Below, in pieces: positions 1 through 64,000 of a DNA stretch of 64,000 bases (within the stretch, counting starts at the first letter, position 1; every line of letters starts with the position of its first letter). The notes beneath the pieces were generated by a model. It did not search any database, was not told the origin of the DNA, and saw nothing but the letters and a program-made list of their open reading frames with translations. Origin of the DNA: Bosea sp. Tri-49 (GTDB taxonomy: Bacteria; Pseudomonadota; Alphaproteobacteria; Rhizobiales; Beijerinckiaceae); NCBI RefSeq assembly GCF_003952665.1, contig NZ_CP017946.1:3224001-3288000 (forward strand), given 5' to 3'. A program made the translations under genes and the position numbers.

Positions 1-2050
1 CGCGATCGATCTTGAGGGCATCGACCGGGAAGCGCTTGAGATGGGTCAGCGAGGCGTAGCCGGTGCCGAAATCGTCGAGCGCGACACGCAGCCCCGCCGC
101 GCGCAGGGTCTTCAGCGTGCGCTCGGCCTCGTCGGCATTGCGGGTGAGCAGCACCGTCTCGGTGACCTCGACGCCAAAGCGGTCGGCCGGCACGCCGGCA
201 GCCGCGAGCTGACTAAGGAGGCGCTCCGGCAGCGCTGGGTCGCGGAAGACGCTCGCCGCGAGATTGACATGGACATGGCCGACATCGAGGCCGGCATCGA
301 GCCAGCGCCGCAGATCGCTCACCGCCGCGGCGATGATCGCATCGCTGATCCCGTTGGCGATCTCGGCATCCTGGAAACCTTCCTGGAAGGCGGCGGCCGG
401 GATGATGCCGCGCTCGGCATGGCGCCAGCGCGCCAGCGCCTCGAAACCGGTGATCCGGCCGGTATCGAGCGCGACCTGCGGCTGGTAGAAGGGCAGGATG
501 CGCTCCTCCTTCAGCGCCCCGGCCAGCCCCTGGCAGACGGCGACCCGGCGCACCATCGCGGCCCGCATCGCCGGCTCGTAGACGATGGCCATATTGCGGC
601 CGTTCGCCTTGGCCCGGTAGAGAGCAAGATCGGCGTCCTTCATCAGCTCGACGGCATCCCGATCGTGCTCGGGCGCGAAGGCAATGCCGAGGCTCGCCCG
701 CGTCGCAATCGTCTGCCCGGCATGTTCGCAGGGCTGGCGCAGCACCTCGATCAGCCGCTCACCCTTCGCCAGGGCCTGCACCGTCGTCAGTCGCTCGGCG
801 GACAAAACGATGAACTCGTCACCGCCGAGACGGGCAACAAAGTCCTCCGGACCGATCGCTGCGGCGAGCCGAGCCGCCGCCTTGATCAGCAACGCGTCAC
901 CGGCATCGTGGCCGAGCGTGTCGTTGATCGATTTAAAGTCGTCGAGGTCAATCAGGAAGAGCCCGACCGCACCGCCCTTGCGCGCCATGCGCGCCAGCTC
1001 CCGCTGCAGGCGCTCGCCAAAGAGCAGCCGGTTCGGCAGGCCTGTCAGCGCATCGTGCGTCGCCTGCACCCGCGTCCGCGCTTCGGCCGCCTTGCGGTCG
1101 GTGATGTCGACGATCCCTGCGACAACCGCCGGTGCCTCGCCGATCGGCAGCGTCGTCGCCGTGATCAGGACGTCGCGCACGGTGCCGCTGCCGTCGCGAA
1201 CCTGCGCCTCATGGCTTTTGATCTGCTCCTGCTCATGCAGCAAGCGGGCGATCATGCGCCGGTTGCCGCCGTCGAGCAGGATATCCCGGACCTGTGCCTC
1301 GGTAACCTCCTCGCCAAAATAACGCTTGGCCGCATCGTTGCCGCGCAGGAAGCGACCCTCGTCGCGCGAGGTGACGATCAGCGGGATCGGCACCGCCATG
1401 AAGATGCGCTCGATCATCGCCTGACTGGCGACGAGCTCGTCCTTGGCCTGGCGCTCGGCCTGCGTCGCCGCCCATTCGAGCCGGCGCAGCCGGTTGCCGT
1501 GGACGACAACCAGCCCGAGCGCGAAATTGAGCATCACGAGGACGAGGATCAGGCCCGGCAAGGTCGTGGGCATCGGCCCGCGGCCGAGATAGCCGGCGAG
1601 CATGAGAGCACTGCAACCGACACCCAGGACCATGGTCCAGCGAAAGGCCGTCGGCGCCACCAGATAGAAGATCGAGGGCAGCATCATCACGACGAAGAGC
1701 GCAAGATCACTGCGAGAGGATACCAGCAGCGCGACCGCGAGCCCGGTCGTGACCTCCCAGCCGATCAGCACTCCTTGCGCCTGCGAGAAACGTGTCGCCC
1801 GGCGCACCAGCGCAAAGCAGAGCAGCGAGGCGAAGACGACCACGAGCCGCGCCGGCACGGCGACGAAAAAATGCGGCGTGCCGTGGAAGCGCCAGTCGCT
1901 GGCGAGGAAGAGCGTGTTGAGGATCGCCGAGATCAGAAAGATCAGGCGGCACTGCCGGAGCATCTCGGCAAAGCGCGCATCGCGGAACGCCATCTCCCGG
2001 AGGGAATCGCGGAATTCACCACCGAATCGAAACAGGCCGTCGCGCGTCAT
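1..2050 (-). CDS. Membrane-anchored PAS-GGDEF-EAL cyclic-di-GMP protein (3' end outside window)
   Basis: Read on the minus strand from an ATG at 2048-2050, the frame stays open to the window edge, so about 683 residues are visible and the C-terminus is missing. The first 170 or so residues form roughly six hydrophobic membrane segments. A PAS-like region follows (about 205-320), then a GGDEF domain with intact RLGGDEFIVL near residue 410, then an EAL domain with FYQPQV, FEALARW and the loop DDFGTGYASL. Both catalytic signatures look intact, so the protein could make and/or degrade cyclic-di-GMP. The inhibitory I-site Arg normally placed before GGDEF is not seen (GPED instead of RxxD). The same region is open on the plus strand, but that product is Arg-rich and resembles nothing. 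The gene stands alone upstream of the tetR operon. Cyclic-di-GMP could reach the PilZ domain of BcsA at 19-21 kb, but that link is inference. Confidence 0.93.
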   Translation of the reverse strand, partial: MTRDGLFRFGGEFRDSLREMAFRDARFAEMLRQCRLIFLISAILNTLFLASDWRFHGTPHFFVAVPARLVVVFASLLCFALVRRATRFSQAQGVLIGWEVTTGLAVALLVSSRSDLALFVVMMLPSIFYLVAPTAFRWTMVLGVGCSALMLAGYLGRGPMPTTLPGLILVLVMLNFALGLVVVHGNRLRRLEWAATQAERQAKDELVASQAMIERIFMAVPIPLIVTSRDEGRFLRGNDAAKRYFGEEVTEAQVRDILLDGGNRRMIARLLHEQEQIKSHEAQVRDGSGTVRDVLITATTLPIGEAPAVVAGIVDITDRKAAEARTRVQATHDALTGLPNRLLFGERLQRELARMARKGGAVGLFLIDLDDFKSINDTLGHDAGDALLIKAAARLAAAIGPEDFVARLGGDEFIVLSAERLTTVQALAKGERLIEVLRQPCEHAGQTIATRASLGIAFAPEHDRDAVELMKDADLALYRAKANGRNMAIVYEPAMRAAMVRRVAVCQGLAGALKEERILPFYQPQVALDTGRITGFEALARWRHAERGIIPAAAFQEGFQDAEIANGISDAIIAAAVSDLRRWLDAGLDVGHVHVNLAASVFRDPALPERLLSQLAAAGVPADRFGVEVTETVLLTRNADEAERTLKTLRAAGLRVALDDFGTGYASLTHLKRFPVDALKIDR

Positions 2051-2125
2051 GCGCCTACCGTCACCCGGCGCTGGTCAAAGCGAGGTTAAGGTGAAATGGC
2101 CAGCTGTCTTGGCCAATAGTCTTGG

Positions 2126-2746
2126 CTAGCTCTCTCCGCCGACCTTGATCGGCGCGACCAGCGCCGCGAGTTCATCGGCAAGCTGGTCGATATCGAAGCG
2201 CCCCTCGCGATACCAGTCGACCGAGCCGTTCATTGCCCCGAGCAGAAAGAGGCGCAGCCGCTCCGGCGCGGCCCCCGCCGCCAGCGCGCCCGTGCCGGCG
2301 AGCTCCTCGATCAGCAAGCGCCAGACATCCTCATAGTCGCGCCGCATGCGCCGGACGCTGTCCGGCGTCGGGTTCTCGCCGAAGCTGAAGACCTTGATGC
2401 TGGCGCAGGTGTAGTCGGAATGCCCGTGCAGCGCCGACAGATGCGCCGCGATCGCCGCTGCGAGCCGGCGGCGTGGATCGGTCTCGCCGGCGGCGGCAAG
2501 CGCTGCCGCCACAGCCTCGTGAACGAAGCGCACCCCGTCGTTGACCACCGCTTCGACGATCTCCTCTTTCGAGGCGAAGTGATGGTAGAGGCTGGCCTTG
2601 CGGATGCCGACGGCTTCGGCGATCTCGCGCAGGCTCGTCTGGTGATAGCCATTACTGCGCAGCAAACGTGCGGCATGATCGAGGATGAGACGGCGCGCGC
2701 CGCCCGCCAGTTCCGCCCGCTCGCTGCGTCCCGTCACGACCGTCAC
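2126..2746 (-). CDS. TetR/AcrR family transcriptional regulator
   Basis: A 206-residue regulator with the classic N-terminal TetR helix-turn-helix: SLREIAEAVGIRKASLYHHF, followed by KEEIVEAVV. The remaining all-helical part would be the ligand-binding and dimerisation domain. The longer open frame begins inside the preceding gene and gives an Arg-rich non-TetR leader. I therefore chose the GTG at 2746, which overlaps the TGA of the acyl-CoA dehydrogenase by four bases (GTGA). This indicates translational coupling and an operon. TetR proteins encoded with acyl-CoA dehydrogenases commonly sense acyl-CoAs and repress their own operon. A matching inverted repeat lies upstream of the operon at 3958-3975. 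The ligand is unknown. Confidence 0.88.
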   Translation of the reverse strand: MTVVTGRSERAELAGGARRLILDHAARLLRSNGYHQTSLREIAEAVGIRKASLYHHFASKEEIVEAVVNDGVRFVHEAVAAALAAAGETDPRRRLAAAIAAHLSALHGHSDYTCASIKVFSFGENPTPDSVRRMRRDYEDVWRLLIEELAGTGALAAGAAPERLRLFLLGAMNGSVDWYREGRFDIDQLADELAALVAPIKVGGES

Positions 2747-3930
2747 AGGCGCTTTGCCACCTCTTCGAGCATGACTTCGGTGGCGCCGCCACCGATCGCC
2801 TGGACGCGTGCGTCGCGGGCCATGCGCTCGATCGCGCTCTCGCGCATGAAGCCCATGCCGCCATGGAACTGGACGCAGGCGTACATGACTTCGTTGACCA
2901 GTTCGCCGCAATAGGCCTTGACCATCGAGACCTCGCGCGTCGCGTCGAAGCCCCTGGCATCGAGCCAGGCGGCATGATGGACGAGCTGACGCCCGGCCTC
3001 GACCTTGGTCGAAAGCATGGCGAGCTTCTGGCGGATCGCCTGCTTTTCCCAGAGCGGCGCGCCGAAGGCCATGCGCGTGCGGACGTAATCGAGCGTCAAT
3101 TCGATCGCGGCCTGCGCCTCGCCCATCGCCATGGCGCCGATCACGGTGCGCTCGTTCTGGAAGTTGCGCATGATCGCGTAGAAACCGCGTCCCTCACCGC
3201 CGAGCAGGTTCTCGGCCGGAATCCGGCAATCCTCGAAGATCAGCTCGGCGGTGTCGGAGGAGCGCCAGCCATGCTTGTCGAGGGCGCGGCCGACACGAAA
3301 GCCCGGCGTACCCTTCTCGACCAGGAACATCGAGACCGCCTGCGAGGGCTTGGCCGACGGATCGGTCTTGGCGGCGACGCAGTAGAGATCGGCGTGGACG
3401 CCATTGGTGATGAACATCTTGGCGCCGTTCAGCACATAGGAATCGCCCTCGCGCCGCGCCGAGGTGCGAATGCCCTTCACGTCGGAGCCGGCGTCGGGCT
3501 CGGTGACGGCGATGGCGCAAATCACCTTGCCGGCGATGATGTCGGGCAGCCAGCGATCGCGCTGCTCCTTGCTGCCGGCATGGAGGACATGGACCGAGGC
3601 CATGTCGGTGTGAACGAGCGCCGTGATGGCAAAGCCCGAGAAGGTCGAGCGGCCGAGCTCCTCGGCCAGCACTACGGTGGCGAGCGTATCGAGCTCGGAG
3701 CCGCCATATTCGGCCGGGTAGCGGATGCCGAGGAAGCCGAGCTCGCCCATGCGGCGCAGCACCTCGCGCGGCACCATGCCGGCCTCTTCCCAGGCGAGCC
3801 CGTGCGGCTTGACCTCGCTCGCGACGAAGCGGCGCAACTGGTCGCGCAGCGCCTCGTGTTCCTCGCTGAAATAGGGCGAGCGGAGGGTGCCGCCGCCAGC
3901 CGCATCGAAACTGTCCATCGCCGCCAGCAT
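2743..3930 (-). CDS. Acyl-CoA dehydrogenase family protein
   Basis: A 395-residue FAD flavoenzyme of the acyl-CoA dehydrogenase superfamily, near the family's usual length. Visible features are the N-terminal helical domain (SEEHEALRDQLRRFV), the FAD/substrate signature [25 protein letters not shown], and the C-terminal QFHGGMGFMRE and ARDARVQAIGGG. The C-terminal position that carries the catalytic Glu in medium-chain enzymes is Gly here (IGGGATEVM). A Glu in FQNERTVIGAM sits where isovaleryl-CoA dehydrogenase keeps its base, so a branched- or long-chain-type active site is likely. It is the first gene of a two-gene operon with tetR. ATG 3930 is used; ATG 3918 is an alternative. Substrate unknown. 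Confidence 0.92.
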   Translation of the reverse strand: MLAAMDSFDAAGGGTLRSPYFSEEHEALRDQLRRFVASEVKPHGLAWEEAGMVPREVLRRMGELGFLGIRYPAEYGGSELDTLATVVLAEELGRSTFSGFAITALVHTDMASVHVLHAGSKEQRDRWLPDIIAGKVICAIAVTEPDAGSDVKGIRTSARREGDSYVLNGAKMFITNGVHADLYCVAAKTDPSAKPSQAVSMFLVEKGTPGFRVGRALDKHGWRSSDTAELIFEDCRIPAENLLGGEGRGFYAIMRNFQNERTVIGAMAMGEAQAAIELTLDYVRTRMAFGAPLWEKQAIRQKLAMLSTKVEAGRQLVHHAAWLDARGFDATREVSMVKAYCGELVNEVMYACVQFHGGMGFMRESAIERMARDARVQAIGGGATEVMLEEVAKRL

Positions 3931-3955
3931 GCTCCCATGTCTCCGCGATAGCTTA

Positions 3956-3977
3956 CCCTACCGGTCGGCAGGTAGAC
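3956..3977. promoter_or_regulatory. Candidate TetR operator upstream of the acyl-CoA dehydrogenase-tetR operon
   Basis: An inverted repeat CTACC-N8-GGTAG spans 3958-3975, with the GC-rich core GGTCGGCA. It lies 28-45 bp upstream of the operon's start codon. Size, position and the ACCGGTCGG-like core resemble operators of TetR-family repressors. Assignment to the TetR encoded at 2126-2746 is inference. Confidence 0.45.
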
Positions 3978-4069
3978 AACTCCCGAATGCCGCGAAGAAG
4001 AGAGGAGCGGCGCTCGCTCCTCTCTTCCTCCGGGCCGGTGCCGTCGACCGGCCTGGCTCTCCTCAGGGC

Positions 4070-4333
4070 TCAGTTGCAGCCGCAGCCATGCCCGCCATTG
4101 CCGATGCCGATGCCGCCGCGGCCGACGCTGACCCGGTTGCCGTTGAGGATGCCGTTGCCGCTCAGCACCGAGACGTTGTTGAGCACCTTGACGTTGGAGA
4201 CCGCCGTCGTGACGGACGCCACCGAGGTGACCAGTCCACCGAGAAGGCCGCCGCCACGGCCGCCCTTGCTGCCAGCGAAGGCGGGGGTGACGGAAAAGGC
4301 AGCGATCGAGGCAAGAACAATTGCGTACTTCAT
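4070..4333 (-). CDS. Small secreted Gly/Asn-rich protein
   Basis: An 87-residue protein with a clear signal peptide (MKYAIVLASIAAFSVTPAFA, cleavage after AFA). The mature part is very rich in Gly, Asn, Val and Ser and ends in the Cys-containing tail GGHGCGCN. The start has a good ribosome site (GGGAGAGAAAG before ATG). I do not recognise the family; many alphaproteobacteria encode short exported proteins of this kind. It is divergent from the barrel-like gene at 4590 across an AT-rich spacer. The repeated Val-Asn-Ser pattern could form beta structure, but that is speculation. Confidence 0.75.
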   Translation of the reverse strand: MKYAIVLASIAAFSVTPAFAGSKGGRGGGLLGGLVTSVASVTTAVSNVKVLNNVSVLSGNGILNGNRVSVGRGGIGIGNGGHGCGCN

Positions 4334-4419
4334 CTTTCTCTCCCTGCTCTCGCTCCGGGTATCGAAGCGATATACACGTTATGGTTGTATTTTACTTTGA
4401 AGACAATCTGAACGCATTG

Positions 4420-4444
4420 TTAACCATACTTGCTAGCCTTAACC
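4420..4444. promoter_or_regulatory. Pair of TTAACC half-sites in the 4334-4589 spacer (CtrA-like)
   Basis: The divergent spacer is clearly AT-richer than its surroundings. It carries TTAACCAT at 4420-4427 and TTAACC at 4439-4444, both resembling half-sites of the alphaproteobacterial cell-cycle regulator CtrA. A second, fuller match lies at 4538-4552. Function is inference from the motif alone. Confidence 0.2.
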
Positions 4445-4537
4445 GGGGAGCACTCGAATACAGAAGCCAATATTACCTCGGCTGCAATGTATTACATCAA
4501 ATCTATTCTTGGAATTACCGGCGACATCTTGATAGTA

Positions 4538-4552
4538 TTAACTGGCCGTTAG
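4538..4552 (+). promoter_or_regulatory. CtrA-like site TTAA-N7-TTAG upstream of the barrel-like gene
   Basis: TTAA, then seven bases, then TTAG, one mismatch from the CtrA consensus TTAA-N7-TTAA. It lies about 37 bp upstream of the ATG at 4590, where a promoter would be expected. This is a motif match only; such short motifs arise by chance in AT-rich spacers. Confidence 0.25.
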
Positions 4553-4589
4553 GCATGATCACCTATCTTTGTCTGAGAGGGGTGATGTC

Positions 4590-5765
4590 ATGCGTCCTGT
4601 CCGTACGGTATTCGTGCTTTGCTGCGCCTTGCTCTGCACCCTGCCGGCTACGGCCGGAGAGACAGCGGAGGAGACTTTGGTCTCGACGGCGGTGGTCGGC
4701 CTGCGCGGCGGCTTCGACTCGAGTCCGACCAACAGCAAGGGCGAGAAGGGCAGCCCGACGCTGACCGGCTTCGCAAGCTGGAACTATCTGCGCGGCACTG
4801 TGCAGGACGGCTACGGGCTCGACCTTCTCCTGGTCGATACGCAGTACGACCCGCGCCAGCTCGCCGCGAGCCGACTGCACACGCTGACGCTGAAGCACGC
4901 CACCGGGATCGGCGAGAACCTCACCCTGCAATCCTCGCTGGCGCTCGAGAACGAGCAGACCTGGTCGCGCCGCCGCAGCAGCCTGACCTGGCGCGAGCGG
5001 CTCAATCTCAATCTCGGCTCCATCAGGCTCTTCGCCAATGCCGAGGCGCGGCTTGCCGCGCTGAACGAGCGTAACGTCTTCGCCAGCGGCGATTTCCTGC
5101 CGCAGGACGAGAACCTCGCCACGCTCGGCATCACGCCGGGTATCGCCTGGCGCCAGGGCGAGACCGAGATCGGCGTCTCGTTCATGGCCTCACGCACGCG
5201 CTTCACCAACGGCACCGACTATCTCGGCATGCGCCGTGACAACTATCGGTTGCAGCCCAATTTATTCGTCTCGACGGCGCTCAAGGGAGCGAGCTTCGAG
5301 GCCTCGCTCTCGCCGCTGCAGATCATCTTCCCGGACAAGGAGTTCGAGAACGAGAAGAAGCTGCTCTATACGGCCAAGCTCAGCGTTCCCTATGAGTGGC
5401 TGACGCTCGACCTGTCATCGAGCCGCACCGTCGAGGACACCACCCTGCCCTTCGCCGTAATCAATCTCGTGACCCAGCACGAGGGCAAGCTCACCGCCCG
5501 CTTCAACGACACGAACACGCTTTCCCTCACCGTCAGGCAGAAGCTGGAGGACTATCTCGGGCTCGACTCCACGACGCGCACCGCCAGCATCGGCCTCGAC
5601 TATGCGCGCGGCCTCGGCAACGGCATGACCGCGACCGCCTCGGCCGCCTGGCGCAAGACCAAGGATACGGGACTGGAAGCGGTGCCGGCCTTCGTGGTCC
5701 AGCTCGGGCTGCAAAAGCAGCTCGACTTCAGCGAGCCGGGCAAGGCGACCAAGAAGGGCGGCTGA
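4590..5765 (+). CDS. Predicted outer-membrane beta-barrel protein
   Basis: A 391-residue exported protein with signal peptide MRPVRTVFVLCCALLCTLPATAG. The mature part alternates hydrophobic and polar residues with many aromatic and charged positions (LTLKHATGIGENLTLQSSLA, TEIGVSFMASRTRFT), typical of an antiparallel transmembrane barrel. The ATG at 4590 is chosen because GAGAGGGG sits seven bases upstream; the in-frame TTG 21 bases earlier overlaps that ribosome site. I cannot name the family; outer-membrane beta-barrel is a structural call. A 12-bp hairpin follows the stop. No operon partner is evident. Confidence 0.72.
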   Translation: MRPVRTVFVLCCALLCTLPATAGETAEETLVSTAVVGLRGGFDSSPTNSKGEKGSPTLTGFASWNYLRGTVQDGYGLDLLLVDTQYDPRQLAASRLHTLTLKHATGIGENLTLQSSLALENEQTWSRRRSSLTWRERLNLNLGSIRLFANAEARLAALNERNVFASGDFLPQDENLATLGITPGIAWRQGETEIGVSFMASRTRFTNGTDYLGMRRDNYRLQPNLFVSTALKGASFEASLSPLQIIFPDKEFENEKKLLYTAKLSVPYEWLTLDLSSSRTVEDTTLPFAVINLVTQHEGKLTARFNDTNTLSLTVRQKLEDYLGLDSTTRTASIGLDYARGLGNGMTATASAAWRKTKDTGLEAVPAFVVQLGLQKQLDFSEPGKATKKGG

Positions 5766-5770
5766 AACGC

Positions 5771-5797
5771 TTGCGGCGCGCCTGAGGCGCGCCGCAA
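5771..5797. terminator. Strong palindromic hairpin between convergent genes
   Basis: A 12-bp perfect stem, TTGCGGCGCGCC, with loop TGA and its reverse complement. It lies between the 3' ends of the barrel-like gene and the convergent dctP gene. The stem could serve both directions. No clear T-run follows, so intrinsic termination is likely but not certain. Confidence 0.6.
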
Positions 5798-5820
5798 CGA
5801 TCAATCGAGACTGACTTGGA

Positions 5821-6834
5821 TCAGGCCAGCTTGCCGCCGACCGCCTTCTCCAGGATCGCCCAGGCCTCGTCGCCGTATTTGCCCTTCCACTCGCCGTAGA
5901 AGCCGGCCTTCTGCAGCGCGGCTCGGAATTCGTCGGCCTTGGTCGGGTTGATGACCATGCCCTTCGAGGTCAGCTCGGCCTGCAGGCCGGCATTGAGCTT
6001 GGCGACGTCGGCGCGCTCCAGCAACGCAGCGGCGTCGATGTTCTTGGCGACGATGGTCCGCAGATCCTGCGGCAGCCGGTCCCAGGCGCGGCGATTGGCC
6101 AGGAACCAGAAGCCGTCCCACATATGGTTGGTGAGCGAGAGGTACTTCTGCACCTCGAACAGCTTCGCGGTCGCGATGATCGCGAGCGGGTTCTCCTGGC
6201 CGTCGACGATCTTGGTCTGCAGCGCGGTGTAGACTTCGGCGAAGTTGATGCTGGCCGGGGCCGAGTCGAAGGCCTTGAACATCGAGGTCCAGAGCGGCGA
6301 GACCGGCACGCGGATCTTGAAGCCCTTGAGGTCGGCGGGGCTCGCGATCGGGCCCTTGGACGAGGTCATCTGGCGGAAGCCATTGTCCCAGATCTTGTCG
6401 AGGACGTGCAGGTTCGCCTTGGCGATCTGTCCGCGGACGTAAGTCCCGAGCTCGCCATCCATCGCCTTCCAGACGGAGTCATAGTCCGGGAAGGCGAAAC
6501 CGATGCCGCTGACCGAAGCGTTCGGCACGAGCGTCGACAGGATCAGCGGCGACAGCGTGAAGAACTCGACGCCGCCAGCGCGGACCTGGTTCAGCATGTC
6601 GGTGTCGGAACCGAGCTGGTTGTTCGGGAAGATCTGGATGACGACCCGGCCATTGGTCTCGGCCTTGATCTTCTCCATCGCCTCGGCGGCGCGCACGTTC
6701 ATCGGATGCGCCAGCGGCAGGTTGTTGGCGTATTTGTAGGTGAATTCCGGCGTCTGGGCGCGAGCGATCGAGAAGGTCCCGATCGTGGCGGCGGCAGTGG
6801 CGCCCTGCAGGATCGTGCGGCGTGAGATCGACAT
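5821..6834 (-). CDS. TRAP transporter substrate-binding protein, DctP family
   Basis: A 337-residue periplasmic solute receptor of the DctP type. The N-terminus carries a twin-arginine-like signal (MSISRRTILQGATAAATIG, then SIARAQ). The mature part shows DctP hallmarks: GRVVIQIFPNNQLGSDTDML, LKGFKIRVPVSPLW with the Arg that binds a carboxylate, and ALQTKIVDGQENPL. The ATG at 6834 is preceded by GGAGGA at good spacing, which rules out the six-residue longer form. The fused DctQM membrane subunit lies 160 bp downstream on the same strand, separated by a palindromic repeat. Together they should import an organic anion with a Na+ or H+ gradient. The substrate cannot be read. Confidence 0.93.
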   Translation of the reverse strand: MSISRRTILQGATAAATIGTFSIARAQTPEFTYKYANNLPLAHPMNVRAAEAMEKIKAETNGRVVIQIFPNNQLGSDTDMLNQVRAGGVEFFTLSPLILSTLVPNASVSGIGFAFPDYDSVWKAMDGELGTYVRGQIAKANLHVLDKIWDNGFRQMTSSKGPIASPADLKGFKIRVPVSPLWTSMFKAFDSAPASINFAEVYTALQTKIVDGQENPLAIIATAKLFEVQKYLSLTNHMWDGFWFLANRRAWDRLPQDLRTIVAKNIDAAALLERADVAKLNAGLQAELTSKGMVINPTKADEFRAALQKAGFYGEWKGKYGDEAWAILEKAVGGKLA

Positions 6835-6879
6835 GGTCTTTCCTCCAAACATTCGTTGTTATCGGCGATCAGGTTTCGT

Positions 6880-6966
6880 CGTCATTGCGAGCGAAGCGAA
6901 GCAATCCATAAGGTCTCGCGCAATCCTTCTGGATTGCTTCGTCGGCAGGGCCTCCTCGCAATGACG
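6880..6966. repeat. Palindromic intergenic repeat, family A, copy 1
   Basis: Inverted arms CGTCATTGCGAG and GAAGCAATCC at the left are mirrored by GGATTGCTTC and CTCGCAATGACG at the right. The element sits between dctP and dctQM. A second copy with the same arms lies at 12457-12548. This kind of REP-like element is widespread in bacterial intergenic DNA. Confidence 0.85.
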
Positions 6967-6994
6967 GCATGACGAAGCATGTGCGCCATCACGA

Positions 6995-8893
6995 TCACAG
7001 GAACATCGTCGAGAAGGACGGCACGTAGGCGATGATGGCGAGGCCGGCGAGTAGGGCCAGCAGATACGGCCAGATCGCGCCCATCGCCTCGTCCGGTTCG
7101 ACATTGCCGATCTTGCAGGCGATGTAGAAGCCGATGCCGATCGGCGGCGTCATCAGGCCGATGTTCATCGCGGTGACGACAACCATCGAATAGTGGATGT
7201 CGTTGATGCCGAGGCTCTTGGCGATCGGGAACATCAGGGGCGCCATCAGGACGATCGCCGGCAGGCCCTCGAGCACGCAGCCGAGGATCATGAAGACGAC
7301 GATCGTCACCGCCATGAAGCTGATCCAGCCGCCGGGCAGATGCGACATCGCGGTCGCAAGATCGCGGGCGAAGCCGGTCTGGGTCAGCGCCCAGGCCATG
7401 GCCGAGGCGGTGCCCAGGATCAGCAGGATCGCGCCGGAGAGCGCCGCGGTCTCAACCAGCATGCCGTAGAAGGTGCGCCAGCTGATGCCGCCATAGAGGA
7501 CGATGCCGACGATCAGCGCGTAGAGCACCGCGATGGTCGAGACCTCGGTCGCGGTGGCGACGCCGCCGCCGACGGCGCTGCGGATCAGGAAGGGCAGGAC
7601 GAGCGCTGGCGCCGCGATCAGCGCCGTCTTCCAGATCGTCGCGAACGGCGCGCGGCGCACGCCCTTCAGCATCTCGCCGCGGGCCTTCCAGCGCGCCAGG
7701 ATCGCGAGCACGAGCAGCAGCACGGTCGCGACGACAAGGCCGTTGGTGAAGAGCCCGGCGATCGAGACGCCGGCAACCGAGCCGAGCACGATCAGGACGA
7801 TCGAGGGCGGCACGGTCTCGGCCATGGCGGCGCCGGTCGAGAGCAGCGCAATCAATTCCTTGGGCTGGTAGCCGCGCCGCTTCATCTCCGGGAACAGCGC
7901 CGGCGCCACCGTCGCCATATCGGAGACTTTTGAGCCGGAGATGCCGGAGACCAGGAAGAGCGAGCCGAGCAGCACATAGGACATGCCGGCGCGGACATGG
8001 CCGAGCATCGAGGCCAGGAAATCGACGATCGCCTTGCCCATGCCGGTGGCGTCGAGCACGCAGCCGAGCAGCACGAAGATCGGCACCGAGAGCAGGATCA
8101 GGCTCGACACGCCCTCGTCCATGCGCCCGATCATCACGAAGATCGGCACGGTCGTGCTGAAGGAGAGGAAGCAGAGTGCCCCCAGCCCGAAGCAGAAGGC
8201 GATCGGCACGCCGGCGACGAGGCAGAGAGCGACGACGCCGAGCAGGAAGATCACGATGTTGACGTAGCCGAGCGTCTTGAACACCGGCGTCAGCAGGAAA
8301 AAGGCCGCCGCGACGACGCCGATCACCGCCGCGGAGATCAGGAGGTCGCGCAGCGTGCAGGTCTTGACCGCATAGGTCAGCACCAGCGCCAGCATGGCGA
8401 TGATGCCGAAGGCGATGGCTGAGACCCGGTAGCTCGAGGGTATGTTGAGCGCCGCCGAGGTGACGTAGGATTCCTCGATGACATAGTCGATCGCCGGCCA
8501 GGTCATCACGGCAAGGAAGGTCGCGACCGCGAGCAGGCCGAAGGCATGGGCAAGGCCGCGCAGGCGTTCAGGCAGCATCCCGACGAACAAGGTCAGGCGC
8601 AGATGCTCATTGCGGTCGATTGCGATGGCGGCGCCGAGCATGGCGAGCCAGAGGAAGCAGATCGAGGCGGCCTCATCGATCCACACCACTGGGATCGACA
8701 GCACATAGCGTGAGGTCACGCCGGCGAGCAGCAGCGTGACGATGGCGACGAGCAAGGTCGCGGCAATGATCTCGAGCGGGCGCACCAGCGCCGAGCCGAC
8801 ACGCTTGGGGGTATGGTCGAGGCTCTCCAGGACCGCGGCGACGCCATCGCTGGCATGCGCGCCGGCGGCTGCGCTCGTGCTTGTTTCGGCCAT
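6995..8893 (-). CDS. TRAP transporter fused DctQ-DctM membrane subunit
   Basis: A 632-residue integral membrane protein in which the small (DctQ, about residues 40-200) and large (DctM, about 205-632) TRAP subunits are one polypeptide. DctQ-like features are four helices with VVWIDEAASICFLWLAMLGA and RNEHLRLTL. DctM-like features include ISGSKVSDMATVAPALFPEM, AMAETVPPSIVLIVLGS and MTPPIGIGFYIACKIG. The ATG at 8893 is chosen for its GGGAGGAG ribosome site; the longer frame adds an unlikely 33-residue leader. It is paired with the dctP gene downstream and divergent from iclR, its probable regulator. Confidence 0.94.
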   Translation of the reverse strand: MAETSTSAAAGAHASDGVAAVLESLDHTPKRVGSALVRPLEIIAATLLVAIVTLLLAGVTSRYVLSIPVVWIDEAASICFLWLAMLGAAIAIDRNEHLRLTLFVGMLPERLRGLAHAFGLLAVATFLAVMTWPAIDYVIEESYVTSAALNIPSSYRVSAIAFGIIAMLALVLTYAVKTCTLRDLLISAAVIGVVAAAFFLLTPVFKTLGYVNIVIFLLGVVALCLVAGVPIAFCFGLGALCFLSFSTTVPIFVMIGRMDEGVSSLILLSVPIFVLLGCVLDATGMGKAIVDFLASMLGHVRAGMSYVLLGSLFLVSGISGSKVSDMATVAPALFPEMKRRGYQPKELIALLSTGAAMAETVPPSIVLIVLGSVAGVSIAGLFTNGLVVATVLLLVLAILARWKARGEMLKGVRRAPFATIWKTALIAAPALVLPFLIRSAVGGGVATATEVSTIAVLYALIVGIVLYGGISWRTFYGMLVETAALSGAILLILGTASAMAWALTQTGFARDLATAMSHLPGGWISFMAVTIVVFMILGCVLEGLPAIVLMAPLMFPIAKSLGINDIHYSMVVVTAMNIGLMTPPIGIGFYIACKIGNVEPDEAMGAIWPYLLALLAGLAIIAYVPSFSTMFL

Positions 8894-8972
8894 AAGGGCC
8901 GCTCCTCCCATACGCCCGTCCTGTCGGCAGCGCCGGTCCAGTGGGTCCACATTATGGCGAATTGGCTCGCTC

Positions 8973-8986
8973 GTTCCGGCTGGAAC
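8973..8986. promoter_or_regulatory. Candidate IclR operator, GTTCC-N4-GGAAC
   Basis: A perfect inverted repeat GTTCC-GGCT-GGAAC lies in the 178-bp divergent spacer between the TRAP gene (start 8893) and iclR (start 9072), near the middle. IclR-family sites are typically short palindromes with TTCC/GGAA arms. Placement suggests control of both directions; binding is inference. Confidence 0.45.
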
Positions 8987-9071
8987 ATACACGGATCGAT
9001 CGCTGTTGCAATCACCGACGCTGCCATCTACACCTTTAAAGCAGAAGAGAGGTCCGCATCATGGACCCAAT

Positions 9072-9944
9072 ATGGCGGAGGACATGCAGCCCGATTCCGT
9101 GCCGACGCCCGATCTGTCAGGCTCGCAGAGCGTCGACCGCGCCTTGCGATTGCTGGCGCTCGTCGGCCGCGAGAGCGCCTCGGGCCTGCCGCTCAGCGAG
9201 ATCGTCGAAGAGAGCGGACTGAACAAGCCGACCGTCCGGCGCCTGCTGCTGGCGCTGATGCGAGCGGGGCTGGTCGAGCAGGAGGCGCGCACGCGGCGCT
9301 ACCATCTCGGCGAGGAGGCTTTCGTGCTCGGCCTGCTCTCGGGACAGCGCCATGGCCTGCTCGACCTTGCCATGGCGAGCCTGCATGCGCTCTCCGACAC
9401 GACGCAGGACACCAGCTTTTTCTCGATCCGGCGCGACCGCTTCGCCATCTGCCTGCATCGCGAGGAAGGCACCTGGCCGGTGCGCACCCACGCTTTGCAG
9501 GCCGGCGACCAGCACCCGCTCGGGGTCGGCGCCGGCTCGCTCGCCATGCTGGCGCTGATCCCGGACGCCGAATCCACCGCGATGATCGAGGCCAACCGCG
9601 CCATCCTCGCCGCACGCTATCCGGCCTATGCGCCAGCCCAGCTCATCACCGATATCGCGCTGGCGCGGGCACAGGGCTTTGCCCTCAATCCCGGCCGCAT
9701 CGTCGCGAACTCCTGGGGCATCGGCGTCGGCGTGCGCTATCCGGATGGGCGCGTCGCCGGGGCACTCAGCATCGCCGCGATCGATTCACGCATGCAGCCG
9801 CAGCGGCAGGAGGAGCTCGCCGTCCTGCTGCGCCGCGAGGCGCGGCAGGTTGAGACCCGGATCGCCGCCATGCTCGACCGGCGGCAGGCGCAGCCGAAGC
9901 TGCCAGCACAAGACGAGATCAGGACAGCGGAGACGACGCCATGA
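9072..9944 (+). CDS. IclR family transcriptional regulator
   Basis: A 290-residue regulator with the IclR winged helix-turn-helix near the N-terminus (QSVDRALRLLALV, then LSEIVEESGLNKPTVRRLL and TRRYHLGEEAF). A GAF-like effector domain follows (LHREEGTWPVRTHALQAG, HPLGVGAGSLAMLA, GIGVGVRYPDGR). The ATG at 9072 starts nine bases past another ATG in a different frame; ATG 9084 is possible. It is divergent from the TRAP transporter and overlaps the acyl-CoA synthetase gene by ATGA, so it probably regulates both. IclR proteins often bind aromatic or small carboxylic acids. The ligand is unknown. Confidence 0.92.
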   Translation: MAEDMQPDSVPTPDLSGSQSVDRALRLLALVGRESASGLPLSEIVEESGLNKPTVRRLLLALMRAGLVEQEARTRRYHLGEEAFVLGLLSGQRHGLLDLAMASLHALSDTTQDTSFFSIRRDRFAICLHREEGTWPVRTHALQAGDQHPLGVGAGSLAMLALIPDAESTAMIEANRAILAARYPAYAPAQLITDIALARAQGFALNPGRIVANSWGIGVGVRYPDGRVAGALSIAAIDSRMQPQRQEELAVLLRREARQVETRIAAMLDRRQAQPKLPAQDEIRTAETTP

Positions 9945-11581
9945 CCACGAGCGCAGCGGGCGCCGGCCCGGCGGGCGGGCTGAAGCCCGTGACGACGCGG
10001 GTGATGAACCTCGCGCATTTTCTGACACGCAATGCCCGCCGCTTCGGCGACCGGCCCGGGCTGATCTGGGGCGAGCGGCAATGGAGCTGGAGCGAGCTCG
10101 ACGCGGCGACGCATGCGCTCTGTGCCGCGCTGTCCGCCCGCGGCATCGGTAAGGGCGACCGCATCCTCGTCCATTCGAAGAACTGCGACGAGATGTTCGT
10201 CTCGATGTTCGCCGCATTCCGGCTCGGTGCCGTCTGGGTGCCGACCAATTTCCGCCTGATGCCGGACGAGGTCGCCTGGCTCGCGACCTCCTCGGGCGCC
10301 AAGGGCTTCCTCTGCCATGGTGATTTCCCCGATCATGCTGAGGCCGTCGCCAAGGAGAGCAAGGCGCTGCAGTTCACCTGGCGGATCGGCGCCGGCGCTT
10401 TCGGCGAGACGACACTGACCGAGGCGATCGCCGCGCATCAGGGCAGCCACGTGGCCGACGCGGTCGTCGACCGCGACGATCCCTGCTGGTTCTTCTTCAC
10501 CTCGGGCACGACCGGCCGCTCCAAGGCGGCGGTGCTGACTCATGGCCAGATGGGCTTCGTCATCACCAACCATCTCGCCGACCTCGTGCCGGGTTCGACC
10601 GAGCAGGACGCCTCCCTTGTCGTTGCCCCGCTCTCGCATGGCGCCGGCGTGCATCAGCTCGTCCTCTCCGCCCGCGGCGCGCCGACGATCCTCTTGCCGA
10701 CCGAGCGCTTCGACATCGACGAGGCCTTCCGGCTGATCGCGAAGTACCGCGTCACCAACATCTTCACGGTACCGACTATCCTGAAGATGCTGGTCGAGCA
10801 TCCGGCCGTCGACCAGCACGACCATTCCAGCCTGCGCCATGTCATCTATGCCGGCGCGCCAATGTATCGCGAGGACCAGAAGACGGCGCTCGCCAAGCTC
10901 GGCAAGGTGCTGGTGCAGTATTTCGGCCTCGGCGAGGTCACCGGCAACATCACCGTGCTGCCGACCTATCTGCATGAGGAAGAGGACGGCCCGGCGGCGC
11001 GCATCGGCAGCTGCGGCGTCGAGCGTACCGGCATCCAGGTCGCGATCCAGAACGATGCGGGCGAGGAGCTCAAGCCCTTCGAGACCGGCGAGATCTGCGT
11101 GATCGGCCCGGCCGTCTTCGCCGGCTATTACGAGAACCCCGAAGCCAACGCGAAATCCTTCCGCAATGGCTGGTTCCGCACCGGCGACCTCGGCCATATG
11201 GACGAAGAGGGCTTCGTCTACATCACCGGCCGCGCCTCGGACATGTACATCTCCGGCGGCTCGAACATCTATCCGCGCGAGATCGAGGAGAAGATCCTGA
11301 CCCATCCGGCGATCGCGGAGGCTGCCGTGCTCGGCGTGCCCGATGCGGTCTGGGGCGAGATCGGTGTCGCGGTCTGCGTTGCGCGTGGCCATATCGACGA
11401 AAATGAGCTGGCAAACTACCTCGCCGAGAAGATCCCGCGCTACAAGATGCCGAAGCGCTTCTTCTTCTTCGAGGAGCTGCCGAAATCCGGCTATGGCAAG
11501 GTGCCCAAGCGCCTCGTGCGCGACGAGCTGGAGAAGCGCGGCCTGCTCGATTTCGTCCGCGCACCAGGAGCATCAGTGTGA
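9941..11581 (+). CDS. Acyl-CoA synthetase (AMP-dependent, ANL superfamily)
   Basis: A 546-residue ATP-dependent acid:CoA ligase. Visible signatures are the P-loop FFTSGTTGRSKAAVLTH, the acyl-pocket region VQYFGLGEVTGN, WFRTGDLGHMDEEGF, the hinge ITGRASDMYISGGSNIYP and the C-terminal Lys region LPKSGYGKVPKR. It activates a carboxylic acid to its CoA thioester. It starts in a four-base overlap with iclR and overlaps the next gene by GTGA, forming a tight three-gene operon opposite the TRAP importer. The imported anion is therefore a plausible substrate. Chain length or aromatic preference cannot be assigned by eye. Confidence 0.94.
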   Translation: MTTSAAGAGPAGGLKPVTTRVMNLAHFLTRNARRFGDRPGLIWGERQWSWSELDAATHALCAALSARGIGKGDRILVHSKNCDEMFVSMFAAFRLGAVWVPTNFRLMPDEVAWLATSSGAKGFLCHGDFPDHAEAVAKESKALQFTWRIGAGAFGETTLTEAIAAHQGSHVADAVVDRDDPCWFFFTSGTTGRSKAAVLTHGQMGFVITNHLADLVPGSTEQDASLVVAPLSHGAGVHQLVLSARGAPTILLPTERFDIDEAFRLIAKYRVTNIFTVPTILKMLVEHPAVDQHDHSSLRHVIYAGAPMYREDQKTALAKLGKVLVQYFGLGEVTGNITVLPTYLHEEEDGPAARIGSCGVERTGIQVAIQNDAGEELKPFETGEICVIGPAVFAGYYENPEANAKSFRNGWFRTGDLGHMDEEGFVYITGRASDMYISGGSNIYPREIEEKILTHPAIAEAAVLGVPDAVWGEIGVAVCVARGHIDENELANYLAEKIPRYKMPKRFFFFEELPKSGYGKVPKRLVRDELEKRGLLDFVRAPGASV

Positions 11582-12435
11582 GGACGATCCAGCAGCCGGG
11601 GCTGGCCGAGGCCGAGCGCATCCAGTGGATCGAGGGGCGCGGCCGCAAGCTGATTCTCGAACTGAAGCCCGGCCTGCTGCTCGATTCGATCGCCGAAGCC
11701 TTCGCAGCGCAGGGTTTTGCCAGCGGCGTGCTGCGCCTGCCGGCCGGACTTGCGCTCGCGCCTTTCGCCTATGTGATGCCGGCGCTTTCACAGACACCCG
11801 AGCATGCAGCCTTCTACAGCGAGACCTTTCGGCCTGGTGGCGTAACCCGGATCGAGACGGGAGCGCTGACCTTCGGTGAGCGCGACGGCGCGCCGTTCTT
11901 CCATGGCCACGCGCTCTGGCGCGAGGCGGACGGCACCCATAGTGGCGGCCATATCCTGCCGGACCAGAGCTTCCTGGCCGAACCGATCACCGTCGATGCG
12001 ATCGGGCTGGATGGCGCCGGCTTCGTCGCCGGTCATGATCCGGAGACCAATTTCAAGCTGTTCATGCCGGCCGAGCAGCCGAGCGCCGGCGCAGAAGCCC
12101 GCGGCCGCTTCTTCGTGCTGCGGCTACGGCCGAACCGCGATGTCTTCACCACCCTGGAAGCGTTCTGCGCCGAGCGCGGCATCACGCAGGCGATCATCCA
12201 TGGCGGCGTCGGCTCGACCATCGGCGCCCGCTTTGCCGATGAGCGCGTCATCGAACCCTTCGCCACCGAAATCGCAATCACCGCCGGCCATGTCGCCCCC
12301 GGCGCCGATGGCAAGCCGGAAGCGGCACTCGCGATCGCGCTGGTCGACTATACCGGCGGGATGGCGCAGGGCGCGCTCAAGCGCGGTGACAATCCGGTGC
12401 TGATGACACTGGAGCTGGTGCTGGAGGCGCAGTAG
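11578..12435 (+). CDS. Tandem PCC/DUF296-domain protein
   Basis: A 285-residue protein that appears to contain two copies of the PCC (plants and prokaryotes conserved, DUF296) fold. The first, about residues 15-140, has FFHGHALWREADGTHSGGHI, close to the usual DUF296 HG..DG..HGGH pattern. The second, about 170-285, has ITAGHVAPGADGKPEAALAI and GGMAQGALKRGDNPVLMTL. The GTG start overlaps the stop of the synthetase gene (GTGA). Single-domain PCC proteins are small trimeric proteins, some DNA-binding with an AT-hook; no AT-hook is visible here. The operon suggests a metabolic rather than DNA-binding role, but no function is established. Confidence 0.8.
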   Translation: MRTIQQPGLAEAERIQWIEGRGRKLILELKPGLLLDSIAEAFAAQGFASGVLRLPAGLALAPFAYVMPALSQTPEHAAFYSETFRPGGVTRIETGALTFGERDGAPFFHGHALWREADGTHSGGHILPDQSFLAEPITVDAIGLDGAGFVAGHDPETNFKLFMPAEQPSAGAEARGRFFVLRLRPNRDVFTTLEAFCAERGITQAIIHGGVGSTIGARFADERVIEPFATEIAITAGHVAPGADGKPEAALAIALVDYTGGMAQGALKRGDNPVLMTLELVLEAQ

Positions 12436-12456
12436 CGCGCCGCTGCCACCGCTCCG

Positions 12457-12548
12457 CCGTCATTGCGAGGAGCGTCAGCGACGAAGCAATCCAGGGGGGA
12501 GGAGAGCACCGCCGCTCCTGGATTGCTTCGCTGCGCTCGCAATGACGG
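12457..12548. repeat. Palindromic intergenic repeat, family A, copy 2
   Basis: Arms CCGTCATTGCGAG and GAAGCAATCCAGG are mirrored by CCTGGATTGCTTC and CTCGCAATGACGG. The element fills most of the space between the PCC gene and the convergent autotransporter gene. It has the same ends as the copy at 6880-6966 but a different centre. Confidence 0.85.
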
Positions 12549-12580
12549 GATCCGCCAGTGTCTCTTCAGCCGCCCCGCCC

Positions 12581-15500
12581 TCAGAACTTCATCTCGACCC
12601 TTCCCTTGAGGGCGTGGTCGCGTGAGCGTTCGCCGATGGCGGCGGAGTAGGTCAGGCCGAGCGCGGTCGCCTGCGAGATGCGCCAGTCGAGCCCGGCTTC
12701 GGCGACAACAGCCTCGCGATCGATTTGAGCCGCGAACACGCGGGCCGGGGTGGTGCCGAGGGCGAAGGCGGTCTTTGCCTGCGGGGTGAGCTCGCCAAAG
12801 CCGTGGCGCCAGCCGAGCATGGCGCGGGCGAAGAGCGGCATCGTCCCGAGCTGCGCCTCGGCGCGCAGGCCGAGCGTGGTGAAGCCGAGGGTCTGGTCGC
12901 TGGAGAGGACGCGCAGCGCCGCGGCGCCGCCCTGCTCGGTGCCGGCGTCGGTGCTGACCCGGATCAAGGCGAGCTGGGCGAAGGGTTCGAGCGCGAAACC
13001 ATTGAAGGCGAAGCCATAGCCGAGTTCGGCAAAACCTTGCGCCACCGCGCCCGGGCGCTGCAGCCGCAGGCTGTCGCCGAAGCCACGGATCTGAACCTGG
13101 CGGCGGATGTCGCTCTCGCTCCAGCTATAGGCCAGGCCCGCATCCAGACGCAGATTGCCGAAGCGGGCGCCGGCATAGAGCGCGGCATGGCCGCTCTCGA
13201 GCTTGCCGGTGGAGAAGCGGGCATCGAGGTCGAAGCGCGACTGGCTGTAGCCACCGGCGACGCCGACCCTGAGCGACGAGCCGGGAGTGTCGTAGAGCAT
13301 CACATCGGCGCCGAGCAGCGCCCCACCGCTGCGGCGGGACAGGCTCGCGGCATTGCCGTCGGCGTCGCTGTTGCCGGCGCTGCCAAAGGCCTCGCCCCAG
13401 AGGGCATAGCGCGGCTGCGGGACCGGAGCGGCCATCAGCACCGCGCCCTTGCGGCCGGGCAGGTCGGCGCTGAAGGCGGCCGCGACCTGGCCGCCCTGTT
13501 GCGTCAGCAGCGGCCCGCGCAGGCGGCTGAGGATGGTGTCGCGCACCAGCCGGCTCTCGTCGATCATGACGCTGACGGCCTGCGCATGCGCTTCGCCCGA
13601 GAGCAGATCAAAGCCGGCGCGGGCCTCGGCCACCGTGCTAGAGAGCAGCGCGTCGTAGACCGGATTGCCGACGCCGAGCCGCTCGGCCGCCACTGCGATG
13701 AAGCCCTGATTGCGGGTCGAAGCGATGTAGTGGCCGCCAGACCTTCCATCTCCACCGCCACCGCCGCCGCCTCCTCCGCCGCCATCCGGACCGAAGCCGG
13801 TATCATTGCGGGTCATGGTCAAGGTGACATTGGTCGCATCATAGCCGAGCGCAGGCGTCAGGAAGGCGAGGTTCGAGCTGACGCTCGCGAACCGGCCACT
13901 GACCCCGCCGTTCGCGGTCAGGATGGTGTAGCTCGTGCTCGCCGCGTAATTGCCGTTCTCGGCCAGCACCGCGACCGTGCCGCCTGACAGCGTCGCAATC
14001 CCGGAGGCGACGATCCTGTCGCTCTGGCCGGCGGCGTTGACCTCGACCTGATAGGTCGAGCCCGAAGCGAAGGCGACATTGCCGGAGACGGTTAGCGTCC
14101 CGATCGAATTGCCCGGGGCGACCGTGCCACTGGCGTTCGCGACGATGCCGCCGACCGTGCCCGTGCCGCCAAGTTCCGCGCCGCTATTGACCGTCATCAC
14201 GGAATTCGCGACCGAGCCGTTGACCACGAGCTTGCCGGCGTTGACCGTGGTCGCGCCGCTATAGCTGCTCGTCCCCGTCAGCGTAAAGGTCCCGGTGCCG
14301 GTCTTGGTCAGGCCGCCAGTGCCGGTGATCGAGCCCGAGAAGCTCGTCGAGCTGTTGGCGGATCCGGTGGTCAGTCGGCCTGCGCCCAGGGTAACCGTGC
14401 CGCCTCCCGCAAGCGAGCCGATGCTCTGGTTGATGCCGTCGAGATCGAGCCGCGCGCCACTCGCCACCGTGAAAGCCGAAGCGCCCGAGAAGGCGCCGGC
14501 GACACCGGCCCGCAGCGTGCCGCCCGAAACCGTCGTCGCGCCGGAGTAGCTGTGGGTGTTGGTCAGCAGGAGCGTGCCGGACCCAGCCTTCGAGAGCGAG
14601 CCGGTGCCCGAGAAGGACTGCGTCACCGTGAAGGTATTGGCCGCCGCCGCGATGTCGAAGCCGCCGCCGGCCGCGCCGAAGACGATGTTGCGGGCGAGCT
14701 GCGTCAGAGCCGTCCCCGTCACCCGCAGCACGCCGCCGTTCAAGGTCAGCGCACCCGAGACGTCGCCGAGATTGGTATCGGCAGCGATGCTGACCGTGCC
14801 GCCCGCCAGCGTCGTGCCGCCGGTATAGCTATTGGTACCGGTCAGGGTCAGCACGCCGGAACCGCGCTTGGTCAGCGTTCCCACGCCGGAGATATCGTAG
14901 GTCAGCGTCGAAGTATCGGTGAAGTCGGCGACGATGGCGCCGTCGTTGACGATCGCTCCCGCCGTGATGGTCAGCAGACCGGCCGTGCCGCCATTGCCGA
15001 GATTGAGCGTGCCGAGCGTGTCGATCTGAAGGTCGCCCGCGGTGATCCGGAGCTCGCCGCCCTCGGCGAGGGTGACGGACGTCGGATCCGCCGAGCCGGG
15101 ACCGATGGCGAAGGTGTTGGGGATGGTCCAAAGCGAGCCCGCGCCAGTCACCAGCGCGCTGGCGCTGCCGCCGAAATCGGCTTGGACCGCGGCGCCGAGG
15201 GTGACGGTCAGCGTTGCTCCGCCCGAGATGATCAGCGAAGCGTTGCTCGCCAGACCCTGCAGCAGGAATATGTCGGTCGTGACCGAGGAACCGACCCCAT
15301 CGATGCGCAGATTGGAGAAGACGACGAGGCCCGAGCCGGGATTGGTGGTGGTGAGCGTTCCGCCCTGGTCGACGACGACCGTTCCGCCGCTGATGTCGAT
15401 ATTGTCGCCGAAGGTCAGCGAGCCGCCGCGGATGATGAACTGGCCGGTGTCGCAGGCGCAGATCGAGAAGCCGCCGCCGAGTGTGCCAGTGCCGGTATAA

Positions 15501-17137
15501 ATCTGCGTGCCCGCGCCGGTGAAAGCGAGCGAGCCATTGCCAGAGAAGCTGCCGGCAAAGGTCGCGGTCCTGCTGGTCGCGCCGGTGACCAGCGTCGCGC
15601 CATTGCCAATCTCGACGGCGCCGGCGCCCGAGAGCGAGCCGACCGTGGCGAAGATGCCGGGCACGTCGCTGACCTCGAGCACGGCGCCGGCAGCGATGGT
15701 ATAGTCGGAATTGGCCGAGAACGCCGTATCGGAGCTCGCGACCAGCCGGCCGGCCTGGACCAGGGTGGCCCCCCTGTAGTCGCTGGTGCCCTGGATCGCG
15801 AGCGTGCCGGCGCCGGTCTTGGTCAGACCGCCATCGCCGGTGATGGTGCCGGCGCTGGTTACGAACAGCGAGCGGCCGGCATCGATCTCGACCGTGCCGC
15901 CGCCGGCGTTCAGCGTCACCGTGCGGGCCGTGGTGACGTTGCCGGCGACGCGCAGCGTGCCGCCATCCAGCGTCAGCCCGCCCGAAGCGGCGCCGAGATT
16001 GTTGTCGGCCGCGATCGAGAGCTTGCCGGCGTTGATCGTGGTGCCGCCGGTATAGGTGTTGACGCCGGAGAGCACGACCGTGCCGGCCCCGGCCTTGATG
16101 ACGGCGCCGGCGCCGCCGATCACATTGGCGACGGTGACGTCGGTCGGCTGGGCAAAAGTCAGCGTGCCGCCCCCGATCGTGATCCCTCCGGTGATGCCGG
16201 AGGTGGCGTTGCCGAAGCTGAGCGAGTTGTCGCCACCGGCGAACGCAATCGCAGAGCTGCGGAACCCGCCGCTGCCGTCGAGCCCGCCGGCAATCGTGCC
16301 GTTATTGGTGATGTGCAGATTGGAGCCGACAATGCCGAAGCCGCCGAGGCCGTGAACGCCCGCGCCCGCGCCCGCGCTGCCCGCGCCCGCCGCGCCGCCA
16401 GTGCCGCCCTGGACCGTGCCGTTAACGACGAGCGTGGTCGGCGAGGTGCCGCTGGTGAAGAGCAGGCCGATGCCGCCGGAGCCGCCGGAGCCGCCGTGGT
16501 CGAAAACGGTGCTTCCGCCAGCCCCGCCATTGCCGCCGGTGACGGCGCCTGTGATCGTACCCGCCGTCCCGGCGCCGGTGACGACCGCGCCATAGCCGCC
16601 GGCGCCGCCGCCGCCGCCGCCGCTGGCGCCGGCGCCATTGTTCCCCGCGCCGCCAATGCTGCCGGTGCTGACGCCAGCCGGCAGACCGGTGCCGACCGAG
16701 CCGTGAACGCCGCCCGTGCCGCCCTGGCCGGGACCGGGGTTTCCGCTAACGTTAAAGCCCCCGGCGCCACCTGTGACGGCACCAGCGCCGCCGCCGCCGC
16801 CGCCGCCGAAAGTGGCGGTACCGTTGCTTCCGGCGCCGCCAGCGCCGATCGGGTCGTCGATCCCGCCTGCGCCGCCCGTGCCGTCTCCGCCGCCCCCATT
16901 GCCGCCGCTTCCGCCATTGGCGGCCGCCGGCGGGGCCAGCGCCAGAGCGAGCAAGACGAGAATCGAGGTAGCCGCGAGCCGGGCGCGAAGAGGCCTGACG
17001 ACGGGTCGCGGGCCTAGCGAACACGCGCCGTCGAGCGAGACCGCCATAGGCCGCATCAGCGCATGGACAAGCGCAGGCCACGCCCCTTGCGCCGGCGAGA
17101 CGCACTCCGCCGTCGGCCGCATCGGGCTCGCCTGCAT
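12581..17137 (-). CDS. Large autotransporter (type Va), PATR-repeat passenger
   Basis: A 1518-residue exported protein. After an extended N-terminal leader with a hydrophobic core (LAATSILVLLALALAPPAAA) comes a very Gly-rich stretch of about 200 residues. A long beta-helix passenger follows, built of repeats such as LTKTGTGTFTLTGTSSYSGA and VNAGKLVV (autotransporter-associated beta-strand repeats). A linker of ten or more Gly leads to a C-terminal beta-barrel (YALWGEAFGS, ALYAGARFGNLRLDAGLAYS) ending in Phe (RVEMKF), as outer-membrane barrels do. The frame extends to a GTG at 17221; ATG 17137 or 17122 is more likely. No protease motif was found. It is probably a surface adhesin or structural autotransporter. 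Confidence 0.9.
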   Translation of the reverse strand: MQASPMRPTAECVSPAQGAWPALVHALMRPMAVSLDGACSLGPRPVVRPLRARLAATSILVLLALALAPPAAANGGSGGNGGGGDGTGGAGGIDDPIGAGGAGSNGTATFGGGGGGGAGAVTGGAGGFNVSGNPGPGQGGTGGVHGSVGTGLPAGVSTGSIGGAGNNGAGASGGGGGGAGGYGAVVTGAGTAGTITGAVTGGNGGAGGSTVFDHGGSGGSGGIGLLFTSGTSPTTLVVNGTVQGGTGGAAGAGSAGAGAGVHGLGGFGIVGSNLHITNNGTIAGGLDGSGGFRSSAIAFAGGDNSLSFGNATSGITGGITIGGGTLTFAQPTDVTVANVIGGAGAVIKAGAGTVVLSGVNTYTGGTTINAGKLSIAADNNLGAASGGLTLDGGTLRVAGNVTTARTVTLNAGGGTVEIDAGRSLFVTSAGTITGDGGLTKTGAGTLAIQGTSDYRGATLVQAGRLVASSDTAFSANSDYTIAAGAVLEVSDVPGIFATVGSLSGAGAVEIGNGATLVTGATSRTATFAGSFSGNGSLAFTGAGTQIYTGTGTLGGGFSICACDTGQFIIRGGSLTFGDNIDISGGTVVVDQGGTLTTTNPGSGLVVFSNLRIDGVGSSVTTDIFLLQGLASNASLIISGGATLTVTLGAAVQADFGGSASALVTGAGSLWTIPNTFAIGPGSADPTSVTLAEGGELRITAGDLQIDTLGTLNLGNGGTAGLLTITAGAIVNDGAIVADFTDTSTLTYDISGVGTLTKRGSGVLTLTGTNSYTGGTTLAGGTVSIAADTNLGDVSGALTLNGGVLRVTGTALTQLARNIVFGAAGGGFDIAAAANTFTVTQSFSGTGSLSKAGSGTLLLTNTHSYSGATTVSGGTLRAGVAGAFSGASAFTVASGARLDLDGINQSIGSLAGGGTVTLGAGRLTTGSANSSTSFSGSITGTGGLTKTGTGTFTLTGTSSYSGATTVNAGKLVVNGSVANSVMTVNSGAELGGTGTVGGIVANASGTVAPGNSIGTLTVSGNVAFASGSTYQVEVNAAGQSDRIVASGIATLSGGTVAVLAENGNYAASTSYTILTANGGVSGRFASVSSNLAFLTPALGYDATNVTLTMTRNDTGFGPDGGGGGGGGGGGDGRSGGHYIASTRNQGFIAVAAERLGVGNPVYDALLSSTVAEARAGFDLLSGEAHAQAVSVMIDESRLVRDTILSRLRGPLLTQQGGQVAAAFSADLPGRKGAVLMAAPVPQPRYALWGEAFGSAGNSDADGNAASLSRRSGGALLGADVMLYDTPGSSLRVGVAGGYSQSRFDLDARFSTGKLESGHAALYAGARFGNLRLDAGLAYSWSESDIRRQVQIRGFGDSLRLQRPGAVAQGFAELGYGFAFNGFALEPFAQLALIRVSTDAGTEQGGAAALRVLSSDQTLGFTTLGLRAEAQLGTMPLFARAMLGWRHGFGELTPQAKTAFALGTTPARVFAAQIDREAVVAEAGLDWRISQATALGLTYSAAIGERSRDHALKGRVEMKF

Positions 17138-17272
17138 TCTTCGTCTGGCTGACACTGTCCCACCCCGGCCGTGGCGGTACTTTACGTTAGGGCGCAGCCG
17201 GCGCAATGAACCGCTGTTCACATTCGATTAACGCGTCGACATGTGGCAAGGAGGGCACAGTTTGGCCGGCGG

Positions 17273-17365
17273 CCTGCCACCTCCCCTCCTAGAGGAAGGT
17301 GGCAGGAGGGGCCCGTGAGCCTGAACCTGGCCGCGCGGTTAGCGCTCGGACAACTGGTCACAAGG
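17273..17365. repeat. Palindromic repeat related to family D
   Basis: It starts with a hairpin CCTGCCACCT...AGGTGGCAGG (17274-17307), then AGCCTGAAC and, further on, AGCGCTCG and ACTGGTC. The same words occur in the same order in the centre of the large palindrome at 47511-47667. It looks like a diverged or differently capped relative of that element. Confidence 0.5.
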
Positions 17366-17394
17366 TCATCCCCCTGCCCTGTCCGCGCCCTACC

Positions 17395-17489
17395 GCCATG
17401 GTCGGGCTTGCCCCGACCATCCATGTCTCCCTTCGTGAAGCACAGTGTTCAAGGCGTGGATGCTCGCCACAAGGGCGAGCATGACGATG
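17395..17489. repeat. Palindromic intergenic repeat, family B, copy 1
   Basis: It begins CCATGGTCGGGCTTG and CCATCCATGTCT, and ends GTGGATGCTCGCCACAAGGG followed by CGAGCATGACG. The same sequence with a few changes is found at 32566-32658, so this is an interspersed repeat. Confidence 0.8.
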
Positions 17490-17753
17490 GAGGCAGCGGG
17501 GATAACTCGCCAATCAATCCCCGCCCCCGAAACCTGGCGTATTCTCCCCCCGTCCTGTCCGACCAAGGGGGCTGTCGCGAGGCATCGTGCGGCCGGGCGG
17601 GAGAGCGGTGTCCGCTTTGAACAGCCGTTGCGGGCTGGAATGGCGGAGGGGTCTCGTCCGGGCGAAGCCGGGTCTTGCCCGACCTGAAGGCGCGGCGAGG
17701 CACCTTAAAGAGAACCGCGCGCGGGGTTCGGGAGCGGCGAGCATTTGGCCGCT

Positions 17754-17780
17754 TCGACATTTCGACATCGACATTCGACA
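17754..17780. repeat. Short tandem TCGACAT repeat
   Basis: Four imperfect copies of TTCGACA(T) occur in a row (TTCGACAT, TTCGACA, TCGACA, TTCGACA). It is short and of unknown meaning; it could be a regulator-binding array or chance slippage. Confidence 0.3.
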
Positions 17781-18148
17781 CAGCGGCGGAACGCTGCCGC
17801 ATCCGGACCCCGCGCACCCCTTGGGCTTGCGCTCGCCTTCAAACCCTCGCGGTGACCGCCGGCGGGGATTTCGGCGCGGGCATCAGGCTCTCGCCTCGTC
17901 CGGACAGCCTTCGCAACCGCCTGGTATTGAGAGCGAATTCAATCTCCCCTGAAAGATGCGCGACAATAGCCGCCACGTTCCGAGGCTTGTCGATCGATCG
18001 GACACGGCTCAGCCCAGCCAAATCCACTCCCAAAATGGCCATTGCCGCGCACAATCGGTTGGAAGGCCGGCGCGAATCATCTGTATTGGCGACAAGGTAC
18101 TCGGCCGATGCGCTCCCCAGACCGCCTGCGCACGGGAGTAACGACTCG

Positions 18149-18162
18149 TTAACCAATGTTAA
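18149..18162 (+). promoter_or_regulatory. TTAA-N6-TTAA motif upstream of bcsN
   Basis: TTAACCAATGTTAA lies 47-60 bp upstream of the bcsN start, in an AT-rich patch. It resembles a CtrA site with a six- rather than seven-base spacer. It may be part of the cellulose operon promoter; function is unproven. Confidence 0.25.
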
Positions 18163-18208
18163 TCGATGGTCAATTCATGACGGCGCGCAACAACCGCTTC
18201 CGGCGACA

Positions 18209-19117
18209 ATGATGATTCATCGGCGAGTGACGATCGCGGGTTCTGCGATCCCGTCAGCGCGCAAGGCAGCACTCCTGTGGGTCGCCGCCACGGCTCTGCT
18301 TGTGGCGGGTTGTGGCGAGCAGCGGTTGTCCGACGCCGAACTGACCTTCTCGACCCGCGCCATCGCCGTCGATCCCAGCCGGGCGCTGATCGTCTTGCCG
18401 CCCGGCGGCCCGCCCGCGATCGGGGTCACGCAGCGCAGCTACGAGAACGCGGTTTCGCAGACGATCTCGCTGGCGACGCGCGGCCGGACACCCGGCGAGA
18501 ACACGATCCAGGTCGCCTTCTTCACCGCGGCCGACCTGCCGGACAGCACCGGCGTCGAGGGCAACCTGCTGAAGCTGCCGGGAATCGACGATTTTTCCGT
18601 CGCGCAGGACATGGAGGAGCGCCTGCCCGGCGTCGCCATGGCGCCCTCGGCCGTCTTCGTCCAGAACAAATACGGCCCGTTCGGCTATGCCTTCGGCCGC
18701 GGCGCCGGCGGCGAGGCCTGCCTCTATGCCTGGCAGCGCATCGCCGAGGGCGACAGCGTCTTCCGGCCGAGATCGGGCGCCGTCTCGATCCGCATGCGCG
18801 TGTGCGATCCCAAGGCGAGCGAAGCCGCGCTGCTGCGTCTCGCTTATGACTATTCGCTCAACGCCTCACTGCGACGGAGCGGTTGGGGACCGATCGGGGA
18901 CGCACCGGCGCCAGCACCGGGGCTCGGCAAGGCCGGGGCGCCGATCTACCCGCTGCCGCAGGCTTCAGATCCGGAACCAGCGGCGCCCCGACGCGTTGCG
19001 CGACCGCGGCCGGCGCGGGCTCCGCAGTCCGAAGTCGACCGCCCCCATGATTCTCAGCCAATCCCGGACAGGCCGCTGGAGGGATACCCGACCGTTCCGC
19101 CGCCACCTGCGCCCTGA
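18209..19117 (+). CDS. bcsN: Cellulose biosynthesis protein BcsN (lipoprotein)
   Basis: A 302-residue lipoprotein, first gene of the cellulose operon. A signal segment ends in a lipobox (LLVAGC) near residue 35, so Cys would be lipidated. The body (SYENAVSQTISLATRGRTPG, VFVQNKYGPFGYAFGRGAGG, CLYAWQRI) and a Pro-rich C-terminal tail match what is known of BcsN, an accessory subunit of type III cellulose operons in rhizobia and Agrobacterium. The frame is open far upstream, but that part is Arg-rich and unrelated; the ATG pair at 18209/18212 directly precedes the signal peptide. Twenty-four bases separate it from bcsA. Its exact role in cellulose export is not established. Confidence 0.85.
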   Translation: MMIHRRVTIAGSAIPSARKAALLWVAATALLVAGCGEQRLSDAELTFSTRAIAVDPSRALIVLPPGGPPAIGVTQRSYENAVSQTISLATRGRTPGENTIQVAFFTAADLPDSTGVEGNLLKLPGIDDFSVAQDMEERLPGVAMAPSAVFVQNKYGPFGYAFGRGAGGEACLYAWQRIAEGDSVFRPRSGAVSIRMRVCDPKASEAALLRLAYDYSLNASLRRSGWGPIGDAPAPAPGLGKAGAPIYPLPQASDPEPAAPRRVARPRPARAPQSEVDRPHDSQPIPDRPLEGYPTVPPPPAP

Positions 19118-19141
19118 AGCAACGAAGCGTCAGACGAATCG

Positions 19142-21325
19142 ATGCGAACTGCGAGCTACGTCATCTTCTGGGCCATCGCGACCGCCGTGGTCGTGGCGCT
19201 CATCACGCTGCCGATCAGCCTGCAGGCGCATCTGATCGCCGGGACGATCGTCGTCGGGGCGATGATCCTGCTTAAATTCCTGCGTCCCTACGGGGTCTGG
19301 CGTCTGATCGCGCTCGGCCTCGGGACGGCGATGGTGCTGCGCTATGTCTACTGGCGCACGACCAGCACGCTGCCACCGATCAACCAGCTCGAGGACTTCA
19401 TTCCCGGCCTGATCCTCTATCTGGCCGAGCTCTACAATATCGGCATGCTGTTCCTCAGCCTGTTCGTCGTGGCGATGCCGCTGCCGCGGCGCAAGACGCC
19501 GCCGCCGCTTCCTGCGGACGCCCCCGCCGTCGATGTCTTCGTACCCACCTACAACGAGGAGCCGGAGCTCCTGGCGACGACGCTCTCGGCGGCGCTCGCC
19601 ATGGACTACCCGGCCGGCCGCCTCACGGTCTACCTGCTCGACGACGGCGGCACCGACGAGAAATGCAACGCCGACAATTTCGTCGCCGCCAGCGCTGCGC
19701 GTGAGCGCCGTACGGCGCTGCAGAAGCTCTGCGAGGGGCTCGGCGTCACCTATCTGACGCGCGAGCGCAACATCAGCGCCAAGGCTGGCAACCTCAATAA
19801 CGGCCTTGCCCATTCGAGCGGCGAGCTCATCGTCGTCTTCGACGCCGATCATGCGCCGGCGCGCAGCTTCCTGACCGAGACGATCGGCTATTTCGACCAG
19901 GACCCGAAGCTCTTCCTGGTCCAGACACCGCATTTCTTCATCAATCCCGACCCGCTGGAGCGCAACCTCAAGACCTTCAAGGCGATGCCGTCCGAGAACG
20001 AGATGTTCTACGGCATCATCCAGCGCGGCCTCGACAAGTGGAACGCCTCGTTCTTCTGCGGCTCGGCCGCCGTTTTGCGCCGCACGGCGCTGCAGACGAC
20101 CAGCGGCTTCTCGGGCCGCAGCATCACTGAGGATGCCGAGACTGCGATCACGCTGCACGCGACCGGCTGGAACAGCGTCTATGTCGACAAGCCGCTGATC
20201 GCGGGGCTGCAGCCGGCGACCTTCGCCAGCTTCATCGGCCAGCGCTCGCGCTGGGCCCAGGGCATGATGCAGATCCTGATCTACCATCGCCCGATGCTCA
20301 AGCGCGGCCTCTCCTGGCCGCAGCGCCTGTGCTACTCGTCCTCGGCCCTGTTCTGGCTGTTCCCATTCGTGCGCCTGACCTTCCTGGTCGCGCCGCTCTG
20401 CTATCTCTTCTTCGGCCTGGAGATCTTCACCGCCTCGGGCGCCGAGTTCATCGCCTATGTGTTCAGCTACATGGCCGTGAACCTGATGATGCAGAACTAT
20501 CTCTATGGCCGCTATCGCTGGCCATGGATCTCCGAGCTCTACGAATTCATCCAGTCGGTCTATCTGTTGCCGGCGGTGATCTCGGTCCTCGTCAACCCCG
20601 GCAAGCCGACCTTCAAGGTCACAGCCAAGAGCGAAGAGCTGGGGACGCGGCGCGTCTCCGAGCTCGGCCTGCCCTTCTTCATCATCTTCGCCGTGCTGGC
20701 GCTCGGCGTCGTCGCCACCTATTGGCGCACCATCGCCCAGCCCTACAATGCCGACACCACCCTCGTGGTCGGCTTGTGGAACATCCTCAACCTGCTGATG
20801 GCGGGTTGCGCCCTCGGCGTGGTCTCGGAGCGGCCGGAAGGGCGCGGCGCCCGACGTTTTCCGGTGAAGCGCCGCGGCGAGATCAGCATCGATGGCCGGA
20901 CAGCGCCGATCGTCACCGAGAACGTCTCCGTCGACGGCGTCGCCATCCGGATCCTGTCCAAGGGCTTCGACAAGCTGGCGGTGGGCAGTACGGGCGAGAT
21001 TGCCTTCGAGACCTCGATCGCAATGCCAGCGGGCGCCCTGCCCGTGCGCGTCGTCCGCCTCGCTCCGGACGAGAAGGGCCTGGTGCTCGGCTGCCGCTAC
21101 GAGCCGAGCGAGCCGCTGCACAGCCGCATCATCGCCGACCTCGCCTTCTCGGACGCCGGGATCTGGAGCAGTTTCCAGAAGGCGCGGCGCCAGAACATGG
21201 GTGTCATCTACGGCACCTTGCGCTTCCTGCGCCTGGCCATCTTCCAGACCAGCCGCGGCCTCTCCTATTTCTTCGGCCTCGCCCGCTTTTCCCGCTCCAA
21301 TCCTGCGCGGAGAGCGGCGGAATGA
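19142..21325 (+). CDS. bcsA: Cellulose synthase catalytic subunit
   Basis: A 727-residue inner-membrane glycosyltransferase 2 that polymerises UDP-glucose into beta-1,4-glucan. The family motifs are all present: YLLDDGG (about residue 166), DAD (about 234), TED (about 330) and QRSRW (about 368), flanked by four N-terminal and several C-terminal membrane helices. A PilZ domain follows: RRFPVKRRGE from about 571 and NVSVDG near 597. It would bind cyclic-di-GMP and switch the enzyme on. The gene overlaps bcsB by four bases (ATGA), consistent with the obligate BcsA-BcsB complex. Confidence 0.97.
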   Translation: MRTASYVIFWAIATAVVVALITLPISLQAHLIAGTIVVGAMILLKFLRPYGVWRLIALGLGTAMVLRYVYWRTTSTLPPINQLEDFIPGLILYLAELYNIGMLFLSLFVVAMPLPRRKTPPPLPADAPAVDVFVPTYNEEPELLATTLSAALAMDYPAGRLTVYLLDDGGTDEKCNADNFVAASAARERRTALQKLCEGLGVTYLTRERNISAKAGNLNNGLAHSSGELIVVFDADHAPARSFLTETIGYFDQDPKLFLVQTPHFFINPDPLERNLKTFKAMPSENEMFYGIIQRGLDKWNASFFCGSAAVLRRTALQTTSGFSGRSITEDAETAITLHATGWNSVYVDKPLIAGLQPATFASFIGQRSRWAQGMMQILIYHRPMLKRGLSWPQRLCYSSSALFWLFPFVRLTFLVAPLCYLFFGLEIFTASGAEFIAYVFSYMAVNLMMQNYLYGRYRWPWISELYEFIQSVYLLPAVISVLVNPGKPTFKVTAKSEELGTRRVSELGLPFFIIFAVLALGVVATYWRTIAQPYNADTTLVVGLWNILNLLMAGCALGVVSERPEGRGARRFPVKRRGEISIDGRTAPIVTENVSVDGVAIRILSKGFDKLAVGSTGEIAFETSIAMPAGALPVRVVRLAPDEKGLVLGCRYEPSEPLHSRIIADLAFSDAGIWSSFQKARRQNMGVIYGTLRFLRLAIFQTSRGLSYFFGLARFSRSNPARRAAE

Positions 21326-23766
21326 GAGCGCGTCTCCTGCCCATCCTCGCCGCGGCCGCGGTCCTTCCGATCGGGAGCTCCGGACCGCGCGCTCAGGATG
21401 CCCAGCCGCCGCAGGAGCCGGCGCCGTTCATGATCGCGCCGCCGGCCCAGCAACCGGCCGCCCCTCGCCCACCGGAGCCGCCACGAGCCGCCGTGCCCGT
21501 GCCGGCCACGCCAGCCATTCCGGCCAGCTTCGCCTTCAAGCCGCTGCTGCCGGCCGCCCGCGTCACGCTCGAAGGCGAGAACGACACGCGCAGCTGGGCC
21601 TTCTACCTGACGCAGGACGAGGCGGGCGCCGATCTCAATCTCGACATCGCCTTCCAGAACGCGCTGGTGGTGATGCCCGAGGCCTCGCGGCTGACGGTCC
21701 GCATCAATGGCGAGCGCATCATGGAAGCGCCGATCGCCTCCTCCGATCGCCTGAAGCGAACCTCGACCGCGATCCGCAAGGGGCTGCTCAGACCCGGCCA
21801 GAACACCATCCGCTTCGAGGCCGTGCAGCGCCACCGCACCGACTGCACGATCGCCTCAACCTATGAATTGTGGACACGCATCGACGGTGCGGGGACCAGG
21901 CTGTCCTTCAGGAACCCGGCGACGCAGCAATCGCGGCTGCGCAGCATCGACGACCTGCCGGCCGTCGGCGCCGACGAGAGCGGGCAGACGACGATCCATA
22001 TCGTCGCGCCGGGTGCCACGCGCGCCATTGCCGCGAGCAGCATCCTCGCCGTCGCACAGGGCGTCGCGCTGCGTGGCCGCTACAGCCAGGCTGCGGTGCG
22101 GGTCTCCGAGCAGCTGCCGGAGCGCATCCGTCCCGGCGTACTCACCGTCTTGCTTGGAACGGGCAAGGAATTGCGTGACCTCATCGGAGCGCTGCCGGCC
22201 GAGGCGGGGGCCGGCAGCTTCTTCGGCTTCGTCGCCAATCCGAAGCTCGGACCTGCCACGCTGCTCGTCACCGGCGAGACCTGGCCGGATCTCGAGGCGA
22301 TCATCGCCAGGCTCCTGACCGGGCCCGTATCCAGGCCGACCAACATCAGCCGCAAGACGATGGGCACGGCGAGCTGGCATGTGCCGGACGCGCCGTTCAT
22401 CTCGGGCCAGCAGGCGCTGCGCTTCTCCGAGCTCGGCGTTCCCACCCAGGAATCCTCGGGCCGGCGCCTGCGCGTGCGCGCCATCGTCGCCATGCCCGGA
22501 GATTTTTACGCCAATGCCTATGGCGAGGCGACGCTCTATCTTGACGGCGCCTATTCGGAAGACGTCCTTCCCGGCGACAGCCACATCGAGATCTTCGTCA
22601 ACGGCAACGTCGCGGCGACGGTGCCGCTCAATGCGACAAGTGGCGGGCTCTTCCAGCAATCGCCGATCACCGTGCCGCTTCGGCACTTCCGGCCCGGGAT
22701 CAATGAGATCTGGTTCGAGGCGGTCACGCCGACGCGGTCCGACCTCGCCTGCGGGCCGGGGGCGACCTTGCCCGGAAAGCAGCGCTTCGCCTTGTTCGAC
22801 ACCACGGCGCTGACATTTCCGGATTTCGCCAAGATCGGCGTCAGCCCCAATCTCGCGGCTGTGGCGGGCACCGGCTTCCCCTATTCGATCGCTTCGCACG
22901 TGGCGCTGGTCATCGGCCGGCAGGACCTGCCCAATCTCGGCGCCGCCGCCACGCTGCTCGCCCGGCTGGCCCAACGCGCCGACAGGCCACTGCCGGTGGA
23001 CATCCTCGGCAGCGCCGCGACCGTCGGCAACCGCCCCGCCTTGATCGTCGGCGCCGCCGGCCAGCTACCGGCCGGACTGCTGCCGCGCGTCGGCATCGCC
23101 GACAATGTCCGCAACACCTGGCCGCAACGCGCGGACGCGGTTGTCGTCGTGCCGGAAACCGAAGGCACCGCCGTATTCGACGCGGTGATCAACCGCTTCC
23201 AGGGCCGGCAGACGACACCGGAGGATTCGGGCGGCGGCGCGCCGACGACGGAGGCGGTTCGCGACCGCTGGCGCGGCTCGCTCGGCGGGCCGCTTGCCCG
23301 CTACTTCATCGGGTTCGACCAGTGGCTGCAGCGAACCTTCGATCTCTCCTTCGCGCAGCTGCGCACGCCTTCGCGCGCGCCTTCGCTCTACGAGCCGGCG
23401 GAAGGGGCAGAATTGATCGCCGCGCAGGCGACCGATCCCGACACAAGGCAGGTCTGGACCGCCTTCGTCGTGCGCCAGGAGGAAGCGCTGGAGCGGGCGG
23501 CCGACAGGCTCGTCACCCCTGGCAACTGGGCCGGCATGGCCGGTCAGGTCACGGCCTTCCGCAGCGGCCAGGACAATCACGTCATCTCGGCGGACAGCAC
23601 GTCCTTCGTCATGACCCGGCCATTCAGCCTGACCAATATGCGCCTGGTCTTCGCCAACTGGATGTCGAGCAATATCGGCATCTATGCGCTGGCATTGCTC
23701 GCAGCCTGCATCGGCCTCGGCATCGGGACCTTCCTGATGCTCGGCCGGTTGGGGAGGCGCTCATGA
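21322..23766 (+). CDS. bcsB: Cellulose synthase periplasmic subunit BcsB
   Basis: An 814-residue periplasmic subunit that guides the growing glucan away from BcsA. It has a signal peptide, a Pro/Ala-rich linker (residues about 25-65), then the repeated carbohydrate-binding and flavodoxin-like BcsB modules (SFRNPATQQSRL, RFEAVQRHRTDCTIASTYEL, HFRPGINEIWFEAVTP). The last 30 residues are a membrane anchor (IGIYALALLAACIGLGIGTF) that packs against BcsA. The ATG at 21322 overlaps the bcsA stop, and the gene overlaps bcsZ by four bases. The frame extends upstream within bcsA, but that part is a shadow. Confidence 0.96.
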   Translation: MRARLLPILAAAAVLPIGSSGPRAQDAQPPQEPAPFMIAPPAQQPAAPRPPEPPRAAVPVPATPAIPASFAFKPLLPAARVTLEGENDTRSWAFYLTQDEAGADLNLDIAFQNALVVMPEASRLTVRINGERIMEAPIASSDRLKRTSTAIRKGLLRPGQNTIRFEAVQRHRTDCTIASTYELWTRIDGAGTRLSFRNPATQQSRLRSIDDLPAVGADESGQTTIHIVAPGATRAIAASSILAVAQGVALRGRYSQAAVRVSEQLPERIRPGVLTVLLGTGKELRDLIGALPAEAGAGSFFGFVANPKLGPATLLVTGETWPDLEAIIARLLTGPVSRPTNISRKTMGTASWHVPDAPFISGQQALRFSELGVPTQESSGRRLRVRAIVAMPGDFYANAYGEATLYLDGAYSEDVLPGDSHIEIFVNGNVAATVPLNATSGGLFQQSPITVPLRHFRPGINEIWFEAVTPTRSDLACGPGATLPGKQRFALFDTTALTFPDFAKIGVSPNLAAVAGTGFPYSIASHVALVIGRQDLPNLGAAATLLARLAQRADRPLPVDILGSAATVGNRPALIVGAAGQLPAGLLPRVGIADNVRNTWPQRADAVVVVPETEGTAVFDAVINRFQGRQTTPEDSGGGAPTTEAVRDRWRGSLGGPLARYFIGFDQWLQRTFDLSFAQLRTPSRAPSLYEPAEGAELIAAQATDPDTRQVWTAFVVRQEEALERAADRLVTPGNWAGMAGQVTAFRSGQDNHVISADSTSFVMTRPFSLTNMRLVFANWMSSNIGIYALALLAACIGLGIGTFLMLGRLGRRS

Positions 23767-24782
23767 GACGGTTTCGCGCAGCCCTGGCAGCGACTTTGCT
23801 TTGCCTGGCTCCCGGTGCACAGGCCGCGCTGCCGGCCGGCGCCTGGGAGCTCTACCGCCAGAAATTCGTCACCGCCGAGGGTCGCGTCGTCGACGACGCC
23901 AATGGCGGCATCAGCCATAGCGAGAGCCAGGGCTATGGCCTGCTGCTGGCCTGCCTCGCCGGTGATCGCGGCAGCTTCGCCAGCATCCTCTCCTTTACCC
24001 GGACCGAACTCCTGATCCGCGATGACGGTCTCGCCGCCTGGCGCTGGGACCCGAAGGCCAGCCCGCGCGTCACCGACATCAACAATGCCAGCGACGGCGA
24101 CCTCCTGATCGTCGAGGCCCTCGCCTGCGCCGGCACGCGCTGGTCGATGCCGGCCTACACCACTGCGGCCCGCCAGATCGCCCGGTCACTGGCCAAGGTG
24201 GCACTCCTGAAACGCGGCGGCGAGACCTGGCTGATGCCGGCTGCGAAGGGCTTTTCCGAGCAGGACCGGGCGGACGGCCCGGTGATCAACCCGTCCTATT
24301 GGGTGTTCGAGAGCTTCCCTCTCCTCGCCAAGCTCACCGGCGATCAGGCCTGGATGCAGGTGCAGGCCAGCGGGCTGAAGCTTCTCGACGACCTCGCCAG
24401 GCGAAAGACGCCGGCGGCCGACTGGCTCTCGCTCAAGGGCGAGCCGAAGCCGGCCGACGGCTTCCCACCCCAGTTCGGCTACAACGCGCTGCGCATTCCG
24501 CTCTATCTCCTGCGGGCGGGCCTTGCCGACAAGCAGCGCCTCGAACCGTTCCGCCAGGCCTGGGCCAATGGCACCGCCGTGATCGACGTGCTGACCGGCA
24601 AACCCGCCGAGCCGCTGCCCGATGCCGGCTATCGCATCCTGGCCGCGGCAATGGCCTGCGCGGTCGACCGCACTCCCGTTCCAGCCGAGCTGAAGACCTT
24701 CCAGCCGACGGCCTATTATCCGTCGACGCTGCATCTGCTCGCCCTCTCGATGCTGAGCGAGAGGTATCCGCAATGCATGTGA
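23763..24782 (+). CDS. bcsZ: Cellulase BcsZ (endo-1,4-beta-glucanase, GH8)
   Basis: A 339-residue periplasmic GH8 endoglucanase that trims or edits nascent cellulose. It has a signal peptide (MRRFRAALAATLLCLAPGAQA). The catalytic acid is probably Glu54 in SHSESQGYGLLL. ASDGDLLIVEAL near residues 110-120, NPSYWVFESFP and FGYNALRIPLYLL are further GH8 features. The start codon overlaps the bcsB stop (ATGA) and the 3' end overlaps the next gene by ten bases, so it is part of one transcript. Confidence 0.95.
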   Translation: MRRFRAALAATLLCLAPGAQAALPAGAWELYRQKFVTAEGRVVDDANGGISHSESQGYGLLLACLAGDRGSFASILSFTRTELLIRDDGLAAWRWDPKASPRVTDINNASDGDLLIVEALACAGTRWSMPAYTTAARQIARSLAKVALLKRGGETWLMPAAKGFSEQDRADGPVINPSYWVFESFPLLAKLTGDQAWMQVQASGLKLLDDLARRKTPAADWLSLKGEPKPADGFPPQFGYNALRIPLYLLRAGLADKQRLEPFRQAWANGTAVIDVLTGKPAEPLPDAGYRILAAAMACAVDRTPVPAELKTFQPTAYYPSTLHLLALSMLSERYPQCM

Positions 24783-26956
24783 AATCCGTGCTGATCGCGG
24801 TCGCGGCCTCGAGCGCCGCCTTCTACGGGCTGGGCCGCTACGGCCATGACCTGACGTGGCCCGACGCACCATCGCCAGCTGTCCAGCAGGCGCTGGCCCA
24901 GGCGGAGACCAAGCCGGATCCCGCTCAATCGACCGGAACCGTGCCGGGGTCGGCAGAGACCGAATTGGCCCAGGCCCCGGCGGGACGGCCGGGCTCGCCG
25001 GCAGCACCGCAGGGGCAGAGGGTCGACGCGACCGCCCTGCGCTATTTCGCGACGCAGGGCGACACCCGCCGCTACGAGGCGGAACTCGCCCGGCTGCGCG
25101 CCCTCTATCCCGAGTGGAAGCCTCCGACCGATCTGACCTCGCCGCAGCCGACTGGCGATCCCGAACTGGAACGGATCTGGAGGCTGTTCGCCGAAGGCAA
25201 GTATGGCGAAGCGCGCGCCGCGATCGGGCAGCGCAGCAGCGCCGATCCGAATTGGCAGGCGCCGGCCGATCTGATCGCCCAGCTCGACCGGGCCGAGGCC
25301 GGCCAGCGCCTGGCCAATGCCTCCAATGCCAGGCAATGGGAGCAGGTCATCCGCATCGGCACCGAGACGCCGGCACTGCTGACCTGCGCAAATGTCGACG
25401 CGCTCTGGCGCGTGGCCGAGGCCTTCGTCCAGACCGGCGCGCCGGAGCGCGCCCGCGACGCCTATGCCTATGTGCTGACCAACTGCACGAACCCGGCCGA
25501 GCGGGTCGGCACCCTTCAGAAGGCGCTCGCCAGCCTGCCCGAGGCGCTGGTCATCCCGTTGCTGGCCCAGGAGCGGCAGAGTGAATTCTCAGGCATTCGC
25601 GACGAGATCGCGCGACGACATGTCGGCAAGGCCGCCGAAGACCCGACCCTGACCGCGACGCCCGAGGAACTCCGGCGCATCGAGGCGCTCGCCAACGCCG
25701 CGACGACGCCGGACGATCCGATCCTGCTCGGCTTCTACACCTTCCGCCATAACGAGCCCGCCAAGGCCGTGAGCTGGTTCCAGATGGCGCTGGCGCGCAA
25801 TGGCGGCGCCAAGGCGGCGGAAGGCGCCGTGCTCGCGCTCGGCGCGTTGCAGAAATACCAGGAGGCTGAAACCCTCGGCGCGCAATGGCTCGAAGCCGGC
25901 CCAGCGAACCGGAAAGCCTATCTCGACGTTGCGACCGCGCTGATTGCACAGGAACCCGCACCGCGCCTCGAACGCGCCGTGATCGAGCGCATCGCCAAAA
26001 CGGTTGGCGTCGACCGCTATGCCCCCGGCGGCGCCGCGCTCGGCTGGTACGCCTATAATTCCGGGCAGATCGCGCCGGCCGATACCTGGTTCGAGACCGC
26101 GCTCGCCTGGGATCGCGGCTATGAGCCCGCCGCCTACGGGCTCGCTCTGGTGCATCAGCGCCTGCGCGATCAGGGCGGCCTGCGCACCATCATCGCCGAA
26201 TGGCGCAACCGTTCGCCCCGCATCGCGGACCTGCTCAATCCGGCGCGCGGACGCGCCCCGACCGCCATGCGAGAAACCCGGCCTCTGCCCGAGACGAGCC
26301 CGGTGGCCCGGATGGTTCCAGCGCCTGAGCCTGTCGAGCGCGCGCCGCGCCGTACCATCCGAACCGAACCTGCGCCGCCCTCGAGCTACGAAGACGACAT
26401 CCCCGCCGTCGTTGTGACACGCCGCGCCGCACCGGAGCGCCCGCGCAACGTTTCCTGCGGCGCCGGCGCCGGCGGAGCTGGCGCGCTCCAGCGCGGCTGG
26501 TGCCTGCTCAACCTGAAGCGGCCTGCCGCTGCGGCGGAGGCGTTCGATGCGGCGCAGCGCAGCGGCAACGCCCAGATCGCCGCCGACGCTGCGGCCGGCA
26601 AAGCCTATGCGAAGCTGCAGCAGGGCCTGACGGGCGAAGCCAGCGCCGCAGCCGCCAGTGCCAACCTGCCCCCGGCACGCCGCAGGGAGCTCCAGACCCT
26701 GCTTCTGTCCGAGCGCTTCTACGCCCAGTACGACGCCAAGGACTTCAACGGGGCGCTGATCACGCTGGGCGAGCGGTCGCGCCATGCCTCCGAAAGCACC
26801 GACCTGATGCTGATGCGGGGCTGGTCCTATTTCAATCTGGGCCGTTTCGACGACGCCGCGCAGGTCTTCCAGGCGCTCTACCGGGCCAATGGCTCACCGC
26901 AGGCGATGTCCGGCCTGACCGCGATCCGGGACATCACCCAGCGCAACCGGTATTGA
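24773..26956 (+). CDS. TPR-rich cellulose operon protein, BcsK-like
   Basis: A 727-residue protein with an N-terminal hydrophobic anchor or signal (VLIAVAASSAAFYGLG) followed by Ala-rich helical repeats of TPR type (for example WRVAEAFVQTGAPERARDAY, LMRGWSYFNLGRFDDAAQVF). A disordered Pro/Arg-rich stretch (about 490-570) divides the repeats. Unlike BcsC of enterobacteria, there is no C-terminal outer-membrane barrel. That matches the TPR protein named BcsK in type III operons (bcsN-A-B-Z-K), so I infer BcsK; the name is not certain. It is likely a periplasmic scaffold linking synthase and peptidoglycan or outer membrane. Confidence 0.78.
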   Translation: MHVKSVLIAVAASSAAFYGLGRYGHDLTWPDAPSPAVQQALAQAETKPDPAQSTGTVPGSAETELAQAPAGRPGSPAAPQGQRVDATALRYFATQGDTRRYEAELARLRALYPEWKPPTDLTSPQPTGDPELERIWRLFAEGKYGEARAAIGQRSSADPNWQAPADLIAQLDRAEAGQRLANASNARQWEQVIRIGTETPALLTCANVDALWRVAEAFVQTGAPERARDAYAYVLTNCTNPAERVGTLQKALASLPEALVIPLLAQERQSEFSGIRDEIARRHVGKAAEDPTLTATPEELRRIEALANAATTPDDPILLGFYTFRHNEPAKAVSWFQMALARNGGAKAAEGAVLALGALQKYQEAETLGAQWLEAGPANRKAYLDVATALIAQEPAPRLERAVIERIAKTVGVDRYAPGGAALGWYAYNSGQIAPADTWFETALAWDRGYEPAAYGLALVHQRLRDQGGLRTIIAEWRNRSPRIADLLNPARGRAPTAMRETRPLPETSPVARMVPAPEPVERAPRRTIRTEPAPPSSYEDDIPAVVVTRRAAPERPRNVSCGAGAGGAGALQRGWCLLNLKRPAAAAEAFDAAQRSGNAQIAADAAAGKAYAKLQQGLTGEASAAAASANLPPARRRELQTLLLSERFYAQYDAKDFNGALITLGERSRHASESTDLMLMRGWSYFNLGRFDDAAQVFQALYRANGSPQAMSGLTAIRDITQRNRY

Positions 26957-27026
26957 TGCCCGATCGGCGAAGACGGCGGAAACCGGCACAAGCCGGCTTG
27001 ATCGACCCTGTCCGAGAGTGACGCAA

Positions 27027-27368
27027 ATGCGCCTTGCAGTCCTTGCCGCCATCATCGCCGCCATGACCACGGCCGCAACCGCGGCGGAGCGGCTACCCTC
27101 CTTCCCGAAAAACACGAGCTATCACGAGGCGCGCCAGAGCCTGATCGGGCTCGGCTACACCCCGGTCACGCTGCCCGGCGCCGACAAGTGCTATGCCGGG
27201 GATGAACGCTGCCAAGGGCGCCCCGAAATGTCGTCCTGCTCCGGGACGGGCCTCGCCTATTGCAACTTCACTTGGCGCTCGAAGCGCGACATGCTGATCG
27301 AGATCACCATGATCGGCGAAGGGATAAACAAGGTCCACGCCGTCCGCTGCCGCGCGAACTGCAGCTAG
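27027..27368 (+). CDS. Small secreted Cys-rich protein
   Basis: A 113-residue protein with a signal peptide (MRLAVLAAIIAAMTTAATAA). The mature part has the phrase SYHEARQSLIGLGYTPVTLP and six Cys (KCYAGDERCQ, SSC, YCNF, RC, NC), suggesting disulfides in the periplasm. The ATG at 27027 has GAGAG about nine bases upstream; the GTG at 27018 is less likely. It lies 70 bp after the cellulose operon and may or may not be co-transcribed. The family is not recognised. Confidence 0.75.
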   Translation: MRLAVLAAIIAAMTTAATAAERLPSFPKNTSYHEARQSLIGLGYTPVTLPGADKCYAGDERCQGRPEMSSCSGTGLAYCNFTWRSKRDMLIEITMIGEGINKVHAVRCRANCS

Positions 27369-27432
27369 AGCCAGCCGAATAATCGCTACCTGCGGAAGCG
27401 CGAGCCGACACAGCGATGCCTGGAAGGATAAG

Positions 27433-27508
27433 TGGTGCCGCAAGAGGGATTCGAACCCCCGACCCCCTCATTACGAATGAGGTGCTCTACCAGCTGAGCT
27501 ATTGCGGC
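27433..27508 (-). tRNA. tRNA-Thr (anticodon CGT)
   Basis: Read on the minus strand, the acceptor stem GCCGCAA pairs with TTGCGGC and is followed by A and an encoded CCA. The D arm (AGCTCAGCTGGTAGAGC), the anticodon stem CCTCA/TGAGG with loop TTCGTAA, and the T arm (GGGGGTTCGAATCCC) are all present. Anticodon CGT reads ACG (Thr). Length is 76 nt with CCA. Confidence 0.96.
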
Positions 27509-27623
27509 GACGGGTGGGGCTGTATCAGCCCGACCCCATTTTGACAAGGCAGGCAGGCGTCACAAGGCACACGAATCCACTCCGGGCCGAGGGCGATCCC
27601 CAGGACCATGAAGGCGCCGCGCT

Positions 27624-28568
27624 TCACCCCTTCTTCAGCTTCTCCGTCTCGGCCTTCTCCTGGCCGAGAGCGACGATGCCGCGGCGGATGGTGCGTGTGC
27701 GGGTGAAGTGCTTGTGCAGGGTCTCGCCGTCGCCATAGCGGATGGCGCGGGTGAGCAGAGCGAGATCCTCGTTGAAGCGGCCGAGCATCTCCAGCACCGC
27801 CTCCTTGTTGGCGAGGAAGACGTCGCGCCACATGGTCGGGTCCGACGCCGCGATGCGGGTGAAGTCGCGGAAGCCGCCGGCCGAGAACTTGATCACCTCC
27901 GACTGCGTCACCGCCGCCAAGTCCTCGGCGGTGCCGACGATGTTGTAGGCGATGAGATGCGGCAGGTGGCTGGTGATGGCGAGCACGAGATCGTGGTGCT
28001 GCGAGCCCATCACCTCGACGATCGCCGCCATGCCCTCCCAGAACTGGCGGGTGCGGGCGATCGCGGCCTCGTCGGTGCCAGGCGGCGGCGTCAGGATGCA
28101 CCAGCGATTGAGGAAGAGGCTGGGGAAGCCGGCATCGGGGCCGGAATTCTCGGTGCCGGCGACCGGATGGGCCGGGACGAAATGCACGCCCTCGGGCAGA
28201 TGCGGCATCACCGCCTCGACCACCGCATGCTTGACCGAGCCGACATCGGAGAGAATCGCACCCGGCTTCAGCGCCGCGGCGATCTCGGCGGCAACGGCGC
28301 CGCAGGCGCCGACCGGCACGCAGAGCACGATATGGTCGGCGTCGCGGGCTGCGTCGACGGCACTTTCGGCGATCTCATGGCCGAGATCGAGCTCGCGGGC
28401 ACGGCGGCGGACATCGCCGTCTGCGTCGCTCAGCACGATGTGACGGGCGAGGTTGAGTTCCTTCGCCGCATGCGCGATCGAGGAGCCGATCAGGCCGATG
28501 CCGATGATGGCGAGCCGCCCGAACAGCGGCTCGTCGCGGCGCGGCGCGAAGCTTTCGGGAGCGCTCAC
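27624..28568 (-). CDS. tyrC: Prephenate/arogenate (cyclohexadienyl) dehydrogenase
   Basis: A 314-residue NAD(P)-dependent enzyme of tyrosine synthesis. The N-terminal Rossmann motif is [16 protein letters not shown]. Family signatures include [32 protein letters not shown] and [14 protein letters not shown]. The GTG at 28568 overlaps the hisC stop (GTGA); the longer frame reads through hisC in another phase and is a shadow. It is the last gene of the chorismate mutase-hisC-tyrC operon, converting prephenate (or arogenate) toward tyrosine. Prephenate versus arogenate preference cannot be told. Confidence 0.93.
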
Positions 28569-29674
28569 GCGGCCTTGCCCAGGAACTCGGCCAGGGCAGC
28601 GACGACGAGGCGATTGGCCTCCTCGCTGCCGATGGTCATGCGCAGCGCGCCGGGCAGGCCATAGGACGCGACGGAGCGCAGGATCAGCCCGCGCTCGCTG
28701 AGGAAGGCGTCGGCCTCCTTCGCGCTCTTGCCGGCGCCCGCCGGGAAATGGATCAGGATGAAATTGCCGACAGAGGGCGTCACGGTGAGGCTGAGCTTCT
28801 CCAGCTCGGCGGTCGTCCAGGCCAGCCATTTGTCATTGTGCTCGATCGCGGCGGCAATGTGCGCCTCGTCGGCGATCGCGGCAACGCCGGCCTCGATCGC
28901 GGCGCCGTTGACGTTGAAGGGCCCGCGGGTGCGGTTCAGCGCATCGATGATGTGGGCGGGACCATAGGCCCAGCCGAGGCGCAAGTTGGCGAGGCCATAG
29001 ATCTTCGAGAAGGTGCGGGTCATCACGACGTTCTCGCTGGTCGCGACCAGTTCGAGGCCCGAGGCATAGTCGTTGCGCCGGACGTACTCGGCATAGGCCG
29101 CGTCGAGCACGAGCAGAACATGCGGCGGCAGGCCGGCCTGCAGACGCTTGACCTCGTCGAAGGGCAGATAGGTGCCGGTCGGGTTGTTGGGGTTGGCGAG
29201 GAAGACGATCTTGGTGCGCGGCGTCACCGCGGCGAGGATCGCGTCGATATCGGCGGTGAGGTTCGTCTCGGGCACGACCACCGGCTTGCCGCCGGCGGCG
29301 AGGATCGCGATCTTGTAGACGAGGAAGCCGTGCTCAGTGAACACGCCCTCGTCGCCATCGCCGAGATAGACCTTGGTGATCAGTTGCAGCAATTCGTCAG
29401 AGCCGGTGCCGCAGACGATGCGGTTGGCGTCGAGGCCGTAGCGGCCGGCGATCGCCTCGCGCAGCTTCGTCGCAGAGCCGTCGGGATAGAGTTCAAGCTT
29501 GCCGGCAAGGTTGCCATAGGCCGCGATCGCCTTGGGGCTCGGGCCGAGCGGGGTCTCGTTGGAGGAGAGCTTGTGCAGCTTGACGCCGGCCGGAGCCGAG
29601 GACTTGCCGGGGACATAGGCCTCGATGTCGAGGACGCCGGGACGCGGGACGGGGCGGGGGGCGGGCAGAGCCAT
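28565..29674 (-). CDS. hisC: Histidinol-phosphate/aromatic aminotransferase
   Basis: A 369-residue PLP-dependent class I/II aminotransferase. Visible are [15 protein letters not shown] at the N-terminus, [44 protein letters not shown] and the PLP-lysine region [17 protein letters not shown]. These fit HisC2-type enzymes. Between chorismate mutase and tyrC, the likely daily role is the last step to Tyr and Phe, with or without histidinol phosphate activity. The GTGA overlap with tyrC and 32-bp spacing from chorismate mutase indicate one operon. Confidence 0.92.
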
Positions 29675-29706
29675 GGGGCTGGACCTTGAAGGGAGATGAG
29701 GTTCGA

Positions 29707-30540
29707 TCAGCGAACGGACTTGAAGGCGAAGCGGGCGGCGTGGCTGCCGATCTCGGTGAGCTCCTTGAGGCCGGCGGGCTCAAGCGCGCCGCGAATGGCC
29801 TCGACCGGGGTTTCGCCGGAGGCGGCCACCAGCAGCGCCAGATGCGAGCCGTCGGCGGCACTGGCCGAGACCTCGGCGAGATGGTGGGCGAGGCCGGCGC
29901 GCAATTGCTCCGACCAGCGCTCGACCCGTGCGGCGTAGAGCACGATCTCGCGCACGGCGGCGTCGGTCAGCGGCTTGGCGATGCAGTAGACCGGTGTGCC
30001 GGCGGGGTGGTCGGGCCGCTCGATGAAGGGCAGGCGCGCAATGATCTTCGGTTGGGCGGGACCGATCAGGTCGCGCCACCAGACGCCGGCGCTGGCGCCA
30101 AGATCCATGCGGAAGATACCGAGGTCGCCGGCCGATTCCGCCACCGCCGTGATCACGGCGCGGGCGTCCTCATGCGGAACGTAAGGCACGGTGAAGCCGA
30201 AATGGAAGCGGGCGCTGTCGCGCATCGGCGCATCGCCGCCGGAGATGTCGGCATGGACCGAATAATTCGCCTGCACGAAGGTGAAGGTCGCGATGATGAT
30301 GCGCCAGATGCTCTCGACCGTGTCGAGCGGCAGGAGGCCCTGATGGCGCAAGGCGAGCCGCTTCATCATGTCGGCCTCGCGGCCGGGGCGGAAGGCCGAG
30401 CCGGAGACTTGCGTCTTCTTGATCGCGATCAGCGTCTCGATGATCTGCGAGCGCTCCATCAGGAGGCCGTGCATCGCTGAATCGATGCGGTCGATCTCGC
30501 TGCGCAGGTCGGCGAGCGTGGTCGGTGCGGCTTGCGTCAT
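29707..30540 (-). CDS. Chorismate mutase with extra C-terminal domain
   Basis: A 277-residue protein whose first 95 residues are an AroQ-type chorismate mutase ([19 protein letters not shown], with Arg and Lys active-site residues, then [14 protein letters not shown] and SIWRIII). It converts chorismate to prephenate. The remaining 180 residues ([40 protein letters not shown]) are not a prephenate dehydratase domain that I can recognise; they could be regulatory. It heads the operon with hisC and tyrC and is divergent from metX. Confidence 0.88.
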
Positions 30541-30604
30541 GATGGCCAGACTTCTTTAATCGTGCCGGTCTCTTAGCGGTCGTCGAAGGGCTTGGCAAAG
30601 CGCT

Positions 30605-30655
30605 CGCAACGCATCGCCGCGTTGACAGGCGGGAAGAGCCGCGCCATCGGTAATG
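30605..30655 (+). promoter_or_regulatory. Possibly structured 5' leader of metX
   Basis: Between the divergent starts of chorismate mutase and metX is a hairpin CAACGC-ATCGCC-GCGTTG followed by a second GC-rich inverted segment (GGCGGGAAGAGCCGC). SAM riboswitches are common before alphaproteobacterial metX/metA genes, but the diagnostic SAM-II features are not visible, so this is only a structured-leader call. Confidence 0.25.
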
Positions 30656-30695
30656 TCCGCTATTACGAACGGACCGGGCGACAAGACAAATCCGA

Positions 30696-31874
30696 ATGCC
30701 GAACCGGACGCAAGCTACCGAACTCCTCGCCGACCCGCTGGCCGAAGCCAACCAGCCGTCGAGCCTGCTCGCCCGGTTCGGGCCGGACAAGGCGCTGCAG
30801 CTCGATTCCGGCGCAGTGCTGAACGAGTGGCAGATCGCCTACCAGACTTATGGTGAGCTCAATGCGGCGCGCTCGAACGCCGTTCTGGTCTGCCACGCCC
30901 TGACCGGCGACCAATATGTCGCGAGCCGCAACCCGGTGACCGGCAAGGGCGGCTGGTGGACGGCGATGATCGGACCGAGCAAGCCGATCGACACCGACCG
31001 CTTCTTCGTGATCTGCGCCAATGTGCTCGGCGGCTGCATGGGCACGACCGGCCCGGCCTCGACCGACCCTGCCACGGGCAAGCCCTGGGGCCTGTCCTTC
31101 CCGATGGTGACGATCCGCGACATGGTGCGGGCGCAGGCGCACCTGATCGACTCGCTCGGAATCGACAGCCTGTTCTGCGTCGCCGGCGGCTCGATGGGCG
31201 GGATGCAGGTGCTGCAATGGGCGGCGAGCTATCCGACACGGGTGTTCTCGGCGCTGCCGCTCGCCACCGCCGCCAAGCATTCGGCCCAGAACATCGCCTT
31301 CCATGAGGTCGGCCGCCAGGCGGTGATGGCCGATCCGGACTGGCGCCAGGGGCGTTATCTCGACGAGGGCACGCGGCCTTCGAAAGGGCTATCGGTCGCG
31401 CGCATGGGCGCGCACATCACCTATCTCTCGGAGCCGGCGCTGCATCGCAAATTCGGCCGCAAGCTGCAGGAGCGCAGCGCGCCGACCTTCACCTTCGACG
31501 CGGATTTCCAGGTCGAGAGTTACCTCCGCTACCAGGGTATCAGCTTCGTCGAGCGCTTCGACGCCAATTCCTATCTCTATGTGACGCGCGCGATGGATTA
31601 TTTCGACCTCGCCGCCGATCATGACGGCGTGCTGGCCAAGGCCTTCGCCGGAACGCGGACACGTTTCTGCGTCGCGTCCTTCACCTCCGACTGGCTGTTC
31701 CCGACCAGCGACTCGCGCGCCATCGTGCACGCGCTCAATGCAGCGGGCGCCTCGGTCTCCTTCGTCGAGCTGGAGAGCGACAAGGGCCACGACGCCTTCC
31801 TGCTGGAGGAGCCCAACCTGTTCGCAACGACGCGCGGCTTCATCGGCGCCGCGGCGCGGGCCAGGGGAATCTGA
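30696..31874 (+). CDS. metX: Homoserine O-acetyltransferase
   Basis: A 392-residue alpha/beta-hydrolase that acylates L-homoserine in methionine synthesis. Key motifs are [12 protein letters not shown], the nucleophile elbow [13 protein letters not shown], the Asp in [10 protein letters not shown] and the His in [11 protein letters not shown]. Whether the acyl donor is acetyl- or succinyl-CoA cannot be decided by name alone. metW follows after two bases, the usual alphaproteobacterial and betaproteobacterial arrangement in which MetW is needed for full MetX activity. A second frame opening at 30653 overlaps the N-terminus and looks incidental. Confidence 0.95.
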
Positions 31875-31876
31875 GC

Positions 31877-32500
31877 ATGGCGCTGGCGGAGACCCAGACC
31901 AACCGCATCGACCTGCGCCTCGTCGCCGAGATGGTGACGCCGGGCTCGCGCGTGCTCGATGTCGGCTGCGGCGACGGCGAATTGCTGTCGCTGCTCGCCG
32001 AGACCCGCGGCGTCGACGGCCGCGGCATCGAATTGTCGCGCGAGGGCGTCGCCGGCTGCGTGGCGCGTGGGCTCTCGGTGATCCAGGGCGATGCCGACAC
32101 CGACCTCGCCGACTACCCCGACGACTCGTTCGACTACGTCATCCTCTCGCAGACGATCCAGGCGACGCGCAATCCGCGCCTTGTCCTCGAGCACATGCTG
32201 CGGATCGGGCGGCGCGCCATCGTCTCATTCCCGAATTTCGGGCATTGGCGGATGCGCACCCAGGTCTTCTTCCTCGGCCGCATGCCGGTGACCGGCTCCC
32301 TGCCTTACGCCTGGTGGGATACGCCCAACATCCATTTCTGCACGATCCGCGATTTCGTTGCGCTCTGCGATACGGTGGGCGCGGAAAAGGAGCGCGCCGT
32401 CGCGCTCGACGTCGCCGGCGGCAAGGTCGGCGTCAGCGCGCCCTGGTGGTTCTGGAACCTCTTTGGCGCGCAGGCGGTGTTTTTGTTGAAGCGGGGGTAG
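31877..32500 (+). CDS. metW: Methionine biosynthesis protein MetW
   Basis: A 207-residue protein with a SAM-methyltransferase-like fold (VLDVGCGDGELLSLLAE at residue about 25) and the MetW signatures DYVILSQTIQATRNPRLVLE, RRAIVSFPNFGHWRMR and LPYAWWDTPNIHFCTIRDF. It is a partner of MetX and has no known catalytic product. It begins directly after the metX stop and ends before a composite repeat. Confidence 0.95.
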   Translation: MALAETQTNRIDLRLVAEMVTPGSRVLDVGCGDGELLSLLAETRGVDGRGIELSREGVAGCVARGLSVIQGDADTDLADYPDDSFDYVILSQTIQATRNPRLVLEHMLRIGRRAIVSFPNFGHWRMRTQVFFLGRMPVTGSLPYAWWDTPNIHFCTIRDFVALCDTVGAEKERAVALDVAGGKVGVSAPWWFWNLFGAQAVFLLKRG

Positions 32501-32507
32501 ACGAAGC

Positions 32508-32721
32508 CGTCATTCCGGGGCGGGCCTCAAGGCTCGAGCCCGGAACCCATGAACACGATCTTTGCCGTCATGGTCGGGCTTGTCCCGGCCATCCACGTCT
32601 TCCTTCATCCAAGGCGGTGTTCGAGACGTGGATGCTCGCCACAAGGGCGAGCATGACGAACTGGAGCGGCCGCGTGGTCATGGGTTCCGAGTTCGCTGCT
32701 GCGCAGCGCCCCAGAATGACG
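32508..32721. repeat. Palindromic intergenic repeat, family C, split by a family B copy
   Basis: The left part, CGTCATTCCGGGGC ... GGAACCCATGA, is mirrored at the right by TCATGGGTTCC ... GCCCCAGAATGACG. Between the two halves lies a complete family B element (32566-32658). It therefore looks like one repeat inserted inside another, between metW and the convergent GH15 gene. Confidence 0.75.
32566..32658. repeat. Palindromic intergenic repeat, family B, copy 2 (nested)
   Basis: CGTCATGGTCGGGCTTG and CCATCCACGTCT on the left mirror the GACGTGGATGCTCGCC and GAGCATGACG on the right. It is closely similar to 17395-17489. Its ends are sharply placed inside the family C repeat. Confidence 0.8.
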
Positions 32722-32734
32722 CCGAGGCGTCCCC

Positions 32735-34573
32735 TCAGAACGCCTCTTCCCAGTCGCGGCTGAGCCGCATCGCCGAGTTGATCAGCCCGACCATCGAATA
32801 GGTCTGCGGGAAGTTGCCCCAGAGCTCGCCGGTCTCGAAATCGGCATCCTCCGAGAGCAGGCCGAAGCTGTTGCGGCGAGTCAGGATGCGGCCGAACAGC
32901 TCCTTGGCCTCGTCCTTGCGGCCGATCGCATGCAGCGCATCGACATACCAGAAAGCGCAGATCAGGAAGCCGGTGTGCATGAAGCCGAAATCGTCTTCGG
33001 TGCCGTAGCGCAGGATGAAATCGCCCCGGCCGAGATCGCGGCCGATCGCCTCGACGGTTGAGATGTAGCGCGGGTCCTCGGGCTTGACGAAACCGAGCTC
33101 GGCGATGAGCAGTAGGCTGGCGTCGAGATCGGCCCCGTCGAAGGTCGAGACGAAATGGCCCTTCTCCTGGTTCCAGATCCGGTCGGAGATGATGCCCTTC
33201 AGGCGCCTGGCCTCAGCTCGCCAGTACTCCTTGCGGTCGGCACGGCCGAGCGTGCCGGCGATGCGGGCGAGCCGGTCGCAGGCCGCCCAGCACATCACGC
33301 TGGAGAAGGAGTGCACGACCTGCTTCTCACGCAGCTCCCAGGGGCCGGCATCAGGCTTGTCGAAGACCGCGATGGCGCGCTCGCCCAGGCGCTCGAGCTG
33401 GGCGAAGAGCGCCTCCTTGCCGGGCTGGATCAGGCGGCGGTCGAAGAAGGACTGGGTCGCGGCGAGCACGACCGCGCCATAGCCGTCGTTCTGGATCTGC
33501 GTCGCCGCGCCGTTGCCGACGCGCACCGGCTGATGGCCGCGATAGCCGGCGAGGTTCGGCACCTCGAACTCGCGCAATTCCCCACCGCGGGTGATCGGAT
33601 AGAGCGGCGGCAGATGCTCGGCGCCACTCTCCGAATAGGTGTCGACGATGTTGGTGATGAAGCCGAGATAGTCCTCCATCGTCCGCGTCGTGCCGAGACG
33701 GTTAAGGGCGTGGACGACGAAATAGGCATCGCGCAGCCAGCAGAAGCGATAGTCCCAGTTGCGCTGCGTACCCGGTGCCTCGGGGATCGAGGTGGTCAGC
33801 GCGGCGACGATGGCGCCGCTCTCCTCGAAGGAGCAGAGCTTCAGCGTGATCGCGGCGCGGATGACCTCGCGCTGCCATTCAAAGGGTATCGAGAGCGAAC
33901 GGACCCAATCGCGCCAATAGTCGGTGGTCTTGTCGAGGAATTCGCGCGAGGTCGTCTCGATCTCGGCGCGCAGCGCCTCGTCCGAGCCGATGAAGAAGGA
34001 GAACGGCTTCTCGACCGCGAAGGGGATGCTCTCCAGCACATAGGAGATCGGTGCGTCGGTGGTCAGGCGGATCGTCTGGTCGGCGCCGACGAAACGGACA
34101 TGGTTGGAGCCCCGGGTGATCTCGTCCGGCTCCTCGCCGAGGCCGAGGCAAGGCTTGACCACGACGCGGATGCGCGGGCGGCCGGAGATGCGGCGGACGC
34201 GGCGCACCAGCTGCGGCGGCCGGAAGAAGCGCTCATAGCGGACGAAGCGCGGCGCGAAGTCGAGAATCTCGAGCGCGTTGCCCTGGTCGTCAGAGAGTAC
34301 CGAGGAGAGGATCGCCGTGTTATCGAGATAGCTCTGCTCGCAGCGGGTCATGCCGACCATCTCGATGGCGAAGACGCCCTTCTTCGGTATGGCGTCGCCA
34401 TCGTCGATCTGGTTGTCGATCAGCGAGCAGAACACGGGATCGCGGTCGAAGCGCGGAAAGCAGCCCCAGACGATATGAGCGCGCCGATCGATCAGCGCCG
34501 CGATCGAGCAATTGCCGATGACGCCGAGATCGAGCGAAGCGACGCGCGGCGAGGCGGTGGTCGTCACAGTCAT
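32735..34573 (-). CDS. Glycoside hydrolase family 15 protein (glucoamylase/trehalase-like)
   Basis: A 612-residue cytosolic protein with no signal peptide. An N-terminal beta-sandwich domain (DLGVIGNCSIAALIDRRAHI, WGCFPRFDRDPVF) precedes the (alpha/alpha)6 catalytic barrel: NWDYRFCWLRDAYFV carries the first acid region, and LLSEDADFETGELWGNFPQT carries the second Glu. GH15 members include glucoamylase and the actinobacterial trehalase. It lies 14 bp from otsB and opposite otsA, so a role in trehalose turnover is plausible. Starch or glycogen breakdown is the alternative. Confidence 0.9.
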   Translation of the reverse strand: MTVTTTASPRVASLDLGVIGNCSIAALIDRRAHIVWGCFPRFDRDPVFCSLIDNQIDDGDAIPKKGVFAIEMVGMTRCEQSYLDNTAILSSVLSDDQGNALEILDFAPRFVRYERFFRPPQLVRRVRRISGRPRIRVVVKPCLGLGEEPDEITRGSNHVRFVGADQTIRLTTDAPISYVLESIPFAVEKPFSFFIGSDEALRAEIETTSREFLDKTTDYWRDWVRSLSIPFEWQREVIRAAITLKLCSFEESGAIVAALTTSIPEAPGTQRNWDYRFCWLRDAYFVVHALNRLGTTRTMEDYLGFITNIVDTYSESGAEHLPPLYPITRGGELREFEVPNLAGYRGHQPVRVGNGAATQIQNDGYGAVVLAATQSFFDRRLIQPGKEALFAQLERLGERAIAVFDKPDAGPWELREKQVVHSFSSVMCWAACDRLARIAGTLGRADRKEYWRAEARRLKGIISDRIWNQEKGHFVSTFDGADLDASLLLIAELGFVKPEDPRYISTVEAIGRDLGRGDFILRYGTEDDFGFMHTGFLICAFWYVDALHAIGRKDEAKELFGRILTRRNSFGLLSEDADFETGELWGNFPQTYSMVGLINSAMRLSRDWEEAF

Positions 34574-34587
34574 GCCTGTTCCTGAAG

Positions 34588-35385
34588 TCAGTTCTGGAGA
34601 AAGGTTTCGAGCGTGAGGTCGCCACCATCGGCGGCTGCCAGCAGAACATGATGCAACGCCGTCGGCGAGGCCAGACGATGGCGGGCACAGGTCTCTCCGC
34701 CGCCGATCCGTATGGACAGCCCTTCGGCGGCATTCACCGTGGCGAAGCCGTCCTCGTCGGTGATGTCGTCACCGATGAAGACCGGCGTGCGGCCGGCATA
34801 GGCGTCCTGCTGCATCAGCCAGGTGATGGCACCGCCCTTGCTCGCGCTCGCCGGGACCAGCTCGGCCACCGCCTTGCCGCGCTGCAGGCGCATGGATGGG
34901 CCGATCTCGGCGGCGATCTTTTCCATCAACGCCAGCGCCTCGTCGGCGAGCGCAGGCGCAAGCCGCCAATGCAGCGCGATCGATTGGCGCTTGTCCTCGA
35001 TGATGACGCCGACATTGGCGTTGGCGAAGCGGACCATGGCACGAAGCGCGGTATGCAGTGCCTCCGACGACGCAGCGAGCGGAGCGTCCTCGGAGCCGAG
35101 ACGGATTTGGGCGCCGTGCAGGCCGGCGGCGTCGAAGCGATAGGGCGCCATCATCTCGTCGAGCAGCCCCACGGGGCGCCCGGAGACCAATGCCAGCGCC
35201 CCGCCGAGCCGCTGGCGCAATGCGTCCAGGGCTCCAGGCAGGCGCCGGTCGATCCGGACATCCTCAGGCGAGGGCGCGATCTCGACCAGGGTTCCGTCGA
35301 AGTCCAGGAAAAGCGCGATCTGGCCGGTCCGGGCAGCGGCTTTTGCGGGAGGCTCGGCGATTTCGGGACTCAGCATCTGTGACAT
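34588..35385 (-). CDS. otsB: Trehalose-6-phosphate phosphatase
   Basis: A 265-residue HAD-superfamily phosphatase with the nucleophile motif ALFLDFDGTLVEI (first Asp attacked), the Ser motif ALVSGRPVGLL, the Lys-containing GKAVAELVP, and the acidic motif FIGDDITDEDGF. It dephosphorylates trehalose 6-phosphate to trehalose. It is the first gene of the minus-strand pair with GH15 and divergent from otsA, so both halves of the trehalose pathway are adjacent. ATG 35376 is an alternative start. Confidence 0.95.
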   Translation of the reverse strand: MSQMLSPEIAEPPAKAAARTGQIALFLDFDGTLVEIAPSPEDVRIDRRLPGALDALRQRLGGALALVSGRPVGLLDEMMAPYRFDAAGLHGAQIRLGSEDAPLAASSEALHTALRAMVRFANANVGVIIEDKRQSIALHWRLAPALADEALALMEKIAAEIGPSMRLQRGKAVAELVPASASKGGAITWLMQQDAYAGRTPVFIGDDITDEDGFATVNAAEGLSIRIGGGETCARHRLASPTALHHVLLAAADGGDLTLETFLQN

Positions 35386-35605
35386 GGCGGCCTGGTTAGA
35401 AGGCGAAACGGGCGAAAGGACGACAATCGGGAGATGGTCCCCTCATCGCCACATTCGAGGTTCAGTTTGGCGCACGGTCGCCATGATCCGGTCACGGCGG
35501 CGACGCGAACCAGCCGGGATGCCGGCGTGCACACGAAACATTACGCCTGCCCGCGCGTTCTGTTCCCGCGCCCTCGCGGCAGCGTCAGCAAAAAAGTGAG
35601 GCATC

Positions 35606-37159
35606 ATGCGTCTTGTCGTCGTGTCCAACCGCGTCACCATGCCCGAGCGAGGCGAAAAGGTGGCGGCAGGTGGATTGGCGGTCGCCCTGCGTTCCGCACT
35701 TGAAGAGCACGGTGGCCTCTGGTTCGGCTGGAGCGGAGCGACCAAGGCGGAGCCGGCGAGCAACGTGGAGCCGATACGACACGGCAAGGTCACCTACGCC
35801 GTCACCGACCTGACCGAGGCCGAACGCCAGAGCTATTATCTCGGCTTCGCCAACCGGGCGCTCTGGCCATTGATGCATTATCGGCTCGGCCTGACCGAGT
35901 TCAGCCGCGCCGACTATGCCGGCTATCTCGGCGTCAACCGCCGCTTCGCCAGGCTTCTGATCCCGCTGCTCAAGCCCGACGACATCATCTGGATCCATGA
36001 TTACCATCTGATCCCGCTCGCGGCCGAGCTGCGCCGGCGCGGCGTCACCAACCGGATCGGCTATTTCCACCATATTCCCTGGCCGCCGGCCGATGTCTTC
36101 AGCGCCCTGCCCTTCTCGTCCACGCTGATCAGCACGATGACGGCCTATGACCTGATCGGCATGCAGACCCAGAACGACGTGACGAACCTGATCGGCGGGC
36201 TGGTGGCACTCTGTGGCGCGCGCCGCGAGGGCAATCGGGTCAAGGCGGGTCAGCGTGAGGCCGTGGTGCAGGCCTTCCCGATCGGCATCGATGTCGAGGG
36301 GTTCCGCAAGCTATCCGTGGCTTCCGTGCGTGCGGTGACGCAGCCGGTCCGCGCCACGACCGCACCGCTCGGCGACCGCAAGCTGGTGATCGGCGTCGAC
36401 CGGCTCGACTACTCCAAGGGCATCGTCCAGCGGCTGGAGGCCTTCGGTACCTTCCTGCGCAGCCACCCGGAACACCGCAGCAAGGTCGGCCTGCTGCAGA
36501 TCGCGCCACCCTCGCGCACCGATGTGCCTGAATATGCCGAGCTCGACCGGATGTCCGACGAGGTCGCGGGCCGGCTCAACGCCGCGCTCGGCGAATTCGA
36601 CTGGACGCCGATCCGCGTGGTGAAGAAGGCCTATTCGCGCAGCGCCCTCGCCGGCCTCTACCGGCGTGCGCAGGTCGGGCTGGTGACGCCGATGCGCGAT
36701 GGCATGAACCTCGTCGCCAAGGAATATATCGCCGCGCAGAATCCCGACGATCCCGGCGTATTGGTCCTGTCGCGCTTTGCCGGTGCGGCACAGCAACTCG
36801 GCGAGGCGCTGATCGTCAACCCGTTCGACACGCACGAGGTGGCCGAAGCGATTCGGACCGCGCTCGCCATGCCGAAGTCGGAGCGGGTACGCCGCTTCGA
36901 GCGACTCTACGCGACGATCTCCTCGACCGACATCGAATGGTGGACATCGCGCTATCTCGCCGCACTCTCCGGCCTCGATATCCCGAGCGGCGACATCGTG
37001 CCGCCGGGACAGCCAAAACCGCTGCGCAGCACACGCAAATCGGGCGTCGACGGAAAATCTACACGCCTCAATACGCGCCCCCACGCCTCCCGGCCGGCAC
37101 CTGGCAAGTTCGCCTGGGTGCAAGCGAAGGCCTTGCCCAACGCTCCCTCTGCTGGATAG
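35606..37159 (+). CDS. otsA: Trehalose-6-phosphate synthase
   Basis: A 517-residue GT20 enzyme making trehalose 6-phosphate from UDP-glucose and glucose 6-phosphate. Signatures include MRLVVVSNRV, GLWFGWSG, IHDYHLIPLA, GVDRLDYSKGI and DGMNLVAKEYIAAQN, the last being the nucleotide-sugar pocket. The ribosome site GTGAGG precedes ATG. The Arg/Ser/Pro-rich last 45 residues extend beyond the catalytic core and look disordered. Trehalose synthesis protects against osmotic, desiccation and heat stress; regulation is not visible. Confidence 0.96.
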   Translation: MRLVVVSNRVTMPERGEKVAAGGLAVALRSALEEHGGLWFGWSGATKAEPASNVEPIRHGKVTYAVTDLTEAERQSYYLGFANRALWPLMHYRLGLTEFSRADYAGYLGVNRRFARLLIPLLKPDDIIWIHDYHLIPLAAELRRRGVTNRIGYFHHIPWPPADVFSALPFSSTLISTMTAYDLIGMQTQNDVTNLIGGLVALCGARREGNRVKAGQREAVVQAFPIGIDVEGFRKLSVASVRAVTQPVRATTAPLGDRKLVIGVDRLDYSKGIVQRLEAFGTFLRSHPEHRSKVGLLQIAPPSRTDVPEYAELDRMSDEVAGRLNAALGEFDWTPIRVVKKAYSRSALAGLYRRAQVGLVTPMRDGMNLVAKEYIAAQNPDDPGVLVLSRFAGAAQQLGEALIVNPFDTHEVAEAIRTALAMPKSERVRRFERLYATISSTDIEWWTSRYLAALSGLDIPSGDIVPPGQPKPLRSTRKSGVDGKSTRLNTRPHASRPAPGKFAWVQAKALPNAPSAG

Positions 37160-37279
37160 AAGCGGCTCGCTAGGGGTGGCAGAACCCGGCTTTCGCTTGC
37201 GACTCAGCTGTTGCGATGTCAGGTCTGCTGAGGGTAATTCGGCCAACGCGGCCGAGGAGGCGGGCGGAGGGCTTTTTTG

Positions 37280-39547
37280 ATGCGAGGCGCACTCGGGGGA
37301 TCGGGCGTACTGCTGCGCCGTCTCCGCGAGGTGATGGCGGCGCGGGTCAGTCCGCAGGAGCGGCTCGACCGCCTCGTCGTCGTGATCGCCGGCAACCTCG
37401 TGGCCGAGGTCTGCTCGGTCTATGTCCTGCGCGAAGACTCCTCGCTCGAACTCTACGCCACCGAAGGCCTTAATCGCGAGGCGGTCCACCTCACCACCAT
37501 GCGTGCCGGCGAGGGCCTGGTCGGCCTGATCGCCAGCGAGGCCGAGCCGCTCGCGCTCTCGGACGCACAATCGCACCCGGCCTTCTCCTACCGGCCGGAG
37601 ACAGGCGAAGAAATCTACCGCTCCTTCCTCGGCGTGCCGATCCTGCGCGGCGGCGCGGTGATGGGCGTGCTCGTCGTGCAGAACCGCGCCTCGCGTCTCT
37701 ACAGCGAGGACGAGGTCGAATCGCTGCAGACCACGGCCATGATCATGGCCGAGATGATCGCCGCCGGCGGCCTCAAGGCGCTGTCGAAGCCCGGCGCGAC
37801 CATCGGCCTCGAACGGCCGATCCACAGCATCGGCACCACGCTCGCCGACGGCGTCGGCCTCGGCCATGCCGTGCTGCACGAGCCGCGCGTCGCGATCACC
37901 AATCTGATCGCCGAGGATCCGGGCCGCGAGGTGCAGCGGCTGGAAGCGGCGATCGCGACGATGCGGCTCGCCATCGACGAACTGATCGAGCGCGGCGACG
38001 TCGCCCATACCGGCGAGCACCGCGACGTGCTCGAAACCTTCCGCATGTTCGCGCACGACCAGGGCTGGCTCCGGCGCATGCGCGAGGTGGTGATGACCGG
38101 CCTCACCGCCGAGGCCGCCGTCGAGCGCGTGCAGTCGGACACCCGCGCCAAGATGCTGCGCCAGACCGATCCTTATCTGCGCGAGCGGCTGCACGACCTC
38201 GACGATCTCGCCAACCGGCTGCTGCGCACGCTGGTCGGCAAGTCCAACGGCGTCATCCGTGAGGACCTGCCCGAGAACGCGATCCTGATCGCGCGCTCGA
38301 TGGGGCCGGCAGCGCTGCTCGACTATGATCGCCGGCACCTGCGCGGCGTCGTGCTCGAGGAGGGCGGCCCGACCAGCCATATCGCCATCGTTGCGCGGGC
38401 GCTGGGCATCCCCGCCGTCGGCGAGATCGCCAATGCGACGGCGCTGATTCAGGCCGGCGACGCCGTCATCGTCGACGGCCAGGCCGGCGAGGTCCAGATC
38501 CGGCCGCAGCCCGACGTCGAGAACGCTTACAAGGACAAGGCGCGCCTGCGCGCCCGCAAGCAGGAGCAGTACCGCAAGCTCAAGACGCAGGCTTCGGTGA
38601 CCAAGGACGGCGTCGAGATCCAGCTGCAGATCAATGCCGGCCTCCTCGTCGACATGGCCAATCTCGACGAGACCAACGCCTCGGGCGTCGGCCTCTTCCG
38701 TACCGAGCTGCAGTTCATGGTCGCGCAGCACATGCCGACCACGGCCGAGCAGCAGGCGCTCTACGACGCGGTCCTCAAGACCGCGAATGGCAGGCCGGTG
38801 ACTTTCCGCACGCTCGACATCGGCGGCGACAAGGTGCTGCCCTACATGGAGCGGCTCGAGGAGGAGAACCCGGCGCTGGGCTGGCGCGCCATCCGCATCG
38901 GCCTCGACCGGCCACGGCTGCTGCGCGGTCAGGTCCGGGCGCTGCTCCGCGCCGGCGCCGGCTGCGACATGAAGATCATGCTGCCGATGATCGCGACGGT
39001 GAACGAGTTCCTGCGGGCGCGCCTGCTGGTGCGGCGCGAGCTCGCCATGCTCGAGCGCGATGGCCGCCAGGGCCCGACGAGCCTAAAGCTCGGCGTCATG
39101 GTCGAGGTGCCATCGCTGCTGTTCGAGCTGCCGGAGATCGCGCGCGAAGCGGATTTCCTGTCGATCGGCACCAACGACCTGATGCAGTTCCTGTTCGCGG
39201 CCGACCGCGAGAACAAGCGCGTCTCCGACCGCTTCGACCCCCTGAGCGCGGCCGGCCTGCGGGCGCTGCGCAGCATCGTCGACGAGGCCGGGAAAGCGGA
39301 TTGCCCTGTCACGGTCTGCGGCGAGATGGGTGGCAAGCCGATCGAGACGCTGGCGCTGATCGCGCTCGGCTACCGCTCGTTCTCGATGTCGGCGGCCTCG
39401 GTCGGCCCGGTCAAGGCGATGCTGCGCGCGCTCGATGCCGGCAAGGCCCGCCAGCGCCTCGACGCCTGGCTCGGCTCTTCCGACGGTGCCGCCAGCCTGC
39501 GTCCCTTACTTGCAGCCCTCGCCGCCGAGATGAAAGTGCCGGTCTAG
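37280..39547 (+). CDS. ptsP: Phosphoenolpyruvate-protein phosphotransferase, EI-Ntr
   Basis: A 755-residue nitrogen-PTS enzyme I. An N-terminal GAF domain (about 1-165; LYATEGLNREAV, SFLGVPILRGGAVMGVLVVQ) senses a ligand. Next are the EI phosphohistidine domain (GGPTSHIAIVARALGIPAVG) and the PEP-binding barrel (ASGVGLFRTELQFM, FRTLDIGGDK, SIGTNDLMQFLFAADREN, VCGEMGG with the catalytic Cys). It uses PEP to phosphorylate NPr and then EIIA-Ntr, controlling K+, nitrogen and stress responses; glutamine often binds the GAF part. The ATG at 37280 has GGAGG nine bases before it. Confidence 0.96.
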   Translation: MRGALGGSGVLLRRLREVMAARVSPQERLDRLVVVIAGNLVAEVCSVYVLREDSSLELYATEGLNREAVHLTTMRAGEGLVGLIASEAEPLALSDAQSHPAFSYRPETGEEIYRSFLGVPILRGGAVMGVLVVQNRASRLYSEDEVESLQTTAMIMAEMIAAGGLKALSKPGATIGLERPIHSIGTTLADGVGLGHAVLHEPRVAITNLIAEDPGREVQRLEAAIATMRLAIDELIERGDVAHTGEHRDVLETFRMFAHDQGWLRRMREVVMTGLTAEAAVERVQSDTRAKMLRQTDPYLRERLHDLDDLANRLLRTLVGKSNGVIREDLPENAILIARSMGPAALLDYDRRHLRGVVLEEGGPTSHIAIVARALGIPAVGEIANATALIQAGDAVIVDGQAGEVQIRPQPDVENAYKDKARLRARKQEQYRKLKTQASVTKDGVEIQLQINAGLLVDMANLDETNASGVGLFRTELQFMVAQHMPTTAEQQALYDAVLKTANGRPVTFRTLDIGGDKVLPYMERLEEENPALGWRAIRIGLDRPRLLRGQVRALLRAGAGCDMKIMLPMIATVNEFLRARLLVRRELAMLERDGRQGPTSLKLGVMVEVPSLLFELPEIAREADFLSIGTNDLMQFLFAADRENKRVSDRFDPLSAAGLRALRSIVDEAGKADCPVTVCGEMGGKPIETLALIALGYRSFSMSAASVGPVKAMLRALDAGKARQRLDAWLGSSDGAASLRPLLAALAAEMKVPV

Positions 39548-39604
39548 CGGCGCTTTCGTCGTCGCCCGCGCACGCCTCCGTTCCGTTCAGATTGTTTTCG
39601 CACC

Positions 39605-40690
39605 ATGTCGCTCCAGCTTCCGCAAGACCGCCTCGACTCGATCGTCGCCCGCCATGCCGCGGCGAGCGATGCCATCAACCATGCGACCGAGGCGACGCGC
39701 GTCGTCGAACTGTCGAAGGAGCTCGCCGAGCTCGACCCGGTCGTCACGGCGATCGCAGCCTGGCGCAAGGCTCGAGCAGGGCTGGAGGATGCGCTCGCGC
39801 TGATCGACGATCCTGCGACCGACGCCGAGATGCGCGACCTCGCCTATGAGGAGCGCGATGCCTCCAGAGCCGAGATCGAGGCGAGGGCCCGCGAGATCCT
39901 GATCGCGCTCCTCCCCAAGGACGCGGCCGACGAGCGCGGCGTCATCCTCGAAATCCGGGCCGGCACTGGTGGCGACGAGGCCTCGCTTTTCGCCGGCGAC
40001 CTGCTGCGCATGTATCAGCGCTACGCGGCAAGCAAGGGCTGGAGCGTCGATATCCTCACGGAGAGCGAGGGTACGATGGGTGGCTTCAAGGAAGTCGTTG
40101 CCGAGATCGCCGGCAAGGGCGTCTATGCAAAGCTGAAATACGAATCGGGCGTGCACCGGGTCCAGCGCGTACCCGACACCGAGGCGAGCGGGCGGATTCA
40201 TACCTCGGCCGCAACCGTCGCGATGCTGCCGCTCGCCGGCGAGGTCGACGTCACGCTCGACGAGAAGGATCTGCGCATCGACACGATGCGGGCCCAGGGC
40301 GCAGGCGGCCAGCACGTCAACAAGACCGAGTCGGCCGTGCGTCTCACCCATATTCCGACCGGCATCGTCGTGTTGGTTCAGGACGAGCGCTCTCAGCACA
40401 AGAACAAGGCACGCGCCTACGACCTGATGCGGGCCAAGCTCTATGACATGGAGCGCAGCCGCGCCGATGCTGAACGCTCGGCCGACAGGCGCTCGCAGAT
40501 CGGCTCCGGCGACCGTTCCGAGCGCATCCGCACCTACAATTTTCCTCAAGGGCGGATCACCGACCACCGCATCAACCTGACGCTCTACAAGCTCGACGAG
40601 ATGATGCAGGGCCTGGTGCTCGACGAGGTCATCGACGCACTGACGGCGCAGCGCCAGGCCGAGCTGCTTGCCGAGCAGGGTAGCGTGTGA
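39605..40690 (+). CDS. prfA: Peptide chain release factor 1
   Basis: A 361-residue class 1 release factor that ends translation at UAA and UAG. The GGQ loop is in [17 protein letters not shown] (residues about 233-235), and the codon-reading region lies upstream. [20 protein letters not shown] opens the conserved core. It lies 57 bp after ptsP and two genes before prmC, the methyltransferase that modifies its GGQ glutamine, a common conserved neighbourhood. Confidence 0.97.
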
Positions 40691-40751
40691 AACCTTCGTC
40701 CCTCTCGCGCGTTCTGGACGCACAGACCGTTCTCATGGGGAGGATAGAGAG

Positions 40752-40997
40752 ATGAAAGTTCTGTTCAGTGCGATTGCCCTTGCCGCTGCCGTCGCCTTCG
40801 TGCCGGCATCCGCAGGCGCACAGGAGCGGACCGCGAAGAAGATCCTCAGCGGCCAGCCGGCCACGCTCCACAATGCCAAGACAGAGTCGCAGGCGCGGCG
40901 CGATTGTCAGCGTCAGTATCGCGGCGCTAAGGAGAGCAAGTCCGGACTACGGATCAAGATGAGGGAATGCATCCGAGAGGGGATGCAGGGCAACTGA
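40752..40997 (+). CDS. Small secreted basic protein
   Basis: An 81-residue protein with signal peptide MKVLFSAIALAAAVAFVPASAGA. The mature part is Lys/Arg-rich with two Cys (ARRDCQRQY, MRECIREGMQGN). It resembles short periplasmic proteins of PsiF type in size and spacing, but I cannot assign it. The ATG at 40752 follows GAGAG; the upstream frame is a shadow. It sits between prfA and prmC. Confidence 0.72.
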   Translation: MKVLFSAIALAAAVAFVPASAGAQERTAKKILSGQPATLHNAKTESQARRDCQRQYRGAKESKSGLRIKMRECIREGMQGN

Positions 40998-41025
40998 CCG
41001 GCCAGAGCCGGTACGAAGGATTGCT

Positions 41026-41910
41026 TTGACCGGCACGAGCCGCTTGCACGACACCGCTCCGCCCGTTGCTCATCCGGCAGCGGGCGAAAGCATGTCTGCT
41101 GCCCGGAAAGCGATTGCGTTGACGCTGAAGCGCAGCGGTATCGCAGACTTCACTTACGAAGCTCGTATCCTCATGGAGGATCTCGCCGGCGGCGGGGACG
41201 AACTTGATGGGGCCGCCGCCGCGCGGCTCGCCGATGCGCTCGCGCGGCGCCTCACCGGCGAACCGCTATGGCGTATCCTCGGTGCGCGTGAATTCTGGGG
41301 CCTGAGCTTCGCGCTTTCGCCTGGAACATTGGAGCCGCGGCCTGATAGCGAGAGCCTGATCGAGGCTGCCCTCCTCCATCTCGCCGAACGCCGGCACGAG
41401 CCCTTGCGGATGCTCGATCTTGGGACCGGCACAGGCTGCTTGCTGATCGCGACACTGCGCGAATTTCCTCAGGCGACCGGGCTTGGAATCGACCTTTCAC
41501 TCGATGCAGTTACAACCGCGACCGGCAATGCCGCCCGCAATGGCGTTGCCGAACGCGTGGCCTTTCGCCACGGCGACTGGACCGACGGGGTCGAGGAGCG
41601 CTTCGACCTCATCCTGTCGAATCCGCCCTACATCGCCAGCGCCGAGATCGCCGAGCTCGACAGGAACGTGCGCGAGCACGATCCGCGTCTCGCCCTCGAC
41701 GGAGGCCCCGACGGTCTTGTTGCCTATCGTGCGCTCGCCGCCGCGCTGCCGGGCCATCTGAACCCCGGCGGCCATGCCATCCTGGAGATCGGCGTCGGCC
41801 AGGAGGCAGATGTCGTCACGTTGATGGAGCAGGCCGGCCTGCGCCATCTCGATTCGCGCCGCGATCTCGGGGGCCATATTCGTGCCCTCGTGTTCGGGCA
41901 TAGTCCTTGA
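41026..41910 (+). CDS. prmC: Release factor glutamine methyltransferase
   Basis: A 294-residue SAM-dependent enzyme that N5-methylates the glutamine of the GGQ loop in RF1 and RF2. It has an N-terminal helical domain (DFTYEARILMEDL, RRLTGEPLWRILGAREFWGL), the SAM site MLDLGTGTGCLLI, and the diagnostic LILSNPPYIA (NPPY near 199-202). The TTG at 41026 is chosen for GAAGGA five bases before it; ATG 41092 would drop a 22-residue leader. Near prfA, its substrate. Confidence 0.93.
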   Translation: MTGTSRLHDTAPPVAHPAAGESMSAARKAIALTLKRSGIADFTYEARILMEDLAGGGDELDGAAAARLADALARRLTGEPLWRILGAREFWGLSFALSPGTLEPRPDSESLIEAALLHLAERRHEPLRMLDLGTGTGCLLIATLREFPQATGLGIDLSLDAVTTATGNAARNGVAERVAFRHGDWTDGVEERFDLILSNPPYIASAEIAELDRNVREHDPRLALDGGPDGLVAYRALAAALPGHLNPGGHAILEIGVGQEADVVTLMEQAGLRHLDSRRDLGGHIRALVFGHSP

Positions 41911-42278
41911 ACCGTGCACAGCAAGCTGCGCGAATTTGCTTGGAACAAGCCGCAAAACCAGCTATGCACGCATGGTCTTGAAGACAGTGTCGACAGCACA
42001 TGACCTTTGGCTGGGCCCTGCTGAGCAGACCAAGCCCTCGGATCACTGCGAGAATCGACGTTACTGACATAGCGAGACCGAGACTTCGAATGCGCGAGAC
42101 AGCCGTTCGGAGAGGGAGCCGGTAAGGCTCCATTGGAAAGAGCGCGTGAAGACCCATATCGGCGCAGAGCCCTTTCAGGTCGAACTTCCTACGCACGGCG
42201 TCGCAACCCGCCGCGTGTCACGACGCGCATGACGACCTCAAGGTTGCTTTGAATGAACGGAACGCGAGACAGACGCGA
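41911..42278. other. 368-bp intergenic region before the DUF4167 gene
   Basis: No gene-like frame is present. A hairpin GGAGCC-GGTAA-GGCTCC lies at 42115-42131, but no T-run follows, so it is not a clear terminator. A further short inverted repeat (GCGT...ACGC) lies near 42210. The space probably holds the promoter and 5' leader of the next gene; nothing else is recognised. Confidence 0.5.
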
Positions 42279-43349
42279 ATGAGACCAGGTCAGAACCGGC
42301 GCATGCGCGGCCGTAGCAACAATAATAACAATAACAACAGCAACAACGGCAATCGTAAGTCACCCAACCCGCTGCAGCGCAGCTACGAGTCGAACGGCCC
42401 GGACGTCAAGGTCAGGGGCACGGCGCAGAATGTGGCGGAGAAGTATCTCCAGCTCGCTCGCGATGCGCAATCCTCCGGCGATCCGGTTGCGGCTGAGAAC
42501 TATTTCCAGCACGCCGAACACTATTATCGCATCCTGCTCGCTGCTCAGGAGCAGATGACGCAGCAGTTCGGCCACAGCTTCCAGCCGAACCGCGCCTTCG
42601 TCGAAGATGCGGATGATGGCGAGGAAGAGGGCGAGGAAGACGTCAACTTCCAGGGCGGCCAGCAGCAGGGCGAGCGCCAGCACAACGGCAATGGCGTGAA
42701 CGGCCATGGTGGCCAACGCCAGGATGGCGAAGACGGCGAAGGCGGCCAGAACAACGGCCAACGCTTCGACCGTCCCAATAATAATAACCGCCCTGAGCGC
42801 AATTTCGACCGGAACGGCCAGCGCCGCTTCGACCGGAACGACCGCCAGGATCGTGGCGACCGTCCGGACCGCGGCGACCGCCAGGACCGCGGCGAGCGTC
42901 GCTTCGATCGCCCCGAAGGCCAGAACGGATCCTACGCTCCGCGCCCCGAGGCTCAGCCCGGTGCCGAGCAGCCGGACATCGCGCCGGTCCAGCCGCCGAT
43001 TGAGCAGCGTCGCTTCGAGCGGCCGGAGCGCCAGGACCGCCCGCCGCGTGGCGAGCGCCCTTCGCGCCGTGACCGTGACGAGACCCGCGCCAGCAATACC
43101 AACGAGGAGCAGGATGTCGCCGCGGCGCTTCCGGCCTTCCTGACCACGCCGACCCGCGTGCCGATCGCAATCGCGGAGGAGCCCGAGGCTCCCGTCGTCG
43201 CGTCACCGGCAGCAGCCGCTCCGGCGGAAGCAGTGGAGGGCGCGCCTGAGGCTGGCGAGAAGCCCAAGCGCCGGGCACCTCGGCGTCGTTCGCCGCGCGA
43301 GGTGATGGACGCGCTCGGCGGCGATGGTGGCGAGCCCCCGGCCGAGTGA
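42279..43349 (+). CDS. DUF4167 domain protein, Asn- and Arg-rich
   Basis: A 356-residue protein. The first 25 residues contain RMRGRSNNNNNNNSNNGNRK; then comes the conserved DUF4167 block (QRSYESNGPDVKVRGTAQNV, then AEKYLQLARDAQSSGDPVAA). The rest is low complexity: an acidic Gly/Gln/Asn stretch, then Arg/Asp repeats such as DRQDRGDRPDRGDRQDRGER, then Pro/Ala. DUF4167 is typical of alphaproteobacteria and has no settled function. The Arg-Gly and Arg-Asp repeats suggest RNA binding (inference). ATG 42279 is chosen because the upstream extension begins with TTG and lacks conservation features. Confidence 0.85.
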   Translation: MRPGQNRRMRGRSNNNNNNNSNNGNRKSPNPLQRSYESNGPDVKVRGTAQNVAEKYLQLARDAQSSGDPVAAENYFQHAEHYYRILLAAQEQMTQQFGHSFQPNRAFVEDADDGEEEGEEDVNFQGGQQQGERQHNGNGVNGHGGQRQDGEDGEGGQNNGQRFDRPNNNNRPERNFDRNGQRRFDRNDRQDRGDRPDRGDRQDRGERRFDRPEGQNGSYAPRPEAQPGAEQPDIAPVQPPIEQRRFERPERQDRPPRGERPSRRDRDETRASNTNEEQDVAAALPAFLTTPTRVPIAIAEEPEAPVVASPAAAAPAEAVEGAPEAGEKPKRRAPRRRSPREVMDALGGDGGEPPAE

Positions 43350-43377
43350 TCCCGCCAGGGACATCATGATCGTTCAG

Positions 43378-43406
43378 AGAGGGCCCGAAAGGGCCCTCTT
43401 TCTTTT
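43378..43406 (+). terminator. Rho-independent terminator after the DUF4167 gene
   Basis: Stem AGAGGGCCC, loop GAAA, then GGGCCCTCT and a run of T with one C (TTCTTTT). This is a near-perfect intrinsic terminator 28 bp after the stop codon. It lies at the convergent junction with the MOSC gene. Confidence 0.9.
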
Positions 43407-44194
43407 CAGGCGACGCCGAGCGCCACCGGCTCGCTGGCCTCGACCAGGGTCAATCGCTCGCCCTCGGCCAGCACGCCGCCGGCAATGATCCGGCAGTAGA
43501 TGCCGCAATCGACATGGCCATATCCCTTCATCAGCGCCTTCGGGATCTGCAGGTCGCGCGCCCCTGTCACCGGGTCGACATTGGTGGCGGCGCAGCGCTC
43601 GATCCGCTTGATCACCGACAACCGCAGGCCTGACGGCGCAGTGAGCTCGCGCCCCACCAGATCGAGCTCGGTCCAGGCCGGCAGATCCTCGACCATGACG
43701 TTGCCGCGGAAGCGCAGCGGATCGACCGGCACGCCGAGCCGGCCTTCCAGATCGGCGACGCTGGCGAGGTTGATGATCGAGACGAAGCCCGAGCGCGAAT
43801 CGGTGAAACGGTAGCCTTCCGGCGCCATGAGCAGGCGCGGCTCGCCGCGCAGTTCATCCGGCATGAAGGTCTTGAAGAAGCTGCCGAGCCGCTCCTGCCC
43901 CTCTGGCGCGCCGGTCGCGATCCTTGTCTCCGCACCGTCATGGCCGATGACGAGGTCGCCACTGCCATCGTCATAGCGGGTGTGCAGGCGCGCCAGCGAT
44001 TCATTGCGCATCAGCATCAGGTATTTGATCTTCGGCTGATGCACCGGCTCGGCCGGATCGAAGCCGGACGGGCCATTCTCGATGGCGAAAAGCCGGTCGC
44101 CAGGGAAATAGCCATCGGTCGGCAACTCGGCCCGGCTCAGACGTTCGGGCGACAATCCCTTGACCGGGTAGCGATACAGCGAAGCGACACGCAT
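43406..44194 (-). CDS. MOSC domain-containing protein
   Basis: A 262-residue protein with the MOSC N-terminal beta-barrel (RVASLYRYPVKGLSPERLSR, with DGYFPGDRLFAIE) followed by the MOSC domain (FRGNVMVEDLPAWTE, IKRIERCAATNVDPVTGARD with the conserved Cys). MOSC proteins bind molybdenum-sulfur cofactors; the Cys in ERCAATNVDP is the usual site. Its substrate is unknown; YcbX-like reductases of hydroxylamines are relatives. ATG 44194 has GGAAGGG before it; the 17-residue longer form lacks a ribosome site. Confidence 0.88.
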   Translation of the reverse strand: MRVASLYRYPVKGLSPERLSRAELPTDGYFPGDRLFAIENGPSGFDPAEPVHQPKIKYLMLMRNESLARLHTRYDDGSGDLVIGHDGAETRIATGAPEGQERLGSFFKTFMPDELRGEPRLLMAPEGYRFTDSRSGFVSIINLASVADLEGRLGVPVDPLRFRGNVMVEDLPAWTELDLVGRELTAPSGLRLSVIKRIERCAATNVDPVTGARDLQIPKALMKGYGHVDCGIYCRIIAGGVLAEGERLTLVEASEPVALGVA

Positions 44195-44296
44195 AGGCTC
44201 TGCCCTTCCGATTGCGGCGGCGGAAAATGCCATGCCGATCACCACGACGCCACCACCACAGCCATCACGGTCGATGAAAGGATTGCATCGATCCGA

Positions 44297-44626
44297 TCAA
44301 TGCGGCTGCTCTGCGCCCTCTTCCGCTTCCTCCTCGGCAATCGAGCGCTGGCAGCCCCAGCTCGTGAGCACATCGTCGATCGCGTCGACGACGAAGAAGC
44401 GCGCTGCATCGCGCTCATAGCCCTCGGCGAGCAGATGATCGTAGTCGGTATGGCTGTGCCGGACATGGCTGCCGAGCGCGAGCCAGAGCGCGGTCGATGG
44501 CGGCAGCGACTTCATCTGAGCCCGGCCGGCGAGCGCCAGAACCGCCTCGGCATCGAGCAATGGAATGCCTGGTGCAAGCGCCCGCAGCGCCTTGCGAATC
44601 GCCTGTTGTCGCTTGGTGCCGACCAT
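44297..44626 (-). CDS. DUF2293 domain protein
   Basis: About 109 residues, mostly one DUF2293 domain: AIRKALRALAPGIPLLDAEA, SLPPSTALWLALGSHVRHSH, TDYDHLLAEGYERDAARFFV. The domain is common in Rhizobiales and of unknown function. The start is uncertain: ATG 44626 gives the compact protein, but the frame is open to an ATG at 44815 that would overlap clpB's start. No strong ribosome site is visible for either. Confidence 0.78.
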   Translation of the reverse strand: MVGTKRQQAIRKALRALAPGIPLLDAEAVLALAGRAQMKSLPPSTALWLALGSHVRHSHTDYDHLLAEGYERDAARFFVVDAIDDVLTSWGCQRSIAEEEAEEGAEQPH

Positions 44627-44807
44627 GGCTGCAGGCTGGGCGAGACCGACGGTTAAGGTCAATGCGAAAGCAGCGCCCTCCCCCTTCCGTTGCGCGAAAG
44701 CAACACTATCTTCTGGAGCGAAGGGCTGCCCATCAGGGGGCCCTATCCCTTTGAAAGGCAGCCGGCTCCGCCGCTTCGGGGCGTGACCGGCGGGCGGAGG
44801 TAACTGA

Positions 44808-47429
<2,622 letters not shown>

Positions 47430-47451
47430 GCGTCTCTAGCTTCAAGATGAA

Positions 47452-47477
47452 GGGCGCCGTGCAAGCGGCGCCCTTTT
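47452..47477 (+). terminator. Rho-independent terminator after clpB
   Basis: Stem GGGCGCCG, loop TGCAAG, then CGGCGCCC and TTTT, 20-odd bases past the clpB stop codon. Confidence 0.9.
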
Positions 47478-47510
47478 CACTCTCTAGCAGGCGATGACAA
47501 ACGGGACCGG

Positions 47511-47667
47511 CGCGGGGAACCCCTCTCCTGTAAGGAGAGGGGCAGGGGTGAGGTGTGCGGGAGGGAGAGCATTAGCCTGAACCCGACCACGCCGCGAGCG
47601 CTCGCGGCACTGGTCCAACGGCCTACACCTCACCCTACCCTCTCCTTACAGGAGAGGGTTCCCCGCG
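47511..47667. repeat. Large palindromic element, family D
   Basis: Arms of about 45 bp start GCGGGGAACCCC, contain CTCCTGTAAGGAGAGG and run to GGGTGAGGTGT. The right arm is the same sequence reversed and complemented with only a few changes (ACACCTCACCC through TTCCCCGCG). The centre contains AGCCTGAACCCG, AGCGCTCG and ACTGGTCC. It is a 157-bp near-perfect inverted repeat between clpB and the convergent peptidase gene; a MITE or REP-type element is likely. Confidence 0.85.
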
Positions 47668-47720
47668 CTTTGATCGTCACCGCCGGCCACCGGACAGTGA
47701 TGCGAGCATGACGACCCGCC

Positions 47721-48929
47721 TCAATCCATCCTGGCCGCGGTTCGCATCACCGCCAGCGCCAGCGTCTGCGCGGCGGGCACGATGCTCTCGACCTCCAGGA
47801 ACTCGTCGGGCGTATGGGCCATGCCACCGACCGGGCCGACGCTGCACAGGGTCGGGCAGCCCTGGGCCGCGGTAAAGCCGGAGTCGGCGCAGCCGCCGGT
47901 GTATTCCGCCGTCACCGCGATGCCGAGGCCGGCCGCCGCCTCGCGATAGGTGTCGTAGAGCAGCAGTGAATCCGGCGTCTGCTCCAACGGGTAGAACTCG
48001 CCCTTGATGATCAGCTTGGCCGAGGTGCCCTCGACCACCGGCGTCTCGACGATTTCGCGGATCGCCTCGACGAGTTCCTCGCGCTGCGTCGGCGTCTTGT
48101 AGCGCAGGTCGATCTCGCACCAGGCCGATGGCGCCACCGTGTTGACGGTCTGGCCGCCGCCGATCAGCCCGACATTGACGGTTACGCCGGCTGCAAGGTC
48201 GGTCAGCCCCTGCAAACTCGGGATCTTGTGGCCGAGATCGACGATGGCCGAAACGCCCTTCTCGTAGTTCGCGCCGGAATGGGCCGCCTTGCCGACGAAC
48301 TCGGCGCGCATGAAGACGCCGCCCTTGCGGCCTGACGTGATCGACTGCTTATGATCACGGCCGTAATCCGTACCCGTCGGCAGGCGGCTCGGCTCGGCAT
48401 TGAAGACGCAGCGCGACTCGCGCGCCGCGGCCTCGATCACCGGACGCGAGGACGGCGAGGCGATCTCCTCGTCGCTGGTGGTCAGCATCATCAGCGGCGC
48501 CTTCAGACCGCCATTGGCCGCGAAGGCAGCGGCGACAAAAGCCTCGATCACGAGCCCGGCCTTCATGTCGGCGACACCCGGCCCATAAGCGCGCCCACCC
48601 TGGATGGTGAAGGGTCGGCGCGTCGGCTCGCCCTCCGGGAAAACGGTATCGCGATGGCCGAGCAGCAGGACCGGCCGCTGGTCGTTCGCGGTCGGGTTGG
48701 GCAGGCGCGCCTTGACGGCATCGCCATAGCGAGCGTCCGGCACGATCTCGACCGAAAGCCCGTTCGCTTCGTGGAAACGGGCCAGCACCTGCCCGGCCCG
48801 GTCGACGCCCGCCTTGTCGTAGGAGCCTGAATCGGTGTCGACCATCTCGCGCAGCAGATCGATCATCCCCTGCTTGCGCTCGCCGAGCCAGGCGAGGATG
48901 CGGGCTTCTTCCTGTGTCGTATCGGTCAT
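47721..48929 (-). CDS. M20 family metallopeptidase (glutamate carboxypeptidase-like)
   Basis: A 402-residue zinc hydrolase of the M20A family. Metal-ligand motifs are visible: LLLGHRDTVFPEGEP (His, then Asp), YGPGVADMKAGLVIE (Asp) and TTSDEEIAS (catalytic Glu and metal Glu), with the dimerisation domain in between and AEYTGGCADSGFTAAQGCPT near the end. Carboxypeptidase G2-type enzymes are the nearest match; the exact substrate is open. The ATG at 48929 is better than the longer frame. No signal peptide is seen, so a cytosolic role is likely. Confidence 0.92.
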   Translation of the reverse strand: MTDTTQEEARILAWLGERKQGMIDLLREMVDTDSGSYDKAGVDRAGQVLARFHEANGLSVEIVPDARYGDAVKARLPNPTANDQRPVLLLGHRDTVFPEGEPTRRPFTIQGGRAYGPGVADMKAGLVIEAFVAAAFAANGGLKAPLMMLTTSDEEIASPSSRPVIEAAARESRCVFNAEPSRLPTGTDYGRDHKQSITSGRKGGVFMRAEFVGKAAHSGANYEKGVSAIVDLGHKIPSLQGLTDLAAGVTVNVGLIGGGQTVNTVAPSAWCEIDLRYKTPTQREELVEAIREIVETPVVEGTSAKLIIKGEFYPLEQTPDSLLLYDTYREAAAGLGIAVTAEYTGGCADSGFTAAQGCPTLCSVGPVGGMAHTPDEFLEVESIVPAAQTLALAVMRTAARMD

Positions 48930-49139
48930 GATCGCGCTTCCGGCTGGTAGGACTGCCGCGAGCTTAGCCAAGCCCTTCCGGCGCCGATAGGACGAGCACG
49001 CAAACCCGGCAGACCTCGGGCGCGGCCGCGTATGCGAGGCCGGTTAAGCGAAAATTCAGCGTAATAAGACAGACTATCCGAGGGGAAGAGGCTTGCCAGC
49101 AGCCATCTCCGGATCGCGCGCTCACAGGCCATCGCCCGC

Positions 49140-50606
49140 ATGCACACGGATTCCGCCGAAATCTATCTGACGCAGCTGCGTCTGCGCGTCGGCGGAGCCT
49201 TGATCCTGCTGCTCTGGCTTTTCGTGCCGGCGACGATGCTGGCCTCGTTCGCAACCGGCGGCGTCGAGCCGTTGCCGCCTTTGCTGCTCGCGATCGGGCT
49301 GGCAGCGCTCGCGACCCTGGCATGGCGGCGCGACCCGACCGGCGTGTCGACGCAGATCATCCTGTCGCTGAGCGCAACCATCAGTGCTCTCGCCTTCACC
49401 TATGCGCTCAAGGGCTCGGGCTGGCAGGAGGCGAGCGATGCGGTGCTGCTGATCATCCTGACGCTCTCTGCCGGCTGGTGCGCCTGGCAGCCGCTCGTCG
49501 CCACCACCATCCTGGCACTCGGCCATGCCCCTCTGCTCCGAACGCTCCTGTCCGGTGCCAATCTCTCGCTGCGCGACGAGGCATTGTTCCTCGCCTGCAT
49601 CGTCGTCCAATTGGGCTTGCTGCTCTGGATCACGCGGCAGCAGGCCCGCACGCTGGCGGCGGCAGGCGACATGGCCTCACAGGCGCGCGACGACGCCACA
49701 GCCCAGGCCGAGGAACTGCATCAGGCACAATTGCGCGACATGGAGCGCGAGGCGGCTCGCCGCAAGGCGACGCAGGACATCGTCGCCGGCTTCAACACGC
49801 AGTTCCTCGCCACGCTCGACACGGTGCTGGAGAACATCCGCGACCTGAAGGAGCGCGCCGCCTCCCTGAACGAGATCGCCAACATCGCCAATGGCGAGGT
49901 CACAGCCGTGGCCTCGACCTCGGAGGAATCCTCGCGCAACGTCTCGGAGGTCGCCACCGCGACGGAGCAACTCTCGACCGCCATCACGGCGATCGACCGT
50001 CAGCTCGCCACCACCCAGGCGCTGGTCGCCGACATGAACGGCAGTGCGCAGGCGACCGCCGGTTCGGTCAATCTGCTCGATCAGGCGGTCCAGCGCATCG
50101 ACGGCATCGTCGCCCTGATCCGTGGCATCGCCGGACAGACCAATCTCCTGGCGCTCAACGCGACGATCGAGGCCGCCCGCGCCGGGGATGCCGGCAAGGG
50201 CTTCGCCGTCGTCGCCGGCGAGGTGAAGAGCCTGTCGCAACAGACCGCGATCGCGACGCAGGACATTGCCGGGCAGATCGGCGAAATCAAGCAGGCCACG
50301 GCCGGTGTGGTCGAGACCATCGCCAGGCTGACCGCCGGCATGGCCGACATGGATGAGCGGACGCTCTCGATCGCGGGCGCGCTGGAAGAGCAGGGGCAGA
50401 TGACGCATGTCATCAGCCGCAGCATCGCCGAGGTCGCGACCGGCACCGAATATCTGGCGCAGACCACCAACAATATCCGCGGCTCGGCGAACCAGACCCA
50501 TGAGGTCGCGACCGCAGTGCTCGCCTCGACCACGGCGCTGGAAGGCAAGGCCGAGGAACTCGAGACGGCAGTGCACCAATTCCTGCAGCGCGTCTCGGCC
50601 GCCTGA
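49140..50606 (+). CDS. Methyl-accepting chemotaxis protein, membrane type without periplasmic domain
   Basis: A 488-residue chemoreceptor. The first 170 residues are about five or six closely spaced hydrophobic helices ([32 protein letters not shown]) with no sizeable periplasmic domain, so sensing may be via the membrane. A coiled coil (about 180-250) replaces HAMP. The signalling hairpin [20 protein letters not shown], then [15 protein letters not shown], is classic and would contact CheA and CheW. No Cys-His or ligand motif was seen, so the attractant is unknown. Confidence 0.93.
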
Positions 50607-50640
50607 GGCGGTATCCCGCCAATCCGCCTAGGCGCGATGC

Positions 50641-51831
50641 CTAGGCAGCCACCTCGCGCGCATGTGCGCCGAGATAGGCGATGGCAGCCGCAACACCGCC
50701 ACTGCCATGTGGGATGCCCTTCGCCTGCAGCGCCATCTCGACCGCGCTCAGGCTGCCCAGCACCATCGGCGCGTTGACATGACCCATATGGGCGATACGA
50801 AAGGCCCTGCCGGAGAGATCACCGATAGCGATGCCGAGCGTCACACCGCAGACCTGCCGTGCATAGTCGGTGATCGCAGCCGGGTCGCCATCGACGAGGA
50901 TCGTGGTGACCGAGAGGGCGCGCTGCGATGGTTCGACGACATTGTAGCTCAGCACCTGGCCTTCAGCCCATTTCGACATGGCGGCATGGGTCGCCGAGGC
51001 CAACAGGGCGTGACGCTCCCAGACGGCGTCGAGGCTCTCAGTGAGGATCATGTCGAGGGCGGCACGCAGGCCGAACATCAGGTGCTCGGGCGGCGTGCCG
51101 CAATGCTTCATGTAGAGCAGCGGGTTCAGGCGCGCGGTCCAGTCCCAATAGGGCGTACGCATCGTCGCGCGCTGATGCGCATGCAGCGCCTTCCCGTTCG
51201 CGGCGACGAAGGCGAGGCCGGGCGGCGTCATCAGGCCCTTCTGCGAGGCCGACATCGCGACATCGACGCCCCAGGCGTCCATCTCGAACGGCATGCAGCC
51301 GATCGAGGCGACGCCGTCGACCATGTAGAGCGCCGGATGGCCGGCCGCATCGATGGCGCGGCGGATCGCCGGGATATCGTTGACCACGCCCGAGGCGGTG
51401 TCGATCTGGACGGTCAGGACTGCCTTGATCTCATGGCCCGTGTCCTGGCGCAGGCGCTCCTCGACGGCAGCCGGATCGACCGCCGCGCGCCAGGAACCGG
51501 CGAGCACCTCGACCTCGGCGCCCATGAACCTTGCCGTCTCGCCCCAGCCGACCGCGAAGCGGCCGCTCGCGAGCACCAGGATCTTGTCGCCGCGCGCGAG
51601 GACATTGGTGAGCGCCGCCTCCCAGCCGCCATGGCCGTTGGCGGCATAGAGGAAGGTCTCGCCGGTCGTACGGAAGATCGCCTTGAGATCGTCGAGCAGG
51701 CTTTCGGTCAAGTCGACGATCGTCGTCGAGGAAAGCTCCTCGGCAGGCCGGATCATCGCCTGCAGCACACGATCGGGAACATTGGTCGGACCCGGCATCG
51801 CGAGCAGGGCCCGGCCATTGGCGACACTCAT
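50641..51831 (-). CDS. Class V aminotransferase (alanine/serine-glyoxylate type)
   Basis: A 396-residue PLP enzyme of the fold-type I class V family. Motifs: AMPGPTNVPDRVLQAM, YAANGHGGWEAALTN, YMVDGVASIGCMPFEMDAWG with the PLP Asp, and MSASQKGLMTPPGL with the PLP Lys. Alanine-glyoxylate or serine-glyoxylate transaminases are closest; pyridoxamine-pyruvate or 2-aminoadipate activity cannot be excluded. A ribosome site AGGAG precedes ATG 51831. It is not in the same operon as the downstream catabolic cluster but is a possible donor for it. Confidence 0.9.
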   Translation of the reverse strand: MSVANGRALLAMPGPTNVPDRVLQAMIRPAEELSSTTIVDLTESLLDDLKAIFRTTGETFLYAANGHGGWEAALTNVLARGDKILVLASGRFAVGWGETARFMGAEVEVLAGSWRAAVDPAAVEERLRQDTGHEIKAVLTVQIDTASGVVNDIPAIRRAIDAAGHPALYMVDGVASIGCMPFEMDAWGVDVAMSASQKGLMTPPGLAFVAANGKALHAHQRATMRTPYWDWTARLNPLLYMKHCGTPPEHLMFGLRAALDMILTESLDAVWERHALLASATHAAMSKWAEGQVLSYNVVEPSQRALSVTTILVDGDPAAITDYARQVCGVTLGIAIGDLSGRAFRIAHMGHVNAPMVLGSLSAVEMALQAKGIPHGSGGVAAAIAYLGAHAREVAA

Positions 51832-51945
51832 GGAAAGCTCCTGCCTTGCGCTGCGACGTGACCAGCCCCGCCGCAACCGGCTGGCGCTATGCACAATCCT
51901 TGCTGATGGTGCAAACCGGCGCCGCGATACAGCGGCACCGCTCGA

Positions 51946-52578
51946 TCAACGACGGGCTTCGGCCGCCATGCGCACGGCAAACCCCGCAAGCATCGTGGCC
52001 ATCAGCCAGCGCTGCACCAGTGCCCAGAACGGGCGCGTGCGCAGGAAGATGGCGATGCCACCCGCAGCAAAGGTGATCAGCGTGTTGACGCTGACGCTGA
52101 CGATGATCTGGATGAAGCCGAGGATGATCGACTGCGCCAGCACGCTGCCGGCGGCGGGGTCGATGAACTGCGGCAGCAGCGCGAGGTAAAACATCGCGAT
52201 CTTCGGGTTGAGCAGGCTGGTGAGGAAGCCCATCGCGAACAGCTTGCGCGGCCCGTCATGCTTGAGCTCGCGAACATGGAAGGGCGAGCTCGCACCCGGC
52301 CGAACCGCCTGCCAGGCGAGCCAAAGCAGATAGGCGGCGCCGGCGAGCCGCAGCGCGTCATAGGCGAAAGGGACAGCGAAAAGCAGGGCAGTGATGCCGA
52401 AGGCGGCGCAGACGACATAGAAGACGAAGCCGAGCGCGATGCCGCCGAGCGAGATCAAGCCAGAGGCCGGCCCCTGCGAGATCGAACGCGAGATCAGGTA
52501 GATCATGTTCGGCCCGGGCGTCAGCACCATGCCGAACGCGAGCAGGATGAAGGCGATCAGATTGGTCGTGTCGATCAT
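51946..52578 (-). CDS. LysE/RhtB family amino-acid exporter
   Basis: A 210-residue membrane protein with five or six helices and the family motif FGMVLTPGPNMIYLISRSI near the N-terminus and GFLTSLLNPKIAMFYLALLPQF in the middle. RhtB-type carriers export lysine, homoserine, threonine or leucine. It sits near amino-acid catabolic genes, where it may vent excess amino acid. The longer frame upstream is a shadow; ATG 52578 starts the first helix. Confidence 0.92.
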   Translation of the reverse strand: MIDTTNLIAFILLAFGMVLTPGPNMIYLISRSISQGPASGLISLGGIALGFVFYVVCAAFGITALLFAVPFAYDALRLAGAAYLLWLAWQAVRPGASSPFHVRELKHDGPRKLFAMGFLTSLLNPKIAMFYLALLPQFIDPAAGSVLAQSIILGFIQIIVSVSVNTLITFAAGGIAIFLRTRPFWALVQRWLMATMLAGFAVRMAAEARR

Positions 52579-52759
52579 GGCGCGCTCCGGCGTCGAGGTG
52601 CGCGACCATGGCATTGCCGGCGAAACGACCGCAAGACGCAGCTCATGCAGCCGCCGCATCGCCGCCATCCCAAGCCCGGCGGGTCCTAACAGGAGCTGGC
52701 GGGAACGAGTCGCCGTCTCCCGGGTTTGATGATGCACGGTCTCCGGGGGGAGTTGCATC

Positions 52760-53293
52760 ATGACCTTGTTCAGTCGCCTGCTTTATTCCGCCATCGCCGG
52801 CGTCTTGCTGCTCGCCGCGGTCCTGCTGATGGCGGTCGCGGTCGCGCGCACCTTCACCGGCTTCCGGACCGGGGAAGGAGCGCTCGACACCATGCTCGAC
52901 GGCATCGGCCTGGTGATCATCGCGGTCGCCGTCGCCGATGTCGGCAAGTTCCTGTTCGAAGAAGAGGTCATCGCCGATCGCGAACTGCGCCACCCGGCCG
53001 AGGCACGGGGGTCGCTGACCAAGTTCATGACGATCATCATCGTCGCGCTCAGCCTGGAATCGCTGGTGCTGATCACCAAGGCGGCGCGCGACAAGCCGGC
53101 CGATATCCTGTTCCCGTCCCTGCTGATGCTGGTCGCGGTCGCGGCGCTGGTTGGCCTCGGCCTGTTCCAGAAGCTGAGCCAGCATGCGACGGCGGCGATC
53201 CCCGATAATGTCGACGACAACAAGGACGAGGTATCGGAAGAGGCGCCGAAGCCGCCGACGACCGCGCGGCGCAAGCCGAAAACGGCCGGCTAG
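52760..53293 (+). CDS. Hypothetical small membrane protein
   Basis: A 177-residue protein with four hydrophobic segments (YSAIAGVLLLAAVLLMAVAV, GLVIIAVAVADVGKFLF, FMTIIIVALSLESLVLI, LLMLVAVAALVGLGLFQ) and a charged C-terminal tail ending RRKPKTAG. The ribosome site GGGGGGAG precedes ATG 52760. I do not recognise the family; homologues are probably uncharacterised. It is convergent with the DinB-like gene. Confidence 0.8.
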   Translation: MTLFSRLLYSAIAGVLLLAAVLLMAVAVARTFTGFRTGEGALDTMLDGIGLVIIAVAVADVGKFLFEEEVIADRELRHPAEARGSLTKFMTIIIVALSLESLVLITKAARDKPADILFPSLLMLVAVAALVGLGLFQKLSQHATAAIPDNVDDNKDEVSEEAPKPPTTARRKPKTAG

Positions 53294-53299
53294 GGCCGC

Positions 53300-53806
53300 T
53301 CAGCTGCCGAGGTCCACCAGCATCAGGTCGGTGTCACCGGGCTTGACGCCGGCCGCCGTCAGCATGGCGTGGACCTGGCCACGGTGATGGGTCTGGTGGT
53401 TGAAGAAGTGCATGACCAGCTGGGCCTTGGGTTTGGTCAGCTCGCGGCGGGAGATGCCGGAGACCCAGGTCAGATCGCCGCCGAGCCATTCCGGCGTGAG
53501 CCCGGCGGCCCAATCGCCGATCAGTGCATCGGTCGCCTGCCGCTCGGCGACGAGCTCCTCCCAGGCCTCGATCATCCGGGAGGATTCACTGCCGGGGACG
53601 GACGGCTTCGGCGTGCCGGCAAAGCGCGAGAGCCACATCCTGTCAGCCCAAAGCAGATGGCAGAACGTGCCGTGGATCGAGCCGAAGAAGGCACCGCGAT
53701 CCTGCCGGCGCGCCTCATCGCTCAAGCTCGCGGCCGCGCCGTAGAGATTCTCGTTCTGCCAGGCGTTGTAGCGCGCCATGACGGAGACATAGGCTGGATC
53801 GATCAT
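53300..53806 (-). CDS. DinB-like metal-binding protein
   Basis: A 168-residue protein of the DinB/DfsB four-helix fold. Putative metal ligands are His in GTFCHLLWAD and the HFFNHQTHHRGQ pair near residue 140, and MARYNAWQNENLYG opens the fold. Such enzymes bind Zn or Fe and use small thiols in some families; a specific role is not known. ATG 53806 has GAGGAG upstream; the longer start is not supported. It lies 13 bp from the FAD oxidase gene and may share its transcript. Confidence 0.9.
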   Translation of the reverse strand: MIDPAYVSVMARYNAWQNENLYGAAASLSDEARRQDRGAFFGSIHGTFCHLLWADRMWLSRFAGTPKPSVPGSESSRMIEAWEELVAERQATDALIGDWAAGLTPEWLGGDLTWVSGISRRELTKPKAQLVMHFFNHQTHHRGQVHAMLTAAGVKPGDTDLMLVDLGS

Positions 53807-53819
53807 CGGGACGCGCTCC

Positions 53820-55040
53820 TCAGATGATGTTCGCCTCGCGCAAGGGACGGCCGGCGATGATCCGCTCATGGCCGAGATCGGCAAGGTCGAGCGTTAGGTA
53901 GCGACCGTTGACGATATGCTCGGCAAGCCCACGGCCAACTGCCGGGGATTGCTGCAAACCATGACCCGAGAAGCCGTTGGCGAGATAGAGATTGGGCACG
54001 CCGACCGCCGGGCCGAGGATGGCGTTACCGTCGAGGCCGTTCATGTCGTAGGGGCCGGCCCAGGCGCGGCCGGGCTTGATCGCCTCGAAGGCAGGGACGC
54101 GATGGGCGAGCGGCGCCCAGACATATTCCTCGAAGAAGGACCAGTCGACATCCTCGATATCGGCGTCGGTCTCGACCCATTCGCGGTCGAGCTCGGCCGG
54201 CGGCGAGGAGCCGCAGATGAACAGCTGCCCCTCACTGCCGCGCTTGCCTTCGGGGCGGACATAGGCGCCGGACGTGTCGATCAGCAGCGGGCAATTGTCG
54301 ACCTCGCCCTTGCAGGTGAAGCTGTAGACATAGCGCTTCATCGACTTGACCGGGATGTCGACGCCGGCGGTGGCGGCGAGCCTCGCGCCATGCGTGCCGG
54401 AGGCGTTGACGGCGGCGGCGCAGGCGATGCGGCTGCCATCGGCTAATTCGACACCCGTGACACGGCCACCCTCGACGACATAACCGGTGACCTCACCCTG
54501 GCGATATTCGACGCCGAGCGAACGCGCCTTCTTGCGGAAGGCCTGCAGCAAAGCCCAACCGTCGAACCAGCCTTCGCCGCTGACGCCATAGGTGCCGCAG
54601 AGGAGATCAGAAGTATTTAGCCAGCTGAATTTGCTGCGCAGCATTTCTGCAGCATAAAGCGCGACATCAGCGCCCTCCTTCTGCTGAAGACTTTGATTTT
54701 GCTCGAGAACCTTGCGCCCCTCATCGCTGGCGACATAGAGATAGCCGCCCTCGTGCAGGTCGATCGACGGCGCCTCGCCATTGACTGCAAGGTGCTGGCC
54801 GATGTTGCGCAAAAAATCGATGCCGAAGAGCGAGACGCGGATGTTGACCGCGCTGGAAAACTGCTGGCGGATCGAAGCGGCCGAGAGCGCCGAGGCCGAG
54901 AGCCGATAGGTCGGGTCCTTCTCGACGACGATGACCTTGCCCTTGAAGCCGGGATCGCTGGCAAGATGGTAAGCGACGGAGGAGCCGATCGCCGCGCCCC
55001 CCACGATGACGATGTCGGCCGAGCCTGTAGCGGAAGACAT
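53820..55040 (-). CDS. FAD-dependent amine/amino-acid oxidoreductase (DAO family)
   Basis: A 406-residue flavoprotein of the D-amino-acid oxidase/sarcosine oxidase fold. The FAD site IVIVGGAAIGSSVAYHLAS is at residue about 10, and LYLANGFSGHGLQQSPAVGR near the C-terminus is the usual second FAD site. GSADIV and the Tyr/Trp-rich middle (FFEEYVWAPLAHRVPAFEAI) fit oxidases of secondary amines. Context with LysR and antiquitin-type aldehyde dehydrogenase suggests a pipecolate or cyclic-amine oxidase (amaA-like), but glycine or sarcosine oxidase is possible. Confidence 0.88.
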   Translation of the reverse strand: MSSATGSADIVIVGGAAIGSSVAYHLASDPGFKGKVIVVEKDPTYRLSASALSAASIRQQFSSAVNIRVSLFGIDFLRNIGQHLAVNGEAPSIDLHEGGYLYVASDEGRKVLEQNQSLQQKEGADVALYAAEMLRSKFSWLNTSDLLCGTYGVSGEGWFDGWALLQAFRKKARSLGVEYRQGEVTGYVVEGGRVTGVELADGSRIACAAAVNASGTHGARLAATAGVDIPVKSMKRYVYSFTCKGEVDNCPLLIDTSGAYVRPEGKRGSEGQLFICGSSPPAELDREWVETDADIEDVDWSFFEEYVWAPLAHRVPAFEAIKPGRAWAGPYDMNGLDGNAILGPAVGVPNLYLANGFSGHGLQQSPAVGRGLAEHIVNGRYLTLDLADLGHERIIAGRPLREANII

Positions 55041-55112
55041 GAGTGACCTGCGCAAGCGGTGGTTCGTGATCTCAGCGCATGAATGACGCCTCGACCGGCG
55101 CTTGTCGAGAGG

Positions 55113-56027
55113 CTAGCTCGTCTCTCCGCATTCGCCGAGCAGCCAGTCGCGAAAGGCGATCACCGCCGGCAGACTCGCCTTGGCTTCGGGGTAGACGAGG
55201 TAATAGCCCTCGGGACCGCGCACCGGCCGATCGACCGGAATGACCAGCGCGCCCGAGCGCAATTCCTCCTCGATCAAGAAGCGGGGCACGATCGCGACGC
55301 CGAGCCCCGCCACCGCCGCCTGCGCCACCATGGCGAACTGCTCGAAGCGCGGCCCCATCAACGCCCGCTCCGGCGGCAGGCCCTGCTGCTCCAGCCAATT
55401 GGCCCAGGCGCGCGGTCGGGTCGATTGTTGCAGCAAGGGCTGGCGGAGCAGATCGGCGGCCTCCCGGATGCCGACCCGCGTGACCAGCGCCGGCGCCGCG
55501 ACCGGCACGACCTCCTCACCCATCAAACGATGCAGGCGGGCACCCGGCCAGACCGGATGGCCGAAATGGATGGCGGCGTCGGCCTCGTCATGGGCGAAGT
55601 CGAAGGGCACCAGCTTGGTCGAGAAATTGATGGTGACGCCGGGATGCGCCTCGGTGAAGCGTGGCAGACGCGGGATCAGCCAGCGCGTGCCGAAGGTCGG
55701 CAGGATGGCGAGGTGGAGGAGACCGGCGCCGCCGCGAAAGGCCATGGCCGAGAGCGTCGCTGCGGCGAGCCGCGAGAGCCCGTCGCGGACCTCGGCGGCA
55801 TAGGCACCACCGGCCGGCGTCAGGCTGACGCGCTTCTTCACGCGCTCGAACAACTTGAGCCCGAGATTCTGCTCGAGCAGCGCGATCTGGCGGCTGACAG
55901 CGCCTTGCGTCAGGTTGAGTTCCTCGGCAGCGCGGGTGAAGCTGCCATGACGCGCCGCCGCCTCGAAGGCGGCGAGCGCCGAGAGCGAGGGCACCGAAAG
56001 CCGGCCGGGAACGATCTCCGAGTTCAT
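55113..56027 (-). CDS. LysR family transcriptional regulator
   Basis: A 304-residue LysR regulator with N-terminal helix-turn-helix (LSALAAFEAAARHGSFTRAA, then LNLTQGAVSRQIALLEQNLG) and a periplasmic-binding-type effector domain. GcvA-like paralogues share this start. It is divergent from the aldehyde dehydrogenase cluster and on the same strand as the FAD oxidase, so it probably controls both directions. The effector is unknown; an intermediate of the pathway is plausible. Confidence 0.93.
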   Translation of the reverse strand: MNSEIVPGRLSVPSLSALAAFEAAARHGSFTRAAEELNLTQGAVSRQIALLEQNLGLKLFERVKKRVSLTPAGGAYAAEVRDGLSRLAAATLSAMAFRGGAGLLHLAILPTFGTRWLIPRLPRFTEAHPGVTINFSTKLVPFDFAHDEADAAIHFGHPVWPGARLHRLMGEEVVPVAAPALVTRVGIREAADLLRQPLLQQSTRPRAWANWLEQQGLPPERALMGPRFEQFAMVAQAAVAGLGVAIVPRFLIEEELRSGALVIPVDRPVRGPEGYYLVYPEAKASLPAVIAFRDWLLGECGETS

Positions 56028-56208
56028 GATCTCATCTCATCAAGTCGTGAGAACATATCGATTGCGGAGAGCGACCGGAAGAGGGCATTGTGCGGCCGAA
56101 CTGGCAGGCTTCCGGCAAGCCGCTATCCCTGGATGGACCGGCATCCGGGTTCATTTGCGTTGCTGATGCTGCGCGATGTCCCGATGGCGGCAGGAGCATA
56201 GGCGAACG

Positions 56209-57729
56209 ATGACGACCTCCCTTCCGAAAGATGCTCTTGCCCTGCTGAAGCGCCTCGGCGTGCAGGAGAGCGCCTATGCCGGCGCCGGCCTTTCCGCCCG
56301 CTCGCCGATCACCGGCGAGACGGTCGCGACGCTGCGCGAAACTTCGCCGGCGGAAGCCGAGGCCGCGATCGGCCGGGCCCAATCCGCCTTTCTCGCCTGG
56401 CGCAAGGTGCCGGCGCCGCGGCGCGGCGAGTTCGTCCGCCTGCTCGGCGAGGAACTGCGCACGCACAAGGCCGATCTTGGCCTGCTGGTGACGCTGGAAG
56501 CCGGCAAGGTCACCTCCGAGGGCCTCGGCGAGGTCCAGGAAATGATCGATATCTGCGACTTCGCCGTCGGCCTGTCGCGCCAGCTCTACGGCCTGACCAT
56601 CGCGACCGAGCGGCCGAACCATCGCATGATGGAAACCTGGCACCCGCTCGGCGTCTGCGGCGTGATCTCGGCCTTCAACTTCCCGGTCGCGGTCTGGTCG
56701 TGGAATGCGGCGCTCGCCTTCGTCTGCGGCGACAGCGTCGTCTGGAAGCCGTCGGAGAAGACCCCGCTGACCGCGCTCGCCGTGCAGGCGATCACCCTGA
56801 AGGCGATGAAGCGCTTCGGCCCCGAGGCGCCGGTCGGCCTGTCGGAAATCCTGATCGGCGGCCGAGAGATCGGCGACATCCTGGTGCAGGACCATCGTGT
56901 CCCGATCGTCTCGGCGACAGGCTCGACCCGGATGGGCAAGGAAGTCGGCCAGAAGCTCGCCGCCCGCTTCGCCCGCGCCATCCTCGAGCTCGGCGGCAAC
57001 AACGCCGCGATCGTCGCGCCCTCCGCCGATCTCGATCTCGCGCTGCGCGGCATCGCCTTTGCGGCAATGGGCACCGCCGGCCAGCGCTGCACCACGCTGC
57101 GCCGCCTGATCGTGCATGAGAGCGTCTACGACCAGCTCGTGCCGAAGCTCGCCAAGGTCTACGGCTCGGTGAAGATCGGCGATCCCCGTGAGGCCGGCGT
57201 GCTGGTCGGCCCGCTGGTCGACGAGGCCGCGTATCAGGGCATGCAGAAGGCGCTGTCCGAGGCCAAGGCCGAGGGCGGCAAGGTCCATGGCGGCGAAAAG
57301 GTCGATGTCGGCGCGGGCGGCTTCTATGTCCGGCCGGCCCTGGTCGAGATGCCCAGGCAATGTGGCCCGGTCGAGCGCGAGACCTTCGCGCCGATCCTCT
57401 ATGTGATGAAGTACAAGTCGGTCGAGGAAGCGATCTCGCTGCAGAACGCTGTCGGCGCCGGCCTGTCCTCCTCGATCTTCACCCTCAACATGCGCGAGGC
57501 CGAGCTGTTCGTCTCCGATGAGGGCTCGGATTGCGGCATCGCCAACGTCAATATCGGCCCCTCCGGCGCCGAGATCGGCGGCGCCTTCGGTGGCGAGAAG
57601 GAGACCGGCGGCGGCCGCGAGGCCGGCTCGGACGCCTGGAAGGCCTATATGCGCCGCGCCACCAATACGCTGAACTACGGCACCACGCTGCCGCTGGCGC
57701 AGGGCGTCAGCTTCGACGTCGACGCCTGA
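56209..57729 (+). CDS. amaB: 2-aminoadipate 6-semialdehyde dehydrogenase (ALDH7/antiquitin family)
   Basis: A 506-residue NAD-dependent aldehyde dehydrogenase. It matches antiquitin-type ALDH7 over its length: [70 protein letters not shown] with the catalytic Cys, and [20 protein letters not shown]. The family oxidises 2-aminoadipate 6-semialdehyde (in equilibrium with piperideine-6-carboxylate) to 2-aminoadipate in lysine catabolism. Lying with glutaryl-CoA dehydrogenase and a CoA-transferase supports this; the symbol follows the Pseudomonas name. ATG 56209 is chosen over an upstream GTG. Confidence 0.9.
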
Positions 57730-57751
57730 TCGAGATCAAGGGGAGAGCACC

Positions 57752-58969
57752 ATGGCCGAAGCCGCGCGCAAGACCGCCCATAGCCACAAGCTGGCTGAGT
57801 TCAACTGGCAGGACCCCTTCCTGCTCGACGACCAGCTCAACGAGGACGAGCGGCTGATCCGCGACACCGCGCGCGACTATGCGCAGGAGAAGCTGCTGCC
57901 GCGCGTGGCTGACGCATATCTCGAGGAAAAGACCGAGCGCGGCATCTTCAACGAGATGGGCGAGCTCGGCCTGCTCGGCGTCACCGTTCCCGAAGAGTAT
58001 GGCTGCGCCGGCGCCAACTACGTCTCCTATGGCCTCGTCGCCCGCGAGGTCGAGCGCATCGACTCCGGCTACCGCTCGATGATGTCGGTGCAGTCCTCGC
58101 TGGTGATGTACCCGATCTACGCCTATGGCGACGAGAACCAGCGCAAGAAGTACCTGCCCAAGCTCGCCTCGGGCGAATGGGTCGGCTGCTTTGGCCTGAC
58201 CGAGCCGGACGCCGGCTCCGATCCCGGCGGCATGAAGACCCGGGCCGAGAAGGTCGCCGACGGCTACAAGCTCAGCGGCTCGAAGATGTGGATCTCGAAC
58301 TCGCCGATCGCCGACGTCTTCGTCATCTGGGCGAAATCGGCCGCGCATGACAACCAGATCCGCGGCTTCATCCTCGAAAAGGGCATGAAGGGCCTGTCCG
58401 CCCCGAAGATCGGCGGCAAGCTCAGCTTGCGCGCCTCGATCACCGGCGAAGTCGTCATGGACGGCGTGATCGTGCCGGAAGAGAACCTGCTGCCGAACGT
58501 CTCGGGCCTCAAGGGCCCGTTCGGCTGCCTCAACCGCGCCCGCTACGGCATCTCTTGGGGCGCGATGGGCGCTGCCGAGGACTGCTTCCACCGCGCCCGC
58601 CAATACGGGCTCGACCGCAAGCAGTTCAACAAGCCACTGGCCCAGACGCAGCTCTTCCAGAAGAAGCTCGCCGACATGGTGACCGAGATCACGCTCGGCC
58701 TGCAGGGCTCGCTCCGCGTCGGCCGCCTGCTCGACGCTGGCCAGATGGCGCCGGAGATGATCTCGCTTGTGAAGCGCAACAATTGCGGCAAGGCGCTCGA
58801 CATCGCCCGCCAGGCCCGCGACATGCACGGCGGCAACGGCATCTCGATCGAGTACCATGTCATGCGCCATGCGGCGAACCTCGAGACGGTCAACACCTAT
58901 GAGGGCACGCACGACGTCCACGCGCTGATTTTGGGCCGGGCCGTCACCGGGCTGCAGGCGTTCTTCTGA
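57752..58969 (+). CDS. gcdH: Glutaryl-CoA dehydrogenase
   Basis: A 405-residue flavoenzyme converting glutaryl-CoA to crotonyl-CoA and CO2. It follows known enzymes closely: [74 protein letters not shown] and [18 protein letters not shown], whose Glu is the catalytic base. The Arg in DSGYRS is the glutarate-binding residue of the family. It follows amaB by 22 bp in the same operon. Confidence 0.96.
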
Positions 58970-58997
58970 TCCTTCGAAAGGTGCAGCGGATCGGCCG

Positions 58998-59318
58998 ATG
59001 AGAGGCGCCAAGCCCGGACACGTTTCGAGCTTGGCGGCTTACCTATTCATCGCCTTTGCCGCCTCGGCCACGGCAGCGGACGTACCCAATCGGAAAGGCG
59101 TTCCGTTCGTGATCGACCCGTTCGCGCCTTCAGCTGAACAGCCTCTACGGATTACGCGGCCGAGCCGGGCGGATTGGTTCTATACCGGGACTTTCTGGAG
59201 CGGTTTCGGGCCTGTTACACATCACGGCCTTGCGACGATCAAGGATGTCGAACAGTTCGATGGCTCCGAGCCCCGCCCTATTCCCAAATTTCCACCACTG
59301 AGCCTGACGATCCCATGA
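58998..59318 (+). CDS. Small exported protein of unknown function
   Basis: A 106-residue protein with a signal-peptide-like start (SSLAAYLFIAFAASATAA) and a mature part rich in Pro, Phe and Trp (SRADWFYTGTFWSGFGPVTH). It ends in an ATGA overlap with the CoA-transferase gene, so it is in the operon and may be translationally coupled. The ribosome site is weak. I recognise no family. A gene for an exported protein inside a cytosolic catabolic operon is unusual. Confidence 0.6.
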   Translation: MRGAKPGHVSSLAAYLFIAFAASATAADVPNRKGVPFVIDPFAPSAEQPLRITRPSRADWFYTGTFWSGFGPVTHHGLATIKDVEQFDGSEPRPIPKFPPLSLTIP

Positions 59319-60499
59319 CCCCTCCTCTCGCCGGCCTGCGCGTCCTCGAACTGGCGCGCATCCTTGCAGGCCCGTGGATCGGGCAGCTCCTCGCCGATCT
59401 CGGTGCCGATGTCGTCAAGGTCGAGGCGCCGGAGGGCGACGACACCCGCAAATGGGGACCTCCCTTCGTCGAGGGCGCGGGCGAGGAGCCTCTCTCGGCC
59501 GCCTATTTTCACTCGGCCAATCGCGGCAAGCGCTCGATCACGGCCGATTTCCGCACGGTGGAAGGCCAGGCGCTGGTGCACCGTCTCGCCGCGCATGCCG
59601 ACGTCGTGATCGAGAACTTCAAGGTCGGCGGCCTCGTCAAATACGGGCTCGACGCGGCCTCGATGCGCAAGGCCTATCCGCGCCTGATCTACTGCTCGGT
59701 CACCGGCTTCGGCCAGGATGGGCCCTATGCGCCGCGCGCCGGCTACGACTTCCTGGTCCAGGGCATGGGCGGACCGATGTCGGTCACCGGCGAGCCTGGT
59801 GGTGCGCCGATGAAGGCGGGCTATGCCGTCGCTGACATCTATACCGGCCTCTATGCCACCACCGGTATCCTCGCGGCACTGCGCCGGCGCGATGCGACCG
59901 GCGAAGGCGCTGTCCTCGACATGGCGCTGCTCGATGCGCAGGTTGCCGTGCTCGGCAACCAGGCGATGAACTATCTCACCTCCGGCAAGGCGCCTTCGCG
60001 TTTGGGCAATGCCCATCCCAACATCGTGCCCTATGACGTCTTCCCAGTGGCGGACGGGCACATCATCATCGCCACCGGCAATGACGGGCAGTGGCGCAAG
60101 CTCTGCGAAGCCGTCGGTGATACCGGCTTTGCCAGCGAATCCGACTACATCGACAACCGCTCGCGCGTCGCCAACCGCGTTGCCCTGACGGCGCGCCTCA
60201 ACGCGCTGACCGGCCGCTTTGCCAAGCTCGACCTGCTGGCGAAGCTGGAGGCGGTCGGCGTGCCGGCCGGCCCGATCAACACGATCGAGGAGGTCTTCGC
60301 CGACCCGCAGGTCAAGGCCCGCGGCGTACGCGTCGACCTCGAGAATCCGGCGGCAAAGGCCGGCTCGACCCCGACCGTCGCCTCGCCGATCGTGCTCGAC
60401 GGCGTCAGGCAGGTCGCGAGCCGGCCGAGCCCACGCCTCGGCGAGCATGCCGACGAGATCCTGAACGACCCGGCCTGGGGAGGGCCATACAATGGCTGA
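59315..60499 (+). CDS. Family III CoA-transferase (CaiB/BaiF), probable glutarate CoA-transferase
   Basis: A 394-residue class III CoA-transferase. Signatures are PLAGLRVLELARILAGPW, GADVVKVEAPEGDDTRKWGP, HSANRGKRSI, KYGLDA and AGYAVADIYTGLYATTGILA, whose Asp forms the acyl-enzyme. CaiB/BaiF members include formyl-, carnitine- and succinyl-CoA:glutarate CoA-transferases. Directly behind gcdH in the operon, making glutaryl-CoA from glutarate is the simplest role; a donor such as succinyl-CoA is assumed. The start at 59315 overlaps the small exported gene and the 3' end overlaps the ThDP gene by eight bases. Confidence 0.9.
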   Translation: MTPPLAGLRVLELARILAGPWIGQLLADLGADVVKVEAPEGDDTRKWGPPFVEGAGEEPLSAAYFHSANRGKRSITADFRTVEGQALVHRLAAHADVVIENFKVGGLVKYGLDAASMRKAYPRLIYCSVTGFGQDGPYAPRAGYDFLVQGMGGPMSVTGEPGGAPMKAGYAVADIYTGLYATTGILAALRRRDATGEGAVLDMALLDAQVAVLGNQAMNYLTSGKAPSRLGNAHPNIVPYDVFPVADGHIIIATGNDGQWRKLCEAVGDTGFASESDYIDNRSRVANRVALTARLNALTGRFAKLDLLAKLEAVGVPAGPINTIEEVFADPQVKARGVRVDLENPAAKAGSTPTVASPIVLDGVRQVASRPSPRLGEHADEILNDPAWGGPYNG

Positions 60500-62168
60500 G
60501 CGCACTGGCGGGCAGATCCTCGTCGACCAACTCCTGATCCACGGCGCGACCGACGCCTTCTGCGTGCCGGGCGAGAGCTATCTCGCCGTGCTCGACGCGC
60601 TGCACGACGCCGATATGAAGGTCACTATCTGCCGGGCCGAGGGCGGCGCGGCGATGATGGCCGAAGCCGCCGGCAAGCTCACCGGCAAGCCCGGCATCTG
60701 CTTCGTGACGCGCGGCCCCGGAGCAACCAATGCCTCGCCCGGCATCCATATCGCCGACCAGGACTCGACCCCGATGATCCTGTTCGTCGGCCAGATCGAG
60801 CGCGGCATGCGCGAGCGCGAGGCCTTCCAGGAACTCGACTACCGCGCCGTGTTCGGCACGATGACCAAATGGGCGACCGAGATCGACGATGCCGCGCGCA
60901 TTCCCGAGATCATCAGCCGCGCCTTCCATGTCGCGACCGCCGGCCGGCCCGGCCCGGTGGTGATCGCGCTGCCCGAGGACGTGCTGACCGATCTCGCGGA
61001 CGTGCCGGACGCAGCGCCCTACCAGGTCACCGAGACGCATCCCTCGCTGCTGCAGACCATCGACCTGCAGAAGCGGCTCTGGGCGGCGAAGGCACCGATC
61101 GCCATTCTCGGCGGCTCGCGCTGGGACCCGCAGGCGATCGCGCGCTTCCAGCGCTTCGCCGAACGCTTCGACCTGCCGGTCGCGGTCTCGTTCCGCCGGC
61201 AGATGGTCTTCCCGGCCGATCATCCGAATTTCGCCGGCGATCTCGGCATTGGCCCCAATCCGAAGCTGCTGAAGCGCATCCAGGACAGCGACCTCGTTCT
61301 CCTGGTCGGCGGGCGCCTTTCGGAGATGCCGAGCCAGTCTTACACGCTGTTCGGCATCCCCAATCCGGGCCGGCCGCTGGTGCATGTCCATCCCGATCCG
61401 GAAGAGCTCGGCCGCGTCTACCGGCCGGAGCTGGCGATCAACGCCTCGCCGACCGCCTTCTGCGCCGCGCTCGAGACGGTGCATCCGCCGCAGGTGATCC
61501 CTTGGGCCGGCGCAGCGGCCGAGGCTCACGAATCCTATCTCGGCTGGAGTGAGCAGCCGGCGCCAGTGCCGGGCAAGTTCCACCCCGGCGAGATGGTGAC
61601 CTGGCTACGCCGCAACATCCCGGCCGACGCGATCATCTGCAACGGCGCCGGCAATTATGCGACCTGGGTGCACCGCTTCCACCGCTTCACCAAATTCGCG
61701 ACACAGCTCGCGCCGACCTGCGGCTCGATGGGCTATGGCGTGCCGGCGGCGATCGGCGCCAAGCGTCTCTTTCCGGACAGAACGGTGATCGCCTTTGCCG
61801 GCGATGGCTGCTTCCTGATGAACGGCCAGGATTTCGCGACGGCGGTGCAGTACGAGCTGCCGGTGATCGTCGTCGTCGTCGACAACGGCATGTACGGCAC
61901 CATCCGCATGCACCAGGAGAAGCACTATCCCGGCCGCGTCTCGGCGACGACGCTGAAGAACCCCGACTTCGCCGCCTATGCCAAGGCTTTCGGCGGCCAT
62001 GGCGAGCGGGTCGAGACCACCGAGGAGTTCGCGCCGGCCTTCGAGCGGGCGCTGAGCAGCGGCAAGCCGGCGATCATCCATTGCCTGCTCGATCCCGAGG
62101 CGATCACGCCGGCCAAGTCGCTCTCGACCATCCGCGCCGAGGCGCTGGAGGCTCAGGGCAAGGGCTGA
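60492..62168 (+). CDS. Thiamine-diphosphate-dependent enzyme (acetolactate-synthase-like), substrate unassigned
   Basis: A 558-residue ThDP enzyme with three domains. The catalytic Glu is Glu50 in CRAEGGAAMMAEAAGKL, GPGATNASPGIHIA follows, and the ThDP/Mg motif is AGDGCFLMNGQDF ... VVDNGMYG (GDG near 437-439). It lacks the regulatory partner and neighbours of valine synthesis. It also does not resemble oxalyl-CoA decarboxylase well, although it follows a CaiB/BaiF gene. Within a lysine/glutarate operon it could decarboxylate 2-oxoadipate to glutarate semialdehyde (inference). It overlaps the CoA-transferase gene and its last 16 bases overlap the convergent cytochrome gene. Confidence 0.85.
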   Translation: MAERTGGQILVDQLLIHGATDAFCVPGESYLAVLDALHDADMKVTICRAEGGAAMMAEAAGKLTGKPGICFVTRGPGATNASPGIHIADQDSTPMILFVGQIERGMREREAFQELDYRAVFGTMTKWATEIDDAARIPEIISRAFHVATAGRPGPVVIALPEDVLTDLADVPDAAPYQVTETHPSLLQTIDLQKRLWAAKAPIAILGGSRWDPQAIARFQRFAERFDLPVAVSFRRQMVFPADHPNFAGDLGIGPNPKLLKRIQDSDLVLLVGGRLSEMPSQSYTLFGIPNPGRPLVHVHPDPEELGRVYRPELAINASPTAFCAALETVHPPQVIPWAGAAAEAHESYLGWSEQPAPVPGKFHPGEMVTWLRRNIPADAIICNGAGNYATWVHRFHRFTKFATQLAPTCGSMGYGVPAAIGAKRLFPDRTVIAFAGDGCFLMNGQDFATAVQYELPVIVVVVDNGMYGTIRMHQEKHYPGRVSATTLKNPDFAAYAKAFGGHGERVETTEEFAPAFERALSSGKPAIIHCLLDPEAITPAKSLSTIRAEALEAQGKG

Positions 62169-62707
62169 TCGCGGCCGAACCAGATCCGACGCATCAGCCC
62201 GTCCTTCAGCACGAACTGATGGAGGAGGGCGGCGCCGGCATGGATCGCTGCGAGCGTGGCCAGCGTGGCGAAGAGCGCCTCGTGCAGGCGTAGCATCGCC
62301 GCGTAGATCGCTTTGTCCGGACCGATCGGATGCGGCACGGCGATCCAGCCATAGAACAGCGTCGGGATCTGGATCGGCGCAGCCGAGACCATCAGCAGGC
62401 CGGTCAGCGGCAGCGCAAGCAGGCAAAGATAGAGCCCGGCCCGAACGCTTGCCGCGGCGTGCGCTTGCCAAGCCGGCATGGCGAGCGACTGCGGCTCCGG
62501 CAAGGCCAGCCGCAACAGGAGGCGTAGGAAGACGAGCGCAGCGACAGTGAGCCCGATCGATTTGTGCCATTGGTAGAGCGTGAAGCGGCTGATCAGATCG
62601 CGCGTCTCGTCGCGCATCACTTGCGCAAGCCCGAACTGCACAAGAACCAGCGCCAGCGTCAGCCAGTGCAGGGTGATGATCAGGGGATGCCAACGTCTCG
62701 GGCGCAT
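62153..62707 (-). CDS. Cytochrome b561 family protein
   Basis: A 184-residue membrane protein with four helices and haem-ligand His in WHPLIITLHWLTLALV, YQWHKSIGLTVAALVFLRLL, LRLHEALFATL and HAGAALLHQF. Bacterial b561 proteins move electrons from quinol to or from periplasmic partners. It is adjacent to a YceI protein 38 bp upstream in the same direction, a pairing often seen. The 3' end overlaps the convergent ThDP gene by 16 bp. Confidence 0.93.
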   Translation of the reverse strand: MRPRRWHPLIITLHWLTLALVLVQFGLAQVMRDETRDLISRFTLYQWHKSIGLTVAALVFLRLLLRLALPEPQSLAMPAWQAHAAASVRAGLYLCLLALPLTGLLMVSAAPIQIPTLFYGWIAVPHPIGPDKAIYAAMLRLHEALFATLATLAAIHAGAALLHQFVLKDGLMRRIWFGRDQPLP

Positions 62708-62745
62708 CGCAAATCCGAGCCCTCGCCTGTTATGACATCAGCTGT

Positions 62746-63312
62746 TCAGCGCAGGACCTCGCCGCGGATCGCCAGGTCGACCTGATCGTCCACGACATTG
62801 ACGTCTCGCCCGATGTCGAAGGCGTTGCGGGAGAAAGCCGTGGTGGCGCGGAAGGGCAGCCGCTCGCCGGGCCGGATCGCCGCCGGGTCGCGCTCCGCGA
62901 TCGCGCTGACACTCACCAGCTGCGTGATGGTGCGGATCGTCAACCGGCCACGGATCACGAGGCTGCGCCCATCGACCCGGTTGATCTGCTCGGAGACGAA
63001 GGTCGCCGTCGGATAGCGACCGACATCGAGCATGTTCTCGCCCTTGATGAAGCCATCGACCAGCGGCGTGCCGGTGCGGAGCGAGGCGGTCTCGATCGTC
63101 ATCCTGATGCGACTGCGCTCGGGACGATCGAAGTCGAGGGAAACGGCTCCGTCGACATGGTCGAAGATGCCCGAGGCCGTCGGCACGCCGAAGCGCTTGG
63201 CGACGAAGGAGACTTCGCTGGCGCCCTGCCGAAGCGAGCCCGACGATTGTGCGGAAGCCGCTATCGCAAGAGCGGTGGACAGGAACAGCGCAAGGAGAGA
63301 GCGGATCGCCAT
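62746..63312 (-). CDS. YceI family periplasmic lipid-binding protein
   Basis: A 188-residue lipocalin-like protein with a signal peptide (MAIRSLLALFLSTALAIAAS, then AQS). YceI features are EVSFVAKRFGVPTASGIFDH, FDRPERSRIRMTI, ENMLDVGRYPTATFVS and RGRLTIRTITQLVSV. Such proteins bind polyprenoid or other lipids. It is the first gene of a pair with cytochrome b561, where a polyprenyl or quinone-related role is plausible. Confidence 0.92.
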   Translation of the reverse strand: MAIRSLLALFLSTALAIAASAQSSGSLRQGASEVSFVAKRFGVPTASGIFDHVDGAVSLDFDRPERSRIRMTIETASLRTGTPLVDGFIKGENMLDVGRYPTATFVSEQINRVDGRSLVIRGRLTIRTITQLVSVSAIAERDPAAIRPGERLPFRATTAFSRNAFDIGRDVNVVDDQVDLAIRGEVLR

Positions 63313-63574
63313 GACAGCCGGCCCGGCCTGCTTGGACGATGAAGTCGCATGTTTAGGCCCGTGACGTGCCCCTCACCAGAGCACGCGCGCAATCGTGTTC
63401 GCACCGACCGCAGCAACCCGAACGCGGCCCGGCGCAATGATGATGCAACGAACCGATCGAACTTTCCCGCCCGTTCCTCGTTTGTGAGGAACCGGCGCCC
63501 GATCTGGTCGATTGCGGCGCTGACACGAACAAGCGTGGCGGGACCGACTAAAGGCAGAACCAGGAGGTTCGACT

Positions 63575-64000
63575 ATGACGAGACGGATGATCCTGGCGAT
63601 CGGCGTGGCCGGAGGCATCAGCCTCGCCACGGCGCCGCAGGCGCAAGCTGCGGGCTTCCTCGACGATCTCACCCGAGCGATCTTTGGCAACCCGACGCCA
63701 CCGGCCATGATCGGCATTCCGGGCGCACCGGCGATCAAGCCGAAGCCCAGCAAACCGCGGCAGGCCAGCACGAAGCCGGCAGAGCCCGCGGCCAAGCTCG
63801 ACCCCGCCAGCGATGCCTATTGGTATCTGCGCGACCCGACCTTGCGGAAGGGCGACATTATCGTCACCCGTAGTGGTATCGTGGTCTTCGACGGGCAGAA
63901 ATCTTCGGAGCATGCGAGCAGCGCGTTCACCGCCCTCGAAGACACCAAGCGGCTACCAAAGGCCCAGCAGCAGACGCTCGAAGCCGCCGCCGCGCGCGGG
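63575..64000 (+). CDS. Secreted protein, 3' end outside window
   Basis: The frame is open from an ATG at 63575 to the window edge (about 142 residues), with AGGAGG seven bases before ATG. A signal peptide (MILAIGVAGGISLATAPQAQ) precedes FLDDLTRAIFGNP, a Pro/Lys-rich linker, and a folded-looking part (YWYLRDPTLRKGDIIVTRSG, IVVFDG). I do not recognise the family. The upstream 260 bp from 63313 hold no gene I can support. Confidence 0.78.
   Translation, partial: MTRRMILAIGVAGGISLATAPQAQAAGFLDDLTRAIFGNPTPPAMIGIPGAPAIKPKPSKPRQASTKPAEPAAKLDPASDAYWYLRDPTLRKGDIIVTRSGIVVFDGQKSSEHASSAFTALEDTKRLPKAQQQTLEAAAARG

What the first reader, a model, noticed from the sequence alone, without database searches (positions are those of the whole stretch)
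53820..62168. Catabolic cluster for lysine/pipecolate to glutaryl-CoA with an unassigned ThDP enzyme
Seen: a FAD amine oxidase, LysR regulator, ALDH7/antiquitin-type dehydrogenase, glutaryl-CoA dehydrogenase, CaiB/BaiF CoA-transferase and ThDP enzyme. The last five plus-strand genes, including a small exported protein, are closely spaced or overlapping. Known: ALDH7 enzymes oxidise 2-aminoadipate semialdehyde, GcdH uses glutaryl-CoA, and family III CoA-transferases make glutaryl-CoA in mammals. Inference: the cluster runs pipecolate or lysine to 2-aminoadipate to 2-oxoadipate to glutarate to crotonyl-CoA, and the ThDP enzyme decarboxylates 2-oxoadipate to glutarate semialdehyde. That would differ from the known HglS (2-hydroxyglutarate) route.
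Basis: partly seen in the sequence, partly recalled or inferred. Interest (0 to 1): 0.72.

Follow-up and report, generated by a model that had tools for sequence, protein, structure and literature searches.

The report
Probable 2-oxoadipate decarboxylase in lysine breakdown
A soil bacterium's gene cluster for breaking down lysine contains an unnamed thiamine-dependent enzyme that probably removes carbon dioxide from the intermediate 2-oxoadipate, a step for which this genome lacks two known dedicated enzymes; close relatives of it sit beside lysine and glutarate genes in many other bacteria.

Summary
The cluster is real: ALDH7-type Δ1-piperideine-6-carboxylate/AASA dehydrogenase, glutaryl-CoA dehydrogenase, glutarate CoA-transferase-like CaiB and a ThDP enzyme of unassigned subfamily PRK08199, with a divergent LysR regulator and FAD oxidoreductase, in a Bosea-like genome. 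The "small exported protein" is doubtful. The ThDP gene recurs beside ALDH7, GcdH or CaiB in differing arrangements across Alpha- and Betaproteobacteria; one supported 96-row clade holds 46 of the 47 such rows. In most Acidovorax loci it stands with LysR, ALDH7 and an aminotransferase; a related module elsewhere carries HglS instead. In the 14 Rhizobiaceae-like genomes examined it directly follows CaiB. In four loci it adjoins a semialdehyde dehydrogenase, implying an aldehyde product. The genome lacks HglS and has one OGDH-type E1. Best reading: 2-oxoadipate to glutarate semialdehyde, oxidised to glutarate by an ALDH; CaiB and GcdH finish. Against: in an even alphaproteobacterial draw only 3 of 60 other family members show this context, ThDP and HglS co-occur, the fold is acetolactate-synthase-like, and nothing was assayed. 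The pipecolate entry is unsupported. Bold extension: the CaiB–ThDP pair supplies glutaryl-CoA for BioZ biotin synthesis in Rhizobiaceae.

The parts
53820..55055 (-). FAD-dependent oxidoreductase (DAO family); candidate 2-aminoadipate (or cyclic/secondary amine) dehydrogenase; substrate open
   Evidence: PF01266 177 bits; no NCBIfam model over its cut-off; best PDB relatives sarcosine oxidase/dimethylglycine dehydrogenase, at most 84 bits; its cluster c3 lies within 7 kb of ThDP in 19 of 81 loci, window included
55113..56027 (-). LysR regulator of GcvA type, divergent from the catabolic operon
   Evidence: NF008352 297 bits, cut-off 288; similar LysR beside ThDP or HglS clusters elsewhere
56176..57729 (+). 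ALDH7/antiquitin: piperideine-6-carboxylate / 2-aminoadipate-6-semialdehyde dehydrogenase
   Evidence: NF050084 813 bits over cut-off 730; PDB alpha-aminoadipic semialdehyde dehydrogenases/antiquitins; only copy in the genome at 1e-150
57752..58969 (+). glutaryl-CoA dehydrogenase (GcdH)
   Evidence: PDB: best chain 4w9u named acyl-CoA dehydrogenase 739 bits, then glutaryl-CoA dehydrogenases 3gnc 627 and 1sir 594 bits; Pfam acyl-CoA dehydrogenase domains
58998..59318 (+). ORF with signal-like N-terminus; probably not a conserved gene
   Evidence: GC3 0.64, no family, no relative among the other loci held then
59315..60499 (+). family III CoA-transferase, probable succinyl-CoA:glutarate CoA-transferase
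   Evidence: NF052585 best but below cut-off; PDB chains 4ed9 (CaiB/BaiF family, 472 bits), 10uh (formyl-CoA transferase, 286) and 9br6 (succinate--hydroxymethylglutarate CoA-transferase, 282)
60492..62168 (+). ThDP enzyme, PRK08199 subfamily; proposed 2-oxoadipate decarboxylase
   Evidence: NF006052 911 bits over cut-off 539, function unassigned; neighbourhoods and tree; model pLDDT 89.5

Best explanation
The cluster degrades lysine-derived 2-aminoadipate-6-semialdehyde to crotonyl-CoA through free glutarate. ALDH7 makes 2-aminoadipate; a deaminating enzyme (perhaps the FAD oxidoreductase) gives 2-oxoadipate; the ThDP enzyme, an acetolactate-synthase-fold protein, decarboxylates 2-oxoadipate to glutarate semialdehyde (5-oxopentanoate) and CO2; an aldehyde dehydrogenase (unlinked succinate-semialdehyde type, or ALDH7 itself) oxidises it to glutarate; CaiB transfers CoA from succinyl-CoA; GcdH gives crotonyl-CoA. 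Shown: gene families, clade, conserved linkages, absence of HglS and of a second OGDH-type E1. Inferred: substrate, product and direction of every step.
For: (1) Recurrent but rearranged linkage. Within 7 kb of the ThDP gene in 81 loci (80 nearest relatives found plus the window): ALDH7 23, GcdH 17, CaiB 12, DAO 19, aminotransferase 10, saccharopine-dehydrogenase-like 7. Arrangements differ: Bosea ALDH7>GcdH>CaiB>ThDP; Microvirga (6 loci) SacchDH>ALDH7>ThDP; Acidovorax ALDH7, DAO and, in 6 of 7 loci, an aminotransferase before ThDP; Achromobacter/Bordetella ThDP>GcdH; Azospirillum LysR<|ThDP>ALDH7. (2) Tree of 152 rows: a 96-row clade (SH-aLRT 99) holds 46 of the 47 lysine-context rows; the other, L130 (52% identity), has SacchDH, ThDP, ALDH7. 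(3) In a draw of 143 Alphaproteobacteria spread over families, 23 genomes carry both ThDP and ALDH7; 4 pairs lie within about 5 kb. Leaving out the window's own genome it is 3 of 22 against about 0.06 expected for random placement (p 4e-5, my estimate with a 4.2 Mb genome). Co-occurrence in that draw: ALDH7 odds ratio 3.1 (p 0.004), CaiB 5.7 (p 3e-6), not corrected for genome size or kinship. (4) CaiB is directly upstream of ThDP in the 14 ThDP-bearing genomes of family f113 in the phylum draw, 14 of 15 places. (5) HglS loci L162/L163 carry LysR, HglS, an FAD-linked oxidase, ALDH7 and an aminotransferase 63-65% identical to the one preceding ThDP in Acidovorax L027. (6) An aldehyde product: among 169 loci with a ThDP relative (own paralogues aside) a dehydrogenase of the ketoglutaric-/succinic-semialdehyde group adjoins ThDP in L094, L150, L184, L201. 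(7) G000 has no PF07063 and one OGDH-type E1. (8) A. tumefaciens makes biotin precursor from lysine, 2-oxoadipate or glutarate and needs CaiB (PMC7645780, passages and Discussion).
Against: No activity data. Of the 60 other ThDP places in the class draw only 3 (L102, L107, L130) have ALDH7, GcdH, CaiB or SacchDH relatives nearby at the identity limits used, some on short contigs; half of the 96-row clade (50 rows) has no such label. ThDP and full-length HglS co-occur (15 of 299 genomes have both; odds ratio 2.4), so there is no replacement signal across genomes. Of 37 genomes in the phylum draw with both ThDP and ALDH7, 4 (the window's included) have them adjacent, while HglS is within 6 kb of ALDH7 in 12 of 27 with both (coordinates). 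PMC7286885 states that fitness data in Sinorhizobium meliloti support HglS in lysine use (passage). Bradyrhizobium members at 66-67% have other neighbours. No glutarate semialdehyde dehydrogenase lies in the window cluster, and the four adjacent ones elsewhere are below curated cut-offs. The nearest solved folds are acetolactate/acetohydroxyacid synthases, which ligate. The single OGDH could act on 2-oxoadipate. The loci are the closest relatives, not a random sample.
Confidence: 0.65

Rival explanations
1. The ordinary 2-oxoglutarate dehydrogenase complex converts 2-oxoadipate straight to glutaryl-CoA; CaiB only rescues stray glutarate, and the ThDP enzyme acts on a different 2-oxo acid or is a carboligase carried along.
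For: One OGDH-type E1 is present; OGDH/OADH redundancy is stated for mammals (start of the abstract of PMC7002488, listing); nearest folds are carboligases; some family members have other neighbours (R. leguminosarum L097, Bradyrhizobium), and 57 of 60 other places in the class draw show no such context.
Against: It does not explain why ThDP pairs with CaiB in 14 of 14 f113 genomes or with ALDH7, GcdH or semialdehyde dehydrogenases elsewhere; A. tumefaciens needs CaiB for biotin although its precursors include lysine and 2-oxoadipate.
Confidence: 0.18
2. The ThDP enzyme is a pyruvate-oxidase-like 2-oxoadipate oxidase that yields glutarate directly, so no semialdehyde dehydrogenase is needed.
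For: No semialdehyde dehydrogenase other than ALDH7 in the window cluster and none next to the R. leguminosarum CaiB-ThDP pair in its annotation (one aldehyde dehydrogenase gene lies about 7 kb downstream); pyruvate oxidases are distant relatives (194 bits).
Against: Acetolactate synthases score much better than pyruvate oxidases (up to 273 bits); adjacent semialdehyde dehydrogenases in L094, L150, L184, L201 point to an aldehyde.
Confidence: 0.07
3. The ThDP enzyme decarboxylates another lysine-derived 2-oxo acid, 2-oxo-6-aminohexanoate, as 5-guanidino-2-oxopentanoate decarboxylase does in arginine breakdown.
For: The 5-guanidino-2-oxopentanoate decarboxylase model matches at 225 bits, well below its cut-off of 500.
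Against: ALDH7 and the saccharopine-dehydrogenase-like gene imply the AASA/2-aminoadipate branch, whose 2-oxo acid is 2-oxoadipate; in Acidovorax L027 the aminotransferase beside ThDP is best matched by an aspartate transaminase model and follows a glutamate/aspartate-type binding protein, both below curated cut-offs.
Confidence: 0.06

Closest known systems
HglS / DUF1338 (PF07063) route, P. putida and plants
   Same: Consumes 2-oxoadipate made from lysine; in L162/L163 its gene sits with LysR, ALDH7 and an aminotransferase
   Different: HglS is an Fe(II) oxygenase giving D-2-hydroxyglutarate (PMC7286885, passages); this genome has no PF07063 and the proposed enzyme uses ThDP and leads to glutarate
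2-oxoadipate dehydrogenase complex (DHTKD1)
   Same: ThDP-dependent decarboxylation of 2-oxoadipate on the way to glutaryl-CoA
   Different: Multienzyme complex making glutaryl-CoA directly; only one OGDH-type E1 found here
A. tumefaciens CaiB-BioZ glutaryl-CoA supply (PMC7645780)
   Same: Lysine or 2-oxoadipate feed biotin precursor synthesis; CaiB makes glutaryl-CoA from glutarate (passages)
   Different: The enzyme between 2-oxoadipate and glutarate was not named in the passages and the Discussion that I read; the ThDP neighbour of caiB is proposed here
Catabolic acetolactate synthase / acetohydroxyacid synthase
   Same: Domain order and fold, 24-29% identity among the 50 best fold matches except two CoA-lyase rows at 23-25%
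   Different: Far below the AHAS model cut-off (TIGR00118 332 vs 538 bits); lysine/glutarate gene context

Membership tests
L-piperidine-6-carboxylate / AASA dehydrogenase (NF050084) | score over curated cut-off | tested here: met
   813 vs 730 bits
PRK08199 / NF006052 ThDP protein | score over curated cut-off | tested here: met
   911 vs 539 bits; no function assigned to the model
Biosynthetic acetolactate synthase (TIGR00118) | score over curated cut-off | tested here: not met
   332 vs 538 bits
HglS route | PF07063 protein in the genome | tested here: not met
   0 matches in G000; of 14 control genomes it rings in 2, E. coli among them
Dedicated 2-oxoadipate dehydrogenase | second OGDH-type E1 besides the TCA enzyme | tested here: not met
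   one full-length TIGR00239 gene in G000; G268 in the same search has two over the cut-off
Succinate-glutarate CoA-transferase (NF052585) | score over curated cut-off | tested here: not met
   584 vs 750 bits, though the best family; 0 of 143 Alphaproteobacteria pass
Glutaryl-CoA dehydrogenase | close relation to solved, named GcdH | tested here: met
   627 bits to 3gnc, 594 to 1sir; the NCBIfam model GlutCoADH_Des is not met, 224 vs 470
2-oxoadipate decarboxylase (proposed) | releases CO2 and glutarate semialdehyde from 2-oxoadipate | not testable with these tools
   needs an enzyme assay

The most novel reading that the evidence does not exclude
A third dedicated bacterial fate of 2-oxoadipate: a stand-alone acetolactate-synthase-fold 2-oxoadipate decarboxylase. 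In Rhizobiaceae the conserved CaiB-ThDP pair is a glutaryl-CoA supply module for BioZ-dependent biotin synthesis, kept even where HglS handles lysine as food.
Probability: 0.4. Interest if true: 0.75.

Novelty: new variant of a known kind. Interest (0 to 1): 0.62.

Why it matters
It would give a widespread unnamed enzyme subfamily (58 of 143 Alphaproteobacteria in a draw spread over families carry a member at E 1e-150; not all need share the function) a role in lysine breakdown, would explain why a glutarate CoA-transferase sits in 2-aminoadipate-type clusters, and would supply a deletable candidate for the step between 2-oxoadipate and glutarate that feeds biotin synthesis in A. tumefaciens and relatives. 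A decarboxylase for 2-oxoadipate would also be of use for making glutarate.

Tried and rejected
Rejected: HglS and ThDP as strict alternatives (they co-occur). Rejected: the small ORF as a conserved exported protein (no large-database search). Rejected: biosynthetic acetolactate synthase. Left open: FAD enzyme as pipecolate oxidase; only one pair was compared. The alignment of the ThDP enzyme to solved acetolactate synthases did not single out residues that would fix the substrate. The structure model confirmed fold only. Paper searches listed no paper whose title or abstract start describes a bacterial ThDP 2-oxoadipate decarboxylase in lysine breakdown; the library holds open-licence papers only, supplements were not readable, and transposon-fitness databases could not be searched. 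Papers seen: PMC7645780 passages and Discussion; PMC7286885 passages; PMC5653290 passages (Phaeobacter inhibens uses 2-aminoadipate and glutarate branches, 2-oxoadipate not detected); PMC9007349 and PMC12543098 passages (nothing on this step). PMC7002488: listing only. The 2019 P. putida lysine paper is not held.
Full report
What is there. The window is from a Bosea-like alphaproteobacterium: among the 120 best protein hits, those named Bosea have 78-88% identity to the ThDP protein (unnamed ones reach 97%), and the Bosea lathyri copy has 93%. The region holds, divergent, a DAO-family FAD oxidoreductase and a GcvA-type LysR regulator on the minus strand, then ALDH7, GcdH, CaiB and a ThDP enzyme on the plus strand. 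ALDH7 passes the curated model for L-piperidine-6-carboxylate dehydrogenase. GcdH is close to solved glutaryl-CoA dehydrogenases. CaiB is best matched by succinate-glutarate CoA-transferase but below that model's cut-off; no match in a 143-genome alphaproteobacterial draw passes it either. Of the 25 best NCBIfam matches shown (of 56), the ThDP enzyme passes the cut-off of NF006052 (PRK08199) alone, a subfamily without assigned function. A small ORF between GcdH and CaiB looks non-coding or strain-specific.

What the own genome lacks and has. No HglS (PF07063). One full-length OGDH-type E1. One ALDH7 at 1e-150, two CaiB-type genes at 1e-130, two genes over the SSADH cut-off elsewhere, and a 67%-identical relative of the saccharopine-dehydrogenase-family protein that precedes ALDH7 in Microvirga, unlinked. 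The next ThDP relative in the genome is 31% identical.

Neighbourhoods. The 80 nearest relatives in named genomes were compared with the window by ORF clustering. ALDH7 is within 7 kb in 23 of 81, GcdH in 17, CaiB in 12. The partners come in different combinations: all three in Bosea and some relatives, ALDH7 with a saccharopine-dehydrogenase-like gene in Microvirga (6 loci), ALDH7 with an FAD oxidoreductase and in 6 of 7 loci an aminotransferase in Acidovorax, GcdH in Achromobacter and Bordetella, ALDH7 in Azospirillum, in one case with the saccharopine-dehydrogenase-like gene. With the labels used for the tree, 38 of the 80 carry ALDH7, GcdH, CaiB or the saccharopine-dehydrogenase-like gene; 42 do not. 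Counter-cases: 13 of the 81 loci, 12 of them Bradyrhizobium, carry a DadA-like dehydrogenase (c7) beside ThDP, several with an Asp/Glu-racemase-family gene, and an R. leguminosarum plasmid copy (L097, 58%) sits with hydantoinase/oxoprolinase genes, an aminotransferase and an FAD oxidoreductase; the substrate there may differ.

Tree. In 152 rows, 47 with a lysine-context label, a clade of 96 (SH-aLRT 99) holds 46 labelled and 50 unlabelled rows. The label needs 14 changes against 40.5 on average in shuffles; near-copies help that. The remaining labelled row, L130, has a saccharopine-dehydrogenase-like gene, ThDP and ALDH7 in a row at 52% identity, so the role may reach beyond the clade or have arisen twice.

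Unbiased draws. In 143 Alphaproteobacteria spread over families, 58 carry ThDP (E 1e-150), 38 ALDH7, 53 CaiB, 5 HglS. Of the 60 ThDP places other than the window's, 3 carry the lysine label (L102, L107, L130). ThDP and ALDH7 are together in 23 genomes; four pairs (G000, G141, G036, G087) are within about 5 kb. Without G000, which was picked for its cluster, that is 3 of 22 against about 0.06 expected. In 299 genomes of the phylum 66 carry ThDP (E 1e-180), 77 any HglS match (40 full-length), 71 ALDH7. Among the 71 with ALDH7: 23 ThDP only, 13 full-length HglS only, 14 both, 21 neither. So there is no exclusion, and genome size may inflate the co-occurrence. HglS lies within 6 kb of ALDH7 in 12 of 27 genomes with both; ThDP in 4 of 37, the window's genome included (coordinates).

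Parallel loci. HglS loci L162 and L163 read LysR, HglS, FAD-linked oxidase, ALDH7, aminotransferase; the aminotransferase is 63-65% identical to that preceding ThDP in Acidovorax L027. A similar module thus carries HglS in one lineage and ThDP in another. This is the strongest pointer to 2-oxoadipate as substrate.

CaiB pair and biotin. The 14 ThDP-bearing genomes of family f113 in the phylum draw all have CaiB directly upstream (14 of 15 places; the exception is a second copy in G189). Named Shinella and Phyllobacterium loci show the pair too. Eight of the 14 also have HglS, and PMC7286885 cites fitness data that support HglS in S. meliloti, so in such genomes the pair is unlikely to be the only lysine route. 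In A. tumefaciens a caiB mutant needs biotin, and resting cells make biotin precursor from lysine, 2-oxoadipate or glutarate (PMC7645780; passages and the Discussion). The enzyme between 2-oxoadipate and glutarate was not named there in what I read. The ThDP gene beside caiB is the natural candidate; BioZ was not searched for in any genome here. In two Sinorhizobium plasmid records the ThDP gene keeps the locus but caiB is not beside it (L096, L101).

Product. A dehydrogenase of the ketoglutaric-/succinic-semialdehyde group adjoins ThDP in four of 169 loci with a ThDP relative (L094, L150, L184, L201; ThDP identity 63, 49, 62, 65%), all below curated cut-offs. That fits an omega-semialdehyde acid as product.

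Structure. AlphaFold2 model mean pLDDT 89.5, pTM 0.90; best PDB matches are B. subtilis acetolactate synthase and other acetohydroxyacid synthases, TM up to 0.87 by query length. This says fold, not substrate, and leaves carboligation open.

Verdict. The pipecolate entry is not supported. The biotin link is a bolder extension (0.4).

Noticed in passing
G022/L164, and G256, G264, G269, G316 (coordinates): Partial, divergent PF07063 matches (80-95 bits, model positions within about 14-293; in G256 split into two weaker pieces) lie within a few kb of ALDH7: perhaps a second, shorter HglS-like form in lysine loci.
   Followed up: no
53820-55055 (-): The FAD oxidoreductase carries an N-terminal RQQFS-type stretch that I recall from human FOXRED1, whose substrate is unknown; not tested by any search.
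   Followed up: no
L162:9546-12122: Aminotransferase and DAO domains are fused in one 859-residue ORF in an HglS-type lysine locus.
   Followed up: partly
G320 C165:8360-12748: A ThDP family member (53% identity) and full-length HglS lie about 1.6 kb apart in one genome.
   Followed up: no
50641-51894 (-): Class V aminotransferase-like gene, best model L-aspartate--glyoxylate aminotransferase BhcA, 326 bits (cut-off 650).
   Followed up: no
62153-63312 (-): Cytochrome b561-type gene (PF01292) overlapping the 3' end of ThDP tail to tail by 16 bp, followed by a second minus-strand ORF (62746-63312) that I took for YceI-like by eye, not tested by family search.
   Followed up: no
L015, L046 (cluster c107): A DapB-like reductase gene (158 bits, dapB cut-off 122, in L015) sits inside the GcdH-CaiB-ThDP or ALDH7 cluster.
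   Followed up: partly
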